A model generated the notes under the pieces. The model did not search any database, was not told the DNA's origin, and saw only the letters and a program-made list of their open reading frames with translations. 64,000 nt of DNA, taken from contig MKVX01000018.1 of the NCBI GenBank assembly GCA_001899255.1, forward strand, positions 311,150 through 375,149, read 5' to 3'. Positions within the stretch are counted from its first letter, which is position 1; each line of letters starts with the position of its first letter. Positions 1 through 64,000 of this stretch are shown here, piece by piece. The DNA is from Rhizobiales bacterium 62-47. Its GTDB lineage: Bacteria; Pseudomonadota; Alphaproteobacteria; Rhizobiales; Xanthobacteraceae. The translations under genes and the position numbers were made by a program.

Positions 1-72
1 AACGGTACGCTGATCGGCGGACTGGCCGGGCTGGCGCTCTATACTGCCGAAGTGCTGCTGCGGTTGGTTTGA
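1..72 (+). CDS. C-terminal end of an unidentified protein (partial)
   Basis: Frame 1 is open from the first base and ends with TGA at 70-72, leaving 23 residues of a gene that starts outside the window. The tail is hydrophobic (glycine, leucine, alanine and valine rich), like the end of a membrane helix. The fragment is too short to assign a family. It is followed by about 200 bases without a gene before the hydrolase at 276. Confidence 0.45.
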   Translation, partial: NGTLIGGLAGLALYTAEVLLRLV

Positions 73-275
73 CGAATCGCTCGCGGAGCGAGAGATCGGT
101 GCGGAACCGGCCGGCTAAGCCCCTGTCAAGGCGCTTGAATTAACAGAATTCGCACCCTAGCTTGATATATGATGACTTTGTGTCGTCGGGCTTGCAGTGA
201 GGTTTGAGTTATCTGAATTGCTCAATTCGACCGGTTGCCTGGGGGACCCGCAAGCCGGATGCGAAAGGAAATTGG

Positions 276-1049
276 ATGTCCGCTACTGCTCAGACGTTGC
301 GACCGCCGTCCAGGACCTTGATGTTTCTGGAGGGGCGGGCCCTTTCTGAATTTGGCGCTTTCCTCGGCGCGCTGCCGCTGTTGAGCCTCGCGCCGCGCGG
401 TGACGGTCATCCGGTGCTGGTGCTGCCCGGTCTGGTGGCGAGCGATATCTCGACGCGGCCGCTACGCAGCTTCCTGCGCAATCGCGGTTACGCCGTCAGT
501 GGTTGGCGACAGGGCCGCAACTACGGCCTGCGCGCCGGCGTACAGGACGGTATGGTCGATCTGCTCCGCGAACTGAACGAAACCCATGGCCGCAAGGTCA
601 GCCTCGTCGGCTGGAGCCTCGGCGGACTCTACGCGCGCCAGCTCGCCAAGATGATGCCGGATCGCGTGCGCTCGGTGATTACGCTCGGCAGTCCGTTTGC
701 AGGTAACCCTAAGTCGACCAACGCTTGGCGCGTGTACGAATTCACCAGCGGCCAGCGCGCCGATGACGCTGCCAATGAGCGCTTCGGCGGACCGCTTGCG
801 CAAACCCCGCCGGTGCCGACCACGGCGATCTTCAGCCGCACCGATGGCATCTGCGCGTGGCAGGGCTGTATGGAAACGCCGTCGACACTGTCGGAGAACA
901 TCGAGGTCGAGAGCAGCCATTGCGGCATGGGGCATCACCCGGCGGTGGTCTACGCCGTCGCCGATCGCCTCGCACAGGCGGAAGGTGAGTGGCGCCCGTT
1001 CGATCGCACTGGCTGGCGTAGTCTGGTCTATCCGAACCCGGATCGGTAA
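276..1049 (+). CDS. alpha/beta-hydrolase, lipase-like
   Basis: Alpha/beta-hydrolase fold protein of 257 residues. A lipase-type nucleophile elbow GWSLGG (G-x-S-x-G) is clear, preceded by a strand (KVSLV) and followed by LYARQLA, the usual order in lipases and carboxylesterases. The beginning VLVLPGL resembles the oxyanion-hole strand. A late SSHCGMGHHP segment probably supplies the catalytic histidine. I chose ATG at 276 because AAAGGAA lies about 6 bases upstream; the frame also extends back to a TTG at 204 without a good ribosome site. There is no signal peptide, so it is probably cytoplasmic. The substrate is unknown; it could be an esterase or a polyester or acyl-lipid hydrolase. It lies just before the phenylacetate locus, with no visible link to it. 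Confidence 0.75.
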   Translation: MSATAQTLRPPSRTLMFLEGRALSEFGAFLGALPLLSLAPRGDGHPVLVLPGLVASDISTRPLRSFLRNRGYAVSGWRQGRNYGLRAGVQDGMVDLLRELNETHGRKVSLVGWSLGGLYARQLAKMMPDRVRSVITLGSPFAGNPKSTNAWRVYEFTSGQRADDAANERFGGPLAQTPPVPTTAIFSRTDGICAWQGCMETPSTLSENIEVESSHCGMGHHPAVVYAVADRLAQAEGEWRPFDRTGWRSLVYPNPDR

Positions 1050-1066
1050 GTGGCAGAGGTCTTGGT

Positions 1067-1175
1067 CCTCATCCTGAGGAGCGGCCTTTGAGCCGCGTCT
1101 CGAAGGATGACGGGCCGGAATTTCAACCAGCTGATGGTTCGAGACGCGAGGCGTGCCTCGCTCCTCACCATGAGG
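1067..1175. repeat. Palindromic intergenic repeat (GAGGAGCG/TCTCGAAGGATG family)
   Basis: The left arm (CCTCATCCTGAGGAGCG, then GCGTCTCGAAGGATG) is mirrored at the right by TTCGAGACGCG and CGCTCCTCACCATGAGG, so the transcript would fold into a long imperfect hairpin. A related element lies at 61814-61949. It sits between convergent genes (hydrolase and TetR), where such repeats often act as bidirectional terminators. Confidence 0.7.
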
Positions 1176-1196
1176 CGTCAGATGAGTTGCTGAAGA

Positions 1197-1886
1197 TCAG
1201 AGGGCGCGTCCTGCAGCGGGGCGCGCCTTTTCTGCTTTCTTTTTCGGTGCCGGCCGCTTGACCGACGAAGTGTCGGCCATTGACGCGATCGACGCAATCG
1301 CATCTTCGGCTCCTGCGAGCACGAGGCCGGCGGCCATGCGCGCGTAAGCTTCGCGCGTCATGCCTTTGCCGTCGCGAAACCAGAGGTAGTGCCAGTTCAG
1401 CATGCCGAACAGCGACATCGTCAGCGGCTTGAGGACATCGTGCTTGTTGGCGACAACCGGCAGCGCCGCCGCAATCGCATCGGAAAACACCACGACGAGT
1501 TTGCGCTCGAGTTCTTTGAGAACCGATTGCTGCGCTTGCGGCAACAGCTTGAGGCTGGATATCTGAACTTGATGTTCGGCATCGGCGCCGCGATAGGCTT
1601 CGAGCAACGCGATTGAAATCGCGAACAGCCGTTCCTTGCCGTTGCTGCCCGCTGCGGCGGCGTCGACTTTGGCAATGAGATGATTGAGGTGATCGGCCAA
1701 AAGGTCGAACAGCACGTCATCTTTGGATCGGTAGTAGTGGTACATCAGCGCCTTGGAGACGCCGCAGGCTTCCGCGATCATGGTGATCGAGGTGCCGGTG
1801 AAACCGTGCTGCGCGAACAGGGCTGCCGACTGGCTGAGAATGCCCAGGCGCTTCTTGTCGTAATCGTTCGCCCGCGTGCGAGCCAT
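1197..1886 (-). CDS. TetR/AcrR-family regulator, candidate PaaR
   Basis: TetR-family repressor of 229 residues. The N-terminal helix-turn-helix is typical: about residues 10-60 include ILSQSAALFAQHGFTGTS, then MIAEACGVSKALMYHYYRSKDDV. The C-terminal half is a variable ligand-binding domain. It ends in a lysine- and proline-rich basic tail. The start is the ATG at 1886 that begins MARTRAND; the frame runs further to 1973 but that part would overlap the promoter region. It is divergent from a PaaX regulator, and an ATTGACC-N8-GGTCAAT inverted repeat lies between them. TetR regulators called PaaR, responding to phenylacetyl-CoA, control paa genes in many proteobacteria, so this role is likely but inferred from position. 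Confidence 0.8.
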   Translation of the reverse strand: MARTRANDYDKKRLGILSQSAALFAQHGFTGTSITMIAEACGVSKALMYHYYRSKDDVLFDLLADHLNHLIAKVDAAAAGSNGKERLFAISIALLEAYRGADAEHQVQISSLKLLPQAQQSVLKELERKLVVVFSDAIAAALPVVANKHDVLKPLTMSLFGMLNWHYLWFRDGKGMTREAYARMAAGLVLAGAEDAIASIASMADTSSVKRPAPKKKAEKARPAAGRAL

Positions 1887-1971
1887 GCAGTTCCCGAACC
1901 TCTGCTTCGTGACCGGCAACGCATTGCCGGTGGCCCTTGGCTGTGACACCGCGCGGCGCGAATACCTTCGC

Positions 1972-1993
1972 ATTGACCGTCCAATTGGTCAAT
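1972..1993. promoter_or_regulatory. Inverted repeat between the divergent regulators, likely operator
   Basis: ATTGACC at 1972-1978 and GGTCAAT at 1987-1993 are exact inverted repeats separated by 8 bases. The right arm runs into TATTAT at 1994-1999, a possible -10 for the plus strand, with the left arm supplying TTGACC as a short-spaced -35. It resembles the arms of the element at 11391, so the TetR protein may bind both. Binding is inferred. Confidence 0.45.
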
Positions 1994-2079
1994 TATTATC
2001 CCGGTTCGAGCGCCGCGAGTTGGGGAGGGCAGGCGGCAAATCTTGGCGTCGCCACGCCAAACGCGCTATGCCGTCCGCG

Positions 2080-2946
2080 ATGTCACACCCGCTCACCCGC
2101 ATTGTCGATCAGCTCAAACGCGAACCCTCTCGCACCGGCTCCATCGCCATCACCCTGTTCGGTGACGCCATCGTGCCGCGCGGTGGAACGGTGTGGCTCG
2201 GCACCCTGCTGGCGTTTTTCGAGACGCTCCACATCGACAGCGGCGTGGTGCGAACGGCAATGTCGCGGCTGGCGGCGGATGGCTGGTTCGAGCGCAGCAA
2301 GGTCGGTCGCAACAGCTTCTACCGGCTGGCAGCCAAGGGCCGGCAGACCTTCGATGCCGCTGTTCGCCACGTCTACAATCCGCAACCGTCGAACTGGACC
2401 GGGCGTTTCGAACTTCTGCTGATCGGCAACGGCGGCGATCGCGATGCGGCGCGTGACGCCTTGCGGGCGGCGGGATTCGGCAGTCCGTTGCCCGGCGTCT
2501 GGGTGGCACCCTCGGGTGTCCCGGTGCCGGACGAGGCTGCGGCGGCGATCCGACTCGAAGTCTCCGCCGAGGATGACAGCGGCCGGCGGCTGCTCAGCGA
2601 AAGCTGGCCGCTGCAACTCACCGCCGACGGCTACATCAAGTTCATCAAGACGTTCGAACCGCTACGTGGCTGGCTCGACCGCGGCGAACGGATGTCGGAC
2701 GCCGACGCCTTTACCGCGCGCATCCTGCTGATCCACCACTACCGGCGCGTGGTGCTGCGCGATCCGCTGCTGCCGCCCAGCCTGTTGCCTGCCGATTGGC
2801 CGGGCATGGCCGCACGCCGACTCTGCAGCGACATCTACCGCGGCCTGATTCCGGCATCGGAACAATGGCTTGATCGGCATGGCGCGAGCGCCAAGGGACC
2901 GCTGCCGCCGGCCAGCGCGGAACTGGGGCGGCGGTTTGAGGGCTGA
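2080..2946 (+). CDS. paaX: PaaX-family transcriptional repressor
   Basis: PaaX-type regulator (288 residues from the ATG at 2080). Visible family features are the N-terminal winged-helix start (LTRIVDQLKRE..GSIAITLFGD..PRGGTVWLGTL), then a segment like PaaX helix-turn-helix DNA-binding sequence (VVRTAMSRLAADGWFERSKVGR), and a PaaX-like C-terminal domain (about 180-280) with FTARILLIHHYRRVVLRDP. PaaX represses phenylacetate degradation genes until phenylacetyl-CoA binds. An alternative ATG is at 2068, in the same frame. It is transcribed toward paaA, 77 bases downstream, and is divergent from a TetR regulator, so this locus carries two candidate repressors. Confidence 0.9.
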   Translation: MSHPLTRIVDQLKREPSRTGSIAITLFGDAIVPRGGTVWLGTLLAFFETLHIDSGVVRTAMSRLAADGWFERSKVGRNSFYRLAAKGRQTFDAAVRHVYNPQPSNWTGRFELLLIGNGGDRDAARDALRAAGFGSPLPGVWVAPSGVPVPDEAAAAIRLEVSAEDDSGRRLLSESWPLQLTADGYIKFIKTFEPLRGWLDRGERMSDADAFTARILLIHHYRRVVLRDPLLPPSLLPADWPGMAARRLCSDIYRGLIPASEQWLDRHGASAKGPLPPASAELGRRFEG

Positions 2947-2969
2947 ATTCCATCTGTTACAAAAATCTG

Positions 2970-2997
2970 TTGTGTTAGAATTATTCTGATATATATT
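2970..2997 (+). promoter_or_regulatory. Candidate promoter of paaABCDE
   Basis: TTGTGT at 2970-2975 and TATATT at 2992-2997 are separated by 16 bases in an AT-rich patch of an otherwise GC-rich region. The paaA ATG follows at 3024 behind an AGGGAGG ribosome site. The TetR-like palindromes found at 1972 and 11391 are not repeated here. Confidence 0.35.
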
Positions 2998-3023
2998 CGG
3001 TCCAAATCCTAGGGAGGCGGCCC

Positions 3024-4016
3024 ATGTATACCCAGGCGCTTAACTCGTCCGATGGTGACGACCGTTTCATTGAGGACGCCGACCGCGCGGCCGCCTTTCA
3101 GGCGCGCATCGATGACGACGAGCGCATCGAGCCGAACGACTGGATGCCCGCCGCCTATCGCAAGACGCTGACGCGGCAGATCTCGCAACACGCTCATTCC
3201 GAAATCGTCGGTATGCTGCCGGAAGGCAACTGGATCACGCGCGCGCCATCGTTGCGGCGCAAGGCGGCGTTGCTCGCCAAGGTGCAGGACGAGTGCGGCC
3301 ACGGACTTTATCTTTATGCGGCGGCGGAAACGCTCGGCAGTTCGCGCGAGGAATTGGTCGATGCGATGCTGGCCGGCAAGGCGAAGTATTCTTCGATCTT
3401 CAATTACCCGACTCTGACCTGGGCCGACATCGGCACCATTGGCTGGTTGGTCGATGGCGCGGCGATCATGAATCAGATCCCGCTGTGCCGCTGCTCTTAC
3501 GGTCCTTATGCCCGCGCGATGATCCGCGTCTGCAAGGAAGAGTCGTTCCATCAGCGGCAGGGCTTCGAAATCATGCTTACGCTGTGCCGTGGCACAGACG
3601 AGCAGAAGGCGATGGCACAGAATTCGCTGGATCGTTGGTGGTGGCCCGTGCTGATGATGTTCGGCCCGCCGGATCAGGTCAGCCAGCACAGTGACACGTC
3701 GACGAAGTGGAAGATCAAGCGGTTTTCCAACGACGAGCTGCGGCAGAAATTTGTCGATGCGACGGTGCCGCAGGCGCAATTCCTCGGCCTGACGATTCCC
3801 GATCCCGGCATGAAGCAGGACGCCGAAGGACACTGGCGTTACAGCGAGATCGACTGGACCGAATTCAAGCAGGTGCTGGCCGGTAACGGTCCGTGCAATC
3901 GCGACCGTCTGGCGGCGCGGCGCAAGGCGCATGACGAGGGGGCGTGGGTGCGCGATGCCGCTGCAGCCTATGCCGAAAAGCGTGCGCGTCGCAGTATGGC
4001 GCAGGCGGCTGAATAG
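3024..4016 (+). CDS. paaA: 1,2-phenylacetyl-CoA epoxidase, catalytic subunit A
   Basis: Catalytic di-iron subunit of the phenylacetyl-CoA epoxidase (PaaABCE), which inserts one oxygen into the aromatic ring of phenylacetyl-CoA. It has 330 residues, the usual length. Two iron-binding motifs of the ferritin-like four-helix bundle are visible: E60 followed by E90-x-x-H93 (DECGHG), and E173-x-x-H176 (EESFHQ). A strong AGGGAGG ribosome site lies 6 bases before the ATG. It is the first gene of paaABCDE, directly downstream of paaX. PaaA pairs with PaaC and obtains electrons from the reductase PaaE. The protein is cytoplasmic and nothing is missing. Confidence 0.97.
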
Positions 4017-4032
4017 GAACAGGGAGACCAAT

Positions 4033-4320
4033 ATGGCCACGCCGAACACGCCGCTCTGGGAAGTTTTCATTCGCAGCCGCAACGGCCTCGCGCACAAACA
4101 TGTCGGTTCGCTGCACGCAGCCGACGCAACGCTGGCGCTGCAGGCCGCGCGCGACATCTATACGCGGCGCGGCGAGGGGCTATCGATCTGGGTGGTGCCG
4201 TCGAGTGCCATCACCGCCTCCGACCCGTCGGAGAAGGGCATGATGTTCGAGCCCGCTGAATCCAAGATCTACCGGCATCCGACATTCTACGACGTGCCGG
4301 AAGAAGTCGGACATATGTAG
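4033..4320 (+). CDS. paaB: 1,2-phenylacetyl-CoA epoxidase subunit B
   Basis: Small subunit of 95 residues, the normal size for PaaB. The start LWEVFIRSRNGLAHKHVGSLHA and the later IWVVPSSAI and DPSEKGMMFEPAESKIYRHPTFY are hallmark PaaB sequence. PaaB bridges PaaAC heterodimers and is needed for epoxidase activity. ATG at 4033 follows an AGGGAGA ribosome site 16 bases after the paaA stop. The longer reading frame back to 3931 is an overlap with paaA and is not used. The gap to paaC (146 bases) contains a palindromic repeat. Confidence 0.96.
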   Translation: MATPNTPLWEVFIRSRNGLAHKHVGSLHAADATLALQAARDIYTRRGEGLSIWVVPSSAITASDPSEKGMMFEPAESKIYRHPTFYDVPEEVGHM

Positions 4321-4350
4321 ATCGTCTCCTCATGGTGAGGGAGAGAGACC

Positions 4351-4432
4351 GTCATTGCGAGGAGCGATAGCGACGCAGCAATCCAGAAATTGAGAAAGTA
4401 AAACTGGATTGCTTCGCTTCGCTCGCAACGAC
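4351..4432. repeat. Palindromic repeat (GTCATTGCGAGG family) between paaB and paaC
   Basis: The left arm begins GTCATTGCGAGGAGCGA and includes GCAATCCAG; the right arm CTGGATTGCTTCGC and GCTCGCAACGAC is its imperfect inverse. A second copy is at 24577-24656 with 80-90% visible identity in the arms. It would form a long stem-loop in the paa transcript. Confidence 0.8.
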
Positions 4433-4466
4433 GAAATCGAAATGGGTTGCCATAACAGGAACGCCG

Positions 4467-5243
4467 ATGTCTGCAGCTTCGATCACCGTTTCCGAAACGC
4501 CGCTGGTGCTATACACGCTGCGCCGCGCCGATGACGCGCTGATCCTCGGCCATCGTCTGTCCGAGTGGTGCGGCCATGCGCCGATGCTGGAAGAGGACAT
4601 GGCGATGGCCAATATGGGCCTCGACTTGCTTGGCCAGGCGCGCGAGCTTTACAGCTATGCCGCCAAGGTTGAAGGCAAGGGCAACGACGAGGACAAGTTC
4701 GCCTATCTGCGCGACGTGCGGCAATATCGCAATCTGCTGCTGCTCGAGCAGCCGAACGGCGATTTCGCGCGCACCATGACGCGGCAATTCTTCTACGCGG
4801 CGTTCTCCGATCTGTACTGGCGCGCCATGATGAAATCGCGTGACGCCACGCTGGCGGCGATCGCAGCGAAATCCGAGAAGGAAAGCGCCTATCATCTGCG
4901 GCACTCGTCCGAATGGATGGTGCGGCTTGGCGACGGCACCGACGAGAGCCATCGTCGTGTGCAGGCCGCCGTGGATGATCTGTGGGCGTTCACTGGCGAG
5001 ATGTTTGCCGTCGACGACAGCGAGCGCGGATTGATCGACGCTGGTATTGCCATCGATCCCGCGATGTTGCGCACGCCGTGGCTGGCCACGGTGTCGCGGG
5101 TGCTCGACGAATCGACACTGACGAAGCCGCAGAACGAATGGATGCAGCAGGGTGGTCGCGATGGCCGCCACAGCGAGCATCTTGGCCATCTGCTCAGCGA
5201 GTTGCAATCGATGCAGCGCAGTTTTCCCGGAGCCACATGGTGA
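4467..5243 (+). CDS. paaC: 1,2-phenylacetyl-CoA epoxidase subunit C
   Basis: Structural, non-catalytic partner of PaaA in the epoxidase. 258 residues, the family length. The start VLYTLRRADDALILGHRLSEWCGHAP and the later LEEDMAMANMGLDLLGQARELY are typical PaaC; it shares the ferritin-like fold but lacks the full set of iron ligands. The last seven bases (ATGGTGA) overlap the start of paaD, suggesting coupled translation. The paaB-paaC gap holds a palindromic repeat, so paaC may be less strongly expressed than paaAB unless the hairpin only stabilises RNA ends. Confidence 0.96.
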   Translation: MSAASITVSETPLVLYTLRRADDALILGHRLSEWCGHAPMLEEDMAMANMGLDLLGQARELYSYAAKVEGKGNDEDKFAYLRDVRQYRNLLLLEQPNGDFARTMTRQFFYAAFSDLYWRAMMKSRDATLAAIAAKSEKESAYHLRHSSEWMVRLGDGTDESHRRVQAAVDDLWAFTGEMFAVDDSERGLIDAGIAIDPAMLRTPWLATVSRVLDESTLTKPQNEWMQQGGRDGRHSEHLGHLLSELQSMQRSFPGATW

Positions 5244-5740
5244 CGATTGCCGCCAACGATAGCGATCTGCGGCAGCGCGCCTGGGACGCGGCAGCGCAGG
5301 TGGTCGATCCGGAAATTCCGGTGCTGACCATCGCCGATCTCGGCGTACTGCGCGACGTCGCGGTGCGCGACGGCCGGATCGAGGTAGCCATCACGCCGAC
5401 GTATTCCGGTTGCCCGGCGATGAACATGATCGCAGTGGAGATCGAGGTTGCGCTGGAACGCGCTGGCTTCCGTAATTCGAAGGTTCGCACTGTGCTATCG
5501 CCGGCGTGGACGACCGACTGGATGAGCGAGGATGGGCGCCGCAAATTGAAAGATTACGGCATCGCGCCGCCGCAGGCGGGCGGGGGACGCCGCGCGCTGT
5601 TCGGCGAGCAGCAGGTGGCCTGTCCGCAATGCGGCTCGACCGAGACTGAAGTGCTATCGGAGTTCGGCTCGACGTCGTGCAAGGCGCTGTGGCGTTGCCG
5701 CAGTTGCCGCGAACCGTTCGACTATTTCAAGTGTCATTGA
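5237..5740 (+). CDS. paaD: PaaD, iron-sulfur assembly protein of the epoxidase
   Basis: 167 residues. The N-terminal half is a MIP18/DUF59 domain (VVDPEIPVLTIADLGVLRDV, and TPTYSGCPAMN with C59). The C-terminal tail carries a zinc- or iron-type cysteine set C129-x-x-C132, C148, C154-x-x-C157 and C166. PaaD is not an epoxidase subunit; it is thought to help build or repair the PaaE iron-sulfur cluster or the di-iron centre. The ATG at 5237 overlaps the end of paaC. An earlier start at 4982 would lie inside paaC and is not used. Confidence 0.93.
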   Translation: MVTIAANDSDLRQRAWDAAAQVVDPEIPVLTIADLGVLRDVAVRDGRIEVAITPTYSGCPAMNMIAVEIEVALERAGFRNSKVRTVLSPAWTTDWMSEDGRRKLKDYGIAPPQAGGGRRALFGEQQVACPQCGSTETEVLSEFGSTSCKALWRCRSCREPFDYFKCH

Positions 5741-5775
5741 CGAAGATGCATAACGTGCGCTCTGAATGCGGCGAC

Positions 5776-5900
5776 CTTTCCCTTCTCTCCTTGCGGGAGA
5801 AGGTGCTTTCGCGCAGCGAAGGCGGATGAGGGGTGCTGCAGCAATAACCCCTCACCGGCCGCCAGCGGCGATCCACCCTTTCCCGCAAGGGGAGAGGGAA
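5776..5900. repeat. Palindromic repeat (CCTCTCCC/GGGAGAGG family) between paaD and paaE
   Basis: The left arm CCCTTCTCTCCTTGCGGGAGAAGG...GATGAGGGGT is mirrored by CCCCTCACC...TTTCCCGCAAGGGGAGAGGG. The same family recurs at 7036-7150 and 56210-56343. Such elements are abundant in Bradyrhizobium and Rhodopseudomonas intergenic DNA. Confidence 0.75.
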
Positions 5901-5913
5901 GAAAGAGCCCATC

Positions 5914-6993
5914 ATGTCACAAACTCCTAAATTCCATCGTCTTACCGTCAACGACCTGCGCCGCGAAGCTGCGGACGCGGTGTCGCTCACCTTCACTATT
6001 CCGCCGGAACTGACCAGCGACTACGCCTTCGCGCCTGGCCAATATCTGACGCTGCGCACGACGATGGATGGCGAGGAAGTTCGCCGTTCCTATTCGATCT
6101 GCTCCGGACCCGACGATGGCGAAATCCGTATCGCGGTGAAGAAGGTCGATGGCGGTGCGTTCTCGAGCTGGGCTGCCGACGAATTGAAGATGGGCGATAT
6201 GCTCGACGTCATGACGCCGACCGGGCGCTTCGGCATCGCGCACGCCCCGGATGAAGCGCGCATCCATGTCGGCTTCGCAGCGGGCTCGGGCATTACGCCG
6301 ATCCTGTCGATCGTGCGCGGCGTGCTGTCGCGCGAACCGAGGAGCCAGTTCTTCCTCTTCTACGGCAATCGTTCGACCGATGGCATCATCTTCCGCGAGG
6401 CACTGGAAGAACTGAAGGACCGCTATATGCAGCGGCTGTCGGTGTTCCACGTTATCTCGCAGGAGGAGCAGGACATCCCGATTCTACATGGACGGCTCGA
6501 TGGCGAAAAGGTGCGCGTGCTGTTGCGCTCGCTAGTCCCGGCCGAGAGCATCGATCATGTCTTCATCTGCGGCCCCACGGGCATGAGTGAGGAGATCGAG
6601 GCCACTTGCCGTGCGATCGGCATCGCCGACGCGCGCATTCATGTCGAGCGTTTTGTCTCTGAGCTTGGCGGCAAGCCGCGGCCGAAGAAAGCGATCGTCG
6701 AAAGCGCGCCGCCTAAAGCCATTGCCTCGTTGATCATCGACGGCAAGCGCCGCGACGTGCCGGTGGCCGAAGGCGAGGCCATTCTCGATGCAGCGTTGCG
6801 CGCGGGCATGGATCTGCCGTTCGCCTGCAAGGGTGGGATGTGCTCCACCTGCCGCGCCAAGCTTGTGGAGGGCGAGGCGCCGATGGAACTGAACTATTCG
6901 CTGGAGCCGTGGGAGTTGGAAGCGGGCTTCATCCTCACCTGCCAGGCGCATCCGTCATCGGCGAAGGTCGTCGTCGATTACGACCAGATGTAA
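5914..6993 (+). CDS. paaE: 1,2-phenylacetyl-CoA epoxidase reductase PaaE
   Basis: FAD- and [2Fe-2S]-containing reductase (359 residues) that passes electrons from NADPH to the di-iron centre of PaaA. Order of parts: a ferredoxin-NADP reductase FAD domain with RRSYSICS (about 50-70), a nucleotide-binding domain with GSGITPILSI and GPTGM, and a C-terminal plant-type ferredoxin domain with C305-x4-C310-x2-C313 and C343. This N-reductase to C-ferredoxin order is the PaaE arrangement. ATG at 5914 is the clear start. It closes paaABCDE, about 170 bases after paaD, with a palindromic repeat between them. No iron-sulfur ligand is missing. Confidence 0.96.
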   Translation: MSQTPKFHRLTVNDLRREAADAVSLTFTIPPELTSDYAFAPGQYLTLRTTMDGEEVRRSYSICSGPDDGEIRIAVKKVDGGAFSSWAADELKMGDMLDVMTPTGRFGIAHAPDEARIHVGFAAGSGITPILSIVRGVLSREPRSQFFLFYGNRSTDGIIFREALEELKDRYMQRLSVFHVISQEEQDIPILHGRLDGEKVRVLLRSLVPAESIDHVFICGPTGMSEEIEATCRAIGIADARIHVERFVSELGGKPRPKKAIVESAPPKAIASLIIDGKRRDVPVAEGEAILDAALRAGMDLPFACKGGMCSTCRAKLVEGEAPMELNYSLEPWELEAGFILTCQAHPSSAKVVVDYDQM

Positions 6994-7035
6994 GCTCAGT
7001 CGTGATTGAAGCGTAGAGGCGTGGCCGCTGTTTCA

Positions 7036-7150
7036 TCTCTCTAATGGGAGAGGTCGAATTCGAGCGTTAGCGAGATATTCGGGTGAGGGGTTCAAAGCTA
7101 TCGATAGGTCGTAACCTCTCACCCAAACCCTCTCCCACCGGGAGAGGGAG
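7036..7150. repeat. Palindromic repeat between convergent paaE and the amidase
   Basis: TCTCTAATGGGAGAGG...GGGTGAGGGG at the left pairs with CCTCTCACCC...CCCTCTCCCACCGGGAGAGGG at the right. It belongs to the same family as 5776-5900. Located between two convergent genes, it may end transcription of both. Confidence 0.7.
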
Positions 7151-7177
7151 CGCGTTTCCCGTATCGCGCGGGTGACC

Positions 7178-8710
7178 TCAAACCTTCGGTGGCGGCGCGT
7201 TGCCGAACAGCTTTTCCATCGACAGCCCGAGTCCAAGCAATGTGGTATCGCTGCCGATCGGCCCATCGATCTCCAGACCCACGGGCAGGCCACTCGACGT
7301 CATGCCGGCGAACAGTGACAAGCCGGGGATGCCGGCATTGCTGCCGGGATCGGTGTTGCGGATCATGGTGTCGAATGTCGGCACCGGCTTGCCGCCGTTG
7401 ATGGTCATTTCGCCCGAACCCTTGGCGGTATCAATGGTCGGTGCCGGCGCGATGGTGGTCGGAAACAGGATGGCGTCGAGATTGTTGTCGCGGAAATAAC
7501 TTTCGTAGAGCTTCTGCAACTGCGGTCGCAGCACCTGAATCGCATCGGGATAGGCCTTGCCGAAAGCATCGGCGGTGATCGCGCCAAATGCACCCTTGAC
7601 GTCGGGGCTGGCAATCTTCGCCGCGATGTCGGCCAGCGTGATGCCGTCGATACCGGACGCTTTCAGGTAGGCAGGAATGTCGTCGATCGGCTCGTGCAGT
7701 GCGATCGGAAATGATAGCTTGGCGTTCAACTCGAACAGGCCGTCGATATCCTTGTCGACGAGGACAACCCCTGCATCGGTCAGCTTGGCGCGTGCGGCGT
7801 TGACGGCGTCCTGCAAGCCGCTGTCGAGGCCGGCCCACATCGATGGTGGTACGCCGAGGCGCTTGCCGCGCAAGTCTTCCGCCGCGGCCATCACGGTGCC
7901 GGTGATGATCGAATCCAGCAATGCGACATCGGCGACGGAGCGGCCCATCGGACCTACGGTGTCGCGCGTGTGGCTGATTGGGACGACGGCATGATCGTCA
8001 TTGTAGCGTCGCCGCGCGCCGCCATTACCGACCGAGGGACGCAGGCCGACGATCCCGGTCAGCGCAGCGGGAACGCGAGTCGAGCCGCCGGTGTCGGTGC
8101 CGAGGCCGCACGTGACGATGCCTGCCGCCACCGCTGCAGCCGTGCCGCCCGATGAACCACCGGGAATTCGCGTCGGGTCGTAGGGATTCTTCACCGGTCC
8201 GGCGAACGACGACAGGTTGGTGCTGGTGATGCCGAACGCCAGTTCATGCATGTTCGCTTTACCGATCACGATGGCGCCGGCATTGAGCAGCTTCTGCAGC
8301 GATGGCGCGTTGTTCTTCGGTCGTGCGTTCTGCAGTGCCGGCGTGCCGCCACTGGTCGGCATGTCCTTGGTGTTGATATTGTCCTTGACGACGATCGGCA
8401 GACCGGCGAGCGGCCCGTTGATCTTGCCGGCATCGACGTCGCGCGCTGCCGCCAGCGCGGCATCCTTGTTGAGGAAGATCAGCGTATTGAGGTCTTTGAG
8501 TTTCTCGGCGCGATCGATCGCGGCCTGCACGACGCTGACGGCGGTGACCTTCTTGTCGCGAATGGCCTGCACGATGTCGGCGGCGGAGGTGGGCATTACG
8601 CCCGCCTGGGCGATGGCTCGCTCCAGAGACAGGAAGGAGGGGAAGGCCGCGCCTGCGGCGAGGCCGAGCGATGTTTTCAGAATGTCGCGACGAGAGTGGT
8701 GCAGAGGCAT
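7178..8710 (-). CDS. Exported amidase (amidase-signature family)
   Basis: Amidase-signature family serine hydrolase of 510 residues. The N-terminus (SRRDILKTSLGLAAGAAFPSF) is a twin-arginine signal with a cleavage region near residue 35, so it is probably folded in the cytoplasm and exported to the periplasm. The core has the catalytic lysine segment LPIVVKDNIN and the glycine/serine-rich PGGSSGGTAAAVAAG with the cis-Ser/Ser pair of the Ser-Ser-Lys triad, plus GTDTGGSTRVPA. It lies between paaE and paaK but runs opposite to paaABCDE. A plausible role, by context only, is releasing phenylacetate from phenylacetamide or another arylamide outside the cytoplasm; other amides are equally possible. 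Confidence 0.85.
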   Translation of the reverse strand: MPLHHSRRDILKTSLGLAAGAAFPSFLSLERAIAQAGVMPTSAADIVQAIRDKKVTAVSVVQAAIDRAEKLKDLNTLIFLNKDAALAAARDVDAGKINGPLAGLPIVVKDNINTKDMPTSGGTPALQNARPKNNAPSLQKLLNAGAIVIGKANMHELAFGITSTNLSSFAGPVKNPYDPTRIPGGSSGGTAAAVAAGIVTCGLGTDTGGSTRVPAALTGIVGLRPSVGNGGARRRYNDDHAVVPISHTRDTVGPMGRSVADVALLDSIITGTVMAAAEDLRGKRLGVPPSMWAGLDSGLQDAVNAARAKLTDAGVVLVDKDIDGLFELNAKLSFPIALHEPIDDIPAYLKASGIDGITLADIAAKIASPDVKGAFGAITADAFGKAYPDAIQVLRPQLQKLYESYFRDNNLDAILFPTTIAPAPTIDTAKGSGEMTINGGKPVPTFDTMIRNTDPGSNAGIPGLSLFAGMTSSGLPVGLEIDGPIGSDTTLLGLGLSMEKLFGNAPPPKV

Positions 8711-8751
8711 GGCATTCGCTCCGTCTGTTGCTGCTGAAACGATTTGTGTGA

Positions 8752-10080
8752 TTATCCCTTGGGTCGTTTATCGTAAACGCGCTTGGCCTTGCCCTGGGAG
8801 CGCGCCAGCGAATCCGGCGCGACGATGCTGACCTTGCTTGTCACGCCGATGGTGTTCTTGATGTAGGCCACAACCTTTTCGGCGTGCGTGACCAGTCCGG
8901 CGCCGTCCCAGCTTTCCGGCCGCGCCTCGGCCAGTACGATCATTTCGTCCATGCGGCCTTCGCGCGTCAATTCGATCTGGAAGTGGCCGCCGCACCATTC
9001 GGTGGCAAGCAGAACTTCCTCGATCTGTGTCGGGAACACGTTGACGCCGCGCAGGATGATCATGTCGTCGGATCGTCCGGTGACTTTCTCCATGCGCCGC
9101 ATGCCGGGCCGCGCCGTGCCGGGCAGCAGCCGGGTGAGATCGCGGGTGCGGTAGCGGATGATCGGGAAGGCTTCCTTGGTCAGCGAGGTGAACACCAGTT
9201 CGCCTTTCTCGCCGTCGGGCAGCACTGCGCCGGTCTCCGGATCGATGATCTCGGGATAGAAATGATCTTCCCAGATGTGGAGGCCGTCCTTGGTCTCGAC
9301 GCACTCCTGCGCGACGCCGGGCCCGATGACTTCCGACAGACCGTAGATATCGGTGGCGTCCATGTTGAAGGCATGTTCGATCTCGGTGCGCATGGCGTTG
9401 GTCCATGGCTCGGCGCCGAAGATGCCGAACTTCAGGGAGCATTGCCGCGAGTCCAGGCCCTGCCGTTTGAATTCGTCGAGGATTGCCAGCATATAGCTTG
9501 GCGTCACCATGATGATGTCCGGCTTGAAATCGTTGATGAGTTGTACCTGGCGTTCGGTCATGCCACCGGAAACCGGCACCACAGTGCAACCGAGCCGCTC
9601 ACCGCCGTAATGCGCGCCGAGGCCGCCGGTGAAGAGACCGTAGCCATAAGCGTTGTGCAGCACCATGCCTTGGCGGCCGCCCGCGGCGCGGATCGAACGC
9701 GCCATCACATCCGACCAGATATCGATGTCGTTGGTGGTGTAACCGACCACAATCGGTTTGCCGGTGGTCCCGGATGAGGCGTGGACGCGCACCAGTTTCT
9801 CGCGCGGCACGGCGAACATCTTGAACGGGTAGTTGTCGCGCAGGTCGGTTTTCACCGTGAAGGGAAATTTACTCAGGTCCGAAAGTTGCTTGAAATCGGA
9901 CGGATGCACGCCCTTGGCATCGAATGCCGCCCTATAGTGCGGGACGTTGTCGTATGCATGCTTGATCGACCAGGCCAGCCGCTTGGTCTGTTGCGCCATG
10001 ATCTCATCGCGCGAGGCGCGTTCGGCTTGGTCCAGCACAAGGCCGTTTACGGTTTTCAAATCAGCTGTCGTTGCGGCCAT
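8752..10080 (-). CDS. paaK: Phenylacetate-CoA ligase PaaK
   Basis: Adenylate-forming ligase, 442 residues, that activates phenylacetate with ATP and CoA to phenylacetyl-CoA, the first committed step and the inducer of the pathway. The P-loop SSGTTGKP is at residues 102-109, followed by YGYGLFTGGLGAHYG and later RTRDLTR. The C-terminal part (DDMIILRGVNVFPTQIE) is the typical PaaK moving lid domain. The chosen start is the ATG of MAATTADLK at 10080, with an AGGACA site 10 bases upstream; a TTG at 10098 could extend it by 6 residues. It is transcribed with paaI and paaG on the minus strand, last in that operon before the amidase. Confidence 0.95.
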   Translation of the reverse strand: MAATTADLKTVNGLVLDQAERASRDEIMAQQTKRLAWSIKHAYDNVPHYRAAFDAKGVHPSDFKQLSDLSKFPFTVKTDLRDNYPFKMFAVPREKLVRVHASSGTTGKPIVVGYTTNDIDIWSDVMARSIRAAGGRQGMVLHNAYGYGLFTGGLGAHYGGERLGCTVVPVSGGMTERQVQLINDFKPDIIMVTPSYMLAILDEFKRQGLDSRQCSLKFGIFGAEPWTNAMRTEIEHAFNMDATDIYGLSEVIGPGVAQECVETKDGLHIWEDHFYPEIIDPETGAVLPDGEKGELVFTSLTKEAFPIIRYRTRDLTRLLPGTARPGMRRMEKVTGRSDDMIILRGVNVFPTQIEEVLLATEWCGGHFQIELTREGRMDEMIVLAEARPESWDGAGLVTHAEKVVAYIKNTIGVTSKVSIVAPDSLARSQGKAKRVYDKRPKG

Positions 10081-10101
10081 CGGTATTGTCCTGTTCAAGT
10101 C

Positions 10102-10560
10102 CTATTCTGACGGTGAAGTCGTCAACGGCACCAGTGCGCCGCCAATGGTGCGCGAGTGGCCGCGCATTTCCGCCACCGTGACATCATTCACCGTGACGCG
10201 AATATCGTAAATGCCGGACCGGCCGGATCGTGAAATTTCCCGCCCCGTTGCCACCAGGCGATCGCCGAGTTTGCCGGGGCGGATGAACGAGATGTTGCAA
10301 TGTGCGGCCACGGCGCGTTCGTTGTACGAATTGCAGGCGAAGGCGAACGTGGAATCCGCTAGCGTGAAAATGAAGCCGCCGTGGGCGATGCCGTGGCCGT
10401 TGACCATATGCGGCTTGACGGTCATCGCCAGCGTGGCATGGCCGGCGCTGATGTCGATGATCTCCATGCCGAGGCCGCTGCTGGCGTTGTCGTCCTTCCA
10501 CATGGCGTCGGCGCAGGCGCGCGCGAGTTCATCCGGCGTCGGACTCTTGGCAACCTTCAC
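10102..10560 (-). CDS. paaI: Hydroxyphenylacetyl-CoA thioesterase PaaI
   Basis: Hot-dog-fold thioesterase of 152 residues. GHGIAHGGFIFTLADSTFAFACN is the PaaI signature, with the catalytic aspartate in LADST and the hot-dog helix after it. PaaI hydrolyses ring-hydroxylated phenylacetyl-CoA and trapped dead-end CoA esters, returning free CoA. The stop is 22 bases before the paaK ATG at 10080, and its ATG at 10560 overlaps the paaG stop by 4 bases, so paaG-paaI-paaK is an operon. Confidence 0.92.
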   Translation of the reverse strand: MKVAKSPTPDELARACADAMWKDDNASSGLGMEIIDISAGHATLAMTVKPHMVNGHGIAHGGFIFTLADSTFAFACNSYNERAVAAHCNISFIRPGKLGDRLVATGREISRSGRSGIYDIRVTVNDVTVAEMRGHSRTIGGALVPLTTSPSE

Positions 10561-11345
10561 TGCGGCCTCCCGGTGAATCTCGGAGCGCGCTTGGCCATGA
10601 AGGCGTTGACGCCTTCGGCGTAATCCGGCGTGCGTCCCGCCTTGCGCTGCAGATCTCGCTCGAGGTCGAGCTGCGCATCGAGCGTGTTGGTGGCGGACTG
10701 CGCCAGCGCCTGCTTAATCATGGCGAGGCCCTGCGTTGGCTGCGTCGCGAGGTGCGCAGCGAGGGCTTCGGCTTCGCTCATCAGCTTTTCGTCATCGATG
10801 GCGCGCCAGATAAGGCCCCAGTTCGCAGCGGTTTCCGCCGTGATCGGCTCCGCCAGCATCGCCAGCGCCGTGGCACGTGCGTCGCCGATCAGCCGTGGCA
10901 ACAGCCAGGTGCCGCCGGAGTCCGGCACCAGGCCGATCTTGGCAAAGGACTGGATGAACTTGGCCGAGCGCGCGGCCAGCACGATGTCGCAGGCGAATGC
11001 GATGTTGGCACCGGCGCCCGCTGCGGTACCGTTCACCGCGCAGATCACCGGCTTATTCAACGCTCGGATGCGGCGCACCAGCGGATTGTAGAATTTCTCG
11101 ATCGTCACACCGAGATCGGGGGCGGCACCATCGCCGGCGGCAACGTCGCTGAGATCCTGCCCAGCACAGAAGCCGCGCCCGGCGCCGGTGAGCAGTACGG
11201 CGCGGCAATCGACATCGCCAGCGGCGTCATCGAGCGCCCGCGCCAACGCGTGGTGCATGGTTTCGTTGAACGAATTCAACCGGTCCGGACGGTTCAGCGT
11301 GACGATGCGCCACGACCCCCGGTTGTCTATCAGGATGGAATCCAA
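10557..11345 (-). CDS. paaG: Ring-opening isomerase PaaG (enoyl-CoA hydratase family)
   Basis: Crotonase-fold enzyme of 262 residues. GRGFCAGQDLSDV and the SFAKIGLVPDSGGTWLLPRLIG region carry the crotonase oxyanion-hole and acid/base features; the aspartate in the LVPDSGG segment matches the PaaG catalytic aspartate. PaaG converts the ring-1,2-epoxide of phenylacetyl-CoA into an oxepin and later moves a double bond. It heads the paaG-paaI-paaK minus-strand operon and is divergent from paaZ; the intergenic region carries a TTGACA promoter and a palindrome. A 2,3-dehydroadipyl-CoA hydratase (PaaF) would look similar; the PaaG call rests on these motifs and its place in the cluster. Confidence 0.88.
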   Translation of the reverse strand: MDSILIDNRGSWRIVTLNRPDRLNSFNETMHHALARALDDAAGDVDCRAVLLTGAGRGFCAGQDLSDVAAGDGAAPDLGVTIEKFYNPLVRRIRALNKPVICAVNGTAAGAGANIAFACDIVLAARSAKFIQSFAKIGLVPDSGGTWLLPRLIGDARATALAMLAEPITAETAANWGLIWRAIDDEKLMSEAEALAAHLATQPTQGLAMIKQALAQSATNTLDAQLDLERDLQRKAGRTPDYAEGVNAFMAKRAPRFTGRPQ

Positions 11346-11390
11346 GGCGTCCTCCAGACGTTCCGGGCTCTGACGAAAAGCCTCTTGAAT

Positions 11391-11404
11391 TGAACGATCG
11401 GTCA
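11391..11404. promoter_or_regulatory. TetR-type operator between paaG and paaZ
   Basis: TGAACGATCGGTCA reads almost the same on both strands (TGAMCGATCGKTCA), centred on CGATCG. It lies directly downstream of the paaG -10 element, where repressor binding blocks initiation. The arms resemble those at 1972. Sites of ACCG-N-CGGT style are typical of TetR regulators; that the adjacent TetR protein uses it is inference. Confidence 0.5.
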
Positions 11405-11409
11405 GTTAA

Positions 11410-11437
11410 TTATTAGCCCAAGCAGGCGTGCTGTCAA
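11410..11437 (-). promoter_or_regulatory. Promoter of paaG-paaI-paaK
   Basis: On the minus strand a perfect -35 TTGACA (complement of 11432-11437) and a -10 TAATAA (complement of 11410-11415) are 16 bases apart. The palindrome 11391-11404 follows immediately downstream. Confidence 0.6.
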
Positions 11438-11519
11438 CGGCTCATGCTGACGCGCGACACGACATTTTGCAGAGAAGTTGTGGCGGTCGCACGCAGGCCG
11501 AAAAGATCGGGAGGAAACG

Positions 11520-13556
11520 ATGAGCATCATCTTGCAAAGCCTTGCGTTGGACCGATGGGTTGAACCGTCGAGCGGCTTCGTGGACATTCCGAGTGCGGTC
11601 GATGGTCATGTCGTCGCGCGGGCGTCGAGTGCCGGTCTGGATTTCGTCGCGATGGTCCGCCACGCGCGTGAGGTCGGCGGACCGGCATTGCGCAAGCTGA
11701 CCTTTCATCAGCGCGCCGACCGCTTGCGTTCGCTCGCGGCTTATGTGTCCGAGCGCAAGGAGCGACTCTACAAACTGGCAGGCGACACCGGCGCGACGCG
11801 CCGCGACAATGCCATCGACATTGAAGGCGGTCTCGGTACGCTGTCGGCCTACGCCTCGCGCGGCCGCCGTGAATTGCCGGATGCGGCATTCGTCGTCGAA
11901 GGCGACGTCGAAGGCTTGTCGAAGGGCGGTACTTTCGTCGGCCAGCACATCCTGTCGCCGCTGCATGGTGTCGCCGCGCATATCAACGCCTTCAATTTTC
12001 CCTGCTGGGGCCTGCTGGAAAAATTCGCGCCGGCATTTCTCGCCGGGGTGCCGGTGATCGCCAAGCCGGCCACCGCCACGGCCTATGTCACCGAAGCGCT
12101 GGTGCGGCTGATGCACGAATCGGGCTCGCTGCCACCGGGCAGCCTGCAATTAATCTGCGGTTCGACCGGCAATCTGTTGGATCTGCTCGGCGGGCAGGAT
12201 GTCATTTCGTTCACCGGCTCGATCGAAACCTCGGAGAAGCTGCGCAATCATCCGAATATCGCCAGACACTCGATCCGCTTCGTTGCCGAACGTGACTCGC
12301 TGAATGCATCGTTGCTGGGTCCGGACGTCGAGCCGTCGCAACCGGAGTTCGATCTGTTCGTGCGCGAGATCGTGCGCGAGATGATCGCGAAAACCGGACA
12401 GAAGTGCACCGCGATCCGCCGCATTCTGGTGCCGCGCGCGCAGGAAGCGGCGGCGATCGCGGCGCTGAAGACAGCGCTGAGCGCGGTCAAGCTGGGCGAT
12501 CCACGCACCGAAGACAAAGTGATGGGACCGCTGGTGAGTCGCGCGCAGCGTGAATCCGTGCGCGAGCAGATCGCCAAACTGGCCGGCGAGACCGAGATCG
12601 TGTTCGGCGATCCCAATCATTGCGAAGGGGCTGGCATCGATACCAAGGCGGGCGCCTTCATCGGCCCGGTGCTATTGCGCGCCACCGATCCGATGAGCGC
12701 GCGGCGCGTACACGACACCGAAGCTTTTGGCCCCGTGGCGACGGTGCTGGCTTACGACAATCTCGATCAGGCCATCGAGTTGATCGCGCGGGGTGAGGGC
12801 AGCCTGGTGGCGTCCTTGTTTACTTACGATGCCAAGGTGGCGGCAGCAGTAGTGCTCGGCATCGCGCCGTTCCACGGCCGCGTGCTGATCGTCGATCGCG
12901 ATTGCGCCAAGGAATCCACTGGACACGGCTCACCGATGCCGTCGCTGCTGCACGGCGGACCGGGTCGCGCAGGCGGCGGCGAAGAACTCGGCGGCATGCG
13001 CGCGGTGTATCATTACATGCAGCGCACGGCGGTGCAGGCATCGCCGGGGCGTCTGTCGTCGCTGACCGGAAGCTGGCTCAAGGGCGCGCCGACGCCGATT
13101 GCCGAGGTGCATCCGTTCAAGCGCAATTTCGATCAGTTGCAAGTCGGCGATACCATTGAGACCGCCAGCCGCCCGATCACGCTGGCGGATATCGAGCATT
13201 TCGCCGAATTCACTGGTGACAATTTCTATGCGCATATGGATGAGGCTGCTGCCAAGGCCAACCCGTTCTTCCCGGGGCGGGTGGCGCACGGCTACCTGAT
13301 CCTCGCTTTCGCTGCCGGCCTGTTCGTCGATCCGGCGCCGGGTCCGCTGCTGGCCAATTACGGTCTCGATAACCTGCGCTTCCTCAAGCCCGTATCGCCA
13401 GACGATGTCATTCGCGTGAGGCTGACGGTGAAGCAGAAGTCACCGGCGCGGAAGCCGGAGTACGGCGAGGTGCGATGGGACGTCGAGGTCGTTAACCAGA
13501 ACAACGAGCCGGTGGCCCGTTACGATCTGCTGACCATGAGCGCGCGGGCGGCGTAG
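11520..13556 (+). CDS. paaZ: PaaZ, oxepin-CoA hydrolase / semialdehyde dehydrogenase fusion
   Basis: Bifunctional 678-residue enzyme of the phenylacetate pathway. The N-terminal aldehyde dehydrogenase (about 1-520) has the catalytic residues E257 (FVAERDSLN) and C296 (TGQKCTAIR). The C-terminal hot-dog/MaoC hydratase (about 530-678) has the [12 protein letters not shown] and GRVAHGYLI segments with the aspartate and histidine of the hydrolase site. PaaZ opens the oxepin ring and oxidises the resulting semialdehyde. ATG at 11520 is preceded by GGGAGG; an upstream GTG at 11478 is not used. It is divergent from paaG and starts about 116 bases downstream of the operator. Both domains look intact. 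Confidence 0.95.
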
Positions 13557-13627
13557 CCGCCGCGATAAAAATCTGCCATGAGAACTGCGGGTCGTTTCCG
13601 GTTCGCTGAATTTCACGAGTTGCAAGA

Positions 13628-14644
13628 ATGACAAACCCCGCCCAGCAGACCACCGCGTCGTCAGTCGAGGCACGTTGCGTGCGCCTGCTGGCCAAGGCGG
13701 CCGATGTTGCATCGGTCGCGCCGGTGCTAGAGACGCATCGCCTGTCTCGCGGAGCGGATGACGTCTTGATCGAAGTGAAGGCGGCGGCAGTCAATCCGTC
13801 CGACGTCAAGGCAGCGATCGGCATGATGCCTTACGCGATATTTCCGCGCACGCCGGGCCGAGATTTCGCCGGTAGGGTTATCGATGGCCCGGCAGCTTTG
13901 ATCGGGCGGGATGTGTTTGGTTCCTCCGGCGATCTCGGCATCCGACGTGACGGCACGCATGCGACGCATCTGGTGGTCGAAGCCGACGCAGTGGTGGAAA
14001 AGCCTGCCGCGCTGACGTTTGAACAAGCTGCCGGCATCGGCGTGCCGTTCGTGACTGCGATGGAAGGCTTTCGCCGCGCCGGGTTGCCAGTGCCGGGCGA
14101 GACCGTGCTGATCATGGGCGTCAACGGCAAGGTCGGACAGGCTGCGACGCAGATCGCTACCTGGCGAGGCGCGTGCGTGATCGGCGTGGTGCGCAAGGAC
14201 GAGCCTTACGAAGGCCACGCCAATGGTGCGGTCGAGGTTGTCAACGCATCAGCTGTTGACATCGCGGCGCGCGTCCGTGAATTGACCGGCGGCAAGGGCG
14301 CCAACATCGTCTTCAACACGGTGGGTGACCCGTATTATCAGGCTGCGCACAAATCGCTCGCGCTGAAGGGCCGCCAGATCCTGATCGCGGCGGTCGACAA
14401 GATCGTGCAGTTCAACATCATGGAATTCTATCGCGGCCAACACACCTATGTCGGCATAGATACGCTGGGGCTGTCGTCGGTCGCGACCGGCGCGGTGCTG
14501 AAAGAGTTGTCGCCGGGCTTTGCCAGCGGACATCTCAAGCCATTCGCCATCGTGCCAAGTTCGATCTATCCGCTTGCGGAAGCCAGGGCCGCCTATCAGG
14601 CGGTGGCCGGATCGGCGCGCAACCGGGTGATCTTGCGGCCGTAA
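13628..14644 (+). CDS. MDR-family quinone oxidoreductase / zinc-free alcohol dehydrogenase
   Basis: Medium-chain dehydrogenase/reductase of 338 residues. The N-terminal GroES-like half (about 30-130) includes VNPSDVKAAIG and PGRDFAGRV. The Rossmann half has ETVLIMGVNGKVGQAATQIA with a GVNGKVG nucleotide motif, then GANIVFNTVGDPYYQAAHKSL. The cysteine- and glutamate-rich structural zinc loop of classical alcohol dehydrogenases is absent, which points to a quinone-oxidoreductase-like member using NADPH. It follows paaZ by 71 bases on the same strand, so it may be read through with it, but it is not a known paa gene. The substrate cannot be inferred. Confidence 0.8.
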   Translation: MTNPAQQTTASSVEARCVRLLAKAADVASVAPVLETHRLSRGADDVLIEVKAAAVNPSDVKAAIGMMPYAIFPRTPGRDFAGRVIDGPAALIGRDVFGSSGDLGIRRDGTHATHLVVEADAVVEKPAALTFEQAAGIGVPFVTAMEGFRRAGLPVPGETVLIMGVNGKVGQAATQIATWRGACVIGVVRKDEPYEGHANGAVEVVNASAVDIAARVRELTGGKGANIVFNTVGDPYYQAAHKSLALKGRQILIAAVDKIVQFNIMEFYRGQHTYVGIDTLGLSSVATGAVLKELSPGFASGHLKPFAIVPSSIYPLAEARAAYQAVAGSARNRVILRP

Positions 14645-14708
14645 CCGAGCTCGGTGCAGCGCAGGGAGCATTTTCTTCTCTGTCTGGCTCGGGCAGGAAA
14701 TTGCCCGA

Positions 14709-14730
14709 AATTCTCTCCATAGAGAGAATT
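14709..14730. promoter_or_regulatory. Perfect inverted repeat upstream of the YeeE-type transporter
   Basis: AATTCTCT and AGAGAATT flank a 6-base loop, and a third ATTCTCTC follows at 14731-14738. It could be an operator for the transporter gene about 150 bases downstream or a weak terminator after the upstream gene; there is no convincing T-run. Undecided. Confidence 0.4.
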
Positions 14731-14881
14731 ATTCTCTCGTATTTCCCGCGCGCAGCAGCTTCCTTCTTAAATTTCTGCAGCCGTGGACGTCTGTGCGGCG
14801 CAGGCTATATAGCGTTACAGGCTTTGCCGTGCCGATTTGGCAAACGGCAGTAATATTTTCTCTTTTGTCTGGGGAAACTGC

Positions 14882-15940
14882 TTGTCCTTCGATCCGAATA
14901 TCGTGGTTTACGCCGGGCTTGCGATCGGCCTCGTGTTCGGTGCGGTCGGCTTGCTCAGCGGCTTCTGCCTGTTGAGCAGCCTGCGCGGCTTGTGGGGCAA
15001 TGGCGACGAGCGACTGGTGCGGACCTATGCGCTGGCCATTGCTGTCGCGATTGCGGCAACTCAGTTGCTCGTGCTTGGTGGATATGTCGATCTCGACAAG
15101 TCGATCTATCTTCAGCCGACTTTTTCGGCGCCGCTGATGTTCGCTGGCGGTTTGCTGTTCGGATACGGCATGGTGCTGTCGAACGGCTGTGCGTCGCGCG
15201 CGCTGGTGTTGCTCGGACGCGGCAACCTGCGCTCGTTCGTGGTGATCGTGACGCTGGGTATTGCGGCGCAGATGACGCTGAAGGGTTTGATTGCTCCGGC
15301 GCGACTCGCGGTTCTGCAGGCGACGCAAGGCGCACCGAATGTGGTTTCGCTGCCCGCTCTGTTGCAGACGATCGGCTTGAACGCCACCGGGGCGCGGATT
15401 TTGGCACTGGTCGCCATCAGCGGCGCGCTGACGGTCTTCGCTTTCTCGCATGCGGCATTCCGCAAATCCTGGGGGCAGATCGCCGCTGGTGCGATTATCG
15501 GCCTGCTGGTCGCTGGCGGCTGGTTCGCGACCGGCTTTATTGGCGCCGATGAGTTCAATCCGGCGCCGCTGACGTCGCTGACCTTCGTGGCGCCGATCGC
15601 AGACTCGGTGCAGTACGTTATGCTCTCGACCGGCTCGACGCTGAACTTCGGCATCGCCGTCGTCGCAGGCGTGCTCGCCGGAAGTTTCGTCACGGCGCTG
15701 CTGACAAATCGCCTCAAGTGGGAAGGTTACACTTCGCCGCGCCACATGCTGCGCTCGATCAGCGGTGCAGTTCTGATGGGCTCGGGCGGCGCGCTGGCGC
15801 TGGGTTGTTCGGTCGGGCAGGGGCTCACCGGCGTTTCGACGCTGGCGCTGGCCTCGTTCCTCGCCATCACCGGGATCATGCTGGGAGCGGCAGCGGGTTT
15901 GCGCGGACCGCTGCAGGTGCGAGCGCTGGCTTCGGCGTGA
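14882..15940 (+). CDS. YeeE/YedE-family sulfur compound transporter
   Basis: Polytopic membrane protein of the YeeE/YedE family (352 residues from this start). Characteristic GFCLLSSLRG near the start, YGMVLSNGCASRALVLLGRGNLRSF in the middle and ALGCSVGQGLTG near the end carry the conserved cysteines; members such as the thiosulfate transporter TsuA move thiosulfate across the inner membrane. About ten hydrophobic segments are visible. The start is uncertain: TTG at 14882 has GGGGAA 9 bases upstream, and a TTG at 14837 would extend it by 15 residues. It stands alone, with no sulfur-oxidation gene next to it; an AATTCTCT palindrome upstream may be its control site. Confidence 0.8.
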   Translation: MSFDPNIVVYAGLAIGLVFGAVGLLSGFCLLSSLRGLWGNGDERLVRTYALAIAVAIAATQLLVLGGYVDLDKSIYLQPTFSAPLMFAGGLLFGYGMVLSNGCASRALVLLGRGNLRSFVVIVTLGIAAQMTLKGLIAPARLAVLQATQGAPNVVSLPALLQTIGLNATGARILALVAISGALTVFAFSHAAFRKSWGQIAAGAIIGLLVAGGWFATGFIGADEFNPAPLTSLTFVAPIADSVQYVMLSTGSTLNFGIAVVAGVLAGSFVTALLTNRLKWEGYTSPRHMLRSISGAVLMGSGGALALGCSVGQGLTGVSTLALASFLAITGIMLGAAAGLRGPLQVRALASA

Positions 15941-16005
15941 CCCCATAGCGTTTTCAAACGAAGTTGATACCGGTTTGCTCTAGAAAGCGCGTCAATCGCA
16001 AAGCT

Positions 16006-16956
16006 CTAAGCTTTCGACGTCGCCAGCCGCAGCACGTCGCGATATCCATCGCTCACCGTCATGCGCCCACTCAGGCCCTTCTCACGCAATAGCCGATGCG
16101 CGAGCGGCAGCCGATAGCACGGCAGATACATGAACAAGTGATGCTCGGCGTGATAGTTTACCCAGTAGGGCGCGATGAACAGGCGCTCGATCGGGTTGGC
16201 CAGCGTCGTGCGCGCCTGACTGAACGGATCGGGTGAGGTGCTGGTGCAGGCGTGCTCCGCGATATTGCGGATGCGCGTCACCAGCGGCAACCACGTCGCC
16301 ATCGCGAACACCCACACCGCCCAGTACCAGATGCCGGCACCGGCGAGCCAGAACACGCCGAACAGGGCGGCGTTGGCGGCAAGGAAGCGCATCATTTTGT
16401 CCGCACCGCTGGAGAGGAAACTCTCATGCGAGTCCTCGCTATCGGTGGTGCGCTGACGGCTGAATAGCGCGAGGAATAGCGGAAGCCTTTGCTTGACGAA
16501 AGTCTGTCCGGTGAGATCGCGGATCGCCTTGCGCTTGAAACTCTCCTTTGTCACCGGGAACGGCGCGGACAACGACAGATCCGGATCTTCCGGTTGCTGC
16601 GTGAACTTGTGATGCTGCAAATGATATGATCGATAGCTGGCCAGATCGGCGCCGACCGGCACTGCACACAGCCATTGCCCGATCCACTCGTTGATTTTCT
16701 GATTGCTGTGCAGGCCGCCATGCGCGGCCTCATGCATCAGGATGGCAAGGCCAAGCTGCCGCGCGCCGACCACCGTCACCGCGATCAGCCAAGTTAGAAT
16801 GTTGGGCCACCATGTCACCAGCGCGATGGCGGCGGCGATGGTGCCCCAAGCGTGCAGCACCAGCAGACATCCGCGCAACGAACTGCGTTGCGTCAGCGCA
16901 CGCCACTCCTCGGCGGAAAAGACGCTCTTGGGATCGACGCGCGTGACGGCTGGCAT
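16006..16956 (-). CDS. Membrane fatty acid desaturase
   Basis: Membrane-bound di-iron desaturase of 316 residues. Three histidine boxes are in place: H75EAAH79 (LMHEAAHGG), H112LQHH (YHLQHHKF) and YHAEHH near residue 270. Hydrophobic segments of the DesA/DesC-type membrane fold lie between the boxes. It inserts a double bond into fatty acids or a similar lipid chain using oxygen and reduced ferredoxin or cytochrome. Start at 16956 (MPAVTRVD) is preferred: AAGGAA lies 7 bases upstream, whereas an upstream TTG at 17004 has none. The acyl position and lipid class cannot be read from sequence. The next gene upstream on this strand begins at 18255. Confidence 0.85.
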   Translation of the reverse strand: MPAVTRVDPKSVFSAEEWRALTQRSSLRGCLLVLHAWGTIAAAIALVTWWPNILTWLIAVTVVGARQLGLAILMHEAAHGGLHSNQKINEWIGQWLCAVPVGADLASYRSYHLQHHKFTQQPEDPDLSLSAPFPVTKESFKRKAIRDLTGQTFVKQRLPLFLALFSRQRTTDSEDSHESFLSSGADKMMRFLAANAALFGVFWLAGAGIWYWAVWVFAMATWLPLVTRIRNIAEHACTSTSPDPFSQARTTLANPIERLFIAPYWVNYHAEHHLFMYLPCYRLPLAHRLLREKGLSGRMTVSDGYRDVLRLATSKA

Positions 16957-17037
16957 GGGGCGTTCCTTCGCCGCGATGATGCGGCCAGTTTCCACAAGCG
17001 TCAATCGCGCATTGGCTGTACCGCGGCGTCCCGCGGA

Positions 17038-18255
17038 CTAATCCGCAGCGCGGGTGACGATGTGGATCTCGGAGGTGAGGGTGCGGTGCACCGGGCATTT
17101 GTCGGCGATTTCCATCAGCTTGCTGCGTTGTTCGGCGCTGAGTTCGCCTTCGATGGCAATCACGCGCTCTATCTGGTCGAGCATGCCGGTCTTGGTTTCG
17201 CAACTCGCGCAATCTTCCGCGTAAATCTTGCTGTGCTTGAGGGTGACGGTGACGCGATCGAGCGGCAGCGATTTCCGCTCCGCATAGATTCGCATGGTCA
17301 TCGATGTGCAGGCGCCAAGGCCCGACAGCAGCAATTCATACGGGTTTGGTCCGCTGTCCTGCCCGCCAACCGATTGCGGCTCGTCCGCCGTTAGATGGTG
17401 CGGGCCGACGATGACATCCTGCTGGAATTTGCCCAGCCGGGTTTCCTGCACCACGACCTTGCGCGGTTCGTTGCTCGCCGTTGCCGCCAAGGACGGCGCG
17501 TCGAGATAGCGCTCGACCCACGCCGCAATGACATGGGCGACATACTCGGCGTCACGTTTTTGATTCAGCAGGTGATCGGCCCCGGCCAACGACACGAAAC
17601 TCTTGGGATGCTTCGCGGCGACGAAGATATGGGTTGCATTGTCGATGCCGACCGTGTCGTCGGTCGGCGAATGCAGGATCAGCAGTGCCTTGTGCAGCTT
17701 GGCAATGTGCGCGGCCAGATTATGTTCGGCGATATCGTCAAGGAATTCGCGCTTGATGTGGAACGGCCGGCCGGCAAGCAGCACCTCCACTTTACCCTGT
17801 GCGCGAATGTCTGCGATCTTGTCCTTGAACATGCCGGTGACATGCGCGGGATCGGACGGCGCGGCGATGGTGACGACGGCTTTTGCTTCGGGAATTTGAC
17901 TGGCCGCCGCGAGCACAGCCGCGCCACCCAGGCTGTGGCCGATCAGGATAGCGGGTGCCTTGCGGGTCTCGCGCAGATGGTCGGCGGCACGAACCAGATC
18001 GGCGACATTGGACGAGAACGTGGTGTTGGCGAATTCGCCTTCGCTGGCGCCGATGCCAGTGAAGTCGAAGCGCAGGACGGCGATTCCCTTGTCTGCCATC
18101 GTCGTTGCAATGCGCTTTGCCGCTAGCACATTCATGCCGCAAGTGAAGCAGTGCGCGAACAGCGCGTAGGCCACCGGGTCGCGTTCGGGCAGATCGAGCG
18201 TCGCCGCAAGTTGCTGGCCGTCGGCGCCGGTGAATTGGAAGCGTTCGTTGCGCAC
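17038..18255 (-). CDS. Alpha/beta-hydrolase fused to an OsmC-family domain
   Basis: A 405-residue two-domain protein. The N-terminal alpha/beta-hydrolase (about 1-250) has LIGHSLGG with nucleophile S108 and a late HLL segment with the histidine (GADHLL). The C-terminal OsmC/Ohr-type domain (about 265-405) has the two peroxidatic cysteines: one in SGLGACTSMT and one in DKCPVHRTL, with the arginine/glutamate context of the family. OsmC domains reduce organic hydroperoxides. The fusion suggests hydrolysis of an ester or peroxyester with detoxification of the product; the substrate is unknown. GTG at 18255 with GGAGAA 6 bases upstream is the start; translation from 18348 is not supported by a ribosome site. 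Confidence 0.85.
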   Translation of the reverse strand: MRNERFQFTGADGQQLAATLDLPERDPVAYALFAHCFTCGMNVLAAKRIATTMADKGIAVLRFDFTGIGASEGEFANTTFSSNVADLVRAADHLRETRKAPAILIGHSLGGAAVLAAASQIPEAKAVVTIAAPSDPAHVTGMFKDKIADIRAQGKVEVLLAGRPFHIKREFLDDIAEHNLAAHIAKLHKALLILHSPTDDTVGIDNATHIFVAAKHPKSFVSLAGADHLLNQKRDAEYVAHVIAAWVERYLDAPSLAATASNEPRKVVVQETRLGKFQQDVIVGPHHLTADEPQSVGGQDSGPNPYELLLSGLGACTSMTMRIYAERKSLPLDRVTVTLKHSKIYAEDCASCETKTGMLDQIERVIAIEGELSAEQRSKLMEIADKCPVHRTLTSEIHIVTRAAD

Positions 18256-18373
18256 AGTGGTTCTCCGGATAAACCGCGATCGATTTGCAAGCTTAGCAGA
18301 GAAAGGGATGCGTCTCGACAGGTCTGGCGGATAGCGTTGCCCGCACATACTGCCTCTCGCGAGACGCTGTCAT

Positions 18374-19699
18374 CTATTCGTGGCGATGCATCGCCGAGTC
18401 GCGCTTGGTATCGCGCATTGTTGTATAGATAATCAGTGAAATGCAGATGATGCCGGAGAGATAATAGTAGAACCAGTGTTCATGGCCGAGTGTCTTGAAC
18501 CACAGCGCCACGGCCGGCGCGGTGCCGCCGAACAGCGATACCGTGACGGCGTAGGGCAGGCCGACGCCCATCGCGCGGACGTTGGTGGGAAAAAGTTCCG
18601 CCTTCACGATGGCGTTGATCGAGGTATACCCGGCGACGAACAGCCATGCGGCGCAGATCAGCAGAAACGCCACGAATGGCGACTTCGTGGTTTGCAACGT
18701 CGTCAGGATTGGGACAGTGCAAAATGTGCCGGCAAGCCCGAAGAAGATCAGCAGCGGCTTGCGACCGATCCGATCGGAAATCGCGCCATAAAGCGGTTGC
18801 AGTAGCGTCGCGAAGACCAGCGACCCGAATATCACGTAAGTGGTTTGGTCCGCGGTCAGGCCGACCGACAGCTTGACGAACGTCTGCATGTAGGTGGTGA
18901 ACGTATAGAAGGCCGCGGTGCCGCCGGCGGTCAGTCCGACCACCAACAACACTTCCTTGGGATATCTGAGCAGGCCACGGATGGAGCCAGATGGCTTGTT
19001 CGCCTTTCTGGCTTCGACGAAGGCGTCAGTCTCGTTCATGCCCCGCCGCATCACGGCGGCGAAAATTGCCAACAATGCGCCGATGACGAAGGGGATACGC
19101 CAGCCCCATGCATAAAGCTCTTCCTGAGTCAGAAAGATTTTCTGGAGCAGTAACAAAACGATGATCGCAGTGAGCTGGCCGCCGATCAGCGTCACATACT
19201 GGAAGCTGGAATAGAAACCGCGATGCTTCGGATCGGCGATCTCGCTGAGATAGGTCGCGCTGGCGCCATACTCGCCTCCGAGGCTCAGTCCTTCGATGAT
19301 ACGGGCAATCGCGAGCAGCACCGGCGCCATGATGCCGATGGTTGCGTAGGTCGGTGTGGCAGCGATCACCAGCGAGCCGAAACACATGCAGACGACCGAC
19401 AGCGTGAGCGATAGTCGCCGTCCGAAGCGGTCCGCGATGTAGCCGAACAGCCAGCCGCCGAGCGGCCGCATCAGGAAGGTGGCAGCAAACAGCACAGCTG
19501 CGTTGAGTTGCTGGACGACCGGATCGCTGTTGGGAAAGAAGGCCGGCGCGAAATACAGGGCGAAGGCGGTATACGCATAGAAGTCGTACCACTCGACGAG
19601 ATTACCGATCGAGCCGATGAAGATCGATTTCAGGCGCCGCTCAACGTCGATCAGATCGAATGGGGTGTCCGTCGTCTGTATCGCGCTTTGGTCTGCCAC
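18374..19699 (-). CDS. MFS metabolite:H+ symporter (MHS family)
   Basis: Major facilitator transporter of 441 residues with about twelve hydrophobic segments. MHS-type features are present: NLVEWYDFYAYTAFALYFAPAFFP at the start, the cytoplasmic loop motif GYIADRFGRR and a RIIEGLSLGGEYG segment. This subfamily carries dicarboxylates, citrate, shikimate or aromatic acids with protons. The C-terminal tail is short and basic. The next gene downstream on the same strand is the hydrolase-OsmC fusion, 118 bases away; upstream by 32 bases is a P450. It may import the substrate processed by these enzymes, but its specificity is not visible. Confidence 0.85.
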   Translation of the reverse strand: MADQSAIQTTDTPFDLIDVERRLKSIFIGSIGNLVEWYDFYAYTAFALYFAPAFFPNSDPVVQQLNAAVLFAATFLMRPLGGWLFGYIADRFGRRLSLTLSVVCMCFGSLVIAATPTYATIGIMAPVLLAIARIIEGLSLGGEYGASATYLSEIADPKHRGFYSSFQYVTLIGGQLTAIIVLLLLQKIFLTQEELYAWGWRIPFVIGALLAIFAAVMRRGMNETDAFVEARKANKPSGSIRGLLRYPKEVLLVVGLTAGGTAAFYTFTTYMQTFVKLSVGLTADQTTYVIFGSLVFATLLQPLYGAISDRIGRKPLLIFFGLAGTFCTVPILTTLQTTKSPFVAFLLICAAWLFVAGYTSINAIVKAELFPTNVRAMGVGLPYAVTVSLFGGTAPAVALWFKTLGHEHWFYYYLSGIICISLIIYTTMRDTKRDSAMHRHE

Positions 19700-19731
19700 G
19701 GCGTGCTCCTGACCTTGTCGCTATTGATACG

Positions 19732-20931
19732 TCAGCCGGTCTTCCCCAATAGCAGCGGAAGTTGGCGCGGCCCGCGGACGGTGCCCTCGGACCATTTGAC
19801 TTCGCCACCGGGATCAAGCCGGAACTCCGGAATTCGTTTCAACCATTCCTCGATCGCGACCGTCATTTCCATGCGCGCCAAGTTCGAGCCGACGCAGCGG
19901 TGAATGCCCAGGCCGAATGCGGCATGACGGTTTTCCTTGCGGTCGATCACCACCTTGTCAGCATCGGGAAACATCGCCGGATCGCGATTGGCGGCGGGAA
20001 ACGACAGCAGCACCATGTTGCCGGGCTTGACCGGGCAACCGCTGACGGTGGTTTCCTTCATTACTTCGCGCGCCATGGTGACGGGGGAATAGGCACGGAG
20101 GAATTCCTCGATCGCGGTCGGCATCAATTCCGGCTCGGCAATCAGCCGCTCGCGATCCGCTGGGGTCTTTGCCAGATGCCAGAGTGACGCGCCGATCGCA
20201 CTCCATGTCGTATCGATGCCGGCGATCAGCAGCAGTCGCAGCGTGCCGAGCACGTGCATATCGGACAGCGGCTGGCCGTTCTTGTCCTTGGCATGCATCA
20301 GAGTGCTGATGAGATCGTCCGTCGGATGGTTCTTGCGTGCTTCGATGTGTCCACTGAAATAGGCGGCCATCTCGTGGATCGCCCGCATCAGCACCTCGTC
20401 ATCGGTGATGCCGACTTCGAGGATTTCATGAATCCACTTGATGAACAGGTCGCCGTCCTTTTCCGGAATGCCGAGCATGTGCGCGATGGCGCGCACCGGT
20501 ATATGCTTCGTATAGCGCGCCGCGGCATCGACCTTTGGTTCGTTGATGAATTCGTCGATCAACTCGTTGCAGATCTGGCGGACGCGCGGCTCCAGCTTCT
20601 TCATCGCGTCGGGCGTGAACGGCGGCAGCAGCAATTGCTTTGCCGGTTTGTGCTCCGGCGGATCGGAAGTGATCGGCGGAGCGGATTGCGTGATTTCCGG
20701 CCGGACGTTACGAACGATGATACGGCGCGACGAGAAGTGCTCGGTGTCGTAAGAGACCTGCTTCACCGCCTCGTAGGTCGTCGGCAAATAGACGCCAAGA
20801 AAGCGCTTGGTATGAACCACCGGGCATTCGGCGCGCAATTCGTCCCAGATCGGATACGGATTCTCGGTCCAGCGCGGGTCGGTATGGTCGAAATCATGCA
20901 CCCAATCGGTCACAGGAGCAGGCTTGTTCAT
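19732..20931 (-). CDS. Cytochrome P450
   Basis: Soluble bacterial P450 of 399 residues. The heme-binding loop FGLGIHRCVG has the axial cysteine at 346, the I-helix carries AGIDTTWSAIG (D-T pair), and the E-x-x-R region is present (FLRAYSPVTMAR follows it). There is no N-terminal anchor, so it is a class I enzyme needing a ferredoxin and reductase. A ferredoxin gene lies 83 bases upstream on the same strand. A ferredoxin reductase gene is not in this cluster, so the P450 would rely on a housekeeping one. The substrate is unknown; a 491-residue amidase upstream and an MFS carrier downstream suggest xenobiotic or aromatic amide metabolism. Confidence 0.92.
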   Translation of the reverse strand: MNKPAPVTDWVHDFDHTDPRWTENPYPIWDELRAECPVVHTKRFLGVYLPTTYEAVKQVSYDTEHFSSRRIIVRNVRPEITQSAPPITSDPPEHKPAKQLLLPPFTPDAMKKLEPRVRQICNELIDEFINEPKVDAAARYTKHIPVRAIAHMLGIPEKDGDLFIKWIHEILEVGITDDEVLMRAIHEMAAYFSGHIEARKNHPTDDLISTLMHAKDKNGQPLSDMHVLGTLRLLLIAGIDTTWSAIGASLWHLAKTPADRERLIAEPELMPTAIEEFLRAYSPVTMAREVMKETTVSGCPVKPGNMVLLSFPAANRDPAMFPDADKVVIDRKENRHAAFGLGIHRCVGSNLARMEMTVAIEEWLKRIPEFRLDPGGEVKWSEGTVRGPRQLPLLLGKTG

Positions 20932-21014
20932 GTGGCAAGGGTCCTATGTTCATTCAAATGATTTTTGGTCTCAGCCACGCGCCAAAAGGTTGCGTGGATC
21001 GATCGGAATTTTGG

Positions 21015-21224
21015 TCAATCCTCGGAAATATCGATGGCGAGTTCCGGACAATTGGATTTTGCCAGATAGGCTTTGTCTTCGAGCCCCTCGGGGACGGTGC
21101 CGTCGCCGATTTCGTGGGCGTTGCCGAATTCGTCGAGATCGAACAGTTCCGGCGCCAGTGCCTTGCAGCGGCTATGCCCCTGGCACTTGTCCTGGTCGAC
21201 ATGAATTCTGAGCTTGCCGGACAT
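21015..21224 (-). CDS. P450-associated [3Fe-4S]/[4Fe-4S] ferredoxin
   Basis: Small ferredoxin of 69 residues with cysteines C14, C20 and C59 (CxxHxxC...CP). A histidine (H17) stands where a fourth cysteine ligand would be in 4Fe-4S proteins, which is common in ferredoxins paired with P450s and favours a 3Fe-4S cluster. An acidic surface tail follows. GGAAGAA lies about 7 bases before the ATG. Its gene sits upstream of the P450 on the same strand, so it is its likely electron donor. Confidence 0.9.
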   Translation of the reverse strand: MSGKLRIHVDQDKCQGHSRCKALAPELFDLDEFGNAHEIGDGTVPEGLEDKAYLAKSNCPELAIDISED

Positions 21225-21367
21225 GCAGCGTTCTTCCCATGGTTAGTTGTGCGTCCGCGTTAGAGCTGTGGACGTTTTGAATTGTTCCAAAGACTAGCCC
21301 AGCGTTGTGCATGGCGCCAGCGCCCGGTTTGGGAACGTCGGGACATTTCGCCAGAAGGAAAATCCGC

Positions 21368-22843
21368 TTAGCGTGGATCGATCGGCGTGGTGCCGCGCAA
21401 GCCAAGTATGTCTTCCAGCGTCCGAGCGCCTGCGAGCAGGCGGGCCTCACCGCGCGGCGGAGCGACGATCTGCAGTCCGACCGGCAAGCCGCTCGCGGTA
21501 AATCCACACGGCAGCGACAGCGCCGGGCAGCAGACCAGGGTGATCGCGTACACGATGCCGAGCCATTCGACATAGTTGTCGAATTTCTTGCCGGCGCATT
21601 CCGCAACGTAGCGATGCTCGATCGGGAAGGGCGGTACGATGGTGGCCGGCGCCAGCAGCAGATCATAGGTTTCGAAGAATTTCAGCGTTCGCTCGGTCAT
21701 GGCGAGTCGTTGCGCTTCGGCGCGTTCGAGATCTTCGACGGTCAGTTGAAGGCCCTGCTCGATATTCCAGATCACTTCCGGCTTCAGCAACTCGCGCTTG
21801 TCACGCAGCAGCGCCGCCTTGCTGATGGCGAAATCGAACGCGCGCAAGACGTGGAAGCACTGATGCGCTTCGCGCAGATCCGGGTGCGCTTCTTCGACGA
21901 TGGCTCCGGCCTCGGCAAAGCGCGCCGCAGCCTTGCGGGTGATGCTGATGACCTCGGGATCGACCGGGGTGATGCCGAGGTCCGGCGAATAGGCCACACG
22001 CTTCGGCTTGCTGCCGTTACGTGTAGTAGAAAGAAAGGATGTTGGCAGCGATGGCAGCGACAACGGGTCGGCCGGACTTTCGCCGCACATTGCATCGAGC
22101 AGCAACGCAAGGTCTTCGACGTTGCGCGCCATCGGTCCCTGCACGCCGAGATTGCGATCGATCTTGGCGGCGGGCGTATGCGCCACACGACCGAAGCTCG
22201 GCCGCATCCCGACGATGCCGCAGAAGCTTGCGGGGTTGCGCAGCGAGCCGCCCATGTCGGAGCCGTGCGCCAGCCATGCCGTGCCGCTGGCCAATGCCGC
22301 CGCGGCGCCACCGGATGAGCCGGCCGCGGAGCGTGTCAAATCCCACGGATTGAGCGTCGGTCCGAACACCTCGTTGAAAGTGTTGGCACCCGCGCCGAAT
22401 TCCGGTGTGTTGGACTTCGCATAGATGACGCCGCCATTGGCTTCCAGCCGCTCGACGAGGATATCGGAGCGGTCCGGCACGTGATCCTTGTAGATCGGCG
22501 AGCCTTGCGTCGTCAGCACGCCGGCGACGTTGGTGAGATCCTTGATGGGGACCGGCATCCCCGCCAATAGGCCGCGCTCGCCCTTCGGCCTTTTCATCAA
22601 ATCACGGGCATGGCTGCGGGCGCGGTCGAAGCATCGCGTCGGCAGCGCGTTGACCTTGCCGTCGACAGCGGCAATACGCTCTTCCAGCACGTCCAGCAGA
22701 TCGAGCGGAGTGACATCCCCCGCATTGAGTTTGGCGACGATGGCGTATGCCGTTTCGCGTATCAGGGATTGGTCAGCCACCAGCGTCTCCAGTTTCTTTT
22801 GAGTTATGGCAATCGAATTCAATATACTCACCTGACGCATCAT
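21368..22843 (-). CDS. Amidase-signature family amidase
   Basis: Cytoplasmic amidase-signature enzyme of about 490 residues with no signal peptide. The Ser-Ser-Lys triad is evident: VPIKDLTNVAG contains the lysine, SAAGSSGGAAAALASG carries the serine pair, and GSDMGGSLRNPASFCG is the oxyanion/serine segment. It could act on aryl or alkyl amides, or as an amidohydrolase. GTG at 22780 has GGAGA upstream and would give about 470 residues; the ATG at 22843 is also possible. It lies at the head of the P450-ferredoxin group on the minus strand, with a 143-base gap to the ferredoxin. Confidence 0.85.
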   Translation of the reverse strand: MMRQVSILNSIAITQKKLETLVADQSLIRETAYAIVAKLNAGDVTPLDLLDVLEERIAAVDGKVNALPTRCFDRARSHARDLMKRPKGERGLLAGMPVPIKDLTNVAGVLTTQGSPIYKDHVPDRSDILVERLEANGGVIYAKSNTPEFGAGANTFNEVFGPTLNPWDLTRSAAGSSGGAAAALASGTAWLAHGSDMGGSLRNPASFCGIVGMRPSFGRVAHTPAAKIDRNLGVQGPMARNVEDLALLLDAMCGESPADPLSLPSLPTSFLSTTRNGSKPKRVAYSPDLGITPVDPEVISITRKAAARFAEAGAIVEEAHPDLREAHQCFHVLRAFDFAISKAALLRDKRELLKPEVIWNIEQGLQLTVEDLERAEAQRLAMTERTLKFFETYDLLLAPATIVPPFPIEHRYVAECAGKKFDNYVEWLGIVYAITLVCCPALSLPCGFTASGLPVGLQIVAPPRGEARLLAGARTLEDILGLRGTTPIDPR

Positions 22844-22912
22844 CCCGCAAAATGAATCGTTGCAGGCCGGTGAGTAATCGGGCCTCGTGTAAGGGAATGC
22901 AGGGAGAGTCGA

Positions 22913-23776
22913 ATGTCACAGCCGTGGGGCGCGCTGGACTGGCGTCAGTTCAGCCGAGCGGACCTGGATCAAGGTCTCAACAATGGCGCAGCCGTCGCCA
23001 ATAGCGGCGAGATCATCGCCGGCTGGGATCGGCGTTCAAGCGCGATGCGAGACAAGTATCCGCAGCACCTCGATCTGCGCTATGGCCCGCGCGAACGCAA
23101 TCGCATCGATTTTCTGCTATCGGCCGCGGGCGGCCCGACGCTGGTATTCATTCACGGCGGCTATTGGCAGGCGCGGGCAAAGGAAAACTTCACAACGTTC
23201 GCTACCGGGCCGCTGTCACACGGCATCAACGTTGCCCTGATCGGTTACACGCTGGCGCCCGATGCTTCGATCGATGACATTGTCGGCGAAATCAGCAGCG
23301 GCATCGACTTCCTTGCCGACGGTTTGCCCGTGCTCGGCGGCGATCCCGGGCGGATCTTTGTCTCCGGCTGGTCGGCGGGCGGCCACCTCACGGCTATGGC
23401 GCTGGCGCATCCGCGCGTGCAGGCAGGGCTGGCAATCAGCGGCATCTTCGATCTGGAGCCGATCCGCCACAGCTATCTCAACGAGAAGCTTGGGCTCGAC
23501 GCCGATGCAGTCGGACGCAATTCGCCGCTGCGGCAGGCTGAGGGCGTGAACAAGCCGCTGGCCCTGGTGGTCGGTAGCGCCGAATTGCCGCTCCTGCGCC
23601 AGCAGACGGCAAATTTCGCTGCCTATCGCGCCATGCACGGACTGCCAGTGATCTACGAGGAGATTGCGGGCGCCGATCATTTTTCCATTCTGGATGAATT
23701 GGCGTCGCCGAGCGGCCGCATCACCACGCTGATCCGGCAATTGGTCGAACGGACGGCGCAGCCGACGAGGCACTAG
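22913..23776 (+). CDS. Alpha/beta-hydrolase, arylformamidase-like
   Basis: Alpha/beta-hydrolase of 287 residues of the carboxylesterase/arylformamidase type. HGGYW at 81-85 is the oxyanion-hole signature of the HSL/arylformamidase group, and GWSAGG (S154) is the nucleophile elbow; the aspartate (near LALVVGSAE) and histidine (ADHFSI) follow in the expected order. GGGAGA lies before the ATG. It overlaps the stop of the convergent SDR by 4 bases. The match to arylformamidase is by motif and length; the substrate could also be a simple ester or amide. Confidence 0.8.
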   Translation: MSQPWGALDWRQFSRADLDQGLNNGAAVANSGEIIAGWDRRSSAMRDKYPQHLDLRYGPRERNRIDFLLSAAGGPTLVFIHGGYWQARAKENFTTFATGPLSHGINVALIGYTLAPDASIDDIVGEISSGIDFLADGLPVLGGDPGRIFVSGWSAGGHLTAMALAHPRVQAGLAISGIFDLEPIRHSYLNEKLGLDADAVGRNSPLRQAEGVNKPLALVVGSAELPLLRQQTANFAAYRAMHGLPVIYEEIAGADHFSILDELASPSGRITTLIRQLVERTAQPTRH

Positions 23777-24549
23777 CCCCAGCCGGAGCCGATGCCGCCA
23801 TCGACAGTGAAGATGACGCCGCTGGTATAGCCGGATCGATCCGATGCCAGATAAGCCATCAGGTCGGCGATCTCGCGCGGATGGGCGGGCCGGCCGAGCG
23901 GCAGTCCCTTCTGCAATTCGCGGTAGCGGCTTTCGTCGCCGAGCTGGTGGCGCGCGCGGGTCTTCATCAAGGTGATGTGGCGGTCGGTGCCGACCGGGCC
24001 GGGATTGATCCCGACGACGCGGACGTTGTCGGCGAGGCTTTTGCCGCCGAGCGCGCGGGTGAAAGCCATCAGCGCCGCATTCCCGGCGCTGCCCGTAATG
24101 TAATTGGCGTCGTATTTCTCACCGGCTGCGCCGATATCGTTGACGATGACGCCGTGGCCCTGCGCCTTCATCCGCGCGTAAACCAACCGCGTCAGATTGA
24201 TGAAGCCGAACACCTTCAAATCCCAGGCGTGCCGCCAGGTCGCTTCGTCGATCTTGTCGAGCGAGCCGCCGGGAATATCGCCGGCATTGTTGACCAGCAC
24301 GTCGATGTCACCGGTTTCGGCAACCAGGCGGGCGATATCGTCGCTTTTGCGAAGATCGACGACATGAGTCGCGACATTGATCTGATGGCTGTTGCGCAAC
24401 TTGTCGGCAAGGGCGGCCAATAGATCGGGGCTGCGCGCCGCGAGATGCAGGTGGCAGCCTTCTTCGGCAAACGCTTCGGCTGCGGCCGCGCCAATGCCCT
24501 TGGATGCGCCAGTAATGAGGACACGCTTGCCGCGCAGGTGAAGGTCCAT
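23773..24549 (-). CDS. SDR-family oxidoreductase with atypical catalytic residues
   Basis: Short-chain dehydrogenase/reductase of 258 residues. The Rossmann start GASKGIG (14-20) and NNAG (87-90) are canonical and suggest NAD(P) binding. In the place of the classical Ser...Tyr-x-x-x-Lys set the sequence reads NDIGAAGEKYDANYITGSAGN: there is a tyrosine at 150, but serine 154 replaces the lysine and no normal catalytic serine is obvious. The protein may bind nucleotide but not be a standard dehydrogenase, or belong to a divergent subgroup. It is 4-base convergent with the arylformamidase-like gene. Confidence 0.75.
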   Translation of the reverse strand: MDLHLRGKRVLITGASKGIGAAAAEAFAEEGCHLHLAARSPDLLAALADKLRNSHQINVATHVVDLRKSDDIARLVAETGDIDVLVNNAGDIPGGSLDKIDEATWRHAWDLKVFGFINLTRLVYARMKAQGHGVIVNDIGAAGEKYDANYITGSAGNAALMAFTRALGGKSLADNVRVVGINPGPVGTDRHITLMKTRARHQLGDESRYRELQKGLPLGRPAHPREIADLMAYLASDRSGYTSGVIFTVDGGIGSGWG

Positions 24550-24576
24550 AGTGTTCTTCCGACCTTGTCAGGGAGC

Positions 24577-24656
24577 GTCATTGTGAGGAGCGTAAGCGAC
24601 GAAGCAATCCAGGCTCCTGAAGAAAGACTGGATTACTTCGCTTCGCTCGCAATGAC
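24577..24656. repeat. Palindromic repeat (GTCATTGTGAGG family), second copy
   Basis: GTCATTGTGAGGAGCG...GCAATCCAG at the left and CTGGATTACTTCG...CGCTCGCAATGAC at the right form an imperfect palindrome. It is the sister of 4351-4432, and lies between the SDR start and the end of the fused ABC ATPase gene. Confidence 0.8.
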
Positions 24657-24684
24657 GAGGGGAATATATCTCGGCGAGTGATTT

Positions 24685-26166
24685 CTACAAATACCCCTCG
24701 CCAGCCTCCGCCGCGAAGCGGCCGGGGTCGCCTTCCCAGACGATCCGCGCATGTTCGAGCACATAGACGCGGTCGGCGTGCGGCAGTGCGAAGGTGACGT
24801 TTTGTTCGCCGAGCAGCACCGTGATCGGTGTGGTCTGCCGCAATTTCTCCAGCGCCTTCGACAATTGCTCGAGAATGACCGGGGCGAGGCCGAGCGTCGG
24901 CTCGTCGAGGATCAAGATCTTAGGTTTCATCATCAGCGAACGGCCGATAGCCAGCATCTGCTGCTCGCCGCCGCTCAGCGTCTGCGCCATCTGGCCTTGC
25001 CGCTGCTTGAGGATCGGGAACAGCTCGAACAGCCATTCGAGTTGCTTGGCCTGTTCGGCGGGCTCGAGATGCTGGCCACCGAGATCGAGATTCTCCCGCA
25101 CCGTCATTTCGCCGAATAGCTCGCGCGTTTCGGGACATTGGACGATGCCGCTCTTGGCAATGTGCGCAGGACTGATGCCGCGCAGCTTCTCGCCGCCGCG
25201 AATGATCTCGCCGGAGTAGGGCAGGAAACCCGAGATGGTGTTGAACAGCGTGGTCTTGCCGGCGCCATTCAAGCCTACGACGGAGACGAACTCACCCTGA
25301 TGCACGTGGATCGAGACGTTCTCCAGCGCTTGCGCCTTACCGTAGTGCACGCTGATGTTCTCGACCTGCAGCAACGGCACCTTGTCGGCGAAGTTGGATT
25401 CGGGGCGCGCCGAAGTTTCGATGGCGCCGCCGAGATAGACCCGGCGCACCGTTTCGTTGCGCATCACCTCGTCGGCGCGGCCGGTGACGATTTCCTCGCC
25501 GAGATACATCGCCAGCACGCGGTCGACCAGCGCCGCGACGCTCTTGACGTTGTGATCGACCAGCATCACGGCGCGGCCTTCGTCGCGGAAGCTGCGGATC
25601 AGTTCCGAGAAGGTGGCGACCTCGGCCAGCGTCAGGCCGGCAAACGGCTCGTCCACCAGTACGACTTTTGGATCGCGCGCGATCGCCTTGGCCAATTCGA
25701 GCCGCCGCAGATCGGCGAACGGCAAGGTCGGCGGACGCCGGTGCATGACCGAGCCAAGCCCGACGCGATCGGCAATCCACTTGGCGCGCTCGGTCAACGC
25801 CTTGTCGGGGAACAACATGAACAGGCTGTCCGGCAGCAGCGCGACCATGATGTTCTCCAGCACGGTCTGCCGGTTCAACGGCCGCGAATGCTGAAACACC
25901 ATGCCAAAGCCTTGCCGCGCGATCTTGTGCGCGGGCTGCCCGGCCACGTCGTGGCCTTCGAATCGCACCGTGCCGGCGGTCGGCCGCTCGATGCCCATGA
26001 TGGCTTTCATGGCGGTGGACTTGCCGGAGCCGTTCGGGCCGATCAGTCCGAAGATTTCGCCGCCATGAACGTCGAAAGAGAGGTTCTTGACCGCGGTGAG
26101 ACCGCCGAAGCGCTTGGTCAGGCCGCGGACCTCGAGGACGGGCGTGGTGGTTGCGGTGCTGTTCAT
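24685..26166 (-). CDS. Fused LivG-LivF ATP-binding protein of a HAAT ABC importer
   Basis: One 493-residue chain carries both ATPases normally made as separate LivG and LivF. Domain 1 (about 9-245) has Walker A GPNGSGKST at 43-51, Walker B VVLVDEPFAGL and the H-loop LVDHN. Its signature is degenerate: LPFADLRRLE instead of a LSGGQ-type motif. Domain 2 (about 263-493) has Walker A GLNGAGKTT at 298-306, a normal LSGGEQQML signature, Walker B ILDEPTLGLAP and the LivF-style GEQN switch. A short linker (245-262) joins them. ATG at 26166 overlaps the permease stop by 4 bases. The importer probably takes up branched-chain amino acids or aromatic/dicarboxylic substrates. Confidence 0.93.
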   Translation of the reverse strand: MNSTATTTPVLEVRGLTKRFGGLTAVKNLSFDVHGGEIFGLIGPNGSGKSTAMKAIMGIERPTAGTVRFEGHDVAGQPAHKIARQGFGMVFQHSRPLNRQTVLENIMVALLPDSLFMLFPDKALTERAKWIADRVGLGSVMHRRPPTLPFADLRRLELAKAIARDPKVVLVDEPFAGLTLAEVATFSELIRSFRDEGRAVMLVDHNVKSVAALVDRVLAMYLGEEIVTGRADEVMRNETVRRVYLGGAIETSARPESNFADKVPLLQVENISVHYGKAQALENVSIHVHQGEFVSVVGLNGAGKTTLFNTISGFLPYSGEIIRGGEKLRGISPAHIAKSGIVQCPETRELFGEMTVRENLDLGGQHLEPAEQAKQLEWLFELFPILKQRQGQMAQTLSGGEQQMLAIGRSLMMKPKILILDEPTLGLAPVILEQLSKALEKLRQTTPITVLLGEQNVTFALPHADRVYVLEHARIVWEGDPGRFAAEAGEGYL

Positions 26167-27089
26167 TGGCGTGCCTCACGCGACAGCACCGAGCCAAGGA
26201 AGCCGCCGGGGAAGAAGAGGATGACGACAAGCGCCACGGCGGAGACGATGAACGTTGCCAGTTCGCCGGTCGGCCGCAGGAACTCGCCGGCGACGATCAG
26301 GAAGATGGCGCCGAGCGCCGCGCCGAGCACGGTTCGGCGTCCGCCGAGCACGGCGGCGACGATGACCTGCACGCCGACGGCGATGTCAACCACCGTGCCG
26401 ACCGATGCGGTGCCGAAGTAGAACACCAGTAGCGCGCCGGACAGGCCGGAGAAGAACGCGCTGACGATGAACGCCGCCAGCTTGTGCTTCACGATGTTGA
26501 AGCCGAGCGCGCCGGCCTGCACCGGATCCTGGCCGCTGGCCTGGAGCACCAGACCGACCGGCGATTGCGACAGGCCGTACAGGATCGCGGCGCTGATGGT
26601 CATGAAGCCGAGCGCGATCCAGTAGTTGACGCCGGCGTCGATCGACAGCACGTCGGGAATGGTCAGGCCGATTTCACCACCGGTGAGGTCCGCGAACACC
26701 ACGATGAAGTTTTGCAGGATCAGCACGGCTACCAGCGTCGTCAGGCCGAAATAGGGACCGCGCACGCGCAATGCCGGCAGCGCCAGCACAAACCCTGCAA
26801 CGACCGAGGCCAGCGCTCCGATGACGATGCACATCGACACCGAGATGCCGAACTGATTGTTGATGATGCCGGCGGTATAGGCGCCGACGCCGATCAGGAA
26901 GGTGGGGCCGAAGTTCACTTCGCCGGCGAAACCGAACAGCAGATCCCACGCCATTGCGAAGACGCCGAAGTAATAGGCGACGGTAAGCAGGCCGAGGATA
27001 TAGCCGGAGACGTACCACGGCAGCGTCGAGGCGACGATGACGATCGTCAGCGAGATCCAGAACAGGCGCGACTTGAAGAATCCGATCAT
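26163..27089 (-). CDS. LivM-type inner-membrane permease of the HAAT importer
   Basis: Membrane permease of 308 residues in the LivM half of the branched-chain amino acid transporter family. Multiple hydrophobic helices and the family segment LALPALRVRGPYFGLTTL are visible, followed by the ATPase-contact region. It pairs with the LivH-type protein upstream. The stop overlaps the fused ATPase gene start by 4 bases and its start lies 1 base from the LivH stop, so the order on this strand is LivH, LivM, LivGF. Confidence 0.92.
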   Translation of the reverse strand: MIGFFKSRLFWISLTIVIVASTLPWYVSGYILGLLTVAYYFGVFAMAWDLLFGFAGEVNFGPTFLIGVGAYTAGIINNQFGISVSMCIVIGALASVVAGFVLALPALRVRGPYFGLTTLVAVLILQNFIVVFADLTGGEIGLTIPDVLSIDAGVNYWIALGFMTISAAILYGLSQSPVGLVLQASGQDPVQAGALGFNIVKHKLAAFIVSAFFSGLSGALLVFYFGTASVGTVVDIAVGVQVIVAAVLGGRRTVLGAALGAIFLIVAGEFLRPTGELATFIVSAVALVVILFFPGGFLGSVLSREARQ

Positions 27090-27090
27090 T

Positions 27091-27966
27091 TCAGCGCCTC
27101 CCCAGCAGGCCTTGCGGCCTTATGTACATTACGATCACCAATAGCAGCAGCGCGGGGATCGTCCGGTAGGCGGGCGAGATCATGTAGGCGGTGAAGGTTT
27201 CGAGGTAGCCGACGACAAAGGCGGCAATCAGCGAGCCGGACACACTCCCCAGTCCGCCCAGCACGACGATGGAGAAGGCGCTCGCGGTCAGCGGTCCGAC
27301 GCTATAGGAGCTGACACCGAGAAACATGCCGAGCAGCACCCCGGCGATACCGGCCAGCACGCCGTAGATCGCCCAGACGATGATGTAGATGTTGGTCAGC
27401 TCGAAGCCGAGGATGGTGACGCCGCGCGGGTTCATCGATGCCGCCAGCACCACTTTGCCGGTGCGGGTGCGGTTGACCAGGAACCAAAGCAGGCCGATCA
27501 CCAGGCAGCAGACCACGGCGGTGAAAATCTCGTTCTTCGGCGTGCGGACCCCGACGATGTTAACGACGCCTTCGACGATCGGCAGCACCGTCTTGGCGTT
27601 GTTGGTGAAGAAATAGGCGATCAGCTCCTGGATCATGATGCCCCAGAGCAGCGTCGCGGTGAGCACGAAGATTTCCTTTTCCTCATTCGGGATCTTGTTG
27701 GACCGCTGGATCGGCTGCACCACCGCGAAATAGGTTGCGATCGAACACAGCGCCGCAATGACAATGCCGACCAATGCGCCGGAATAGCTATCGAGATGGA
27801 AGACGCTCGCCGCCGCCCATGCCGCCACGGCAGCCAGCACCATGATCGCGCCATGCGACAGGTTCAAAACGCCGGATACGCCGAAGATGAGAGTGAAACC
27901 GGTTGCACCGAGCGCATAAAGCGCACTGATGGCAAAGCCATCGATCAGGATTTGTAAGCCGAGCAT
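27091..27966 (-). CDS. LivH-type inner-membrane permease of the HAAT importer
   Basis: Membrane permease of 291 residues. LivH features are visible: GFTLIFGVSGVLNLSHGAIMVL near the N-terminus and a conserved GLGSVSGSLIAAFVVGYLE region at about 240-260. About eight hydrophobic segments are present. With LivM it forms the pore of the same importer. A rho-independent terminator-like hairpin (28018-28045) separates it from the substrate-binding-protein gene, so the permeases may be expressed less than the binding protein. Confidence 0.92.
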   Translation of the reverse strand: MLGLQILIDGFAISALYALGATGFTLIFGVSGVLNLSHGAIMVLAAVAAWAAASVFHLDSYSGALVGIVIAALCSIATYFAVVQPIQRSNKIPNEEKEIFVLTATLLWGIMIQELIAYFFTNNAKTVLPIVEGVVNIVGVRTPKNEIFTAVVCCLVIGLLWFLVNRTRTGKVVLAASMNPRGVTILGFELTNIYIIVWAIYGVLAGIAGVLLGMFLGVSSYSVGPLTASAFSIVVLGGLGSVSGSLIAAFVVGYLETFTAYMISPAYRTIPALLLLVIVMYIRPQGLLGRR

Positions 27967-28017
27967 CTATGACAGCCGCCGCAGGTTCGCCATTCAATCC
28001 GAGGGGGTGAGATGAAA

Positions 28018-28045
28018 ACGCTCCCGGCGATGAGGCCGGGAGCGT
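28018..28045 (-). terminator. Rho-independent terminator after the binding-protein gene
   Basis: A perfect 11-base stem (ACGCTCCCGGC at 28018-28028, GCCGGGAGCGT at 28035-28045) with a 6-base loop; on the minus strand it is followed by TTTTC. It stands between the periplasmic binding protein and LivH and probably lets part of the transcription continue. Confidence 0.8.
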
Positions 28046-28057
28046 GTCGAGATCATC

Positions 28058-29308
28058 TCAGTTCGAAGTGACTTTGATGAAGGAGGGGAACTTGAGCGTG
28101 CCCTTGGCAACTTCCTTCGGCCAGACGCTGACCTGTTTGCCATCCTGCCACTGCAGCATCAGGCCGGTGATGAGGCCTTTGCCGTATTTGAGGCCGTGGG
28201 TGAACTTGTCTTCCTTGCCGTAGAACTGGACGCGACCGATGGTGCCTTCCCAGTCGGTCTTCTCCAGCGCATCGACCATCTTGTCGGCATCGGTCGAACC
28301 GGCGCGCTTTACCGCATCGGCGATCATGTAGACTTCGTCATAGGCGGTGTAACCCGCATAGGACGGATAGTTACCGAACTTCTTCTTGAAACCCTCGGCG
28401 AACGGTAGCGACTTCGGCGTCACCGGCACGTCGGGTCCGGACACGCCCTGGTAGAGCACGCCATTCGAAGCGTCATTGGTGTCCTTGCCGAATGTCGAGT
28501 TGGTGGCTTGCGAGGAAATGCCGAGCATCGGGATCGGAACCTGCTGGTTCTTCCATTGCACGGTGGGTTGCACGCCGACATGCGAAATGCCGGTGATGAT
28601 GACGTCCGGCTTGGCCGCCTCGATCTTGTTGAAAATCGGCGTGAAGTCGGTGGTATCCGGCGAGAAGCGGATGTGGTCGAGCACCTTGAGGCCGATCTTC
28701 GGCAGGCATTCCTCGTAGCCGATATCGAGCGGCTTGGTCCACGCCGCGTCTTCGCTCATGATGACGGCGGACTTCATCTTCTTGCCATCGACCAGCAGTT
28801 CCTTGGCGGCATCGCAGACCGACAGCGCCAGCGCGGCCGAGGTCAGGTAGCCGTGGAAGGTGTATTTGTTCTTGTCGTAATTGTCGTGCACCGCGCGGGT
28901 GATCTCGTTGGAAGCTGCGCCGGGCGTGATCATCGGCGTCTTCAGGCGGGAGGCCCAGGGTTCGAGCGCGAGCACGACCTCGCTGATGTAGCTGGCGATG
29001 ACCGCGTTGACCTTGTCCTCGTTCACCGCGCGCTGGAAGGCGCGGACGGAGTCGGCGGAGGAACTGTGATTGTCGTAAGTGACGATCTCGACCTTGCGTC
29101 CGTCGATGCCGCCCTTGGCGTTGATTTCTTCGGCGGCCATCTGCGCGGCTTGCGGGATCGAGGCGCCAGCGATGGCCTGAGCCTCGGCGATAACGCCGAT
29201 CTTGATGGGGTCAGCGGCGAAAGCCGGACTCATTGCAAGGCCGAGTGCGGTTGCGCCAAGTAAGACGGAAAGCGACCACGCGGCGCGGGGGGAGGTGTTG
29301 TGAGCCAT
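28058..29308 (-). CDS. Periplasmic substrate-binding protein of the HAAT importer
   Basis: Substrate-binding protein of 416 residues. A Sec signal peptide is visible (basic start, hydrophobic LLGATALGLAMSPAFAAD, likely cleavage after AFA near residue 31). The start of the mature protein, IKIGVIAEAQAIAGA, and QAAQMAAEEINAKGG match the Leu/Ile/Val-binding protein family. It is the first gene of the operon and feeds LivH/LivM and the fused ATPase. The ligand may be an amino acid, urea-like or aromatic compound; sequence alone does not decide. Confidence 0.93.
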   Translation of the reverse strand: MAHNTSPRAAWSLSVLLGATALGLAMSPAFAADPIKIGVIAEAQAIAGASIPQAAQMAAEEINAKGGIDGRKVEIVTYDNHSSSADSVRAFQRAVNEDKVNAVIASYISEVVLALEPWASRLKTPMITPGAASNEITRAVHDNYDKNKYTFHGYLTSAALALSVCDAAKELLVDGKKMKSAVIMSEDAAWTKPLDIGYEECLPKIGLKVLDHIRFSPDTTDFTPIFNKIEAAKPDVIITGISHVGVQPTVQWKNQQVPIPMLGISSQATNSTFGKDTNDASNGVLYQGVSGPDVPVTPKSLPFAEGFKKKFGNYPSYAGYTAYDEVYMIADAVKRAGSTDADKMVDALEKTDWEGTIGRVQFYGKEDKFTHGLKYGKGLITGLMLQWQDGKQVSVWPKEVAKGTLKFPSFIKVTSN

Positions 29309-29570
29309 GTTGTTTCCTCTGTTGTTGCGTGAGGCTCTGTGTCGAGCCTTCGGATTATTTTAGAGGTGCGGCCGAACCCGGCGGGCGGGAGTGTTGCCGC
29401 GCGAGAGAATTCTCCATAGGCCCGTAACGACAGGGAGGTCAACATTGCAGTGCAGCGTTGCTGCGATCGCGACTTTCGTCCAATGCTGTTGTCCGATATT
29501 TGTGCAACGAGCAGATGTCGGCAGCAAAAATTGTCGGCCGCGCGTTTTGAAACTTGAAGGAAGGCAGCCC

Positions 29571-30650
29571 GTGAGCAAAGGAACCAAACAGTATCGGATC
29601 GCGGTTATTCCGGGAGACGGCATCGGCAAGGAGGTCATACCGGAAGGCCTTCGCGTGCTCGAAGCCGCCGCCAGCAAACACGGCGTGAAGTTGCATTTCG
29701 ATCATTTCGATTTCGCCTCATGGGACTACTACGCCAAGCATCAACAGATGATGCCGGACGACTGGAAGGCGAAGATAGGGTCGCACGATGCGATTTATTT
29801 CGGTGCCGTCGGCTGGCCGGAGAAGATTCCGGATCACGTCTCGCTGTGGGGTTCGCTGATCAAGTTTCGTCGCGAATTCGACCAGTACGTCAACCTGCGC
29901 CCGGTACGGTTGATGCCCGGCGTGCCGTCGCCGCTCGCCAATCGCAAGCCCGGCGATATCGATTTCTGGGTGGTGCGCGAGAACACCGAGGGCGAATACT
30001 CGTCGGTCGGTGGCCGCATGTTCCCGGATACAGATCGCGAGTTCGTGACGCAGCAGACGGTGATGACACGCGTCGGCGTCGATCGTGTGCTGAAGTTCGC
30101 CTTCGATCTGGCGCAATCGCGACCGAAGAAGCATCTCACCTCGGCGACCAAGTCGAACGGCATCTCGATCACCATGCCGTATTGGGACGAGCGCGTCGAA
30201 GCGATGGCGAAGAACTATCCCAAGGTGAAGTGGGACAAGTTTCACATCGATATTCTGACGGCGCACTTCGTGCTGCATCCGGACTGGTTTGACGTTGTCG
30301 TCGGCTCCAATTTGTTCGGTGACATCCTGTCCGATCTCGGCCCGGCCTGCACCGGCACCATCGGCATTGCGCCGTCGGGCAACATCAATCCGAGCGGCGA
30401 CTTCCCCTCGGTGTTCGAGCCGGTGCATGGTTCGGCCCCGGATATCGCCGGGCAGGGCATCGCCAATCCGATCGGCATGATTTGGTCCGGTGCGATGATG
30501 CTCGAGCATCTCGGGGAGGCAAAGGCCGCCAAAGCCATCGTCGATGCCATCGAGCGGACGCTGGGCGAACGCACCCTCCGCACGCGCGATCTCGGCGGCA
30601 ACGCGGATACCACAGCATGCGGCAAGGCGGTCGCGGAGATGGTGGAGTAA
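29571..30650 (+). CDS. Tartrate dehydrogenase / isopropylmalate dehydrogenase-like enzyme
   Basis: NAD-dependent beta-hydroxyacid oxidative decarboxylase of the isocitrate/isopropylmalate family (359 residues). Visible signatures are VIPGDGIGKEV, the substrate-binding segment LRPVRLMPGVPSPL, VVRENTEGEYSSVGGR, and the metal-binding region NLFGDILSDLG. The ENTEGEYS form and length fit tartrate dehydrogenase (TtuC/TDH) better than leucine LeuB. It oxidises D-malate, tartrate or 3-isopropylmalate, so the exact substrate needs assay. GTG at 29571 has GGAAGG a few bases upstream; the frame extends back to 29391 but without a ribosome site. It lies outside the proposed island. Confidence 0.9.
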   Translation: MSKGTKQYRIAVIPGDGIGKEVIPEGLRVLEAAASKHGVKLHFDHFDFASWDYYAKHQQMMPDDWKAKIGSHDAIYFGAVGWPEKIPDHVSLWGSLIKFRREFDQYVNLRPVRLMPGVPSPLANRKPGDIDFWVVRENTEGEYSSVGGRMFPDTDREFVTQQTVMTRVGVDRVLKFAFDLAQSRPKKHLTSATKSNGISITMPYWDERVEAMAKNYPKVKWDKFHIDILTAHFVLHPDWFDVVVGSNLFGDILSDLGPACTGTIGIAPSGNINPSGDFPSVFEPVHGSAPDIAGQGIANPIGMIWSGAMMLEHLGEAKAAKAIVDAIERTLGERTLRTRDLGGNADTTACGKAVAEMVE

Positions 30651-30762
30651 GGCCTCTGTTTCCCTCTCCCTTGCGTTCTCGGAAGAGAAATTGCTGCGGA
30701 TGGAAGTTTCTTCCCCAGATTGGATAAGTCGTTGATATTGCTTGCGTCAAGGACGACGGGCG

Positions 30763-30775
30763 GTCACGTTTGATC
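30763..30775 (+). repeat. 13-bp direct repeat, candidate left attachment core
   Basis: GTCACGTTTGATC at 30763-30775 is repeated exactly at 55955-55967 in the same orientation. This copy lies 65 bases before the integrase ATG. It would be the left att core of an island if the repeat is functional. A 13-base match can also occur by chance in 64 kb. Confidence 0.4.
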
Positions 30776-30839
30776 CCATCATTATCCGTGCGGTGCTACC
30801 TATGTTGGATTGAGGTAGCGTGGCTGGTCGGGGATTCAA

Positions 30840-32045
30840 ATGCCACAAGTTAAGCTAACCAAGACGGCGATTGACGCCCTGCCAACACCGACCACGGACA
30901 CCGTTTATTGGGATGCTGGTTGCCCGGGATTCGGCATCAAGGTCACCCCCAAAGGGCGCAAGGTGTTTATCGTGCTGTATCGAACAGCAGGCGCCGGTTC
31001 GCGTCTCCGCAAATTTGCCATCGGACCATATGGCCGGGTCACGCTTAACCAGGCGCGCGTGACTGCTCAGAAAGTGTTTGCTGCCAAGCTGGATGGACGA
31101 GATCTTGCGGCGGAGAAGAAGGAATCGCGTCGCCGGATGGTCGCGGATCGGATCGATGATCTGTTGGAAGCATACATTGCCCAGCATGTCGTCCACAATC
31201 GCTCCGGACCAGAGATTTCACGGATGCTTCGCCGCGAAATCGGATCGGAGTGGGGTGCCCGGAGCATTCATGAGATCAGCAAACGCGACGCAATCGACAT
31301 CGTTACGGCTATTGAGCATCGCGGAGCACCGATCGCGGCCAACAAAGCTCTAAAGGCGATCAAAACATTCTTGCGGTGGTGTGTCGGCCGCGCGGTGCTG
31401 GATCGCTCGCCGGCGGATGACGTGCCGCTCCCGGCCAAGCAAATCACGCGGGATCGCGTCTTGAGCGACGACGAACTCGGCCGAATTATTCTCGCTGCCC
31501 GCCGGCTTGGTTGTCACTATGGCGACACCGTCGAAATGTTGGCGCTTACTGGCCAACGCCGCGAGGAGGTTGCGCGCTGCACCTGGGCGGAGATTGATCT
31601 GACCGCACAAATCTGGAGAATCCCATCCGAGCGTACCAAGAATGGCAAAGCTCACGAGGTCTACCTGTCTGATCAGGCAGTAGCGGTCCTGGCACGCGCA
31701 AAGTCTGAGGCTCAGTTTGTGTTTTCAAAAACCGGGCAATTCGCGTTTCAAGGCTTCGGCCCTTCGAAACGCAAGCTTGATGTGCTGGCTAACGTTACGG
31801 GATGGCGACTTCATGATTTGCGACGGACCTGTGTCTCCGGCATGGCCCGACTAGGCACCGCTCCTCACGTCGCCGACAAGATTCTGAATCATCAGTCGGG
31901 CACGATCTCGGGCGTTGCGGCCGTCTACCAGCGGCATGATTTCCTGGCGGAACGAAGAAAGGCGCTTGAGATCTGGGGGGCCCACGTTGCGTTCGTCGTC
32001 GACACCCTCCGCGCAGAACAGTCAGAAACCCGCAAGGCTGCGTGA
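30840..32045 (+). CDS. Tyrosine-recombinase integrase (island type)
   Basis: Complete tyrosine recombinase of 401 residues with the DUF4102-type N-terminal domain of island integrases (LTKTAIDALPTPT..VYWDAGCPGFGIKV). The central arm (about 95-195) is a core-binding domain. The catalytic set is present: R240 (TGQRREEV), H325-x-x-R328 (LHDLRRT), H351 and the nucleophile Y363 (VYQRHD). Nothing in the reading frame is broken. It lies between the tartrate-dehydrogenase-like gene and the LacI operon and is followed by about 560 bases of unassigned DNA, as expected at an island end. No tRNA gene was seen beside it. Confidence 0.95.
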   Translation: MPQVKLTKTAIDALPTPTTDTVYWDAGCPGFGIKVTPKGRKVFIVLYRTAGAGSRLRKFAIGPYGRVTLNQARVTAQKVFAAKLDGRDLAAEKKESRRRMVADRIDDLLEAYIAQHVVHNRSGPEISRMLRREIGSEWGARSIHEISKRDAIDIVTAIEHRGAPIAANKALKAIKTFLRWCVGRAVLDRSPADDVPLPAKQITRDRVLSDDELGRIILAARRLGCHYGDTVEMLALTGQRREEVARCTWAEIDLTAQIWRIPSERTKNGKAHEVYLSDQAVAVLARAKSEAQFVFSKTGQFAFQGFGPSKRKLDVLANVTGWRLHDLRRTCVSGMARLGTAPHVADKILNHQSGTISGVAAVYQRHDFLAERRKALEIWGAHVAFVVDTLRAEQSETRKAA

Positions 32046-32530
32046 CCGATCGCGTGTCAGCTTTTGCCTCAAAACAGACATTCTAGTTTTCTGACCAGCG
32101 CGGGGCGCGCATGCCTTCCGCAGTCCTAGATCCTCACAGCGAGCACTTGTTCGTTGAGCGTGCGGCGCCGCTTTAGCGTGTGCATTAGATCGCGCATCGC
32201 GGCGTAGTAGTCAGCTCAGACAAATCCTATGACGCCAGAATTCTCCCAATCCTCGAAAAATTGCCACCTTCTAGCGGATTGGAATGGGCGGGGCCGCCAT
32301 AGATAACGATGTCCAAGGTAATGAGTATAGGGGTGGGAGATTGCGTTTGTAATGATCGCGGCGCTCGTAGCCAGTGCCGAAATAGGGATTGGACTCCTGT
32401 TCGTTGAAGTGGTGCGCGGCAAACGGGGTACCACTTGCCTGCGTCGGGTCGCTTTGCGGGTCGACTCGCACATTGATGATGTCCCCACGTCTTCTTTGGT
32501 CGCAACAGATGCATTGTAGAAATGCCATTT
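32046..32530. other. Unassigned stretch after the integrase
   Basis: No convincing gene. On the minus strand a short frame ends at 32128 with a coherent stretch (MRDLMHTLKRRRTLNEQ then VLAVRI) and another of 85 codons lies at 32271-32528 (contains DPQSDPTQASGTPF and NPYFGTGYERRDHYKR); both look like pieces of decayed genes but have no recognisable family or ribosome site. The stretch between integrase and LacI operon is probably island debris. Confidence 0.35.
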
Positions 32531-32559
32531 TTGGCTTGTCGTGAAATCGTATTCATAAT
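32531..32559 (+). promoter_or_regulatory. Promoter of the LacI-controlled catabolic operon
   Basis: TTGGCT at 32531-32536 and CATAAT at 32554-32559 are 17 bases apart, a good sigma70 arrangement (5/6 match for the -10). The expected start of the transcript is near 32566. An operator-like palindrome lies over the spacer and -10. Confidence 0.6.
32542..32555. promoter_or_regulatory. LacI-family operator O1 in the promoter spacer
   Basis: TGAAATCGTATTCA is a near-palindrome with a central CG, the hallmark of LacI-family sites. It shares the consensus TGAAWWCGWATTCA with a second site at 32608, 66 bases away centre to centre. It overlaps the -10 of the promoter. Confidence 0.55.
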
Positions 32560-32606
32560 AACTTGCCGAGGTAGAAACGGATTTTTGGGAAGCGACCTAA
32601 CCATTA

Positions 32607-33638
32607 ATGAATACGAATTCATCATATTTGCCGTTGACAAGCAAAGACATAGCGAAGGCAGCGAAGGTTTCGCAGGCCACGGTCTCGCGAGTCCTATCGG
32701 GCAATACAAATGTGCAGCCCGAAACGCGCGAGCGCGTGCTCGCCGTCATCCGGGAGATGAAATACCGCCCGAACGGCATGGCGCGCGCCATGCGCACCAA
32801 CCGGACCGGAAACATCGGCGTTGTCGTCTCGCGTCTCGCCAACCCGCTCTATCCCGAGATGCTGCAGATTCTCGGTCAGGAATTGACCGAGGCTGGTCTA
32901 CGGATGGTGGTGTGGAATACCGACGAGACCGACGAGGGTGCTGCCGCGTCCGCGGTTCGCGAAAGCCTTGTTGATGGCGTCATCATGACGACGGCGACTT
33001 CGCTGTCTACGCCGCTCTATGAGGCGGTGATGATGAATGCGCCGGTCGTGCTCATCCATCGCGTCGTCGAGGGCTGGCCGTGCGATCAGGTTTCCAGCGA
33101 CAACACGCAAGGCGCGATCAGTGTCGCCGATTATGTCGTCAAGGCGGGACGCAAGCGGATCGGACTGATCGAAGGCGCTCCGCTGGCTAGCACGATCCGT
33201 GACCGCCAGAGCGCATTTCGGTCGCGTCTCACTGAACTCGGGCGTCCGCTCGATCCGTCGCTGGTCATCCGCGTTGATTCATTTTCTCATAAGACCGGCT
33301 TCGATGCTGCGTCCTACCTGCTCGATCTCGCGCAGCCGCCGGATGTGATGTTCTGCGTTAACGACGTGATCGCGCTGGGCGCGCGTGACGCCGCACGCGC
33401 GCGTGGTGTGGATGTTCCGGGTCAGCTTTGGCTAATCGGCTATGACGATATCGAGATGGCTGCGTGGCCGGCGTTCGATCTGACAACGGTTCGCCAGCCG
33501 CTCAAGCGGATGGCGCACGAAGCCGTGGCTTTGCTGCGCGATCGCGTCAGCGGCGCGAGCCTCGATCACTCAACAGTTTGCCTGCCGACCGAACTCGTTA
33601 TTCGCGGTTCGACCGCAGGACATCGCATGGATAGGTGA
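32607..33638 (+). CDS. LacI-family transcriptional regulator of the sugar operon
   Basis: LacI/GalR-family regulator of 343 residues. The N-terminal helix-turn-helix and hinge are typical (TSKDIAKAAKVSQATVSRVL, then YRPNGMARAM), and the C-terminal part (from about 65) is a periplasmic-binding-protein-like sugar-binding domain. It starts the operon and is followed 10 bases after its stop by the FAD oxidoreductase, so it is self-regulated. Its ATG lies inside a LacI-type palindrome (32608-32621), and another such site covers the promoter upstream. The effector is probably the sugar, sugar acid or an intermediate of the operon pathway. Confidence 0.92.
   Translation: MNTNSSYLPLTSKDIAKAAKVSQATVSRVLSGNTNVQPETRERVLAVIREMKYRPNGMARAMRTNRTGNIGVVVSRLANPLYPEMLQILGQELTEAGLRMVVWNTDETDEGAAASAVRESLVDGVIMTTATSLSTPLYEAVMMNAPVVLIHRVVEGWPCDQVSSDNTQGAISVADYVVKAGRKRIGLIEGAPLASTIRDRQSAFRSRLTELGRPLDPSLVIRVDSFSHKTGFDAASYLLDLAQPPDVMFCVNDVIALGARDAARARGVDVPGQLWLIGYDDIEMAAWPAFDLTTVRQPLKRMAHEAVALLRDRVSGASLDHSTVCLPTELVIRGSTAGHRMDR
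32608..32621. promoter_or_regulatory. LacI-family operator O2 over the regulator start codon
   Basis: TGAATACGAATTCA overlaps the ATG of the LacI gene. It has a central CG with TGAAT/ATTCA arms. The longer ATGAAT-N4-ATTCAT inverted repeat is at 32607-32622. Two sites at 66 bases could support looping. Confidence 0.5.
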
Positions 33639-33648
33639 AGGGTTTAGT

Positions 33649-35007
33649 ATGATGAGTACCATCACCGAAGCTGCGCGCCAGACGCCGGTGCGTAAACACG
33701 TCGATGTCCTGGTTGTTGGCGGCGGTTCGGCAGGGCTTGCGGCCGCGACATCGGCGGCGCGGCTTGGGGCCGATGTGTTGCTGGTGGAAAAGAACGGTTA
33801 CCTTGGCGGCACGCTCGCCATGGTGACGCTCGGCAGCATCTGCGGCCTTTACACCGTGACCGAAGCGGATGTGATCCCGGTGGTCAAGGGTTTCGCCGGC
33901 GAACTCATCGAGCGGATGAACGGTCTCGGTGCCGTCAAGGGGCCGATGCGCTGGCTGGAAACGGCGTCGCTTCTTTATGATCCGACTGCGATCAAACTTG
34001 TCGCCGACGATATGGTCACCGAAGCCGGCGTGCAGGTTGTCTTGCACAGTCTTGCTGTCGGGGTGGTGAAGGATGGTGCACGCATCACCGGCGTCATCTT
34101 CGAGGGACGTGACGGCCGCTGGGGCTGCACCGCCACCACGGTGATCGATTGCACCGGTGACGCAAATATTGCCTCCTTGGCAGGCGCCGGCTTTGAGCAC
34201 GATCCATCGGTGATCCAGGCGCCGACGACGATGTTCCGCTTCGGCGGCGTGGATACCGAACGTGCCACGGCGATGACGCGTGACGAACTCCGTAATCATC
34301 TCGAGAAGGCTGTTGCGGCTGGCCTGCCGTTGCCGCGCACTGCTGGTGGCATGTTCAGCCTGCGCGAAGGCGCGATGCATCTCAACATCACGCGCGTGCT
34401 GCGGGGGAATCGCTCGCCAGATCCGCTGGACACCGAGGAAGTCACCAGCGCCGAAATCGATGGGCGCCGTCAGCTCAAGATGTACCTCGAAGCGTTCCGC
34501 CGTTTCGTGCCGGGGTATGAGAACGCTTTCATTGCCGATATCGGATCCGAGATCGGGGTACGCGAGAGCAGGCGTATCCGTGGCGACTATTGGCTCACGC
34601 TCGATGATGTTCTCAATGAGGCACGCTTTACCGATTCGATTGCCTGCAGCGCCTGGCCGGTCGAGGAACATGGCGCCGGCCGCGCTACCAAGTGGGTGTT
34701 CCTGAAGCCGGGCACATTCTACGAACTGCCGTTCCGCATGATGCTGCCTGTCGGTATCGACGGCCTTTTGGTGGCGGGGCGTTGTTCGTCGGCATCGCAT
34801 GATGCGCACGCGTCGATGCGTATCGCCGCGGTCTGCATGGCGCTGGGCGAAGCGGCTGGCGTGGCCGCCGCTCAGGCAGGCAAGGGCGATATCCGCAAGA
34901 TCGATATCGGCGCTCTTCGCCGACAGCTCGAGAAGCAGGGCGCCATCGTGGGCCCGCTACCGGGCTCTTCAAGTTCAACCAAAGCCGAACAAGTGACTCC
35001 CGCATGA
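33649..35007 (+). CDS. FAD-dependent oxidoreductase (PF12831 type)
   Basis: FAD-dependent oxidoreductase, 452 residues. The dinucleotide-binding fold VLVVGGGSAGLAAATSAARLGADVLLVEK at about 20-48 is a clear GxGxxG motif, and DCTGDANIASLAG and the C-terminal HDAHASMRIAAVCMALGEAAG match the FAD_oxidored group. The role is not known; in sugar-acid operons such proteins often oxidise a hydroxyl of the substrate. ATG at 33649 is 10 bases after the LacI stop; the gene ends with ATGA overlap into the dehydratase. Confidence 0.85.
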   Translation: MMSTITEAARQTPVRKHVDVLVVGGGSAGLAAATSAARLGADVLLVEKNGYLGGTLAMVTLGSICGLYTVTEADVIPVVKGFAGELIERMNGLGAVKGPMRWLETASLLYDPTAIKLVADDMVTEAGVQVVLHSLAVGVVKDGARITGVIFEGRDGRWGCTATTVIDCTGDANIASLAGAGFEHDPSVIQAPTTMFRFGGVDTERATAMTRDELRNHLEKAVAAGLPLPRTAGGMFSLREGAMHLNITRVLRGNRSPDPLDTEEVTSAEIDGRRQLKMYLEAFRRFVPGYENAFIADIGSEIGVRESRRIRGDYWLTLDDVLNEARFTDSIACSAWPVEEHGAGRATKWVFLKPGTFYELPFRMMLPVGIDGLLVAGRCSSASHDAHASMRIAAVCMALGEAAGVAAAQAGKGDIRKIDIGALRRQLEKQGAIVGPLPGSSSSTKAEQVTPA

Positions 35008-36716
35008 CCAAGCGCGACTATCGATCCAATTTCGAACCGGGAACCACGCGCTGGGCGATCCGTCGCGCTCAATGGCGCGCGCTCGGTCTGACCGACGAGG
35101 ATATGCAGAAGCCGAAGATCGCGGTGATCAACTCATCCTCCGAGATTTCGATCTGCTTCAGCCACCTCGACGAGGTCGCCCGGATCGTCAAGGAGGGTAT
35201 TCGCGAAGCGGGTGGCCTGCCGTTCGAGATCAAGACCACGGCGCCAAGTGATTTCATCACGGGAGCGGGTCGCGGTGGGCGTTATCTGATGCCGTCTCGC
35301 GATCTGCTGGTGAACGATATCGAGGTTGCGGTCGAGGGTGCAGTGCTTGACGGCATGGTGTGTCTGTCGAGCTGCGACAAGACGGCACCCGCGCATCTGA
35401 TGGCGGCAGCGCGGCTCAATATCCCGAGCATTCTGGTGATCGGCGGCTATCAGGCATGCGGACGGTTGCATAACAAACCGGTCGATATCGAAGACGTATT
35501 CGAATCTGTCGGTGAATTGGCGACCGGCCATATCACGACTAAAGATATCGAGGACATGTGCGAGGTTGCCGTCCTCAGCCCGGGTGTGTGCGCAGGCATG
35601 GGCACGGCTAACACGATGCACATTATGGCGGAAGCGCTGGGCATGACGTTGCCTGGTAGTGCGCCAGTTGCGGCGTCAGGTCAGCGCATGCGTGATTTCG
35701 CTCGCGAAGCGGGTCGTCGCGTTGTGTCGCTTGTCAACGAGAACCTGCGCCCGCGCGATATCATGACGCCAGCCGCGTTCTCAAACGCAATGGCGGTTGG
35801 TCTTGCGGTTAGCGGTTCGATCAACATGCTGCGTCATCTTCAGGCTGTCGCGTCCGAAGGCGAGATCGACGCCAATGTTTACGACCTCATCCATCAGCTC
35901 GGCCAGAAGGTGCCGTTGCTGTGCGCGATCAAACCGAACGGCAGTGGACGCATCGATGAACTTGAGGCGTCGGGCGGCGCGCGCGCCGTGATGAAACAGC
36001 TCGAGTCACTGTTGCATCGTGATGTGATGACCGTGACTGGGCGGACCGTCGGCGAGAATCTTGCCGATGTGACGGTCGGCGATGGCGTCATCGGAAGCCT
36101 CGATCAGCCGGTTCGGTCGGGTCCTTCGGTCGTCATTCTGAGGGGCTCGCTGGCGCCGCAAGGCTCGATCATGAAGCTCGGCACCGGCAAGGCTGCGGCG
36201 TTCCGTGGTCAGTGCAGGGTGTTCGAATCGCAGGAAGATGCGATGGCGGCGCTGGCGCGCCGCGAGATCAAGGGCGGCGAAGTCATCGTTCTGCGCGGCC
36301 TTGGCGCGCGTGGGGGCCCAGGCGTCGCGTCCGCGTCGTGGTTCGTTGCGGCGGTGAATGGTGCACATCTCGGCGAGGAAATCGCCGTGATTACCGACGG
36401 GCAGCTCTCGGGTCTCAATCGCGGTTTCACCATCGGACAGGTGATGCCGGAAGCCGCTGATGGCGGTCCAATCGCGCTTGTGCGCGACGGCGACACCGTC
36501 GCGATTAACGTCGAGGCGCGCACGATTGATATCGAACTAAGCGAAAGCGAGCTGGAGCACCGGCGTGCGGCGATGCCCGCGTTTGTGCCAAATGAGAAGG
36601 CGGGCTGGCTCGCGATCTATCAGGACCGCGTACAGCCGCTGACACAGGGCGGAACCTTGAAGCCCGGCGCGCGAATGGATCAATCGGCCACGGCCCAAAA
36701 GCAAAAATCGCCATAA
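35004..36716 (+). CDS. IlvD/Edd-family sugar-acid dehydratase
   Basis: Dehydratase of 570 residues in the IlvD/Edd family, which removes water from dihydroxy acids or sugar acids to give 2-keto-3-deoxy acids. Iron-sulfur and metal motifs are visible: LSSCDKTAPAHLMAA near 110-125 (the CDK cysteine) and GVCAGMGTANTMHIMAEALG near 193-212. An active-site region GGHP-like segment and a C-terminal barrel follow. The start overlaps the oxidoreductase stop by 4 bases. It could be a xylonate, arabonate or other aldonate dehydratase or a branched-chain dehydratase; the operon context favours a sugar acid. Confidence 0.88.
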   Translation: MTKRDYRSNFEPGTTRWAIRRAQWRALGLTDEDMQKPKIAVINSSSEISICFSHLDEVARIVKEGIREAGGLPFEIKTTAPSDFITGAGRGGRYLMPSRDLLVNDIEVAVEGAVLDGMVCLSSCDKTAPAHLMAAARLNIPSILVIGGYQACGRLHNKPVDIEDVFESVGELATGHITTKDIEDMCEVAVLSPGVCAGMGTANTMHIMAEALGMTLPGSAPVAASGQRMRDFAREAGRRVVSLVNENLRPRDIMTPAAFSNAMAVGLAVSGSINMLRHLQAVASEGEIDANVYDLIHQLGQKVPLLCAIKPNGSGRIDELEASGGARAVMKQLESLLHRDVMTVTGRTVGENLADVTVGDGVIGSLDQPVRSGPSVVILRGSLAPQGSIMKLGTGKAAAFRGQCRVFESQEDAMAALARREIKGGEVIVLRGLGARGGPGVASASWFVAAVNGAHLGEEIAVITDGQLSGLNRGFTIGQVMPEAADGGPIALVRDGDTVAINVEARTIDIELSESELEHRRAAMPAFVPNEKAGWLAIYQDRVQPLTQGGTLKPGARMDQSATAQKQKSP

Positions 36717-36755
36717 GCGACCAACCAGTTTGTCTCGAACCAATGGAGTGAGGAA

Positions 36756-38060
36756 ATGAATGTAACACGTGCAGAATTTCTGAAGCTTGCGCTCGGTGCT
36801 GGAGCAGGTGCGGCGCTTGGCATGCCTCTCAAGGCGTTCGCGGCCGGTCTCACCGGTACAATCAGCTATCTGACCTATGAATCGCTGCCGACCACCAAGA
36901 AGGTAACCGGCGATCTGATCGCTGCGCTCGAAGCGGCGAACCCCGGCCTGAAGATCAATCCGCTGTTCACGTCGCCGGAAGCCGTGCGCAAGCAGGTGGC
37001 CTCCATGCTACAGAGCGGCACGGCGCCCGATATCGTCAATCTCGATATTGAAGACGCCACGCTGTACGCCAACTCCAAATTGCTCGAGCCGGTGTCGGAT
37101 GTCGTTAGCGGCATCAAGAATCTGCCGGATCGCTGGCGCGCGCGGATCGACGGCCAGGACTACTTCGTCCCAATGGGCGTGAAGTTCACCTACAGTTGGT
37201 ATCGTTCGGACCTATTCGAAAAGGCTGGTTTGCAGCCGCCGAAGACCTGGAGCGAATTCGAAGCCGCGGCGAAGAAGCTGAGCGGCGGCGGTCAGTACGG
37301 TTACGTCGTCAGCTCGAACGAAACCGGCGATAACCCGGTATCGTCGCTATTCAGCTACGCCTTCTCCAACGGCGTGAGTTTTGTCGATGACGACGGCAAC
37401 GTCGTGTTCGATCAGAAGGACAACAAGGCAGCATTGGCCGAGACGCTCGCGTTTATCGCGCGGATGTCGAAGTTCTCACCGAGCGGCACCAATTTCGGCT
37501 GGGGCGAGATCATCAACTCGTTTGCCTCGGGCAAGGTGGCCATGGCCGACTACATCGGCTCGCGTCTTTACGCGGTGACGGCCCAGAACAATCCGCAGCT
37601 TGCCGAAGTGACCAAGCCGATGTTGCAGCCCTACGGCAAGGCGGCGGCCAATCGTCTTTCGGCCGAGGGATTCATGGTGTTCCAGGGCTCGAAGAACAAG
37701 GATGTCGCGAAGCAGATCATCACCTATTTGCGCGAAGGTCAGCGCTACTTCGACTACCTGTGGTCGATCCCGCTCCACGTTCTGCCGACCACCAAGGAAG
37801 ATTTCCTCGGTGGCTACCGGAAGAATGAATTCGTCCAGAAACATCAGGATATCGTCAAGGTGATCGACACCGCCTGGGATCAGGCGCGCAACCCGGTTTA
37901 TGACCTGCATGGCAAGAAGCCGGTCTGGCAGCGCGCCAAGATCTACACCAGCACCGTCTACAACAAGATGCTGGCGAGCGTGGTGCAGGGTGGCACTGAT
38001 CCGGCTGCAGCAATCGATCAGGCAGCGAAGGCTGCCCGGTCATTGGTCAAGAACGCCTGA
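36756..38060 (+). CDS. Sugar-type ABC importer, periplasmic binding protein
   Basis: Extracellular solute-binding protein family 1, 434 residues. A Sec-like signal (LALGAGAGAALGMPLKAFAAG) is cleaved around residue 30; the twin-arginine pair is missing. The mature protein starts with a periplasmic-binding strand and is of normal size for sugar or sugar-alcohol binding proteins such as UgpB/MalE. It is followed 8 bases downstream by two permease genes and, further along, a UgpC-type ATPase. Confidence 0.9.
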   Translation: MNVTRAEFLKLALGAGAGAALGMPLKAFAAGLTGTISYLTYESLPTTKKVTGDLIAALEAANPGLKINPLFTSPEAVRKQVASMLQSGTAPDIVNLDIEDATLYANSKLLEPVSDVVSGIKNLPDRWRARIDGQDYFVPMGVKFTYSWYRSDLFEKAGLQPPKTWSEFEAAAKKLSGGGQYGYVVSSNETGDNPVSSLFSYAFSNGVSFVDDDGNVVFDQKDNKAALAETLAFIARMSKFSPSGTNFGWGEIINSFASGKVAMADYIGSRLYAVTAQNNPQLAEVTKPMLQPYGKAAANRLSAEGFMVFQGSKNKDVAKQIITYLREGQRYFDYLWSIPLHVLPTTKEDFLGGYRKNEFVQKHQDIVKVIDTAWDQARNPVYDLHGKKPVWQRAKIYTSTVYNKMLASVVQGGTDPAAAIDQAAKAARSLVKNA

Positions 38061-38068
38061 GCGGACGG

Positions 38069-38968
38069 ATGTCGACCGTGACGGGAGCGAACACACTTCG
38101 CAGGCTGGATTTTTCGGGCATCGCTTTGCTGCTCGTGGCCAGCCTGTTCATTGCGGTGATGATCGTCCCCGTCACTTGGGCGATCGTTCTTGGCTTCACC
38201 AACAGTGGGCCGTTTCAGGCCCACATGACCTTCGCCGGGCTCGACAATTATCGCGAGATATTGGGCGACCCGGCGTTCTGGCGCGCGCTGTTGATCGGAA
38301 CGATCTACGCGGTGATCTCGACCGTGCTGGAAGTCGTGCTGGGTGTCGGCATTGCCATCCTGATTTTCCGGCATGGCAGCCCGTTCGTCACCAGCTTCGC
38401 GCTCATGCCTTACATGATTCCGACAGTGACGACGGCGCTGGTGTGGCGCTGGATGACAGACAGCCTGAACGGCATCTTCAATCAGCTCATGGTGCAATCC
38501 GGGCTAGTTGGCTCGGCAGTCGAATTCACCAGCACCGGCGCTCTCGCGATGTCGCTGGTTACAGCGGCGAGCGTCTGGCAGTTCACGCCATTCGTTATTC
38601 TGGTGATCCTCGCCAATCTCGGCACGATCTCGCCGAGCGTCTATGAGGCGGCCCGTGTCGATGGCGTGACCTGGTGGCAGGAATTGATCTACATCACCAT
38701 TCCGATGCTGCGGGCGCCGATCCTGCTCGTGATTTTGTTGCGCGGCATCTGGATGTTCAATCGCTTCGACATCATCTGGCTGCTGACGTCCGGCGGGCCT
38801 ATCGGAGGCACCACGACGCTGCCGCTCTATGCCTACGTCCAGGCGTTCGGCAACAACAACTATGGTGTTGGCGGCGCGGCCTCGACCGTAATTTTCATGA
38901 TCCTTCTGGTGTTCGGCATCGTCTACATCCGTGCGTTCCATCCCGAGAAGGAGGTCGCCCGTGGCTGA
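38069..38968 (+). CDS. Sugar ABC transporter permease (MalF/UgpA type)
   Basis: Inner-membrane permease of 299 residues with about six helices. The EAA loop that contacts the ATPase is in place: YEAARVDGVTWWQELIYITIPML near residue 195. The start follows the binding-protein stop by 8 bases. It overlaps the next permease start by 8 bases. Confidence 0.92.
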   Translation: MSTVTGANTLRRLDFSGIALLLVASLFIAVMIVPVTWAIVLGFTNSGPFQAHMTFAGLDNYREILGDPAFWRALLIGTIYAVISTVLEVVLGVGIAILIFRHGSPFVTSFALMPYMIPTVTTALVWRWMTDSLNGIFNQLMVQSGLVGSAVEFTSTGALAMSLVTAASVWQFTPFVILVILANLGTISPSVYEAARVDGVTWWQELIYITIPMLRAPILLVILLRGIWMFNRFDIIWLLTSGGPIGGTTTLPLYAYVQAFGNNNYGVGGAASTVIFMILLVFGIVYIRAFHPEKEVARG

Positions 38969-39779
38969 ACGACGCTCCGCATTGCCGAAGATCCTGATCG
39001 CGGTCTATCTGATCCCGGTTCTCTTTCCCTTCTACTGGATGCTGAAATCCGCGCTGGAAACGCCGGCGGATGTCTACAAGCCGCGCTTGTGGCTTGGCAG
39101 TTTCACGCTTGAGAATTTCGATACGCTTCTCAGGACGACGAACTTCCTTGTCACCGCATCGAACAGTCTCAAGGCGGCGCTAATCAGCAGCGTGATCGTG
39201 GTGGTGTGCAGCGGCCTTGGCGGCTACGCGCTGGCGCGCACGAACATTCCGCGCAAGGCGTTGATCGCGCAGATTGTGCTGTTCTCTTACATGTTTCCCG
39301 AAGTTCTGCTCGGAATTCCGTTCTTTGCTTTGTTCCAGAAGCTTGGCCTTCTGAACTCGATCTGGGGCCTTGCAATTGCGCATGTGACGCTGAGTCTGCC
39401 GTTCGGCCTCTGGCTGATGTGGCAGTTCTATCAGGCGTTGCCGAAATCTTATGAAGAGGCCGCTGAGATTGACGGGGCCAGCAAGTTCCAGACGTTCCTT
39501 CTGGTGATGGTGCCGCTGTCGATTCCCGCGCTCACCGCGGTTTTCATCTTCGCGTTTGCTGCGTCATGGAACGACTTCGTTCTCGGTTTGATGCTGATCC
39601 GGGATGACCAGAAGTTCACGCTGCCGATCGCGATGAGCCTGTTCGTGCAGCAGATGGAGTTGAACTGGGCGGTGATTCAGGCCGCCAACTTCCTGCTCGC
39701 GCTCCCGGGTCTCCTGCTTGTGCTGTTCGGGCGCAAATATCTGGTGCGTGGTTTCCAGACCAGCGGTCTTGCGAACTAA
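38961..39779 (+). CDS. Sugar ABC transporter permease (MalG/UgpE type)
   Basis: Second permease, 272 residues. The EAA motif is YEEAAEIDGASKFQTFLLVMVPL. GTG at 38961 is preceded by AAGGAGG; a start further upstream would lie inside the first permease. It forms a heterodimer with the previous protein. Confidence 0.92.
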   Translation: MAERRSALPKILIAVYLIPVLFPFYWMLKSALETPADVYKPRLWLGSFTLENFDTLLRTTNFLVTASNSLKAALISSVIVVVCSGLGGYALARTNIPRKALIAQIVLFSYMFPEVLLGIPFFALFQKLGLLNSIWGLAIAHVTLSLPFGLWLMWQFYQALPKSYEEAAEIDGASKFQTFLLVMVPLSIPALTAVFIFAFAASWNDFVLGLMLIRDDQKFTLPIAMSLFVQQMELNWAVIQAANFLLALPGLLLVLFGRKYLVRGFQTSGLAN

Positions 39780-39790
39780 GAGTGAAAGAG

Positions 39791-41413
39791 ATGCATAAGG
39801 CATACGACTATATTGTCATCGGCGCCGGATCGGCTGGCTGCGTTCTGGCCGATCGATTGTCGGCGAGCGGCGAGTATTCAGTGTTGTTGCTCGAGGCGGG
39901 GGGCAAGGATCGGAATATCTGGATCCATGTGCCGCTCGGTTACGGTCGGACTTTCTTCAATCCGACCGTGAACTGGATGTTCGAGACCGAGCCGCAGCCG
40001 GGGCTCAATGGTCGTCGCATCGCGCAGCCGCGCGGGAAGGGACTTGGCGGATCAAGTTCGATCAACGGTCTGCTCTATGTCCGCGGTCAGCGCGAGGACT
40101 ATGATGGTTGGCGCGATCTCGGCAATCGCGGCTGGGGCTATGACGATGTGCTGCCGATGTTCAAGCGCAGCGAGGACCAGCAGCGCGGCGCAAATCCGTG
40201 GCACGGCACTGGCGGTCCGTTGCCTGTCACCGATCTTCCGGAAAAGCATCCGATCTCCGAGGCCTTCATCGCCGCAGGCGTAAAAGCAGGATTACCTCAC
40301 AACCCTGATTTCAATGGCGAGCGTCAGGAAGGCGTCGGCCCGTTTCAGGCGACCGCCAAGCGCGGGCTGCGCTATAGCACCGCGAAGGCATTTCTTCGAC
40401 GTGCGCTGAAACGTCCGAATCTCGATCTGCTGATGCGGGCGCAGGTCACAAGGATTCTGTTCGATGGTGTCCGCGCATCGGGCGTGGCTTTCGTTCAGGA
40501 CGGCAAGGCGACGGAGGTCTCCGCTCGTCGCGAGATCATCCTGTCGGCCGGGGCAATCCAGTCGCCGCATATTCTGCAGTTGTCAGGGATCGGCCCCGGC
40601 GGGCTCCTTAGCCAGTATGGCATCCCTGTCGTCAAGGATTTGCCGGGCGTTGGCGAAAACCTGCAGGACCACGTGCAGGCGCGGTTCATCTTTGAAACAA
40701 AAAAGAAGATCACGCTCAACGACGATATGGCGAATCCACTACGTCAGATACGCATGGGCCTGAACTATATGCTTACCCGCAAGGGGCCGCTGGGTTGGTG
40801 GGCTGGAATTGCTGGCGCCTTCATCAAGACGCGCCCCGATCTCGACCGGCCTGACATCCAGTTCCATCTCTATCCATTCAGCACGGACCGCAAGGACAAG
40901 CCGGTGCTGCATCCGTTCTCGGCGTTCACGCTGACGGTGTGTCAGGTGCGACCATATTCGCGCGGGTACGTTCGGATAAAGAGCTCTGACCCGTTGGTGC
41001 CGCCGGCTATTTCCCCGAACTATCTCAGCGATCCGCGCGACGCGAAAGTGCTCGCCGCCGGCATGCAGATGGCGAAGAAGGTTGCCGCCGCGGAGCCGTT
41101 GGCCAGCATGATCAAATCGGAGAAAGAGCCCGGGCCGTCTGTGCGCAGCGACGAAGACTTGCTGTCGTTCCTCCGCGCTAAGGCGATGTCGGTCTATCAC
41201 CCGGTCGGAACATGCCGGATGGGCCACGACGAAAACGCGGTCGTCGATGACGAGTTGAAGGTGCATGGGGTGTTCGGACTGCGTGTCGTGGATGCATCGA
41301 TCATGCCGACGCTCATATCAGGCAACACCAACGCGCCCTCGATCATGATCGGGGAGAAGGGGGCGGAACTGGTGTTGCGCGATGCTTCGCTGCGAAACTC
41401 GCAGGCTGCTTGA
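39791..41413 (+). CDS. GMC-family FAD-dependent oxidoreductase
   Basis: Glucose-methanol-choline oxidoreductase of about 540 residues. FAD-binding IVIGAGSAGCVLADRL near the N-terminus, the GMC signature GLGGSSSINGLLYVRGQREDYD, the active-site YHPVGTCRMG, and the C-terminal GNTNAPSIMIGEKGAE are all present. It oxidises an alcohol or sugar hydroxyl to a carbonyl or lactone with a quinone or oxygen acceptor. ATG at 39791 is used; GTG at 39782 would add three residues. The similarity is to alcohol/choline-dehydrogenase types; operon position suggests a sugar or polyol substrate. Confidence 0.9.
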   Translation: MHKAYDYIVIGAGSAGCVLADRLSASGEYSVLLLEAGGKDRNIWIHVPLGYGRTFFNPTVNWMFETEPQPGLNGRRIAQPRGKGLGGSSSINGLLYVRGQREDYDGWRDLGNRGWGYDDVLPMFKRSEDQQRGANPWHGTGGPLPVTDLPEKHPISEAFIAAGVKAGLPHNPDFNGERQEGVGPFQATAKRGLRYSTAKAFLRRALKRPNLDLLMRAQVTRILFDGVRASGVAFVQDGKATEVSARREIILSAGAIQSPHILQLSGIGPGGLLSQYGIPVVKDLPGVGENLQDHVQARFIFETKKKITLNDDMANPLRQIRMGLNYMLTRKGPLGWWAGIAGAFIKTRPDLDRPDIQFHLYPFSTDRKDKPVLHPFSAFTLTVCQVRPYSRGYVRIKSSDPLVPPAISPNYLSDPRDAKVLAAGMQMAKKVAAAEPLASMIKSEKEPGPSVRSDEDLLSFLRAKAMSVYHPVGTCRMGHDENAVVDDELKVHGVFGLRVVDASIMPTLISGNTNAPSIMIGEKGAELVLRDASLRNSQAA

Positions 41414-41431
41414 GATTAGAGGGGGTTGATC

Positions 41432-42856
41432 GTGTATCCGGAGCTCGGACTTTATATCGATGGCAAGTGGCGTCGCGCCGAGGGGCGCATCTCGGAGCCA
41501 GTGATCAATCCAGCCACCGAGCAGGCGATTGCCGATCTGTGGCATGCAAGCGACGACGATCTTCAGGATGCGCTCGCAGCTGCCAAGCGTGCGTTTTCGC
41601 AGTGGCGCAAGGTCTCGCCCTACGATCGTGCAAGGCTATTGCGAAAAGCCGCCGATTTTCTGCGCGGGCGTCGCGACGAGGTGGCGCTGACGCTCACTCT
41701 GGAGCAAGGCAAGATCCTTGCGGAATCACGGGGCGAAGTCGATGCCGCGGCTGACATTATCGAATGGGCAGCGGATGAAGGCCGTCGCACTTATGGCCGG
41801 CTGATTGCGGGGCGCACATCGGATATTCGCCAACTCGTTGTGCCAGAGCCCGTTGGGCCGGCGGCGGCTTTCACGCCGTGGAATTTTCCGGCAACGACGC
41901 CGGCGCGTAAAATCTCCACCGCACTTGCGGCCGGTTGCCCGATCGTCATCAAGGCGGCGGAAGAAACACCCGGGACATGCGTCGAGATCGTGCGTGCCTT
42001 CGATGAGGCTGGCGTGCCGCCCGGTGTGATCGGTCTGGTGTTCGGAAAGCCAGCGCATGTTTCCGAGACGCTGATAGCAAGCCCGATTATTCGCAAGATC
42101 TCGTTCACCGGTTCGGTACCGGTCGGCAAGCATCTAACACGACTGGCGGCTGACGGCATGAAGCGGGTGACGATGGAGCTTGGCGGACATTCGCCGGCGA
42201 TCGTGTTCAATGATGCCGACGCAGCGCAGGCGGCGAGGATTCTGGTCGGCGGGAAGTATCGCAACGCCGGGCAGGTGTGCATCGCGCCGAGTCGCTTCTA
42301 CGTTCATTCAGATATCGAAGATGAGTTCGTCTCTGCCTTTGTCGCGGAAGCGAAAAAGCTGAAGCTCGGCGACGGTGCGGACGCTTCCACCACGATGGGG
42401 CCGATGGCTAATGTGCGCCGCCTCGACGCGATGGATCGCTTCATGAGTGATCCGGCGCTTGGCGGCGAAACGCTGCTCGGCGGCGCGCGCACCGGAAACC
42501 GCGGCTATTTTTATGAGCCGACCGTGGTCCACAACGCATCGGATGAGGCGAAGCTGATGCGGGAGGAGCCGTTCGGGCCGATTGCCCCGATCGCCAAGTT
42601 TGACGATTTCGACGAAGTCATCGCCAAAGCGAACGCATTGCCCTACGGGCTTGCGGCCTACGTTTTCACCGCGTCGACAAAAACGGCGCTGGCTGCCTCG
42701 GATGAAATCGAATCCGGCATGGTTGCCGTCAATAGCCTGTCGATGACCCTGACCGAAACCCCTATGGGTGGCGTCAAGGACAGCGGGCAGGGCTACGAAG
42801 GCGGCATCGAAGGCATCGAAGGTTATCTCAACCGTAAGTACGTCAGCCTGATGTAA
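41432..42856 (+). CDS. NAD(P)-dependent aldehyde dehydrogenase, succinate-semialdehyde type
   Basis: Aldehyde dehydrogenase of about 474 residues. Active-site features are TPWNFPATTPARKIS, the glutamate in TMELGGHSPAIVF and the cysteine in NAGQVCIAPSRFYVH. The length and TETPMGGVKDSGQGYEGGIEGI end match the succinate-semialdehyde/2-ketoglutarate-semialdehyde dehydrogenase group. In non-phosphorylative sugar-acid pathways the last step is oxidation of 2-ketoglutarate semialdehyde, which this gene could provide. GTG at 41432 has a GAGGGGG site about 7 bases upstream; a TTG at 41426 sits in that site and is less likely. Confidence 0.88.
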   Translation: MYPELGLYIDGKWRRAEGRISEPVINPATEQAIADLWHASDDDLQDALAAAKRAFSQWRKVSPYDRARLLRKAADFLRGRRDEVALTLTLEQGKILAESRGEVDAAADIIEWAADEGRRTYGRLIAGRTSDIRQLVVPEPVGPAAAFTPWNFPATTPARKISTALAAGCPIVIKAAEETPGTCVEIVRAFDEAGVPPGVIGLVFGKPAHVSETLIASPIIRKISFTGSVPVGKHLTRLAADGMKRVTMELGGHSPAIVFNDADAAQAARILVGGKYRNAGQVCIAPSRFYVHSDIEDEFVSAFVAEAKKLKLGDGADASTTMGPMANVRRLDAMDRFMSDPALGGETLLGGARTGNRGYFYEPTVVHNASDEAKLMREEPFGPIAPIAKFDDFDEVIAKANALPYGLAAYVFTASTKTALAASDEIESGMVAVNSLSMTLTETPMGGVKDSGQGYEGGIEGIEGYLNRKYVSLM

Positions 42857-42918
42857 GCGGCGCGCACTCGCTCTCACACCCATCACAGATACTGCAAAGC
42901 TGTATCGGAGAATTCAGC

Positions 42919-43971
<1,053 letters not shown>

Positions 43972-44352
43972 CGCAGCGTGATATGCATCTGTGGATTTGG
44001 TCCTACTTCAGAGACAGATCACTCGCCATCCCTCGATATGATCAATCAGATGTTCGAGCGAGTGCATGGCGATGCTTGGCCGTTGTCCGTTCGCACCTCG
44101 CGGATACGGAACGGGAATTTGTCGATGATTGTGTTGAGGCTCAGGTTAAAGGATGTCTCGCAAGTCCTTACATTCCGACATTTCCGGCGTAGATCATGTC
44201 ACCGATCACCTGAAGCTTGGAGTCGAATTGCCGCTCTGAACTGGAAGCTAATAGGTCTTGCCTGCTCTGACGCAGCTCTTGCTCGCGTCGCCAGAGCGAA
44301 GTTGGATAATCTCGCGCTATGATCTCTGAAGTGTCATCTAGGAAGAAATCAC
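43972..44352. other. Gap with an IS481 fragment and an unassigned frame
   Basis: About 380 bases between two convergent operons. It contains a piece of an IS481 transposase (44079-44132) and a minus-strand coding-like frame without ATG (44168-44356). I see no intact gene and no terminator hairpin with a clear T-run. Confidence 0.5.
44079..44132 (-). pseudogene. Fragment of an IS481-family transposase
   Basis: The minus strand encodes TIIDKFPFRIREVRTDNG, which matches the DDE core segment of IS481 transposases (EKFPFRIREIRTDNGHEF style). The frame is broken shortly on both sides and only about 18 codons remain. The catalytic aspartate of the TDNG segment is still there. It is a relic of a past insertion. 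Confidence 0.7.
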
Positions 44353-44356
44353 TCAG
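44168..44356 (-). other. Coding-like frame with no usual start codon
   Basis: A minus-strand frame ends with TAA at 44168-44170 and reads LSDFFLDDTSEIIARDYP, then TSLWRREQELRQSRQDLLA, then SSSERQFDSKLQVIGDMIYA, then GNVGM. The composition is like a real protein (about 62 residues) but no ATG, GTG or TTG precedes it; a CTG at 44354-44356 has GGAG upstream. It overlaps the end of the beta-CASP gene by a few bases. It may be the truncated tail of a lost gene, or a gene with a rare start. No family recognised. Confidence 0.35.
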
Positions 44357-45951
44357 TTGGCAGGCTCCAGTGCTCGTCGCAATCGCCTGATGATGACGCC
44401 GCGTGCACGATCGTCAGCCGCCGCCCCGATCTGCTCATTGATATCAAGGATGAGCCTAGACATATCGTTGTGCCAATCGAGCGCGACCACTGCCTCAGGC
44501 GTCAGCCGACGACGATGCGCCGCATTCAGGCTTGTCGGTATGGCTGTCGAGAGATCATAGATGTCGTCCAGCACAGGCCTGAAAACTTTCGCCGATGGGA
44601 TGAGCCGATCGGCAATGCGCTCGAAAAGGCCTGTAATGGCCGACTCCTCGCCATGGACAAGGAATATGCCTTTTTGAACGGGACGGCGCGCTGCGATCCA
44701 TCGAGCCAGTTCCGAGCCGTCTGCATGCCCGGAATAGTCCTCGATCCGGCGAATCCGGGCTGCCACCCTGATTTCTTCCCCCTGAATGCGGACAGCCTTG
44801 GCGCCGTCCTCAAGAAAGCGGCCGAGCGTGCCGCGCGCTTGAAAGCCAGCCAGAAGCACCGTGGCTCTGCTATTCCACAGCCAATGCTTGAGATGATGTC
44901 GGATACGACCGGCGTCGCACATGCCGCTTGCGGCAATGATGATGTGAAAGCCGTTGAGTTTGGCAATCGACTTGCTTTCGTCAACTGTCTCAGTGAATCG
45001 GAGGTGAGATGAATTGAGCAGACGAGCCACATCGATACCCGGATCGAGGCTTGCGGCATGCTTTCGGAAGACTTCGGTCGCGCGGATCGCGAGAGGAGAG
45101 TCGAGGATCAGCGGCGCGGCAGGAATGTCGCCGCGTTCCATCAGATCAACCAGATCGACGATCAGCTCCTGGGTGCGTTCGACTGCAAACGCGGGGATCA
45201 GCAGGGCACCCTTTGCCGCAGCGGCATCGCGCACCTCGGTTGCGAGACGCCTGCGACGATCTTGCAGTGACGTCTGCGGACGAATGCGGTCGCCATAAGT
45301 CGATTCCGAGATGATGTAATCGAAGCCTGCCGGCGCGACAGGGTTGGGTTGCAGCAATTTTGTATCGGGACCGATATCGCCGGAGGCGAGCAGGCGCAGG
45401 GGCTGCGTAGAGGTGTTTTGATTCTCAAACTCGAGTTCAATCGACGCTGACCCGAGCAGATGACCGGCATTCCAATAGCGGGCGCGGACGCCCGGTATAA
45501 CGTCGATCCACGCTTCGTATTCGACAGGTTGGAATGCCTGCAGCGATGCAATGGCGTCGGCCTGCGTATAGATCGGGCTGACCTCAGGTTTACCGCGCGC
45601 CATGTTGCGCCGGTTCAGAGCCATCACTTCGGATTCCTGAATGCTTCCGGAATCCGGCAACATGTACGAACACAGATCGATCGTTCCGCGCGTCGCCAGT
45701 ATCCGGCCACCGAAGCCTTCGCGCACCAGCTTCGGCAGCAATCCGCTGTGATCGATGTGGGCATGGGTGAGAAGGACGGTATCGATATCGGCTGCGCGAA
45801 ACGGGAAGGCTGAGTAGTTCAACTCCTTGAGGGTCTTCTGTCCCTGAAAAAGTCCGCAATCGACCAGAAAAGTGCCTGCTGGAGTCTGGAAGCGATAGCA
45901 AGACCCCGTGACGGTGCGGGCCGCGCCGCAAAATTGAACGGTGATGCTCAT
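44353..45951 (-). CDS. Beta-CASP metallo-beta-lactamase nuclease (CPSF/YSH1-like)
   Basis: Metallo-beta-lactamase protein of 532 residues with the beta-CASP insert and an RNA-specificity C-terminal part. The zinc site HAHIDH is at 63-68; further motifs are SESTYGDR, IPAFAVERTQELI, IIIAASGMCDAGRIRHH, DYSGHADGSELARW and LVHGEESA. These are hallmarks of CPSF73/Ysh1-type RNA nucleases, so it is likely a cytoplasmic RNA endo- or 5'-exonuclease. It is the last gene of a three-gene minus-strand operon and overlaps the upstream PRPP-synthetase homologue by 4 bases. RNA cleavage would supply nucleotides for its partners. Confidence 0.92.
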   Translation of the reverse strand: MSITVQFCGAARTVTGSCYRFQTPAGTFLVDCGLFQGQKTLKELNYSAFPFRAADIDTVLLTHAHIDHSGLLPKLVREGFGGRILATRGTIDLCSYMLPDSGSIQESEVMALNRRNMARGKPEVSPIYTQADAIASLQAFQPVEYEAWIDVIPGVRARYWNAGHLLGSASIELEFENQNTSTQPLRLLASGDIGPDTKLLQPNPVAPAGFDYIISESTYGDRIRPQTSLQDRRRRLATEVRDAAAAKGALLIPAFAVERTQELIVDLVDLMERGDIPAAPLILDSPLAIRATEVFRKHAASLDPGIDVARLLNSSHLRFTETVDESKSIAKLNGFHIIIAASGMCDAGRIRHHLKHWLWNSRATVLLAGFQARGTLGRFLEDGAKAVRIQGEEIRVAARIRRIEDYSGHADGSELARWIAARRPVQKGIFLVHGEESAITGLFERIADRLIPSAKVFRPVLDDIYDLSTAIPTSLNAAHRRRLTPEAVVALDWHNDMSRLILDINEQIGAAADDRARGVIIRRLRRALEPAN

Positions 45952-46871
45952 GGAGAAATGGCCTCGGAGGGAATTGCGCGGCTGAACTCGCTGCGTAAAG
46001 CCGCATCAAAGAGGTCGTCCAATGTAAACGCGTTGGTGGGGTGCGGCACGCTGTAGGTCGAACGGATCGAATGAATGCCGGCGTTGGCGAACTCGATTGT
46101 TCGCTTCGGTGCGAACAGCGCGTGGGTGACGATGGCATCGATCGTCGTGGCGCCGGCGGCGGAAACGGCCTGCGCGCAGGCGATCAGGGTGCCGCCCGAA
46201 GATACGATGTCGTCCAATATCAGGGCAGGGCGGCCCGCAAGCAGGGGCGGGTCGGCAAAAACCAGTTCGACGGATTGGTCGCCATGACGAACTTTTTGCG
46301 CAACTGCGCAAGTCAGGCCGAGGCTCCCGGCAAGATCGCCCACCCATCGGCGGGATTCCGCATCGGGACCCACCACGACTGTCGCAGGATCGATATTTTC
46401 GGCGCGAAGCGTTCTGGCAATTGCCGGCATGGCTGACAGATTGTCGGCATCGATGCCTTGAAAGACATTGGCGATATCGGTGGTGCGGTGTAGATGGGCG
46501 TCGACCGTGATCACGCGATCGACATTATGAGCAATGAGCCGGCCGATGGCTTTCTGGCTGATCGCCTCGCCTTCGTGGAAGGCAGTGTCCTGACGCATGT
46601 AGCAGAAATAGGGGGCCAGCAGCACGAGGCGAGTCGCGCCCTGGCGACGCAACACCTCGGCGGCCAATACAATTGCGATCAGCTTATCGCTGGGATCGTC
46701 GAGTGAAGCGTAGACAATCGTTGTCGATGTGGATGGGCCAACCGTCACACGCATCTCGCCATCGGGAAAACGATGTAAGGCGATCGCATGCGCGGCGACG
46801 CCGAGCTTCGATGCTAGACGCGTCGCGTCGGCCGCCGCAGATGGCAGATACTGAATGGAGATCCCGCTCAC
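45948..46871 (-). CDS. Divergent ribose-phosphate pyrophosphokinase homologue
   Basis: PRPP-synthetase family protein of 307 residues. The N-terminal RFPDGEMRV and [11 protein letters not shown] segments correspond to the substrate and ATP sites of Prs; [14 protein letters not shown] is the PRPP-binding loop; TVDAHLH supplies the metal-binding histidines. It is diverged from housekeeping Prs (for example FSDGE becomes FPDGE and the KRR loop is altered), so it is probably a paralogue rather than the essential enzyme. It overlaps both neighbours by 4 bases. Candidate reactions are PRPP synthesis from ribose-5-phosphate or phosphorylation of ribose-1,5-bisphosphate made by its partner; the latter is inference. 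Confidence 0.85.
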
Positions 46872-48409
46872 GACGTCGCCTCACGGTTAGCAGGCTCGTT
46901 GCCGATGGTGTAGGCCGTATTCGTCCTGGTTCCGGCGGCGGCAAGATCGTGTTCCGACTGGTCGAACGCATAGATGCGGTAAAGTGGCTCGCCTTGCTCG
47001 ACGCGGTCGCCAATTTTCTTGAATAGCTTGATGCCGGCGCCTTTATCGATTGGCGCTCCCGCGGTTCGCGCAAGCCGGTTCAGCTGCAGGCAATCGATGC
47101 CCGAGACAAAGCCATCGCTCGTAGCTGTGACATCGAATGTCAGGTTGCCCAAATCCGTGCAACAGGTTGGAGGCCCCTGCGCGTCGATCATCTTCTGCAT
47201 TTGTCGAAGCGCCGCGCCGCTATCGAGCAGTTCGCGTGCGCGTGCATAACCGCTCCCACCGCGCAGCTTCGGGTCATATTCGAGCAAGTGCGCCGCAAGC
47301 CTCAGGGATTTTTCGCGCAGGTCGGCTGGCGCCGCAGGATCGTTGGCCAAAACCGCCATGACATCCCGGGATTCGAGCACCGGGCCGATCCCGTTACCGA
47401 TGGGCTGGCTACCGTCGGTAACGACAACCTCGACCGATATGCCAAAATGGTCGCCGACGAACTCGAACAGTTTACGCAACCGCATCGCATCCATCGTGTT
47501 TGCGAGTTTGGCCGCGGGGCCAACGGGCAGATCGATCAGGAGATGGGTTGAACCTGCTGCGAGCTTCTTGGAGATGATTGACGCCACCATTTGCTCGCGG
47601 GTGTCGAGACCAAGCGGCCGTTCAACAGAAATCAGGATATCGTCGGCCGGCGACAGATTGACGTGTCCGCCCCAAACCAGACAGCCGCGACAGGCGGCTA
47701 CGACCGCCTTCATCTCCTCAACGCTCACATCCACGCGCGCCAACACTTCCATCGTATCGGCGGTGCCGGCCGGTGAGGTGATGGCTCGGGATGAAGTCTT
47801 CGGGATGGTAAGCCCATGGGCCGCCACGATCGGCACCACAATCATGGATGTGCGATTTCCCGGAATGCCGCCGATGCAGTGTTTGTCGACGATAATCGGG
47901 TTGCTCCACTTGAGTTGCGTTCCGGCCCGTGCCATGGCGCCGACCAAGGCGATCAGTTCGTCATTTGTCATAAAGCTGGCAGAGCTGATGAGGAAAGCGG
48001 CGATCTCCATGTCGGAGTACCGATAATGCGTCAGGTCATCGACGATGGCGCCGATATCGACAGCGCTGAACGTCTGCCCCATTATCTTGGCGCGCACCGC
48101 ATCGAGGCTCTCCGGAGAGACCGCTGGGGCGATAGTCACCACGCTGCCGACTGGCTCCGCGAAGCGCCGAAACGCCGGTTCCGAAAGTCCCAGATCGTCA
48201 GGACCCACCAACGCATCATCGTCGGTGATGATCAGGGTGGCCAACATTACCTTGCCATTCCGACGGAGTTCGACGCGACTGAATCCGCGAAAGATCTCCG
48301 GTCGCAAAGCTCGCGAGCGTCGCGATATGACAACGACATTTTCACGGCCGGTATCCAGGTTGATGCGACGGATCTTCGGCTGAGGCCGAAGGGTGTCGAT
48401 ACCGTTCAT
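46868..48409 (-). CDS. Type 2 thymidine/AMP phosphorylase
   Basis: Nucleoside phosphorylase family of 513 residues with an N-terminal extension of about 90 residues ([24 protein letters not shown]), as in the archaeal AMP phosphorylase. The phosphate and nucleoside binding segments are recognisable: [16 protein letters not shown] (KHSTGG in classical enzymes), [20 protein letters not shown], and [11 protein letters not shown]. This is the type 2 thymidine phosphorylase subfamily, whose archaeal members release a base and ribose-1,5-bisphosphate from NMPs. It starts the minus-strand operon at 48409 and overlaps the PRPP-synthetase homologue by 4 bases. Confidence 0.9.
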
Positions 48410-48483
48410 GTGGAAAGTCCGTAGAGCGACATGATGGCTAGTTTAGCCCGCATCCTGGAACTCTCATAGACTCAAATCATGCT

Positions 48484-48686
48484 ACGTCCTCTCGCTCCAG
48501 GTCCTTCATCCGCTTGGCCTTGATCAAGTTCAAGCCCGCCGTGTTTCTTCCGCCAGCGGTAATAGCTCTGCTGTGAATCCCCGCTTCCCGACAGGCTAAC
48601 GGTGTTGCTCTGCGCTGCTACATCAATACGTCAATCTGACGAAGCATCACTACGATTTGCTCCGCGCTGAATCTCTTCTTCGGCAT
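48484..48686 (-). pseudogene. Decayed IS3-family transposase orfA
   Basis: The minus strand begins MPKKRFSAEQIVVMLRQIDV and continues LM-stop-QRRATPLACREAGI, the N-terminus of IS3-family OrfA (MPKKRFSAEQIV..LRQIEVLMSQGK). An internal stop replaces a serine codon, and further on SQQSYYRWRKKHGG is only readable in another frame, so at least one frameshift is present. Upstream is a TGAGAAACTGAGCTTGG-like sequence that may be part of the insertion end. Confidence 0.8.
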
Positions 48687-48780
48687 AACCAACGCTCCTT
48701 TCCAAGCTCAGTTTCTCACAAAGCTTGGTCCAAAAGAGCCCGATCAGGTCAGTTTGTATCCTGAAATGCAGCAATGCGAG

Positions 48781-48939
48781 TTACTCGATCAGCCGCGCGC
48801 CTGATAGTGCCGGCCGGGCAGCTTTGGCCGCTCGCTGCGGCGCTACTGCTGCGGTCAGGCAGAACAGCATCGTGTCATTGTCGTCCATGCGGTACAGATC
48901 GAGTCGCGCGATGGGCTGGTGAACGACTGAATCGGGCGA
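48781..48939 (-). other. Short truncated frame of unknown identity
   Basis: A minus-strand frame open after a stop reads ISPDSVVHQPIARLDLYRMD, then DNDTMLFCLTAAVAPQRAA, and ends with TAA at 48781-48783. A methionine inside would give 35 residues. It looks like the C-terminal end of a lost gene. No family recognised. Confidence 0.3.
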
Positions 48940-48988
48940 GATTCAGAAGCTGGGCACGTCCGATTGATAGCGAGACGCAGAACGTCCT

Positions 48989-50044
48989 TTATTTATTCAT
49001 CAGATGTTTGGTCGGTGTCACCGTACTGGCGGGCACCGCCTCGGAGATCGAGAATGTCAGCCAAGTATTCCAGCCGGCGGGCCGGTTATCGGCGGCAAAC
49101 TCACCATATCCCTTCAGGCCGAGAAACGCCTGGTTGCTCCCGATCGGGAAGATGTAGCCGATCTGCGGGCCGAGACCGAAAACCCGCGAGCGGAAACCGC
49201 CGAGAATGGCGGGCTGGCCGGAATCATTCGTGATCTGCTGGTAGCCGTAACCGACGACGCCCACGAACACCTGCTTCGACAGGAATTGCGACGCGCCCCA
49301 GTCGAAATGGAAATCGACGCCGCTTTGGTACTGAGTGTCCGGGTTCTTGAAGTTGTAGGTGAATCCGCCGACTCCGGAGAATTCCGTACCGGTTGCGTGA
49401 TTGAAATAAGTGTAGCCGCCGCCGAGGTCGATGGCGCCGTGACCGAGGCCGATATTGGAGAGTCGGCCGGGGCTGTAGTCTCCGACCGGAATGTCGCCAG
49501 TGGCATAGACCATGTAGTTGTGAACGCCGTTATTCCACTTCAGCTTTAGTGTTGGATAGAGATCGCCATAAGAGACCAGCGCGTCCTCGAGAAAACCATT
49601 ACGCGTGGTCACGATCGGGCCAACAGCCGACGTCAGCGCGCCGGCGAGGCTCACGGAATTTCTTCCGTAAACACTGGCGAGCGTCGCCGACAACTGACCG
49701 CCGAGCACCGGTGTCGCGAAGGTGTATGTTGGCGCGATGAGCATCAGGTCGGCCTGGGCGCTCAAAGCCACGTTAAGGTTGACATTGACGTTCGGTGAGA
49801 GGCCTCCGACCTGGAATTCCCGCGACGCCGCGGCGGCACCCGATGCATTCACGCTTGCATGGTAGTAGATCGCACCGATTGACCAGCCCGGTGTCGTCGG
49901 AGTTGCGGCAAGACTGCCGTATAGGCCCGGCAACCAGTATGAAATGCCATTTTCGTCGGCGGAGGCCATTTGCGGAGAAAGCAAAGCAATTGCAGCGGCG
50001 GCGAAAACACCGGTCAGCCGTAGCCCGTTGGAGTACTTTTTCAT
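48989..50044 (-). CDS. SphA/MetA-pathway-type outer membrane protein
   Basis: Exported protein of 351 residues. A signal peptide (MKKYSNGLRLTGVFAAAAIAL up to MASADE, cleavage near residue 29) is followed by alternating beta-strand rich sequence ending in a membrane-like motif. It matches the Phenol_MetA_deg/SphA family of barrel proteins, which are proposed to help hydrophobic or aromatic compounds cross the outer membrane. It is the last of three codirectional exported-protein genes, after the arylsulfatase and DUF1254 protein, and is probably in one transcription unit with them. Confidence 0.8.
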   Translation of the reverse strand: MKKYSNGLRLTGVFAAAAIALLSPQMASADENGISYWLPGLYGSLAATPTTPGWSIGAIYYHASVNASGAAAASREFQVGGLSPNVNVNLNVALSAQADLMLIAPTYTFATPVLGGQLSATLASVYGRNSVSLAGALTSAVGPIVTTRNGFLEDALVSYGDLYPTLKLKWNNGVHNYMVYATGDIPVGDYSPGRLSNIGLGHGAIDLGGGYTYFNHATGTEFSGVGGFTYNFKNPDTQYQSGVDFHFDWGASQFLSKQVFVGVVGYGYQQITNDSGQPAILGGFRSRVFGLGPQIGYIFPIGSNQAFLGLKGYGEFAADNRPAGWNTWLTFSISEAVPASTVTPTKHLMNK

Positions 50045-50167
50045 TTTCCCTGCCTCCCAGGCAATCTAATTGCGTCGGTTAATCCCATTCATTCCGATTC
50101 AGTATCCGAGTGATCAATCGAACAACTTCACCACCATTTTCCGGTGCTGTACATGACGAAGAAGCTA

Positions 50168-51670
50168 TTATTGAAGTTCAATTTCGCCGGGCCGCCAGGT
50201 CTTGTCGAACCAGGGCTTTGTCGGACCATAGAGTCGCAAGAGGGTGTTCCAGCTCGTACCAGGGACCGTCTGCACCCAGTTCTTTTCCTGCCCCGCGGGC
50301 GCCTTCGGGCCGAAGAAGACGTCAACCGAACTGTCGGCATTGACCTTGAGGCCTTCGGTTTGGCTGCCGACCGTCGGGAATTGCTGGTCAGTTTGGATCA
50401 TCGAGCGGGTCTGGTTGTCGTAGAGGATGACGGACCAGAAGTTCTTGATTGGAATGTTTGGCGGCAAATGCAGCTTGTAAGACTTCCCCCCGTCAAGCGC
50501 ATCGCCCTTCGAGTCGACAAAGGCGGCCATGTATTGCGAGCCTTCGCCAACGGTTTTTGAATCCATCGCCGGCGTGACACCGGTGGCATAAAAGAAAAAG
50601 CCTGCGTAACCGTTCAACTGACGGGCGCCCTTTTCCTCAAACTTATAGCCACCGATGAAACCAAGCCGCCAATTGCTCTTGCTGTCAGGATAATAATAGC
50701 CGTCGGACCCGCGCCATTTGTACATTGTGGCGCGTGCGGTGGCGTCACCGACAGCGGCAGCTTCTGTCAGTATCTTCTTCATTCTGTCGTCCGGTGCGAA
50801 CGGCTTGCCCTTCGCAATTCCAATTGAGGCCCAGAATCCAAGGGTCGTAGAGTCGACGCTGTCAGTGGGTTCGTCCTGCACGACTTTGTTGAGAAGCTCC
50901 CAGAACCGATAATCCCCCGGACCGACCATGTTGAACGGCTTACCGGACATGTTCACGAAATTGAGTTTCGGTGGATTGGCCGCCTGTTTGAGCGGGTAGA
51001 TCTTTGTAAATTTCTTGACGGCATCCACGCCGGGCTTCGGATCGCCATTGACCAGGAAGCTCCGCCAGGCCGTCCAGACGCTGAACGAGTTCGGACGAAT
51101 GATGAAGTAGTCTCTCGGCACCTCACCCGTGTAGCCGGGCGGCAAGAAAAGATATTTCCCGCCTTTACCTCGATCCGGACCAGTGAGCCCTATGTCGCCA
51201 TTCCAATTGTACCACACGTCATCAGCTAGCCCGAGAACCTTGGGAGGAGCTTCGACGACGATGGGTCCGTCATGGAGGTCCAGCCAAAACCAGGTGTAAG
51301 GTGTGTTGTTGTTGGCAGTGAGCTCCGTGGTGCGGGAGTCGACCAACGTCTCCCAGATCGGCACGGTCGTGTTGGCGGGGCCTAGTCGCAGAATGTTGTC
51401 TCGGTTAGCCACCTGATTCACCACGGGCAGAGCCAGCAGGTAGGCTTGGACCGCGCGCTGGAAGTCGAGGTTGTCATACAACTTGTCGACCGTCGCCGCG
51501 TCAGGGAAACCGCCGAAGAAACTCAGAGTCCCAAGACGCGTTTCCACCTTGTCCGGGATAGCAATGCCCGGAGGAATGGGCGTTTGCATTTTGTATTGTT
51601 GGGAATTGGCGGGAAGCGCCGAAAGCGCCAACAAAGACAGAGCAGAGGCCGCCAGTTTAATCGACGTCAT
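50168..51670 (-). CDS. DUF1254/DUF1214-domain exported protein
   Basis: Secreted protein of 500 residues. Signal peptide (LAASALSLLALSALPANSQQ) cleaves near residue 23. The N-terminal DUF1254 part (about 60-200) and C-terminal DUF1214 part (about 370-490, with IPIKNFWSVILYDNQTRSM) are in the usual order. The function of the family is unsettled; some members bind or process aromatic or steroid compounds. The gene lies 91 bases after the arylsulfatase stop on the same strand. Confidence 0.88.
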   Translation of the reverse strand: MTSIKLAASALSLLALSALPANSQQYKMQTPIPPGIAIPDKVETRLGTLSFFGGFPDAATVDKLYDNLDFQRAVQAYLLALPVVNQVANRDNILRLGPANTTVPIWETLVDSRTTELTANNNTPYTWFWLDLHDGPIVVEAPPKVLGLADDVWYNWNGDIGLTGPDRGKGGKYLFLPPGYTGEVPRDYFIIRPNSFSVWTAWRSFLVNGDPKPGVDAVKKFTKIYPLKQAANPPKLNFVNMSGKPFNMVGPGDYRFWELLNKVVQDEPTDSVDSTTLGFWASIGIAKGKPFAPDDRMKKILTEAAAVGDATARATMYKWRGSDGYYYPDSKSNWRLGFIGGYKFEEKGARQLNGYAGFFFYATGVTPAMDSKTVGEGSQYMAAFVDSKGDALDGGKSYKLHLPPNIPIKNFWSVILYDNQTRSMIQTDQQFPTVGSQTEGLKVNADSSVDVFFGPKAPAGQEKNWVQTVPGTSWNTLLRLYGPTKPWFDKTWRPGEIELQ

Positions 51671-51761
51671 CGTGTTGTCGCCTTTTTCAGGAGCGTGGTG
51701 ATCTCAAAGAATCGTAGTGGCGGTAGGGTGCCCAATCCTGTTGCTGCGCGCCCCAATCTAC

Positions 51762-54200
51762 TCAATCAGACAGTCCCTTCTTCAGCATCGCCGCCTTGCG
51801 GCCCTGTACGGCTTCTTCACTGTCGGCCTTTTTCATTTCCTTCAACTCGATCGTCACCTGGCCGATTTTGCCGGTAAATTTGAACGGCACCTTGTAGGCC
51901 TCCGTGACTGGGGTGCCCTCGTCGGCCCCGACATCGGCGCCTTCGTCGGCTGAGAAGCTGCAGCACTGGGTCTGCTCGATGCGGCCGCTGGCAACTCTTT
52001 TGCCGTTGACAAACATTGTGCCTGTACCGCCCTTGCCGATCCCGCCGCCGTCGTAGGCGAACTCGAATCGGATCGTGGCCTTTCCGGCCGGCAATGCCTG
52101 CTGGGAAGCCACCGTAAATCGCTGCAAACCAAGGAAGTTGTAGGTGTATGTCGGCTTGCCATCCTTCAGGTACAGACTCCACCCGCCGAACCTGCCAGCC
52201 TGGGCAAGGATGGCTCCGCTGTCACCCGCCTTCGGGATTGCCACATCCGCAGTAATGACATGCGAGCGGTTCTTCGTATTGATGAACACGTTCTCGGACA
52301 TCCCGAGCATGCCCTCGTGCACCGTCAGGGAGGTACGTCCAGCCATCAAGTCGGGCCGTCCGACCATCGCCGCGTTCAGTCGCTCCAGAGTGCGGTCGTC
52401 GAGCGGCAACACAGAATACTTGACTGCCTCCTTGAGAAACAGCTCCTGAAGCTCCTTCAGCTTATCCGGGTTCTTTGCAGCCAGATTGTTCGCCAGGCTG
52501 AAGTCCGTCCGCGTATCGTAAAGCTCCCAGATATCCTCTTCGAGCGGACGGCGATTCTTAGTTTCCCACGCTGCCCGGTGGATCGTTCCGGCCAGCCAGC
52601 CATCATCGTACACCGCGCGGTTGCCGAAGATTTCGAAGTACTGCGTTTTATGGGTGCTGTCCGCCTTGGGATCGGCAAAGGAGTAGACCATGCTCGTTCC
52701 CTCGATCGGTGTCTGAACCGTGCCATTCACGCTCTTGGGCTCTGGCAAGCTGGCCGCCTCCAAGATCGTCGGCACGATATCGATCACGTGATGCCACTGC
52801 GAACGTACCTCACCCTTCGCCGCGATGCCCTTCGGCCAATGAATGACCATGCCATTGCGGGTGCCGCCATAGCTCGAAGCCACCTGCTTCGTCCACGTGA
52901 AGGGCGTATCGCCCGCGACCGCCCATCCGGCCGCATAATGGCTGTACGTCATCGGGCCGCCGAGATCGTCGTAATGTTTGAGGATGTCCTGAACCTTTTC
53001 CTCTACGCCGTTGAAATACGTCATCTCGTTGAACAAGCCGTTCATGCCTCCTTCGGCACTCGCGCCGTTGTCGCCGACAATGTAGAAGACCAGCGTGTTG
53101 TCGAGTTGGCCGGTCGCCTTGATGGCGTCGACCAGCCGGCCGATCTCGGTATCGGCGTATTCGCCGAAGCCGGCGAACACTTCCATCTGGCGCGCAAACA
53201 GCTTTTTCTCGTCCGCGCTCAGAGTGGCCCAGTCCTTGATGGCTTCCGGCTTGGGGGCGAGTTTCGTATTTGGCGGCACCACGCCGAGCTTGATCTGGCG
53301 GGCCAGCGTTTCCTCGCGCAGCTTGTCCCAGCCCTGATCGAACTTGCCCTTGTACTTGGCGATCCATTCCTTTGGCACATGGTGCGGGGCATGTGTCGCG
53401 CCCGGCGCAAAGTATATGAAGAACGGTTTGTCGGGCGTCAGCGACTTCTGGTACTGCATCCAATCGATCGCCTTGTTGGTCATGTCCGTCATGAAGTTGT
53501 AGTTCGGATCTTTCGACGGCTCGACCTGGGTCATCCCGTCATAGATCAGCGGAGCCCATTGGTTGGTCTCGCCGCCCATGAACCCGTAGAACTTGTCAAA
53601 GCCCTGACGGGTCGGCCAGCGATCGGTCGGGCCCGACGGGCTCACTTCCCATGCCGCGGTTTCGTGATTCTTGCCGAAATGCGCAGTGCTGTAGCCATTC
53701 AGCCTTAGCATCTCCGCCACGGTAGCTACGCTGTTAGGGCGCTGCCCGGTCTGCCCCGGGAAGGTCGTCGCAGTTTCCGCGATCGAACCGAAGTTATTCA
53801 TGTGATGGTTACGCCCGCTCAGCAGCGCCGATCGAGTCGGCGAACAAAGCGCCGTCGTATGGAATTCGTTGTAGCGGAGGCCTTCGTTGGCGAGGCGATC
53901 CACGGTCGGCATACTGATCGGTCCACCGAATGCGCTGGATTGCCCGAAGCCCATATCGTCGATCAGCACGATGAGCACGTTCGGCGCTGCCGCCGGTGCT
54001 TTCACTTCGAACCGTGGCGGCGGCGTTGCATTGCGGGCGTCGAATACAGTGCTGTGTGGGTATTGCGGTTCCGGGATCGGCAAAACCGAACGGTCCGTCG
54101 GAAGCACTACCCCCGGAGAAGCCGCCTGTTGCGCGTTCGCCGGAATTGCCAGCAGCGCAATTGAGGACAGTGCGGCGAGCACCCTCATCATAGATCTCAT
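51762..54200 (-). CDS. Exported arylsulfatase
   Basis: Formylglycine-dependent sulfatase of 812 residues. A signal peptide (MRVLAALSSIALLAIPANAQ) directs it to the periplasm. The metal/active-site start IVLIDDMGFGQSSA has the paired aspartates at 81-82, and the formylglycine motif C119-S-P-T-R (LCSPTRSALLSGR) has the cysteine at 119. The C-terminal part (about 620-800) is a second domain with a beta-sandwich (GKATIRFEFAYDGG). It removes sulfate from aryl or alkyl sulfates. A formylglycine-generating enzyme is not in the window. The stop at 51762 is followed by the DUF1254 gene. Confidence 0.93.
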   Translation of the reverse strand: MRSMMRVLAALSSIALLAIPANAQQAASPGVVLPTDRSVLPIPEPQYPHSTVFDARNATPPPRFEVKAPAAAPNVLIVLIDDMGFGQSSAFGGPISMPTVDRLANEGLRYNEFHTTALCSPTRSALLSGRNHHMNNFGSIAETATTFPGQTGQRPNSVATVAEMLRLNGYSTAHFGKNHETAAWEVSPSGPTDRWPTRQGFDKFYGFMGGETNQWAPLIYDGMTQVEPSKDPNYNFMTDMTNKAIDWMQYQKSLTPDKPFFIYFAPGATHAPHHVPKEWIAKYKGKFDQGWDKLREETLARQIKLGVVPPNTKLAPKPEAIKDWATLSADEKKLFARQMEVFAGFGEYADTEIGRLVDAIKATGQLDNTLVFYIVGDNGASAEGGMNGLFNEMTYFNGVEEKVQDILKHYDDLGGPMTYSHYAAGWAVAGDTPFTWTKQVASSYGGTRNGMVIHWPKGIAAKGEVRSQWHHVIDIVPTILEAASLPEPKSVNGTVQTPIEGTSMVYSFADPKADSTHKTQYFEIFGNRAVYDDGWLAGTIHRAAWETKNRRPLEEDIWELYDTRTDFSLANNLAAKNPDKLKELQELFLKEAVKYSVLPLDDRTLERLNAAMVGRPDLMAGRTSLTVHEGMLGMSENVFINTKNRSHVITADVAIPKAGDSGAILAQAGRFGGWSLYLKDGKPTYTYNFLGLQRFTVASQQALPAGKATIRFEFAYDGGGIGKGGTGTMFVNGKRVASGRIEQTQCCSFSADEGADVGADEGTPVTEAYKVPFKFTGKIGQVTIELKEMKKADSEEAVQGRKAAMLKKGLSD

Positions 54201-54316
54201 GTCACCAACCTCCGGGAGATGAACGACAGCAAATGATGACTAATTTTATCCGCTGGGAATGCAGGATATGCACTCGCGCATCCCACAACTCGGTGCAAAT
54301 GGCTGGAAAACCCGGA

Positions 54317-54568
54317 TCAGCGTCGGCCGGCCCGATTGACAGGGCCGCCGCGGTTCATCGGCGTTCCCCGCACTCCTACGCCGGGCCTCACCACAGCACG
54401 CGCGACAGGCCGCGGCCGCAGCACGACGCCAGGTCTGACGATGCAGCCAACGGGATACTCAACATACTGGCAGTAAACCACCGCGCTTGCTGTTTCACTG
54501 CTTGCAGCAACGAAGCCGGCGACGAGCCCCGTGGTCAGTAACGCCGATAGTGCGATCGATAGCTTCAT
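54317..54568 (-). CDS. Small secreted GXR-rich protein
   Basis: 83-residue exported protein. A signal peptide (MKLSIALSALLTTGLVAGF, then VAASSETASA cleavage near residue 29) precedes a short mature region with two cysteines (YCQYVEYPVGC) and an arginine-proline-glycine tail (RPRPVARAVVRPGVGVRG). Proteins of this style are common in Bradyrhizobium. The start at 54568 has AGGAAG upstream. The function is unknown. An FNR/FixK-like box lies 55 bases before the start. Confidence 0.75.
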   Translation of the reverse strand: MKLSIALSALLTTGLVAGFVAASSETASAVVYCQYVEYPVGCIVRPGVVLRPRPVARAVVRPGVGVRGTPMNRGGPVNRAGRR

Positions 54569-54622
54569 CTTGGCTTCCTCATTTTGAAGTTTGCAAAATG
54601 ATTCAATCGAGGGACCTTCACC

Positions 54623-54636
54623 TTGATGCAGGTCAA
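54623..54636. promoter_or_regulatory. FNR/FixK-like box upstream of the small secreted gene
   Basis: TTGATGCAGGTCAA fits the FixK2/FNR pattern TTGA-N6-TCAA exactly, one base off the ideal TTGAT-N4-ATCAA. It ends 55 bases from the ATG of the minus-strand gene, the position of an activator site. Regulation by low oxygen is a proposal. Confidence 0.5.
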
Positions 54637-54845
54637 CAACGTGAACACGAACGCCGCCGGCCATATCATCAACCCGGCACGGCCCGTAGCGGGCCGCTAA
54701 TACTCTGAATTTACTTCCGCTTTCAGCGGAATAACGGACATGGTTTTATCGGCTGCTAGCTCGACCCGGTCGCGAATGACCCGAAGCGAACGATAAGGCG
54801 GGAGCAACGTCCCGGTTGGTACATTCGACCAATACTAGTGACGCA

Positions 54846-54859
54846 TTGATCTGCATCAC
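54846..54859. promoter_or_regulatory. Second FNR-like box upstream of cytochrome b561
   Basis: TTGATCTGCATCAC differs at one base from TTGAT-N4-ATCAA. It lies 105 bases before the plus-strand cytochrome gene. It overlaps the left arm of the inverted repeat CTGCATCAC (54851-54859) / GTGATGCAG (54877-54885). Confidence 0.45.
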
Positions 54860-54964
54860 GGCGCTCGCCGATTCCTGTGATGCAGTCATCGAAGAGGCCG
54901 AACGGTGATAGCGGTGGCCCCGGAAACAGTCGTGCCGCGTTCTTATTGAGGTAGGTGTCCGGCA

Positions 54965-55711
54965 ATGCCACAGCCCCCCACATCAGCCGAGCACCTTCAC
55001 GCCTACGACGTATGGGACGCACCGACGCGGTGGTTCCATTGGACCAACGCGCTCACCGTATTCGGTCTGATTGTCGTTGGGGTTATACTGCTTAACGACG
55101 ACGCGCTGGGGCTCGCCGCCAACGGCAAGCTCCTGCTCAAAGAAATTCATGTCGTGCTCGGCTACGTCATGGGGCTGAATTTGATCTGGCGCTTTGTTTG
55201 GGCGTTTTTCGGCAACCGCTACGCCAGATGGAGCGCCATCCTTCCTTATGGCTCCGGCTTTTGGGGCAAACTGCGCGCTTACGGCAGTGCCTTTCTTAGC
55301 GGAGAGCCGCAAGAATATGTCGGGCATAATCCTGCGGCACGTCTCGCAATTGCAGTTCTCCTGCTGCTGCTCGTATTGCAAGCCGCGACCGGTACGGTTC
55401 TAGCGGGCACCGATCTATTCTGGCCACCGTTGGGAAGATGGTTCGCCAGTTGGGTTGCTGCGGCCGGGATTGATCCGTCGATGGTCTCGCCCCTCGCCGC
55501 AGAGACCTTGGATCAGACCGCTTACAAGGCCATGCGTGCGTTTCGAAGCCCGATCGTGACGATCCATCTCTATGCGTTTTATGCACTCGCGGGCGTCATT
55601 CTACTGCATCTGATAGCGGTGATCGTGACCGAAATTCACGAGGGTGGGAGCATCACGTCGGCCATGTTTACCGGCAGAAAAATTCTCGATCGCCCACCAC
55701 AAGACGTTTAG
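54965..55711 (+). CDS. Cytochrome b561-type membrane electron carrier
   Basis: Di-heme cytochrome b561 or hydrogenase-type b cytochrome of 248 residues. The start VWDAPTRWFHWTNALTVFGL has the first heme histidine (H25); KEIHVVLGYV (H62) is the second; the C-terminal TIHLYAFYALAGVILLHLIAVIVTEIH has the histidine pair on the fourth helix. Four to five membrane helices are visible. It carries electrons from a quinone or dehydrogenase, for example to a redox enzyme. It is the last clear gene of the proposed island. No redox partner is adjacent. Confidence 0.85.
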   Translation: MPQPPTSAEHLHAYDVWDAPTRWFHWTNALTVFGLIVVGVILLNDDALGLAANGKLLLKEIHVVLGYVMGLNLIWRFVWAFFGNRYARWSAILPYGSGFWGKLRAYGSAFLSGEPQEYVGHNPAARLAIAVLLLLLVLQAATGTVLAGTDLFWPPLGRWFASWVAAAGIDPSMVSPLAAETLDQTAYKAMRAFRSPIVTIHLYAFYALAGVILLHLIAVIVTEIHEGGSITSAMFTGRKILDRPPQDV

Positions 55712-55848
55712 CCTGGAAAAGAGCCCGGCGCCTCTCGGTATTTGAAATATGTCCGTTCGCGCCGCCAGTCTGTCCGGCAGGACGGCCGAACGCGAGTCGT
55801 CACGTCATTCTTGGGGAGTTGCTAGAGAATAACAGAGGACCAGTCGCC

Positions 55849-56055
55849 ATGATCAGATACGCCGTCGCATTGCTATCCATCAGACGCCTTGCTGGAAGCA
55901 TTTGCTTGAATGAGGGTGAGGTTCTGGACGAGCGACTGCGAATTGCCGCCGGGAGTCACGTTTGATCTCAAACCGAAACATCGGGCAATCGACGTGATAG
56001 CCACACATCAGTTGGCGGACTTGGAAGCGGCGGCTGAAAAAACTGAGTCAGAATA
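55849..56055 (+). pseudogene. Possible frameshifted small gene at the island edge
   Basis: ATG at 55849 with AGAGGA upstream opens a 38-codon frame (MIRYAVALLSIRRLAGSICL, then NEGEVLDERLRIAAGSHV) that stops at 55965. In the next frame GVTFDLKPKHRAIDVIATHQ, then LADLEAAAEKTESE, runs on to a TAA at 56053-56055. The two together could be one gene broken by a shift. No family recognised. Confidence 0.3.
55955..55967 (+). repeat. 13-bp direct repeat, candidate right attachment core
   Basis: GTCACGTTTGATC repeats the sequence at 30763-30775 exactly and in the same orientation, about 25.2 kb away. If real, the two copies mark the integrated island. Few flanking bases match. Confidence 0.4.
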
Positions 56056-56209
56056 ACTTTTGGGATGCAGCTTCAGGTGTCAAACCGCGGGTAAAAATGT
56101 TTCAACAACAAATGCCTTTTCGCTACCTATGTGCAGTCTAAACATCATCTCCCGTTTTGATCTGCGGTAAATAACTGAAATTATAAGTATAGAATGAAGG
56201 CTCGCGAAA

Positions 56210-56343
56210 CCCTCTCTCCCCTTTCGGGAGAGGGTGGTCGCCGAAGGCGGACGGGTGAGGGGAGATAGTACGCGTGCATGCCATCATCCGGCGTCAATTC
56301 GCTTGGCTCATTGTCGCGACCCTCTCCCGCAAGGGGAGAGGGT
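56210..56343. repeat. Palindromic repeat (CCTCTCCC/GGGAGAGG family)
   Basis: ACCCTCTCTCCCCTTTCGGGAGAGGG...GACGGGTGAGGGG at the left mirrors CGACCCTCTCCCGCAAGGGGAGAGGGTCG at the right. It belongs to the same family as 5776-5900 and 7036-7150 and lies just past the stop of the D-hydroxyacid dehydrogenase gene. Confidence 0.75.
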
Positions 56344-56364
56344 CGAACTGCCTGCGTCCTTGAG

Positions 56365-57285
56365 CTACTTCCCCGCCGCAATCTCCCGGCAATGCTGGAT
56401 CGCCGCAGCGATGAGGTTTTCACTGGCTTCCGGCGTACGGAACGCCGAGTGCGCCGACAGCGTGACGTTGGGAAGCGTCGTTAACGCGTGATCCTGCGGC
56501 AACGGCTCTGTGACGAACACGTCCAGCCCTGCATGGCGCAGTTGGCCGGAACGCAGCGCGTCGATCATCGCCGCTTCGTCGACCAACGCGCCGCGCGCGG
56601 TATTGATGAGGATCGCGCCACGTTTCATTGCCGCGATGCGTTGGCGCGACAGGAACCCTCGCGTCTCGTCAGTCAGCAGCAGATGCAGCGACACCACATC
56701 GCTCTGCGCCAGCAACTCGTCGAGGCCGACGAAATTGACGCCGTCATGTGTTTTCGCCGTCCGGTTCCACGCCAGCACGCGCATGCCGCTGCCCGACGCG
56801 ATGCGGGCGACTTCCTCTGCGATACCGCCGAAGCCGATCAGGCCGAGCGTCTTTCCGGTGAGTTGCATGCCATCGTCGCGCAGCCAATTGCCGGCGCGGA
56901 TACCGCGATCCATTTGCGCCAACCCACGGGCGGCCTCCCACATCAAGGCAATGGCGCATTCGGCGACGGCGGTGTCGCCGTAACCTTTAATGGTGCGGAC
57001 TTCGATCCCGAGCGATGCCAGTTCTTCCGGGTTCATATAGCTGCGCGCGCCGGTGCCGAGGAATACCACGTGCTTCAAGTCGTTGCAGCGGCGGGCGACC
57101 TCGGTCGGCAACTCGGTATGATCGATGATGACGGTGTCCGCGCCATCGAGCAGCGTAGGGATATCGTCTGACGTGATATCCGGATTTCGGTTGATGCGCA
57201 GCGGTGGATCGCCGGGCGCATGCAGCCGCTCGACTATGACTGCAAGCGACTCGTTGGCATCGATAAACAATGCGGTCACAATCAT
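56365..57285 (-). CDS. D-2-hydroxyacid dehydrogenase
   Basis: NAD-dependent D-isomer-specific 2-hydroxyacid dehydrogenase of 306 residues. The Rossmann motif GLIGFGGIAEEVARIA (about 150-165), the DVVSLHLLLT segment and NTARGALVDEAAM (arginine of the active site) are present; the C-terminal SAHSAFRTPEASENL carries the catalytic histidine. It reduces 2-oxo acids or oxidises D-2-hydroxyacids; the substrate is unknown. It is followed by the M20 hydrolase (22 bases) on the same strand, in one operon. Confidence 0.88.
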   Translation of the reverse strand: MIVTALFIDANESLAVIVERLHAPGDPPLRINRNPDITSDDIPTLLDGADTVIIDHTELPTEVARRCNDLKHVVFLGTGARSYMNPEELASLGIEVRTIKGYGDTAVAECAIALMWEAARGLAQMDRGIRAGNWLRDDGMQLTGKTLGLIGFGGIAEEVARIASGSGMRVLAWNRTAKTHDGVNFVGLDELLAQSDVVSLHLLLTDETRGFLSRQRIAAMKRGAILINTARGALVDEAAMIDALRSGQLRHAGLDVFVTEPLPQDHALTTLPNVTLSAHSAFRTPEASENLIAAAIQHCREIAAGK

Positions 57286-57306
57286 CGCCTCCTGAATAGA
57301 GTGAGA

Positions 57307-58560
57307 CTACTTTGCCGCGATTCCCGCCACCGCGAGCACCGCATGCAACAATACGTTGGCACCTGCGCTGCAATCGGCCTGTGTGGCGTCCTCCAGTTCG
57401 TTGTGGCTGATGCCGTCCTTGCATGGCACGAAGATCATCGCCGATGGCATCACCGCCGCGACGTTGCATGCATCGTGTCCTGCGCCGGAGGTGATACGGC
57501 GATAGCCATAACCCAATTCGGTAGCGGCTGCCTGCACCGCATCCACCAGCGTCTTGTCGAAAATCGTCGGCGGTTTGCGCCAGATCTCCTCCAGCTTGAT
57601 TTCGACGCGGCGTCGCTGGGCTATTTCGCCAAGCGCGGCGCGGATATCGCGGTCGAGCGCATCCATGATCGCCGCATCGGGGCTGCGGAGGTCGAGCGTG
57701 AAGGCGATCTCGCCCGGAATGACATTGCGCGACGGGCTGGCGATGGTGGCTTCGCCGATCGTTGCCACGGCATTCGGCGCATGCGAGGTGGCGATCTTTT
57801 CGATGGCCAGCGCAACTTCACCCAGGGCCGACAATGCGTCGCGGCGCAGCGGCATCGGCGTGGTGCCGGCGTGGCTTTCAAAGCCGCTGACGTGTCCGTC
57901 ATACCAGATGATCCCCTGGCCGCGATCGACCACGCCGATGGTCTTGCCTTCGGCCTCGAGGAGGGGGCCTTGCTCGATATGCAGTTCAAGAAAGGCGCCG
58001 AGCTTGCGGGCGCCGACCGCTTCGGCGCCGCGATAGCCGATGCTGTCGAGTGCATCCTTGACGGTGATGCCGGCAGCGTCTTTGCGGCTCCAGATGTCTT
58101 CCGTCGTGTAGTCGCCGGCGTAGGTCGCGGACGCCATCATCGCCGGCGCAAAGCGCGACCCCTCCTCGTTGGTCCAGTTGATGATGCACAGCGGGGTTTC
58201 GGTTTCGATGCCGGCGTCGTTGAGCGTCCGTACCACCTCGAGCGCGGCGAGCGTTCCGAGGATGCCGTCATATTTGCCGCCAGTCGGCTGCGTGTCGAGA
58301 TGCGAGCCGATGCCGAGCGGCGGCTTCGACATGTCCCGACCTTTGCGCAGGCCGAACATCGAGCCCAGCGCATCGACATGCACGTCAAGCCCGGCGGCTT
58401 CGCAGGCGTCGCGGAACCAGTCCCGCACCTGCTTGTCCTCCGGCCCCAGCGTCAGTCGCCGCACGCCGCCCTTGGCGGTGGCGCCGAATTTTGCAGTTTC
58501 ATGAATGGCGCCCCACAGGCGGCCGGAGTCGATCTGCAGGTTGGACGGCTTGGCGGTCAT
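57307..58560 (-). CDS. M20-family N-carbamoylase / allantoate amidohydrolase type
   Basis: Zinc hydrolase of 417 residues in the allantoate amidohydrolase/N-carbamoyl-L-amino acid hydrolase family. GIGSHLDTQPTGGKYDGILG supplies the first metal histidine and aspartate; NEEGSRF has the catalytic glutamate; FLELHIEQGPLLEAEG, GFESHAGTTPMPLRRDAL (the dimer-domain histidine) and SGAGHDACNVA continue the family order. It hydrolyses a ureido or carbamoyl group. ATG at 58560 is the start; an earlier frame to 58641 is overlap with the LysR gene. It precedes the D-hydroxyacid dehydrogenase on the strand. Confidence 0.9.
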   Translation of the reverse strand: MTAKPSNLQIDSGRLWGAIHETAKFGATAKGGVRRLTLGPEDKQVRDWFRDACEAAGLDVHVDALGSMFGLRKGRDMSKPPLGIGSHLDTQPTGGKYDGILGTLAALEVVRTLNDAGIETETPLCIINWTNEEGSRFAPAMMASATYAGDYTTEDIWSRKDAAGITVKDALDSIGYRGAEAVGARKLGAFLELHIEQGPLLEAEGKTIGVVDRGQGIIWYDGHVSGFESHAGTTPMPLRRDALSALGEVALAIEKIATSHAPNAVATIGEATIASPSRNVIPGEIAFTLDLRSPDAAIMDALDRDIRAALGEIAQRRRVEIKLEEIWRKPPTIFDKTLVDAVQAAATELGYGYRRITSGAGHDACNVAAVMPSAMIFVPCKDGISHNELEDATQADCSAGANVLLHAVLAVAGIAAK

Positions 58561-58609
58561 AGGGCAATTCCCGAAGGTGAGTTGGTCGCGGCGAGCGGGC
58601 CGTCGATTG

Positions 58610-59527
58610 TCATTGCCGCGCGGGCTCTGGTACGTCAACAACGCGGCTGCCTTGCGCCAAACGCACGGCGATGTCAGCCACCAGTTCGATGGCGACCGTA
58701 TCGGGCGAGGCCAGCCAGCTCGCGGAGAATGTCAGCGGCGGCAGCAGGATGTCGGTCGTCAGCAGTTGCAGGCGGCCATCGGCGATTTCGTCCTCGACGA
58801 TGGCGCGCGGAATCACCGCCACGCCGAGGCCTTCCAGCGTCATGTGGATGACGGTCGCCAGCGATGCGCTGGCGTGCAGGCGGATGGCGGGGAGGTCAGG
58901 GCGATTGAACAGCGAACGCACGACTTCGTAAGGCTGTGTGCGGCGCGGGAAGGTGATGATCGGAAATTTCGCCAGATCGTCGATGGTCAACAGTTCTGTG
59001 CCGAGACCCAGCGAAGGGCTGGCGACAAAGCCGATCGGATAGTCGCCCAGAACGCGATTGCGAATGTTGGAGATCGACAGCGGTCCCATCAGCAGCGCCA
59101 GTTCGATCTCCTGCGCCAGCAGGCGCGCGCGCAAATTCGAACTGATGTCGACTTCGATCTCCAGCGACAGATTAGGGTAAGCCTGATTGACGCTCTTGAT
59201 CAGTTGCGACAGCCAGGTGTGAACGATGGTTTCGGCGACGCCGAGGCGCAACACGCCGCGCATTTCGCTGCGGTCGCCGACGGCGGCCAGCATCTCCGAA
59301 CGCAGGCCGATCAGCTTTTCGGCATACAGCATCATGCGCCGGCCGGCCGGTGTCGGCAGCGCCGCGCGCCGATCACGCTGCAACAGCCGCACGCCCATTT
59401 CATGTTCGAGTTGCGCGATGCGTTGCGAGATTGCCGGTTGCGTGGTGTTGAGCTTTTGCGCTGCGCCGCGAAAACTGCCGAGCGTCACCACCCAAAGAAA
59501 CGTCTCGATTGCCTTGAAGTCAGCCAT
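58610..59527 (-). CDS. LysR-type transcriptional regulator
   Basis: LysR regulator of 305 residues. The helix-turn-helix is typical (VVTLGSFRGAAQKLNTTQPA, then ISQRIAQLEHEMGVRLLQRD), and the C-terminal part (about 90-290) is a periplasmic-binding-like effector domain. It is divergent from the DUF1445 protein gene, and a T-N11-A palindrome (59546-59562) lies 19 bases before its ATG. It also lies upstream of the M20 hydrolase and D-hydroxyacid dehydrogenase on the same strand, so it may control both sides. Confidence 0.92.
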   Translation of the reverse strand: MADFKAIETFLWVVTLGSFRGAAQKLNTTQPAISQRIAQLEHEMGVRLLQRDRRAALPTPAGRRMMLYAEKLIGLRSEMLAAVGDRSEMRGVLRLGVAETIVHTWLSQLIKSVNQAYPNLSLEIEVDISSNLRARLLAQEIELALLMGPLSISNIRNRVLGDYPIGFVASPSLGLGTELLTIDDLAKFPIITFPRRTQPYEVVRSLFNRPDLPAIRLHASASLATVIHMTLEGLGVAVIPRAIVEDEIADGRLQLLTTDILLPPLTFSASWLASPDTVAIELVADIAVRLAQGSRVVDVPEPARQ

Positions 59528-59545
59528 GAAAGCCGATCCGTTTCT

Positions 59546-59562
59546 GATAAAACGAATTTATC
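59546..59562. promoter_or_regulatory. LysR T-N11-A box
   Basis: GATAAA-ACGAA-TTTATC, a perfect 6-base inverted repeat with a 5-base centre. Its T and A are exactly 11 bases apart, which is the LysR pattern. It lies between the LysR gene (minus) and the DUF1445 gene (plus). Confidence 0.65.
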
Positions 59563-59641
59563 GTTCTTGATTAGAAACTACGATTAGACATTATGTTAGA
59601 CCTGTGTCCCATTTGCTGTCGAGAACAATGGGGAGATCGGG

Positions 59642-60463
59642 GTGGCTAACGTCGCGAGACAGATCGACGGTGCCGGCTTGATGGCAGACGTGTTGCCAAG
59701 CTTGCAGGCGCGCCTCAGATATCGCGCCGGCAGCGTCGCGCAGACGGCAGGCGTTGCACCCGGCTTCGTGCAGGGCAATCTCGCGATACTCCCCGAAAAA
59801 TTCGCTTCGGCGTTTCATCGCTTCTGCCAATCCAACCCGAGACCGTGTCCGATCATCGGCATTTCGGAGGTTGGCGATCCGCGCATTCCGTCGCTCGGAA
59901 TGGATCTCGATATCCGTACAGACCTGCCGCGCTATCGTGTGTGGCGCGATGGCGAACCGGTCGAGGAGCCGACCGATATTAGGGCGCACTGGCGCGACGA
60001 TCTCGTGGCCTTCGTGCTCGGCTGTTCGTTTTCGTTTGAAGAAGCGTTGATGGCGGACGATATCCCGATCCGCCATATCGAGCTTGGTGTTCGTGTGCCG
60101 ATGTACCGGACCAACATCGCCTGCAGCCCGGCTGGGCCGTTTGCCGGTCCGATGGTGGTGTCGATGCGACCTTTGAAGCCTGCACATGCGATCCGCGCCG
60201 TGCAAATCACGTCGCGCTTTCCAGCGGTGCATGGCGCGCCGGTGCATCTTGGTCTGCCGCAGTCGATCGGCATCGCTGACATCGACAAGCCCGACTACGG
60301 CGACGCCGTGCCGGTGCATCCTGATGAAATTCCAGTGTTCTGGGCCTGCGGAGTGACGCCGCAAGCGGTGATCGCTGCCGCCAAGGTGCCGTTCGCCATC
60401 ACGCATGCGCCTGGGCTGATGCTGGTGACCGACTTAAAGAACAAGCAGCTTGCCGTGCTTTAG
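59642..60463 (+). CDS. DUF1445 / D-glutamate-cyclase-family putative hydro-lyase
   Basis: Protein of 273 residues of the UPF0317/PF07286 family. Recognisable segments are [23 protein letters not shown] and [27 protein letters not shown]. Family members include D-glutamate cyclase of mammals (5-oxo-D-proline forming), and bacterial ones are called putative hydro-lyases. GTG at 59642 follows GGGG. It starts the plus-strand unit before the HAAT importer and is divergent from the LysR gene. Whether it acts on a 5-oxoproline-like ring or another intermediate is inference. Confidence 0.85.
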
Positions 60464-60555
60464 AGCTTTATCCTAACCTCAATCGGCGCGACAAAAGACA
60501 AGCCGAAACCAACAAGGCAATTTAACAAAGATCGACCGCAGGAGAGGACGACACC

Positions 60556-61800
60556 ATGACCATCACTCGCCGAAACGTTTTGTTGGGAGGCGTTGCCTCC
60601 GCCGCATTGCTCACGACTGCGGCCCGCGCGCAGGCCAAGGAGGTGGTCATCGGTGTGATCTATCCGCTGTCAGGGGCGAGCGCGCAAATCGGCGTCGATG
60701 CGCAACGGGCGTTCGAAACCGCCGCAGACCTCATCAACAACAAGTACGATTTCGATCTTCCGCTGGCGCGCGACGAAGGACTGCCCGGTCTTGGCGGCGC
60801 CAAGATCCGCCTGGTGTTTGCCGATCACCAGGCTGATCCGCAGAAGGGGCGCGCGGAAGCCGAACGCCTCATCACCCAGGAGAAGGTCTGCGCTATCGTC
60901 GGCACCTACCAGAGCGCTGTGGCTGTCACCGTCAGCCAGATCTGTGAGCGCTATCAGATTCCGTTCCTCTCCGCCGACAACTCGTCGCCCAGCCTGCATC
61001 GTCGCGGCCTGAAGTACTATTTCCGCGCGGCGCCGCACGACGAGATGTTCTCGCAGGCGATGTTCGATTTCTTCGATGCGCTGAAGAAGAAGGGCCAGAA
61101 GATCGAGACGCTGTCGCTGTTCCACGAAGACACCATCTTCGGTACCGACTCAGCCAACGCGCAGCTCAAGCTCGCCAAGGAGCGCGGTTACAAAGTCGTC
61201 GCCGACATCAAGTATCGCGCCAACTCCCCGTCGCTCACCGCCGAGGTGCAGCAGCTCAAGGCGGCGGACGCCGACGTGCTGATGCCGTCGAGCTACACCA
61301 CCGACGGCATTCTGCTGGTGAAGACCATGGCCGAACTCGGCTACAAGCCGAAGGCCATCGTGGCGCAGGACGCCGGCTTCTCGGAGAAGGCGCTGTACGA
61401 TGCAGTCGGCGACAAGCTCGAAGGCGTCATCTCGCGCGGCAGCTTCTCGCTCGATCTCGCCGCCAAGCGGCCGATGGTCGGCAAGATCAACGAGATGTAC
61501 AGCAAGCGTTCCGGCAAGGACTTCAACGACTATTCGTCGCGGCAGTTCATGGGCCTGATCGTCATGGCCGATGCGATCAATCGCGCCAAGTCGACCGAGG
61601 GCGACAAGATCCGTCAGGCGCTCGTCGCCACCAACATGCCGGGTGATCACACCATCATGCCATGGAAGGACGTCAAGTTCAGCGCCGAAGGCCAGAACGA
61701 GGACGCCGATCCGGTGCTGCTGCAATATGTCGGCAAGAAGTTCGTCACCATCTTCCCGCCGCAGGCGGCGGTGGCCGACGCCATCTGGCCGATGAAGTAG
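60556..61800 (+). CDS. Periplasmic substrate-binding protein of a second HAAT importer
   Basis: Leu/Ile/Val-binding family protein of 414 residues. A twin-arginine-like signal (TITRRNVLLGGVASAALLTTA) is cleaved near residue 26-28, and the mature protein begins KEVVIGVIYPLSGASAQIG. The usual domain sequence (KGRAEAERLITQEKVCAIVG) follows. It binds the compound handled by the locus, probably a ureido, amino or acid derivative. A palindromic repeat follows the gene. Confidence 0.93.
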   Translation: MTITRRNVLLGGVASAALLTTAARAQAKEVVIGVIYPLSGASAQIGVDAQRAFETAADLINNKYDFDLPLARDEGLPGLGGAKIRLVFADHQADPQKGRAEAERLITQEKVCAIVGTYQSAVAVTVSQICERYQIPFLSADNSSPSLHRRGLKYYFRAAPHDEMFSQAMFDFFDALKKKGQKIETLSLFHEDTIFGTDSANAQLKLAKERGYKVVADIKYRANSPSLTAEVQQLKAADADVLMPSSYTTDGILLVKTMAELGYKPKAIVAQDAGFSEKALYDAVGDKLEGVISRGSFSLDLAAKRPMVGKINEMYSKRSGKDFNDYSSRQFMGLIVMADAINRAKSTEGDKIRQALVATNMPGDHTIMPWKDVKFSAEGQNEDADPVLLQYVGKKFVTIFPPQAAVADAIWPMK

Positions 61801-61813
61801 GATGTGGTGGCCG

Positions 61814-61949
61814 CGTCATCCTGAGGTGCGAGCCGCGTTTGCGGCGAGCCTCGAAGGATGGCGCGGGTTCTCATTGATCCTTCGAGGCGCGCGCAACCGG
61901 CTTATGCAATCGGCATGAATCGAGCCTGCGCGCGCACCTCAAGATGACG
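61814..61949. repeat. Palindromic repeat (CGTCATCCTGAGGTGCG family)
   Basis: CGTCATCCTGAGGTGCG at the left and CGCACCTCAAGATGACG at the right match inverted with one mismatch in 17. Inner GCCTCGAAGGATG and CATTGATCCTTCGAGGCGCG are also inverted. Sister to 1067-1175. Confidence 0.75.
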
Positions 61950-61972
61950 TCTTCCGTTGCGGAGCGAGACCT

Positions 61973-62851
61973 GTGACAGCCGAAACCATTATCCAGAGCC
62001 TGGCGAGCGGCCTCCTGATGGGCTTGCTCTATGGCCTCATCGCGGTCGGCTTGTCGCTGATCTTCGGACTGATGAACATCGTCAACTTCGCGCATGGCGA
62101 GTTTCTGATGCTCGCCATGTACGCCACGTTCTTCCTGTTCACCTTCGTGATGCTCGACCCGCTGCTGTCGATGCCGTTCGTCGCGGCGGGGATGTTCGTG
62201 TTCGGTGCGGCGATCTATCTGCTCGTGGTGCGTTTCGCCATGCGCGCCAAAACCAATGTCGGCATGGTGCAGATCTTCGCCACGTTCGGCTTGGCCATCG
62301 TGCTGCGCGGCCTCGCGCAATATTTCTTCACGCCGGATTATCGCAGTATCACGCACTCGTGGCTTGGCGGCAAAACGATGTCGATCGGCGGCATCTTTCT
62401 GCCGGTGCCACAATTGGTCGGCGCCGGGCTGTCGATCTTTGCCTTCGTCGCATTGTATTTCTTCATCAAGCGCACCGATTTCGGCCGCGCGCTGGAAGCC
62501 ACGCGCGAGGATGCCGGCGCGGTGGCGCTGGTCGGAATCGATCAGAACCGGGTGTTCGCGCTCGGCTGGGGCCTCGGTTCGGCGCTGGTCGGACTTGCCG
62601 GCGCGATCATGGCGACGTTCTTCTACATCTACCCGGATGTCGGCGCCTCGTTTGCGTTGATCGCCTACGTGGTGGTGGCGCTCGGCGGCTTCGGCAGCGT
62701 GTTCGGCGCCTTCGCCGGCGGCATTCTCGTCGGCCTCGTCGAGGCGACGACGGCGCTGGTGATGCCGCCCTCGCTGAAAGCGGTCGGCATTTATGCGGTG
62801 TATCTGCTGGTGGTGTTCATTCGCCCGCGCGGCTTGTTCGGATCGATCTGA
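61973..62851 (+). CDS. LivH-type permease of the second HAAT importer
   Basis: Membrane permease of 292 residues, GTG start. LivH signature LIFGLMNIVNFAHGEFLML near the N-terminus and GGFGSVFGAFAGGILVGLVE near the C-terminus are visible, with eight or so helices. The stop TGA overlaps the ATG of the next gene by 1 base. Confidence 0.93.
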   Translation: MTAETIIQSLASGLLMGLLYGLIAVGLSLIFGLMNIVNFAHGEFLMLAMYATFFLFTFVMLDPLLSMPFVAAGMFVFGAAIYLLVVRFAMRAKTNVGMVQIFATFGLAIVLRGLAQYFFTPDYRSITHSWLGGKTMSIGGIFLPVPQLVGAGLSIFAFVALYFFIKRTDFGRALEATREDAGAVALVGIDQNRVFALGWGLGSALVGLAGAIMATFFYIYPDVGASFALIAYVVVALGGFGSVFGAFAGGILVGLVEATTALVMPPSLKAVGIYAVYLLVVFIRPRGLFGSI

Positions 62852-63837
62852 TGCACGATGTCACCCACGCCGTTCGCCGCCGCCGCGACCTCATCATCGC
62901 CGCCGTGCTGATTTCCGTCGCGGCCTGCGTGCCGCTGTTCGTCAAGGACGTCTACGTTCAGAACATCATGGTGCTGACCCTGATGTACGCGGCGCTGTCG
63001 CAGAGCTGGAACATTCTCGGCGGCTATTGCGGGCAGATATCGCTCGGCCATGCGCTGTATTTCGGGCTCGGCGCCTATACGACGGCGATCCTGTTGACCA
63101 AGTTCGGTGTGCTGCCGTGGTTCGGTATGCTCGCCGGTGGCCTGATTTCCGCATTGATCGCACTGGCGCTCGGCTACCCGACGTTCCGGCTCGGTGGGCA
63201 CTACTTCGCCATAGCCACCATTGTCATCGCCGAGATCGCCTATCTGTTGTTCCTCAACTGGGATTGGGCCGGCGCGGCGCTCGGGATCGATATCCCGGTC
63301 CGTGAGGATAGCTGGCTACGCTTCCAGTTCACCCGCAGCAAGTTGCCGTATTTCTATTTCGCGTTGGCCTTTGCCGCCGTCGCCTGGCTGGTGACGTGGT
63401 GGCTGGAGAATTCCAAGTGGGGCTATTGGTGGCGCGCCGTGAAGGACAATCCGGAGGCGGCCGAGAGCCTTGGCGTCGTGGTGTTCAAATCGAAGATGGG
63501 GGCGGGCGCGATCTCCGCGTTTCTCACCGCCATCGGCGGCGCGTTCTACGCCATGTTCGTGTCCTACATCGATCCCGAAAGCGTCATGAGTTTCCAGTTC
63601 TCGCTGCTGATCTCGCTACCGGCGGTGGTCGGCGGTATCGGCACGCTATGGGGGCCGGTGCTTGGAGCCGCCGTGCTGATTCCGGTGACCGAACTGACGC
63701 GGTCGTTCATCGGGGGATCGGGCCGCGGCGTTGATCTCATCGTCTATGGTGGCCTCATCATCATCATCTCATTGACACGACCGGACGGTCTGCTGGGCCT
63801 GTTCTCGCGCAAGCGCAAGAAGGAGGCGGTGCGATGA
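62851..63837 (+). CDS. LivM-type permease of the second HAAT importer
   Basis: Membrane permease of 328 residues. [20 protein letters not shown] and [19 protein letters not shown] match LivM. ATG at 62851 is used; the longer frame back to 61957 is an overlap with LivH in another frame. The 4-base overlap with the ATPase gene (ATGA) shows an operon. Confidence 0.93.
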
Positions 63838-64000
63838 CGGCGCTGCTGGAAACGCGCGGGGTGTGGCAACGCTTTGGCGGGCTGGTCGCCAACAGCGATG
63901 TGTCGATCTCGGTCGGGCGCGGTGAAATCGTCGGCCTGATCGGGCCGAACGGTGCGGGCAAATCGACGCTGTTCAATTTGATCGCGGGCGTGCGGCCGCC
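63834..64000 (+). CDS. LivG-type ATPase of the second HAAT importer (partial)
   Basis: First 55 codons only; the gene runs past the window. [20 protein letters not shown] leads into [12 protein letters not shown], an intact Walker A. The order LivK, LivH, LivM, LivG is the normal HAAT arrangement, with separate ATPases expected here, unlike the fused one at 24685. Confidence 0.92.

What the first reader, a model, noticed from the sequence alone, without database searches (positions are those of the whole stretch)
44353..48409. Overlapping trio: RNase, PRPP-synthetase homologue and type 2 phosphorylase
Three genes on the minus strand overlap by exactly 4 bases: a type 2 thymidine/AMP phosphorylase, a divergent PRPP-synthetase homologue and a beta-CASP RNA nuclease. 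This is seen directly. Archaeal relatives of the first enzyme make ribose-1,5-bisphosphate from AMP. My inference is a salvage route: RNA to NMP by the nuclease, NMP plus phosphate to base plus ribose-1,5-bisphosphate, then use by the PRPP-synthetase homologue (for example phosphorylation to PRPP, feeding base salvage). There is no RuBisCO or R15P isomerase in the window to take the archaeal route. I know of no experimental description of this bacterial trio. It is the best candidate for an undescribed system here.
Basis: partly seen in the sequence, partly recalled or inferred. Interest (0 to 1): 0.75.

Follow-up and report, generated by a model that had tools for sequence, protein, structure and literature searches.

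The report
Low-oxygen RNA-ribose salvage operon
Three overlapping bacterial genes encode a likely RNA-cutting enzyme, an enzyme that probably strips the base off nucleotides and an unusual relative of PRPP synthetase; the last two go together in most genomes examined, and their likely job is to turn RNA's ribose into usable sugar phosphate when oxygen is scarce, by a step for which no description was found.

Summary
The trio is real: TP (46868-48409), PRS-like (45948-46871), beta-CASP (44353-45951), minus strand, joined by GTGA and ATGA overlaps. It is a conserved module. In 199 genomes of the host's phylum TP occurs in 26 and PRS-like in the same 26, with 0 of the other 173. PRS-like lies within 7 kb of TP in 111 of 122 loci, beta-CASP within 6 kb in 67. 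PRS-like keeps the main active-site residues of PRPP synthetase but has its own HLHR and GPDxExxxW motifs. TP's model best matches archaeal AMP phosphorylase. The host genome shows no R15P isomerase family and no PhnN, and its RuBisCO is not of the archaeal type III, leaving PRS-like as the only visible taker for R15P. The Bradyrhizobium diazoefficiens counterparts are microoxia-induced; two of them, with a phosphoketolase and acetate kinase, depend on FixK2 (PMC6515984, PMC9104804). Phosphoketolase lies near the cluster in 10 of 122 loci but is missing from this host. I favour low-oxygen catabolism of RNA ribose (NMP to R15P to R5P) over PRPP synthesis for base salvage. No activity has been tested.

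The parts
46868..48409 (-). TP: type 2 thymidine/NMP phosphorylase homologue (TIGR02645), first gene of the operon
   Evidence: AlphaFold model matches AMP phosphorylase 4ga5 with TM 0.89/0.92 over 503 columns
45948..46871 (-). PRS-like: divergent PRPP-synthetase homologue (PRK07199/NF005537) with HLHR (126-129) and GPDxExxxW (168-176) motifs
44353..45951 (-). beta-CASP metallo-beta-lactamase-fold RNase homologue with HAHIDH, SGD and ESTYG motifs
46868..46871 (-). 4-base overlap (GTGA) of TP stop and PRS-like start
45948..45951 (-). 4-base overlap (ATGA) of PRS-like stop and beta-CASP start
48467..48480 (-). possible decayed FixK/FNR-like box ATGATTTGAGTCTA at -71 of TP (2 mismatches to TTGAYNNNNRTCAA)
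   Evidence: several relatives carry one-mismatch boxes such as ATGATCTGGGTCAA at about -70 to -75; PMC9104804 (passage) lists ATGATCTGGGTCAA at -74 of bll3117

Best explanation
The operon is a low-oxygen ribose-salvage module. The beta-CASP RNase, where present, helps cut RNA towards 5'-NMPs (inferred). TP phosphorolyses NMPs to free base plus ribose-1,5-bisphosphate, R15P (inferred from family, fold and loop motif). The PRS-like enzyme binds R15P and an adenine nucleotide and moves the C1 phosphate onto AMP or ADP, giving R5P plus ADP or ATP (inferred); with AMP this is PRPP-synthetase chemistry run backwards with one phosphate fewer. R5P then enters the pentose phosphates; in relatives with phosphoketolase and acetate kinase it can yield acetyl phosphate and ATP. 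In the window's host, where no phosphoketolase was found, it would enter the transketolase/Calvin network. Shown here: gene structure, linkage, motifs, and no sign of other R15P enzymes in the families searched. Shown by others in B. diazoefficiens: microoxic induction of the three counterparts and FixK2 dependence of two. Not shown: any enzyme activity.
For: The same 26 of 199 genomes hold TP and PRS-like, 0 of 173 others (Fisher p 3.8e-33). PRS-like within 7 kb of TP in 111 of 122 loci. TP and PRS-like distance matrices agree, rho 0.87 against a null maximum of 0.16 in 500 permutations (111 loci). Gene order differs between lineages while the set stays together. PRS-like keeps F35/D37/E39, R93/Q94/D95, H126, K193/R195 and D220/D221/S224/T228 and has GPDxE where canonical enzymes have PDxG; HLHR in 111 of 111 and GPDxExxxW in 108 of 111 loci, neither in the two other Prs of the genome. 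No PF01008 match; the only PhnN-like hit is guanylate kinase; the single RuBisCO is not of type III. Regulation: PMC6515984 section 18 with Table 2 (read) and PMC9104804 (passage). FixK-like boxes with one mismatch upstream of TP in 23 of 113 loci against 1.7 expected. Phosphoketolase within about 9.5 kb of TP in 10 of 122 loci, acetate kinase in 7.
Against: No phosphoketolase was found in the window's own genome (XFP_N at E up to 1e-8), and its genome-level association with TP is weak (9 of 26 against 26 of 173, p 0.024, relatedness not controlled). Of nine genomes whose TP lacks a nearby PRS-like gene, six show no PRS-like gene at all (some are MAGs), so TP can occur without it. In PMC6515984 Table 2 the trio is in the extended list (log2 FC at least 1), not in the 62-protein core; it is marked as not in the earlier-defined direct FixK2 regulon and as not induced in soybean bacteroids. 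Catalytic residues of a true PRPP synthetase are kept, so ordinary R5P diphosphokinase activity is not excluded. TP misses the AMP-phosphorylase cut-off (474 against 535 bits). The window's own box is decayed. Transfer of the C1 phosphate of R15P to AMP is probably uphill under standard conditions (my estimate, recalled values) and would need a pull from downstream.
Confidence: 0.42

Rival explanations
1. One reading: TP makes R15P from NMPs and the PRS-like protein phosphorylates R15P with ATP to PRPP, which feeds base salvage.
For: Adenine-nucleotide and 5-phosphate sites kept; no PhnN over cut-off in the genome to do this step; a phosphoribosyltransferase-like gene of unknown substrate clusters near TP in 5 of 106 loci.
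Against: Regulon and several cluster partners are energy-yielding rather than biosynthetic (PMC9104804, passage); the genome has two further PRPP synthetase homologues.
Confidence: 0.22
2. TP is a nucleoside phosphorylase giving ribose-1-phosphate; a phosphopentomutase makes R5P; the PRS-like protein is an ordinary PRPP synthetase. The pair simply makes PRPP from nucleosides.
For: R264, S277 and K281 are invariant in 13 aligned TPs (their pyrimidine-binding role is recalled from classical enzymes); NCBIfam names the PRS-like protein ribose-phosphate diphosphokinase.
Against: TP has the extra N-terminal domain of AMP phosphorylase and GNRT where the classical enzyme shown has GDKV; PRS-like has GPDxE in place of PDxG and HLHR in 111 of 111 loci, odd for a redundant third copy.
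Confidence: 0.2
3. The pair runs in the anabolic direction: PRS-like makes R15P from R5P and ADP or ATP, and TP joins it to free bases to give NMPs without phosphoribosyltransferases.
For: Phosphorolysis is reversible, and the archaeal NMP phosphorylase is described as linking nucleosides and NMPs through R15P (PMC9700705, passages).
Against: An RNase homologue near TP (67 of 122 loci) and phosphoketolase or acetate kinase neighbours in some loci suggest breakdown.
Confidence: 0.1

Closest known systems
Archaeal pentose bisphosphate pathway (NMP phosphorylase, R15P isomerase, form III RuBisCO)
   Same: Same phosphorylase superfamily and fold, with the N-terminal domain; R15P is the likely node (PMC9700705, passages)
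   Different: No match to the R15P isomerase family PF01008; the RuBisCO found is not of type III; a PRS-like protein takes their place
Class I and archaeal PRPP synthetases
   Same: Fold (best match Thermoplasma volcanium 3mbi, TM 0.86/0.92), nucleotide and 5-phosphate site residues, K193 and R195
   Different: HLHR and GPDxE(xxxW) where canonical enzymes have a shorter stretch and PDxG; found only with TP in the 199-genome sample; an extra copy beside two others in this genome
PhnN ribose-1,5-bisphosphokinase
   Same: R15P as possible substrate
   Different: Belongs to the guanylate-kinase-like family; no PhnN over cut-off in this genome
Thermus TTHA0252 and other beta-CASP RNases
   Same: Domains and HxHxDH motif
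   Different: Longer (532 against 431 residues); linked to TP and PRS-like
Microoxic/FixK2 regulon genes bll3117-bll3116-bll3115 of Bradyrhizobium diazoefficiens
   Same: Same order and annotation; identical promoter box in window relatives L035 and L069; orthology inferred, not aligned here
   Different: In the sections and passages I read they are expression-table entries without an assigned role

Membership tests
TIGR02645 (type 2 thymidine phosphorylase, putative) | score over curated cut-off 434.6 | tested here: met
   701 bits, positions 2-491 of 493
TIGR03327 AMP phosphorylase (equivalog) | score over curated cut-off 535 | tested here: not met
   474.2 bits
TIGR03327 AMP phosphorylase (equivalog) | N-terminal domain plus phosphorylase fold | tested here: met
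   TM 0.89/0.92 to 4ga5 over 503 columns
TIGR03327 AMP phosphorylase (equivalog) | phosphorolysis of NMPs to R15P | not testable with these tools
   needs enzyme assay
Pentose bisphosphate pathway | R15P isomerase present | tested here: not met
   0 matches to PF01008 in the genome; the control rings in 9 of 14 known genomes
Pentose bisphosphate pathway | form III RuBisCO | tested here: not met
   one RuBisCO; its 308-residue matched part scores 531 bits to NF003252 rbcL and 271 to type III TIGR03326 (cut-off 497, for a whole protein); form I is my inference
PRK07199 ribose-phosphate diphosphokinase subfamily | score over curated cut-off 322 | tested here: met
   366 bits
Functional PRPP synthetase | nucleotide, 5-phosphate and catalytic K/R residues | tested here: met
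   nucleotide and 5-phosphate roles from PMC6332680 (passages), K/R role recalled. E. coli R99 has no counterpart here (T96 in the window)
Functional PRPP synthetase | PDxG loop of canonical enzymes | tested here: not met
   GPDxE instead; PDxG present in both other copies of this genome
Functional PRPP synthetase | makes PRPP from R5P and ATP | not testable with these tools
   needs enzyme assay
Beta-CASP RNase | Lactamase_B, Beta-Casp and RMMBL domains with HxHxDH | tested here: met
Beta-CASP RNase | cuts RNA | not testable with these tools
   needs enzyme assay
FixK/FNR regulon | TTGAYNNNNRTCAA-type box in the promoter | tested here: inconclusive
   window box at -71 has 2 mismatches; two overlapping one-mismatch sites lie at -124 and -118

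The most novel reading that the evidence does not exclude
The PRS-like protein is a new enzyme, an R15P:AMP (or ADP) phosphotransferase that returns R15P to R5P while saving its C1 phosphate as ADP or ATP. With TP it forms an isomerase-free and RuBisCO-free exit from R15P, letting bacteria burn their own RNA's ribose during oxygen limitation.
Probability: 0.28. Interest if true: 0.85.

Novelty: new variant of a known kind. Interest (0 to 1): 0.64.

Why it matters
Two generic database names (thymidine phosphorylase, ribose-phosphate diphosphokinase) probably hide one linked function in alpha-, beta- and gammaproteobacteria, also on plasmids (TP in 114 plasmid records) and on at least one chlamydial plasmid. 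If right, it extends R15P metabolism to ordinary bacteria by a new step, gives a role to low-oxygen-induced proteins that have none in the sources read, and offers a direct test of whether cells short of oxygen use RNA as fuel.

Tried and rejected
Rejected: archaeal exit from R15P (no PF01008 match, RuBisCO not of type III). Rejected: PhnN in this genome (its 43-bit hit is guanylate kinase, 227 bits). Rejected: chance neighbourhood. Rejected: phosphoketolase as a fixed part (10 of 122 loci; not found in the host genome). Considered: a TrpD-like 5-phosphate site in TP; the profile alignment puts the NRTS loop of TP beside the NVST loop of TrpD but with a gap and one residue off my hand alignment, so it is a lead only. 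A decayed IS-like frame upstream of the operon gave no Pfam hit.

That searches drew the same 199 genomes is inferred from their agreeing handles. Alignment A2 was built from PRS-like neighbours of TP, so finding those is partly by construction; the 0 of 173 is not. Many loci end within the search range, so neighbour counts are lower bounds. In one search, 113 loci were used (8 of the 15 plasmid regions were tried; loci with too little upstream DNA dropped out). Poisson and Fisher values do not control relatedness.
Full report
Observation. TP scores 701 bits to TIGR02645 (cut-off 434.6) and 474 to the AMP phosphorylase model (cut-off 535). PRS-like scores 366 bits to PRK07199 (cut-off 322). 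The third protein has Lactamase_B, Beta-Casp and RMMBL domains. The best solved relatives by sequence are AMP phosphorylase 4ga5, several PRPP synthetases and RNase TTHA0252.

Linkage. I searched 199 genomes of the host's phylum (Pseudomonadota by its named relatives), with a completeness floor of 90. TIGR02645 (E at most 1e-100) occurs in 26. A profile of the PRS-like proteins (E at most 1e-55) occurs in the same 26 and in 0 of the other 173. The weakest PRS-like match is 2.9e-99; in nine further genomes the ordinary Prs proteins reach 8.6e-46 at best. The profile was built from neighbours of TP, so the positives are partly by construction; the absence elsewhere is not. Around TP in 122 loci (the window, 26 loci from 25 of those genomes, the best 80 loci of GTDB genomes, 15 hand-picked plasmid regions) PRS-like lies within 7 kb in 111. 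It is downstream on the same strand in 107 and upstream in 4. Beta-CASP lies within 6 kb in 67 of 122, downstream (TP-PRS-CASP, as here) or upstream (CASP-TP-PRS), and some clusters run PRS-XFP'-CASP-TP. Of the 11 loci without a nearby PRS-like gene, nine genomes were searched: three hold one elsewhere and six show none. TP and PRS-like evolve together (rho 0.87, null maximum 0.16, 111 loci; a slightly different 111 from that).

The PRS-like protein. Its predicted structure (pLDDT 91.9) is a PRPP synthetase fold closest to the Thermoplasma volcanium enzyme. Residues conserved in at least 98% of 111 sequences include F35, P36, D37, E39, R93, Q94, D95, H126, K193, R195, D220, D221, S224 and T228; by comparison with E. 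coli Prs (PMC6332680, passages) most of these fall in the nucleotide and 5-phosphate sites, and K193/R195 match the catalytic pair (role recalled). As conserved, and not shared with the canonical enzymes compared, are L127, H128, R129, E172 and W176; canonical enzymes have PDxG where this family has GPDxE. HLHR is found in 111 of 111 loci and the full GPDxExxxW in 108 of 111; the two other Prs of the host genome have neither.

TP. The model (pLDDT 88.5) matches AMP phosphorylase 4ga5 over its length (TM 0.89/0.92), then classical pyrimidine phosphorylases, then TrpD. The GNRT or ANRT loop is found in 120 of 122 loci; the archaeal enzyme has GNKT and the classical enzyme shown has GDKV. This fits a 5'-phosphorylated substrate but proves nothing.

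What happens to R15P in the host. The genome has no match to the R15P isomerase family PF01008. Its PhnN-like hit is guanylate kinase. Its single RuBisCO match scores far better to the general rbcL model than to type III (531 against 271 bits for the matched part), so I infer form I. If TP makes R15P, PRS-like is the only visible taker among the families searched.

Regulation, from papers. In B. diazoefficiens the predicted operon bll3117-bll3116-bll3115 has the same order and names. At 0.5% oxygen the proteins rise by log2 2.1, 4.4 and 2.9 and the transcripts 5.1-, 7.7- and 15.4-fold (bll3117, bll3116, bll3115; PMC6515984, section 18 and Table 2, read). They are in the extended list, not in the 62-protein core; they are marked as not belonging to the earlier-defined direct FixK2 regulon and as not induced in bacteroids. 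In a fixK2 deletion bll3117 and bll3115 fall 6.6- and 30.6-fold, with a box at -74 of bll3117, and phosphoketolase bll2518 and acetate kinase bll2517 fall about 10-fold (PMC9104804, passage read). I did not align bll3117 itself; the identical 14-base box at -74 in L035 and -73 in L069 supports orthology. Boxes with one mismatch occur upstream of TP in 23 of 113 loci against 1.7 expected, perfect ones in 5 against 0.6. In the window the site at -71 has two mismatches; overlapping one-mismatch sites lie at -124 and -118.

Partners. Phosphoketolase lies within about 9.5 kb of TP in 10 of 122 loci and acetate kinase in 7. Examples: Legionella fallonii CASP-TP-PRS-phosphoketolase, Shinella phosphoketolase-PRS-CASP-TP, Criblamydia phosphoketolase-GlgP-ATP cone protein-CASP-TP-PRS-acetate kinase, Paracoccus PRS-small ORF-XFP'-CASP-TP, Rhizobium rosettiformans PRS-XFP'-CASP-TP with carbamate kinase, adenylate kinase and a universal stress protein upstream, and Legionella anisa TP-PRS followed by an alternate ATP synthase. 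Of the 15 plasmid regions, five show phosphoketolase; the other ten do not within the range. XFP' is a divergent phosphoketolase: the L052 copy has XFP and XFP_N domains but no XFP_C hit, and the four copies tested (L030, L052, L152, L155) score far below every NCBIfam phosphoketolase cut-off. Against a fixed role: none was found in the host of the window, and at genome level the association is weak (9 of 26 against 26 of 173, p 0.024).

Mechanism. PRPP synthetase moves a diphosphate from ATP to O1 of R5P, leaving AMP. The same active site with one phosphate fewer would interconvert R5P plus ADP with R15P plus AMP. Run towards R5P, with adenylate kinase or phosphoketolase pulling, it would drain R15P and keep the phosphate. 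This is my inference; no call shows it.

Novelty. Ten paper searches of one open-access library brought up the trio as expression-table entries (PMC6515984, PMC9104804) and, in a listing only, bll3115 in PMC5017801 (not read). I found no functional description in what I saw; papers outside that library were not searched.

Noticed in passing
window 48621-48686 (-): Short decayed reading frame (22 aa) that looks like the start of an IS3-type transposase orfA (label recalled; no Pfam hit), just upstream of the operon promoter.
   Followed up: partly
L030 12143-14542, L033 5931-8600, L052 4709-7066, L152 5209-7593, L155 5236-7605: Divergent phosphoketolase-like proteins in or beside the TP/PRS/CASP cluster, in L152 and L155 annotated xylulose 5-phosphate 3-epimerase; four of these five were tested and all four score far below the NCBIfam phosphoketolase cut-offs.
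   Followed up: partly
G000:C23 451046-451969 and 478732-479688 (L062, L056): A second Prs homologue lies about 27 kb from the RuBisCO gene in the host genome.
   Followed up: no
L150 6771-7613: Protein with ATP-cone and weak Mrr_cat matches between glycogen phosphorylase and beta-CASP in the Criblamydia cluster.
   Followed up: no
L073, L085, L087, L090, L096, L104, L156, L157: TP directly followed by beta-CASP without a nearby PRS-like gene (Azospirillum, Niveispirillum, Ferrovibrio, two Bradyrhizobium, a Rhodospirillales MAG): a reduced form of the module.
   Followed up: partly
window 51762-54200 (-), 50168-51670 (-), 48989-50044 (-): Sulfatase, DUF1254/DUF1214 protein and Phenol_MetA_deg-family protein upstream of the operon; no visible link to it.
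   Followed up: no
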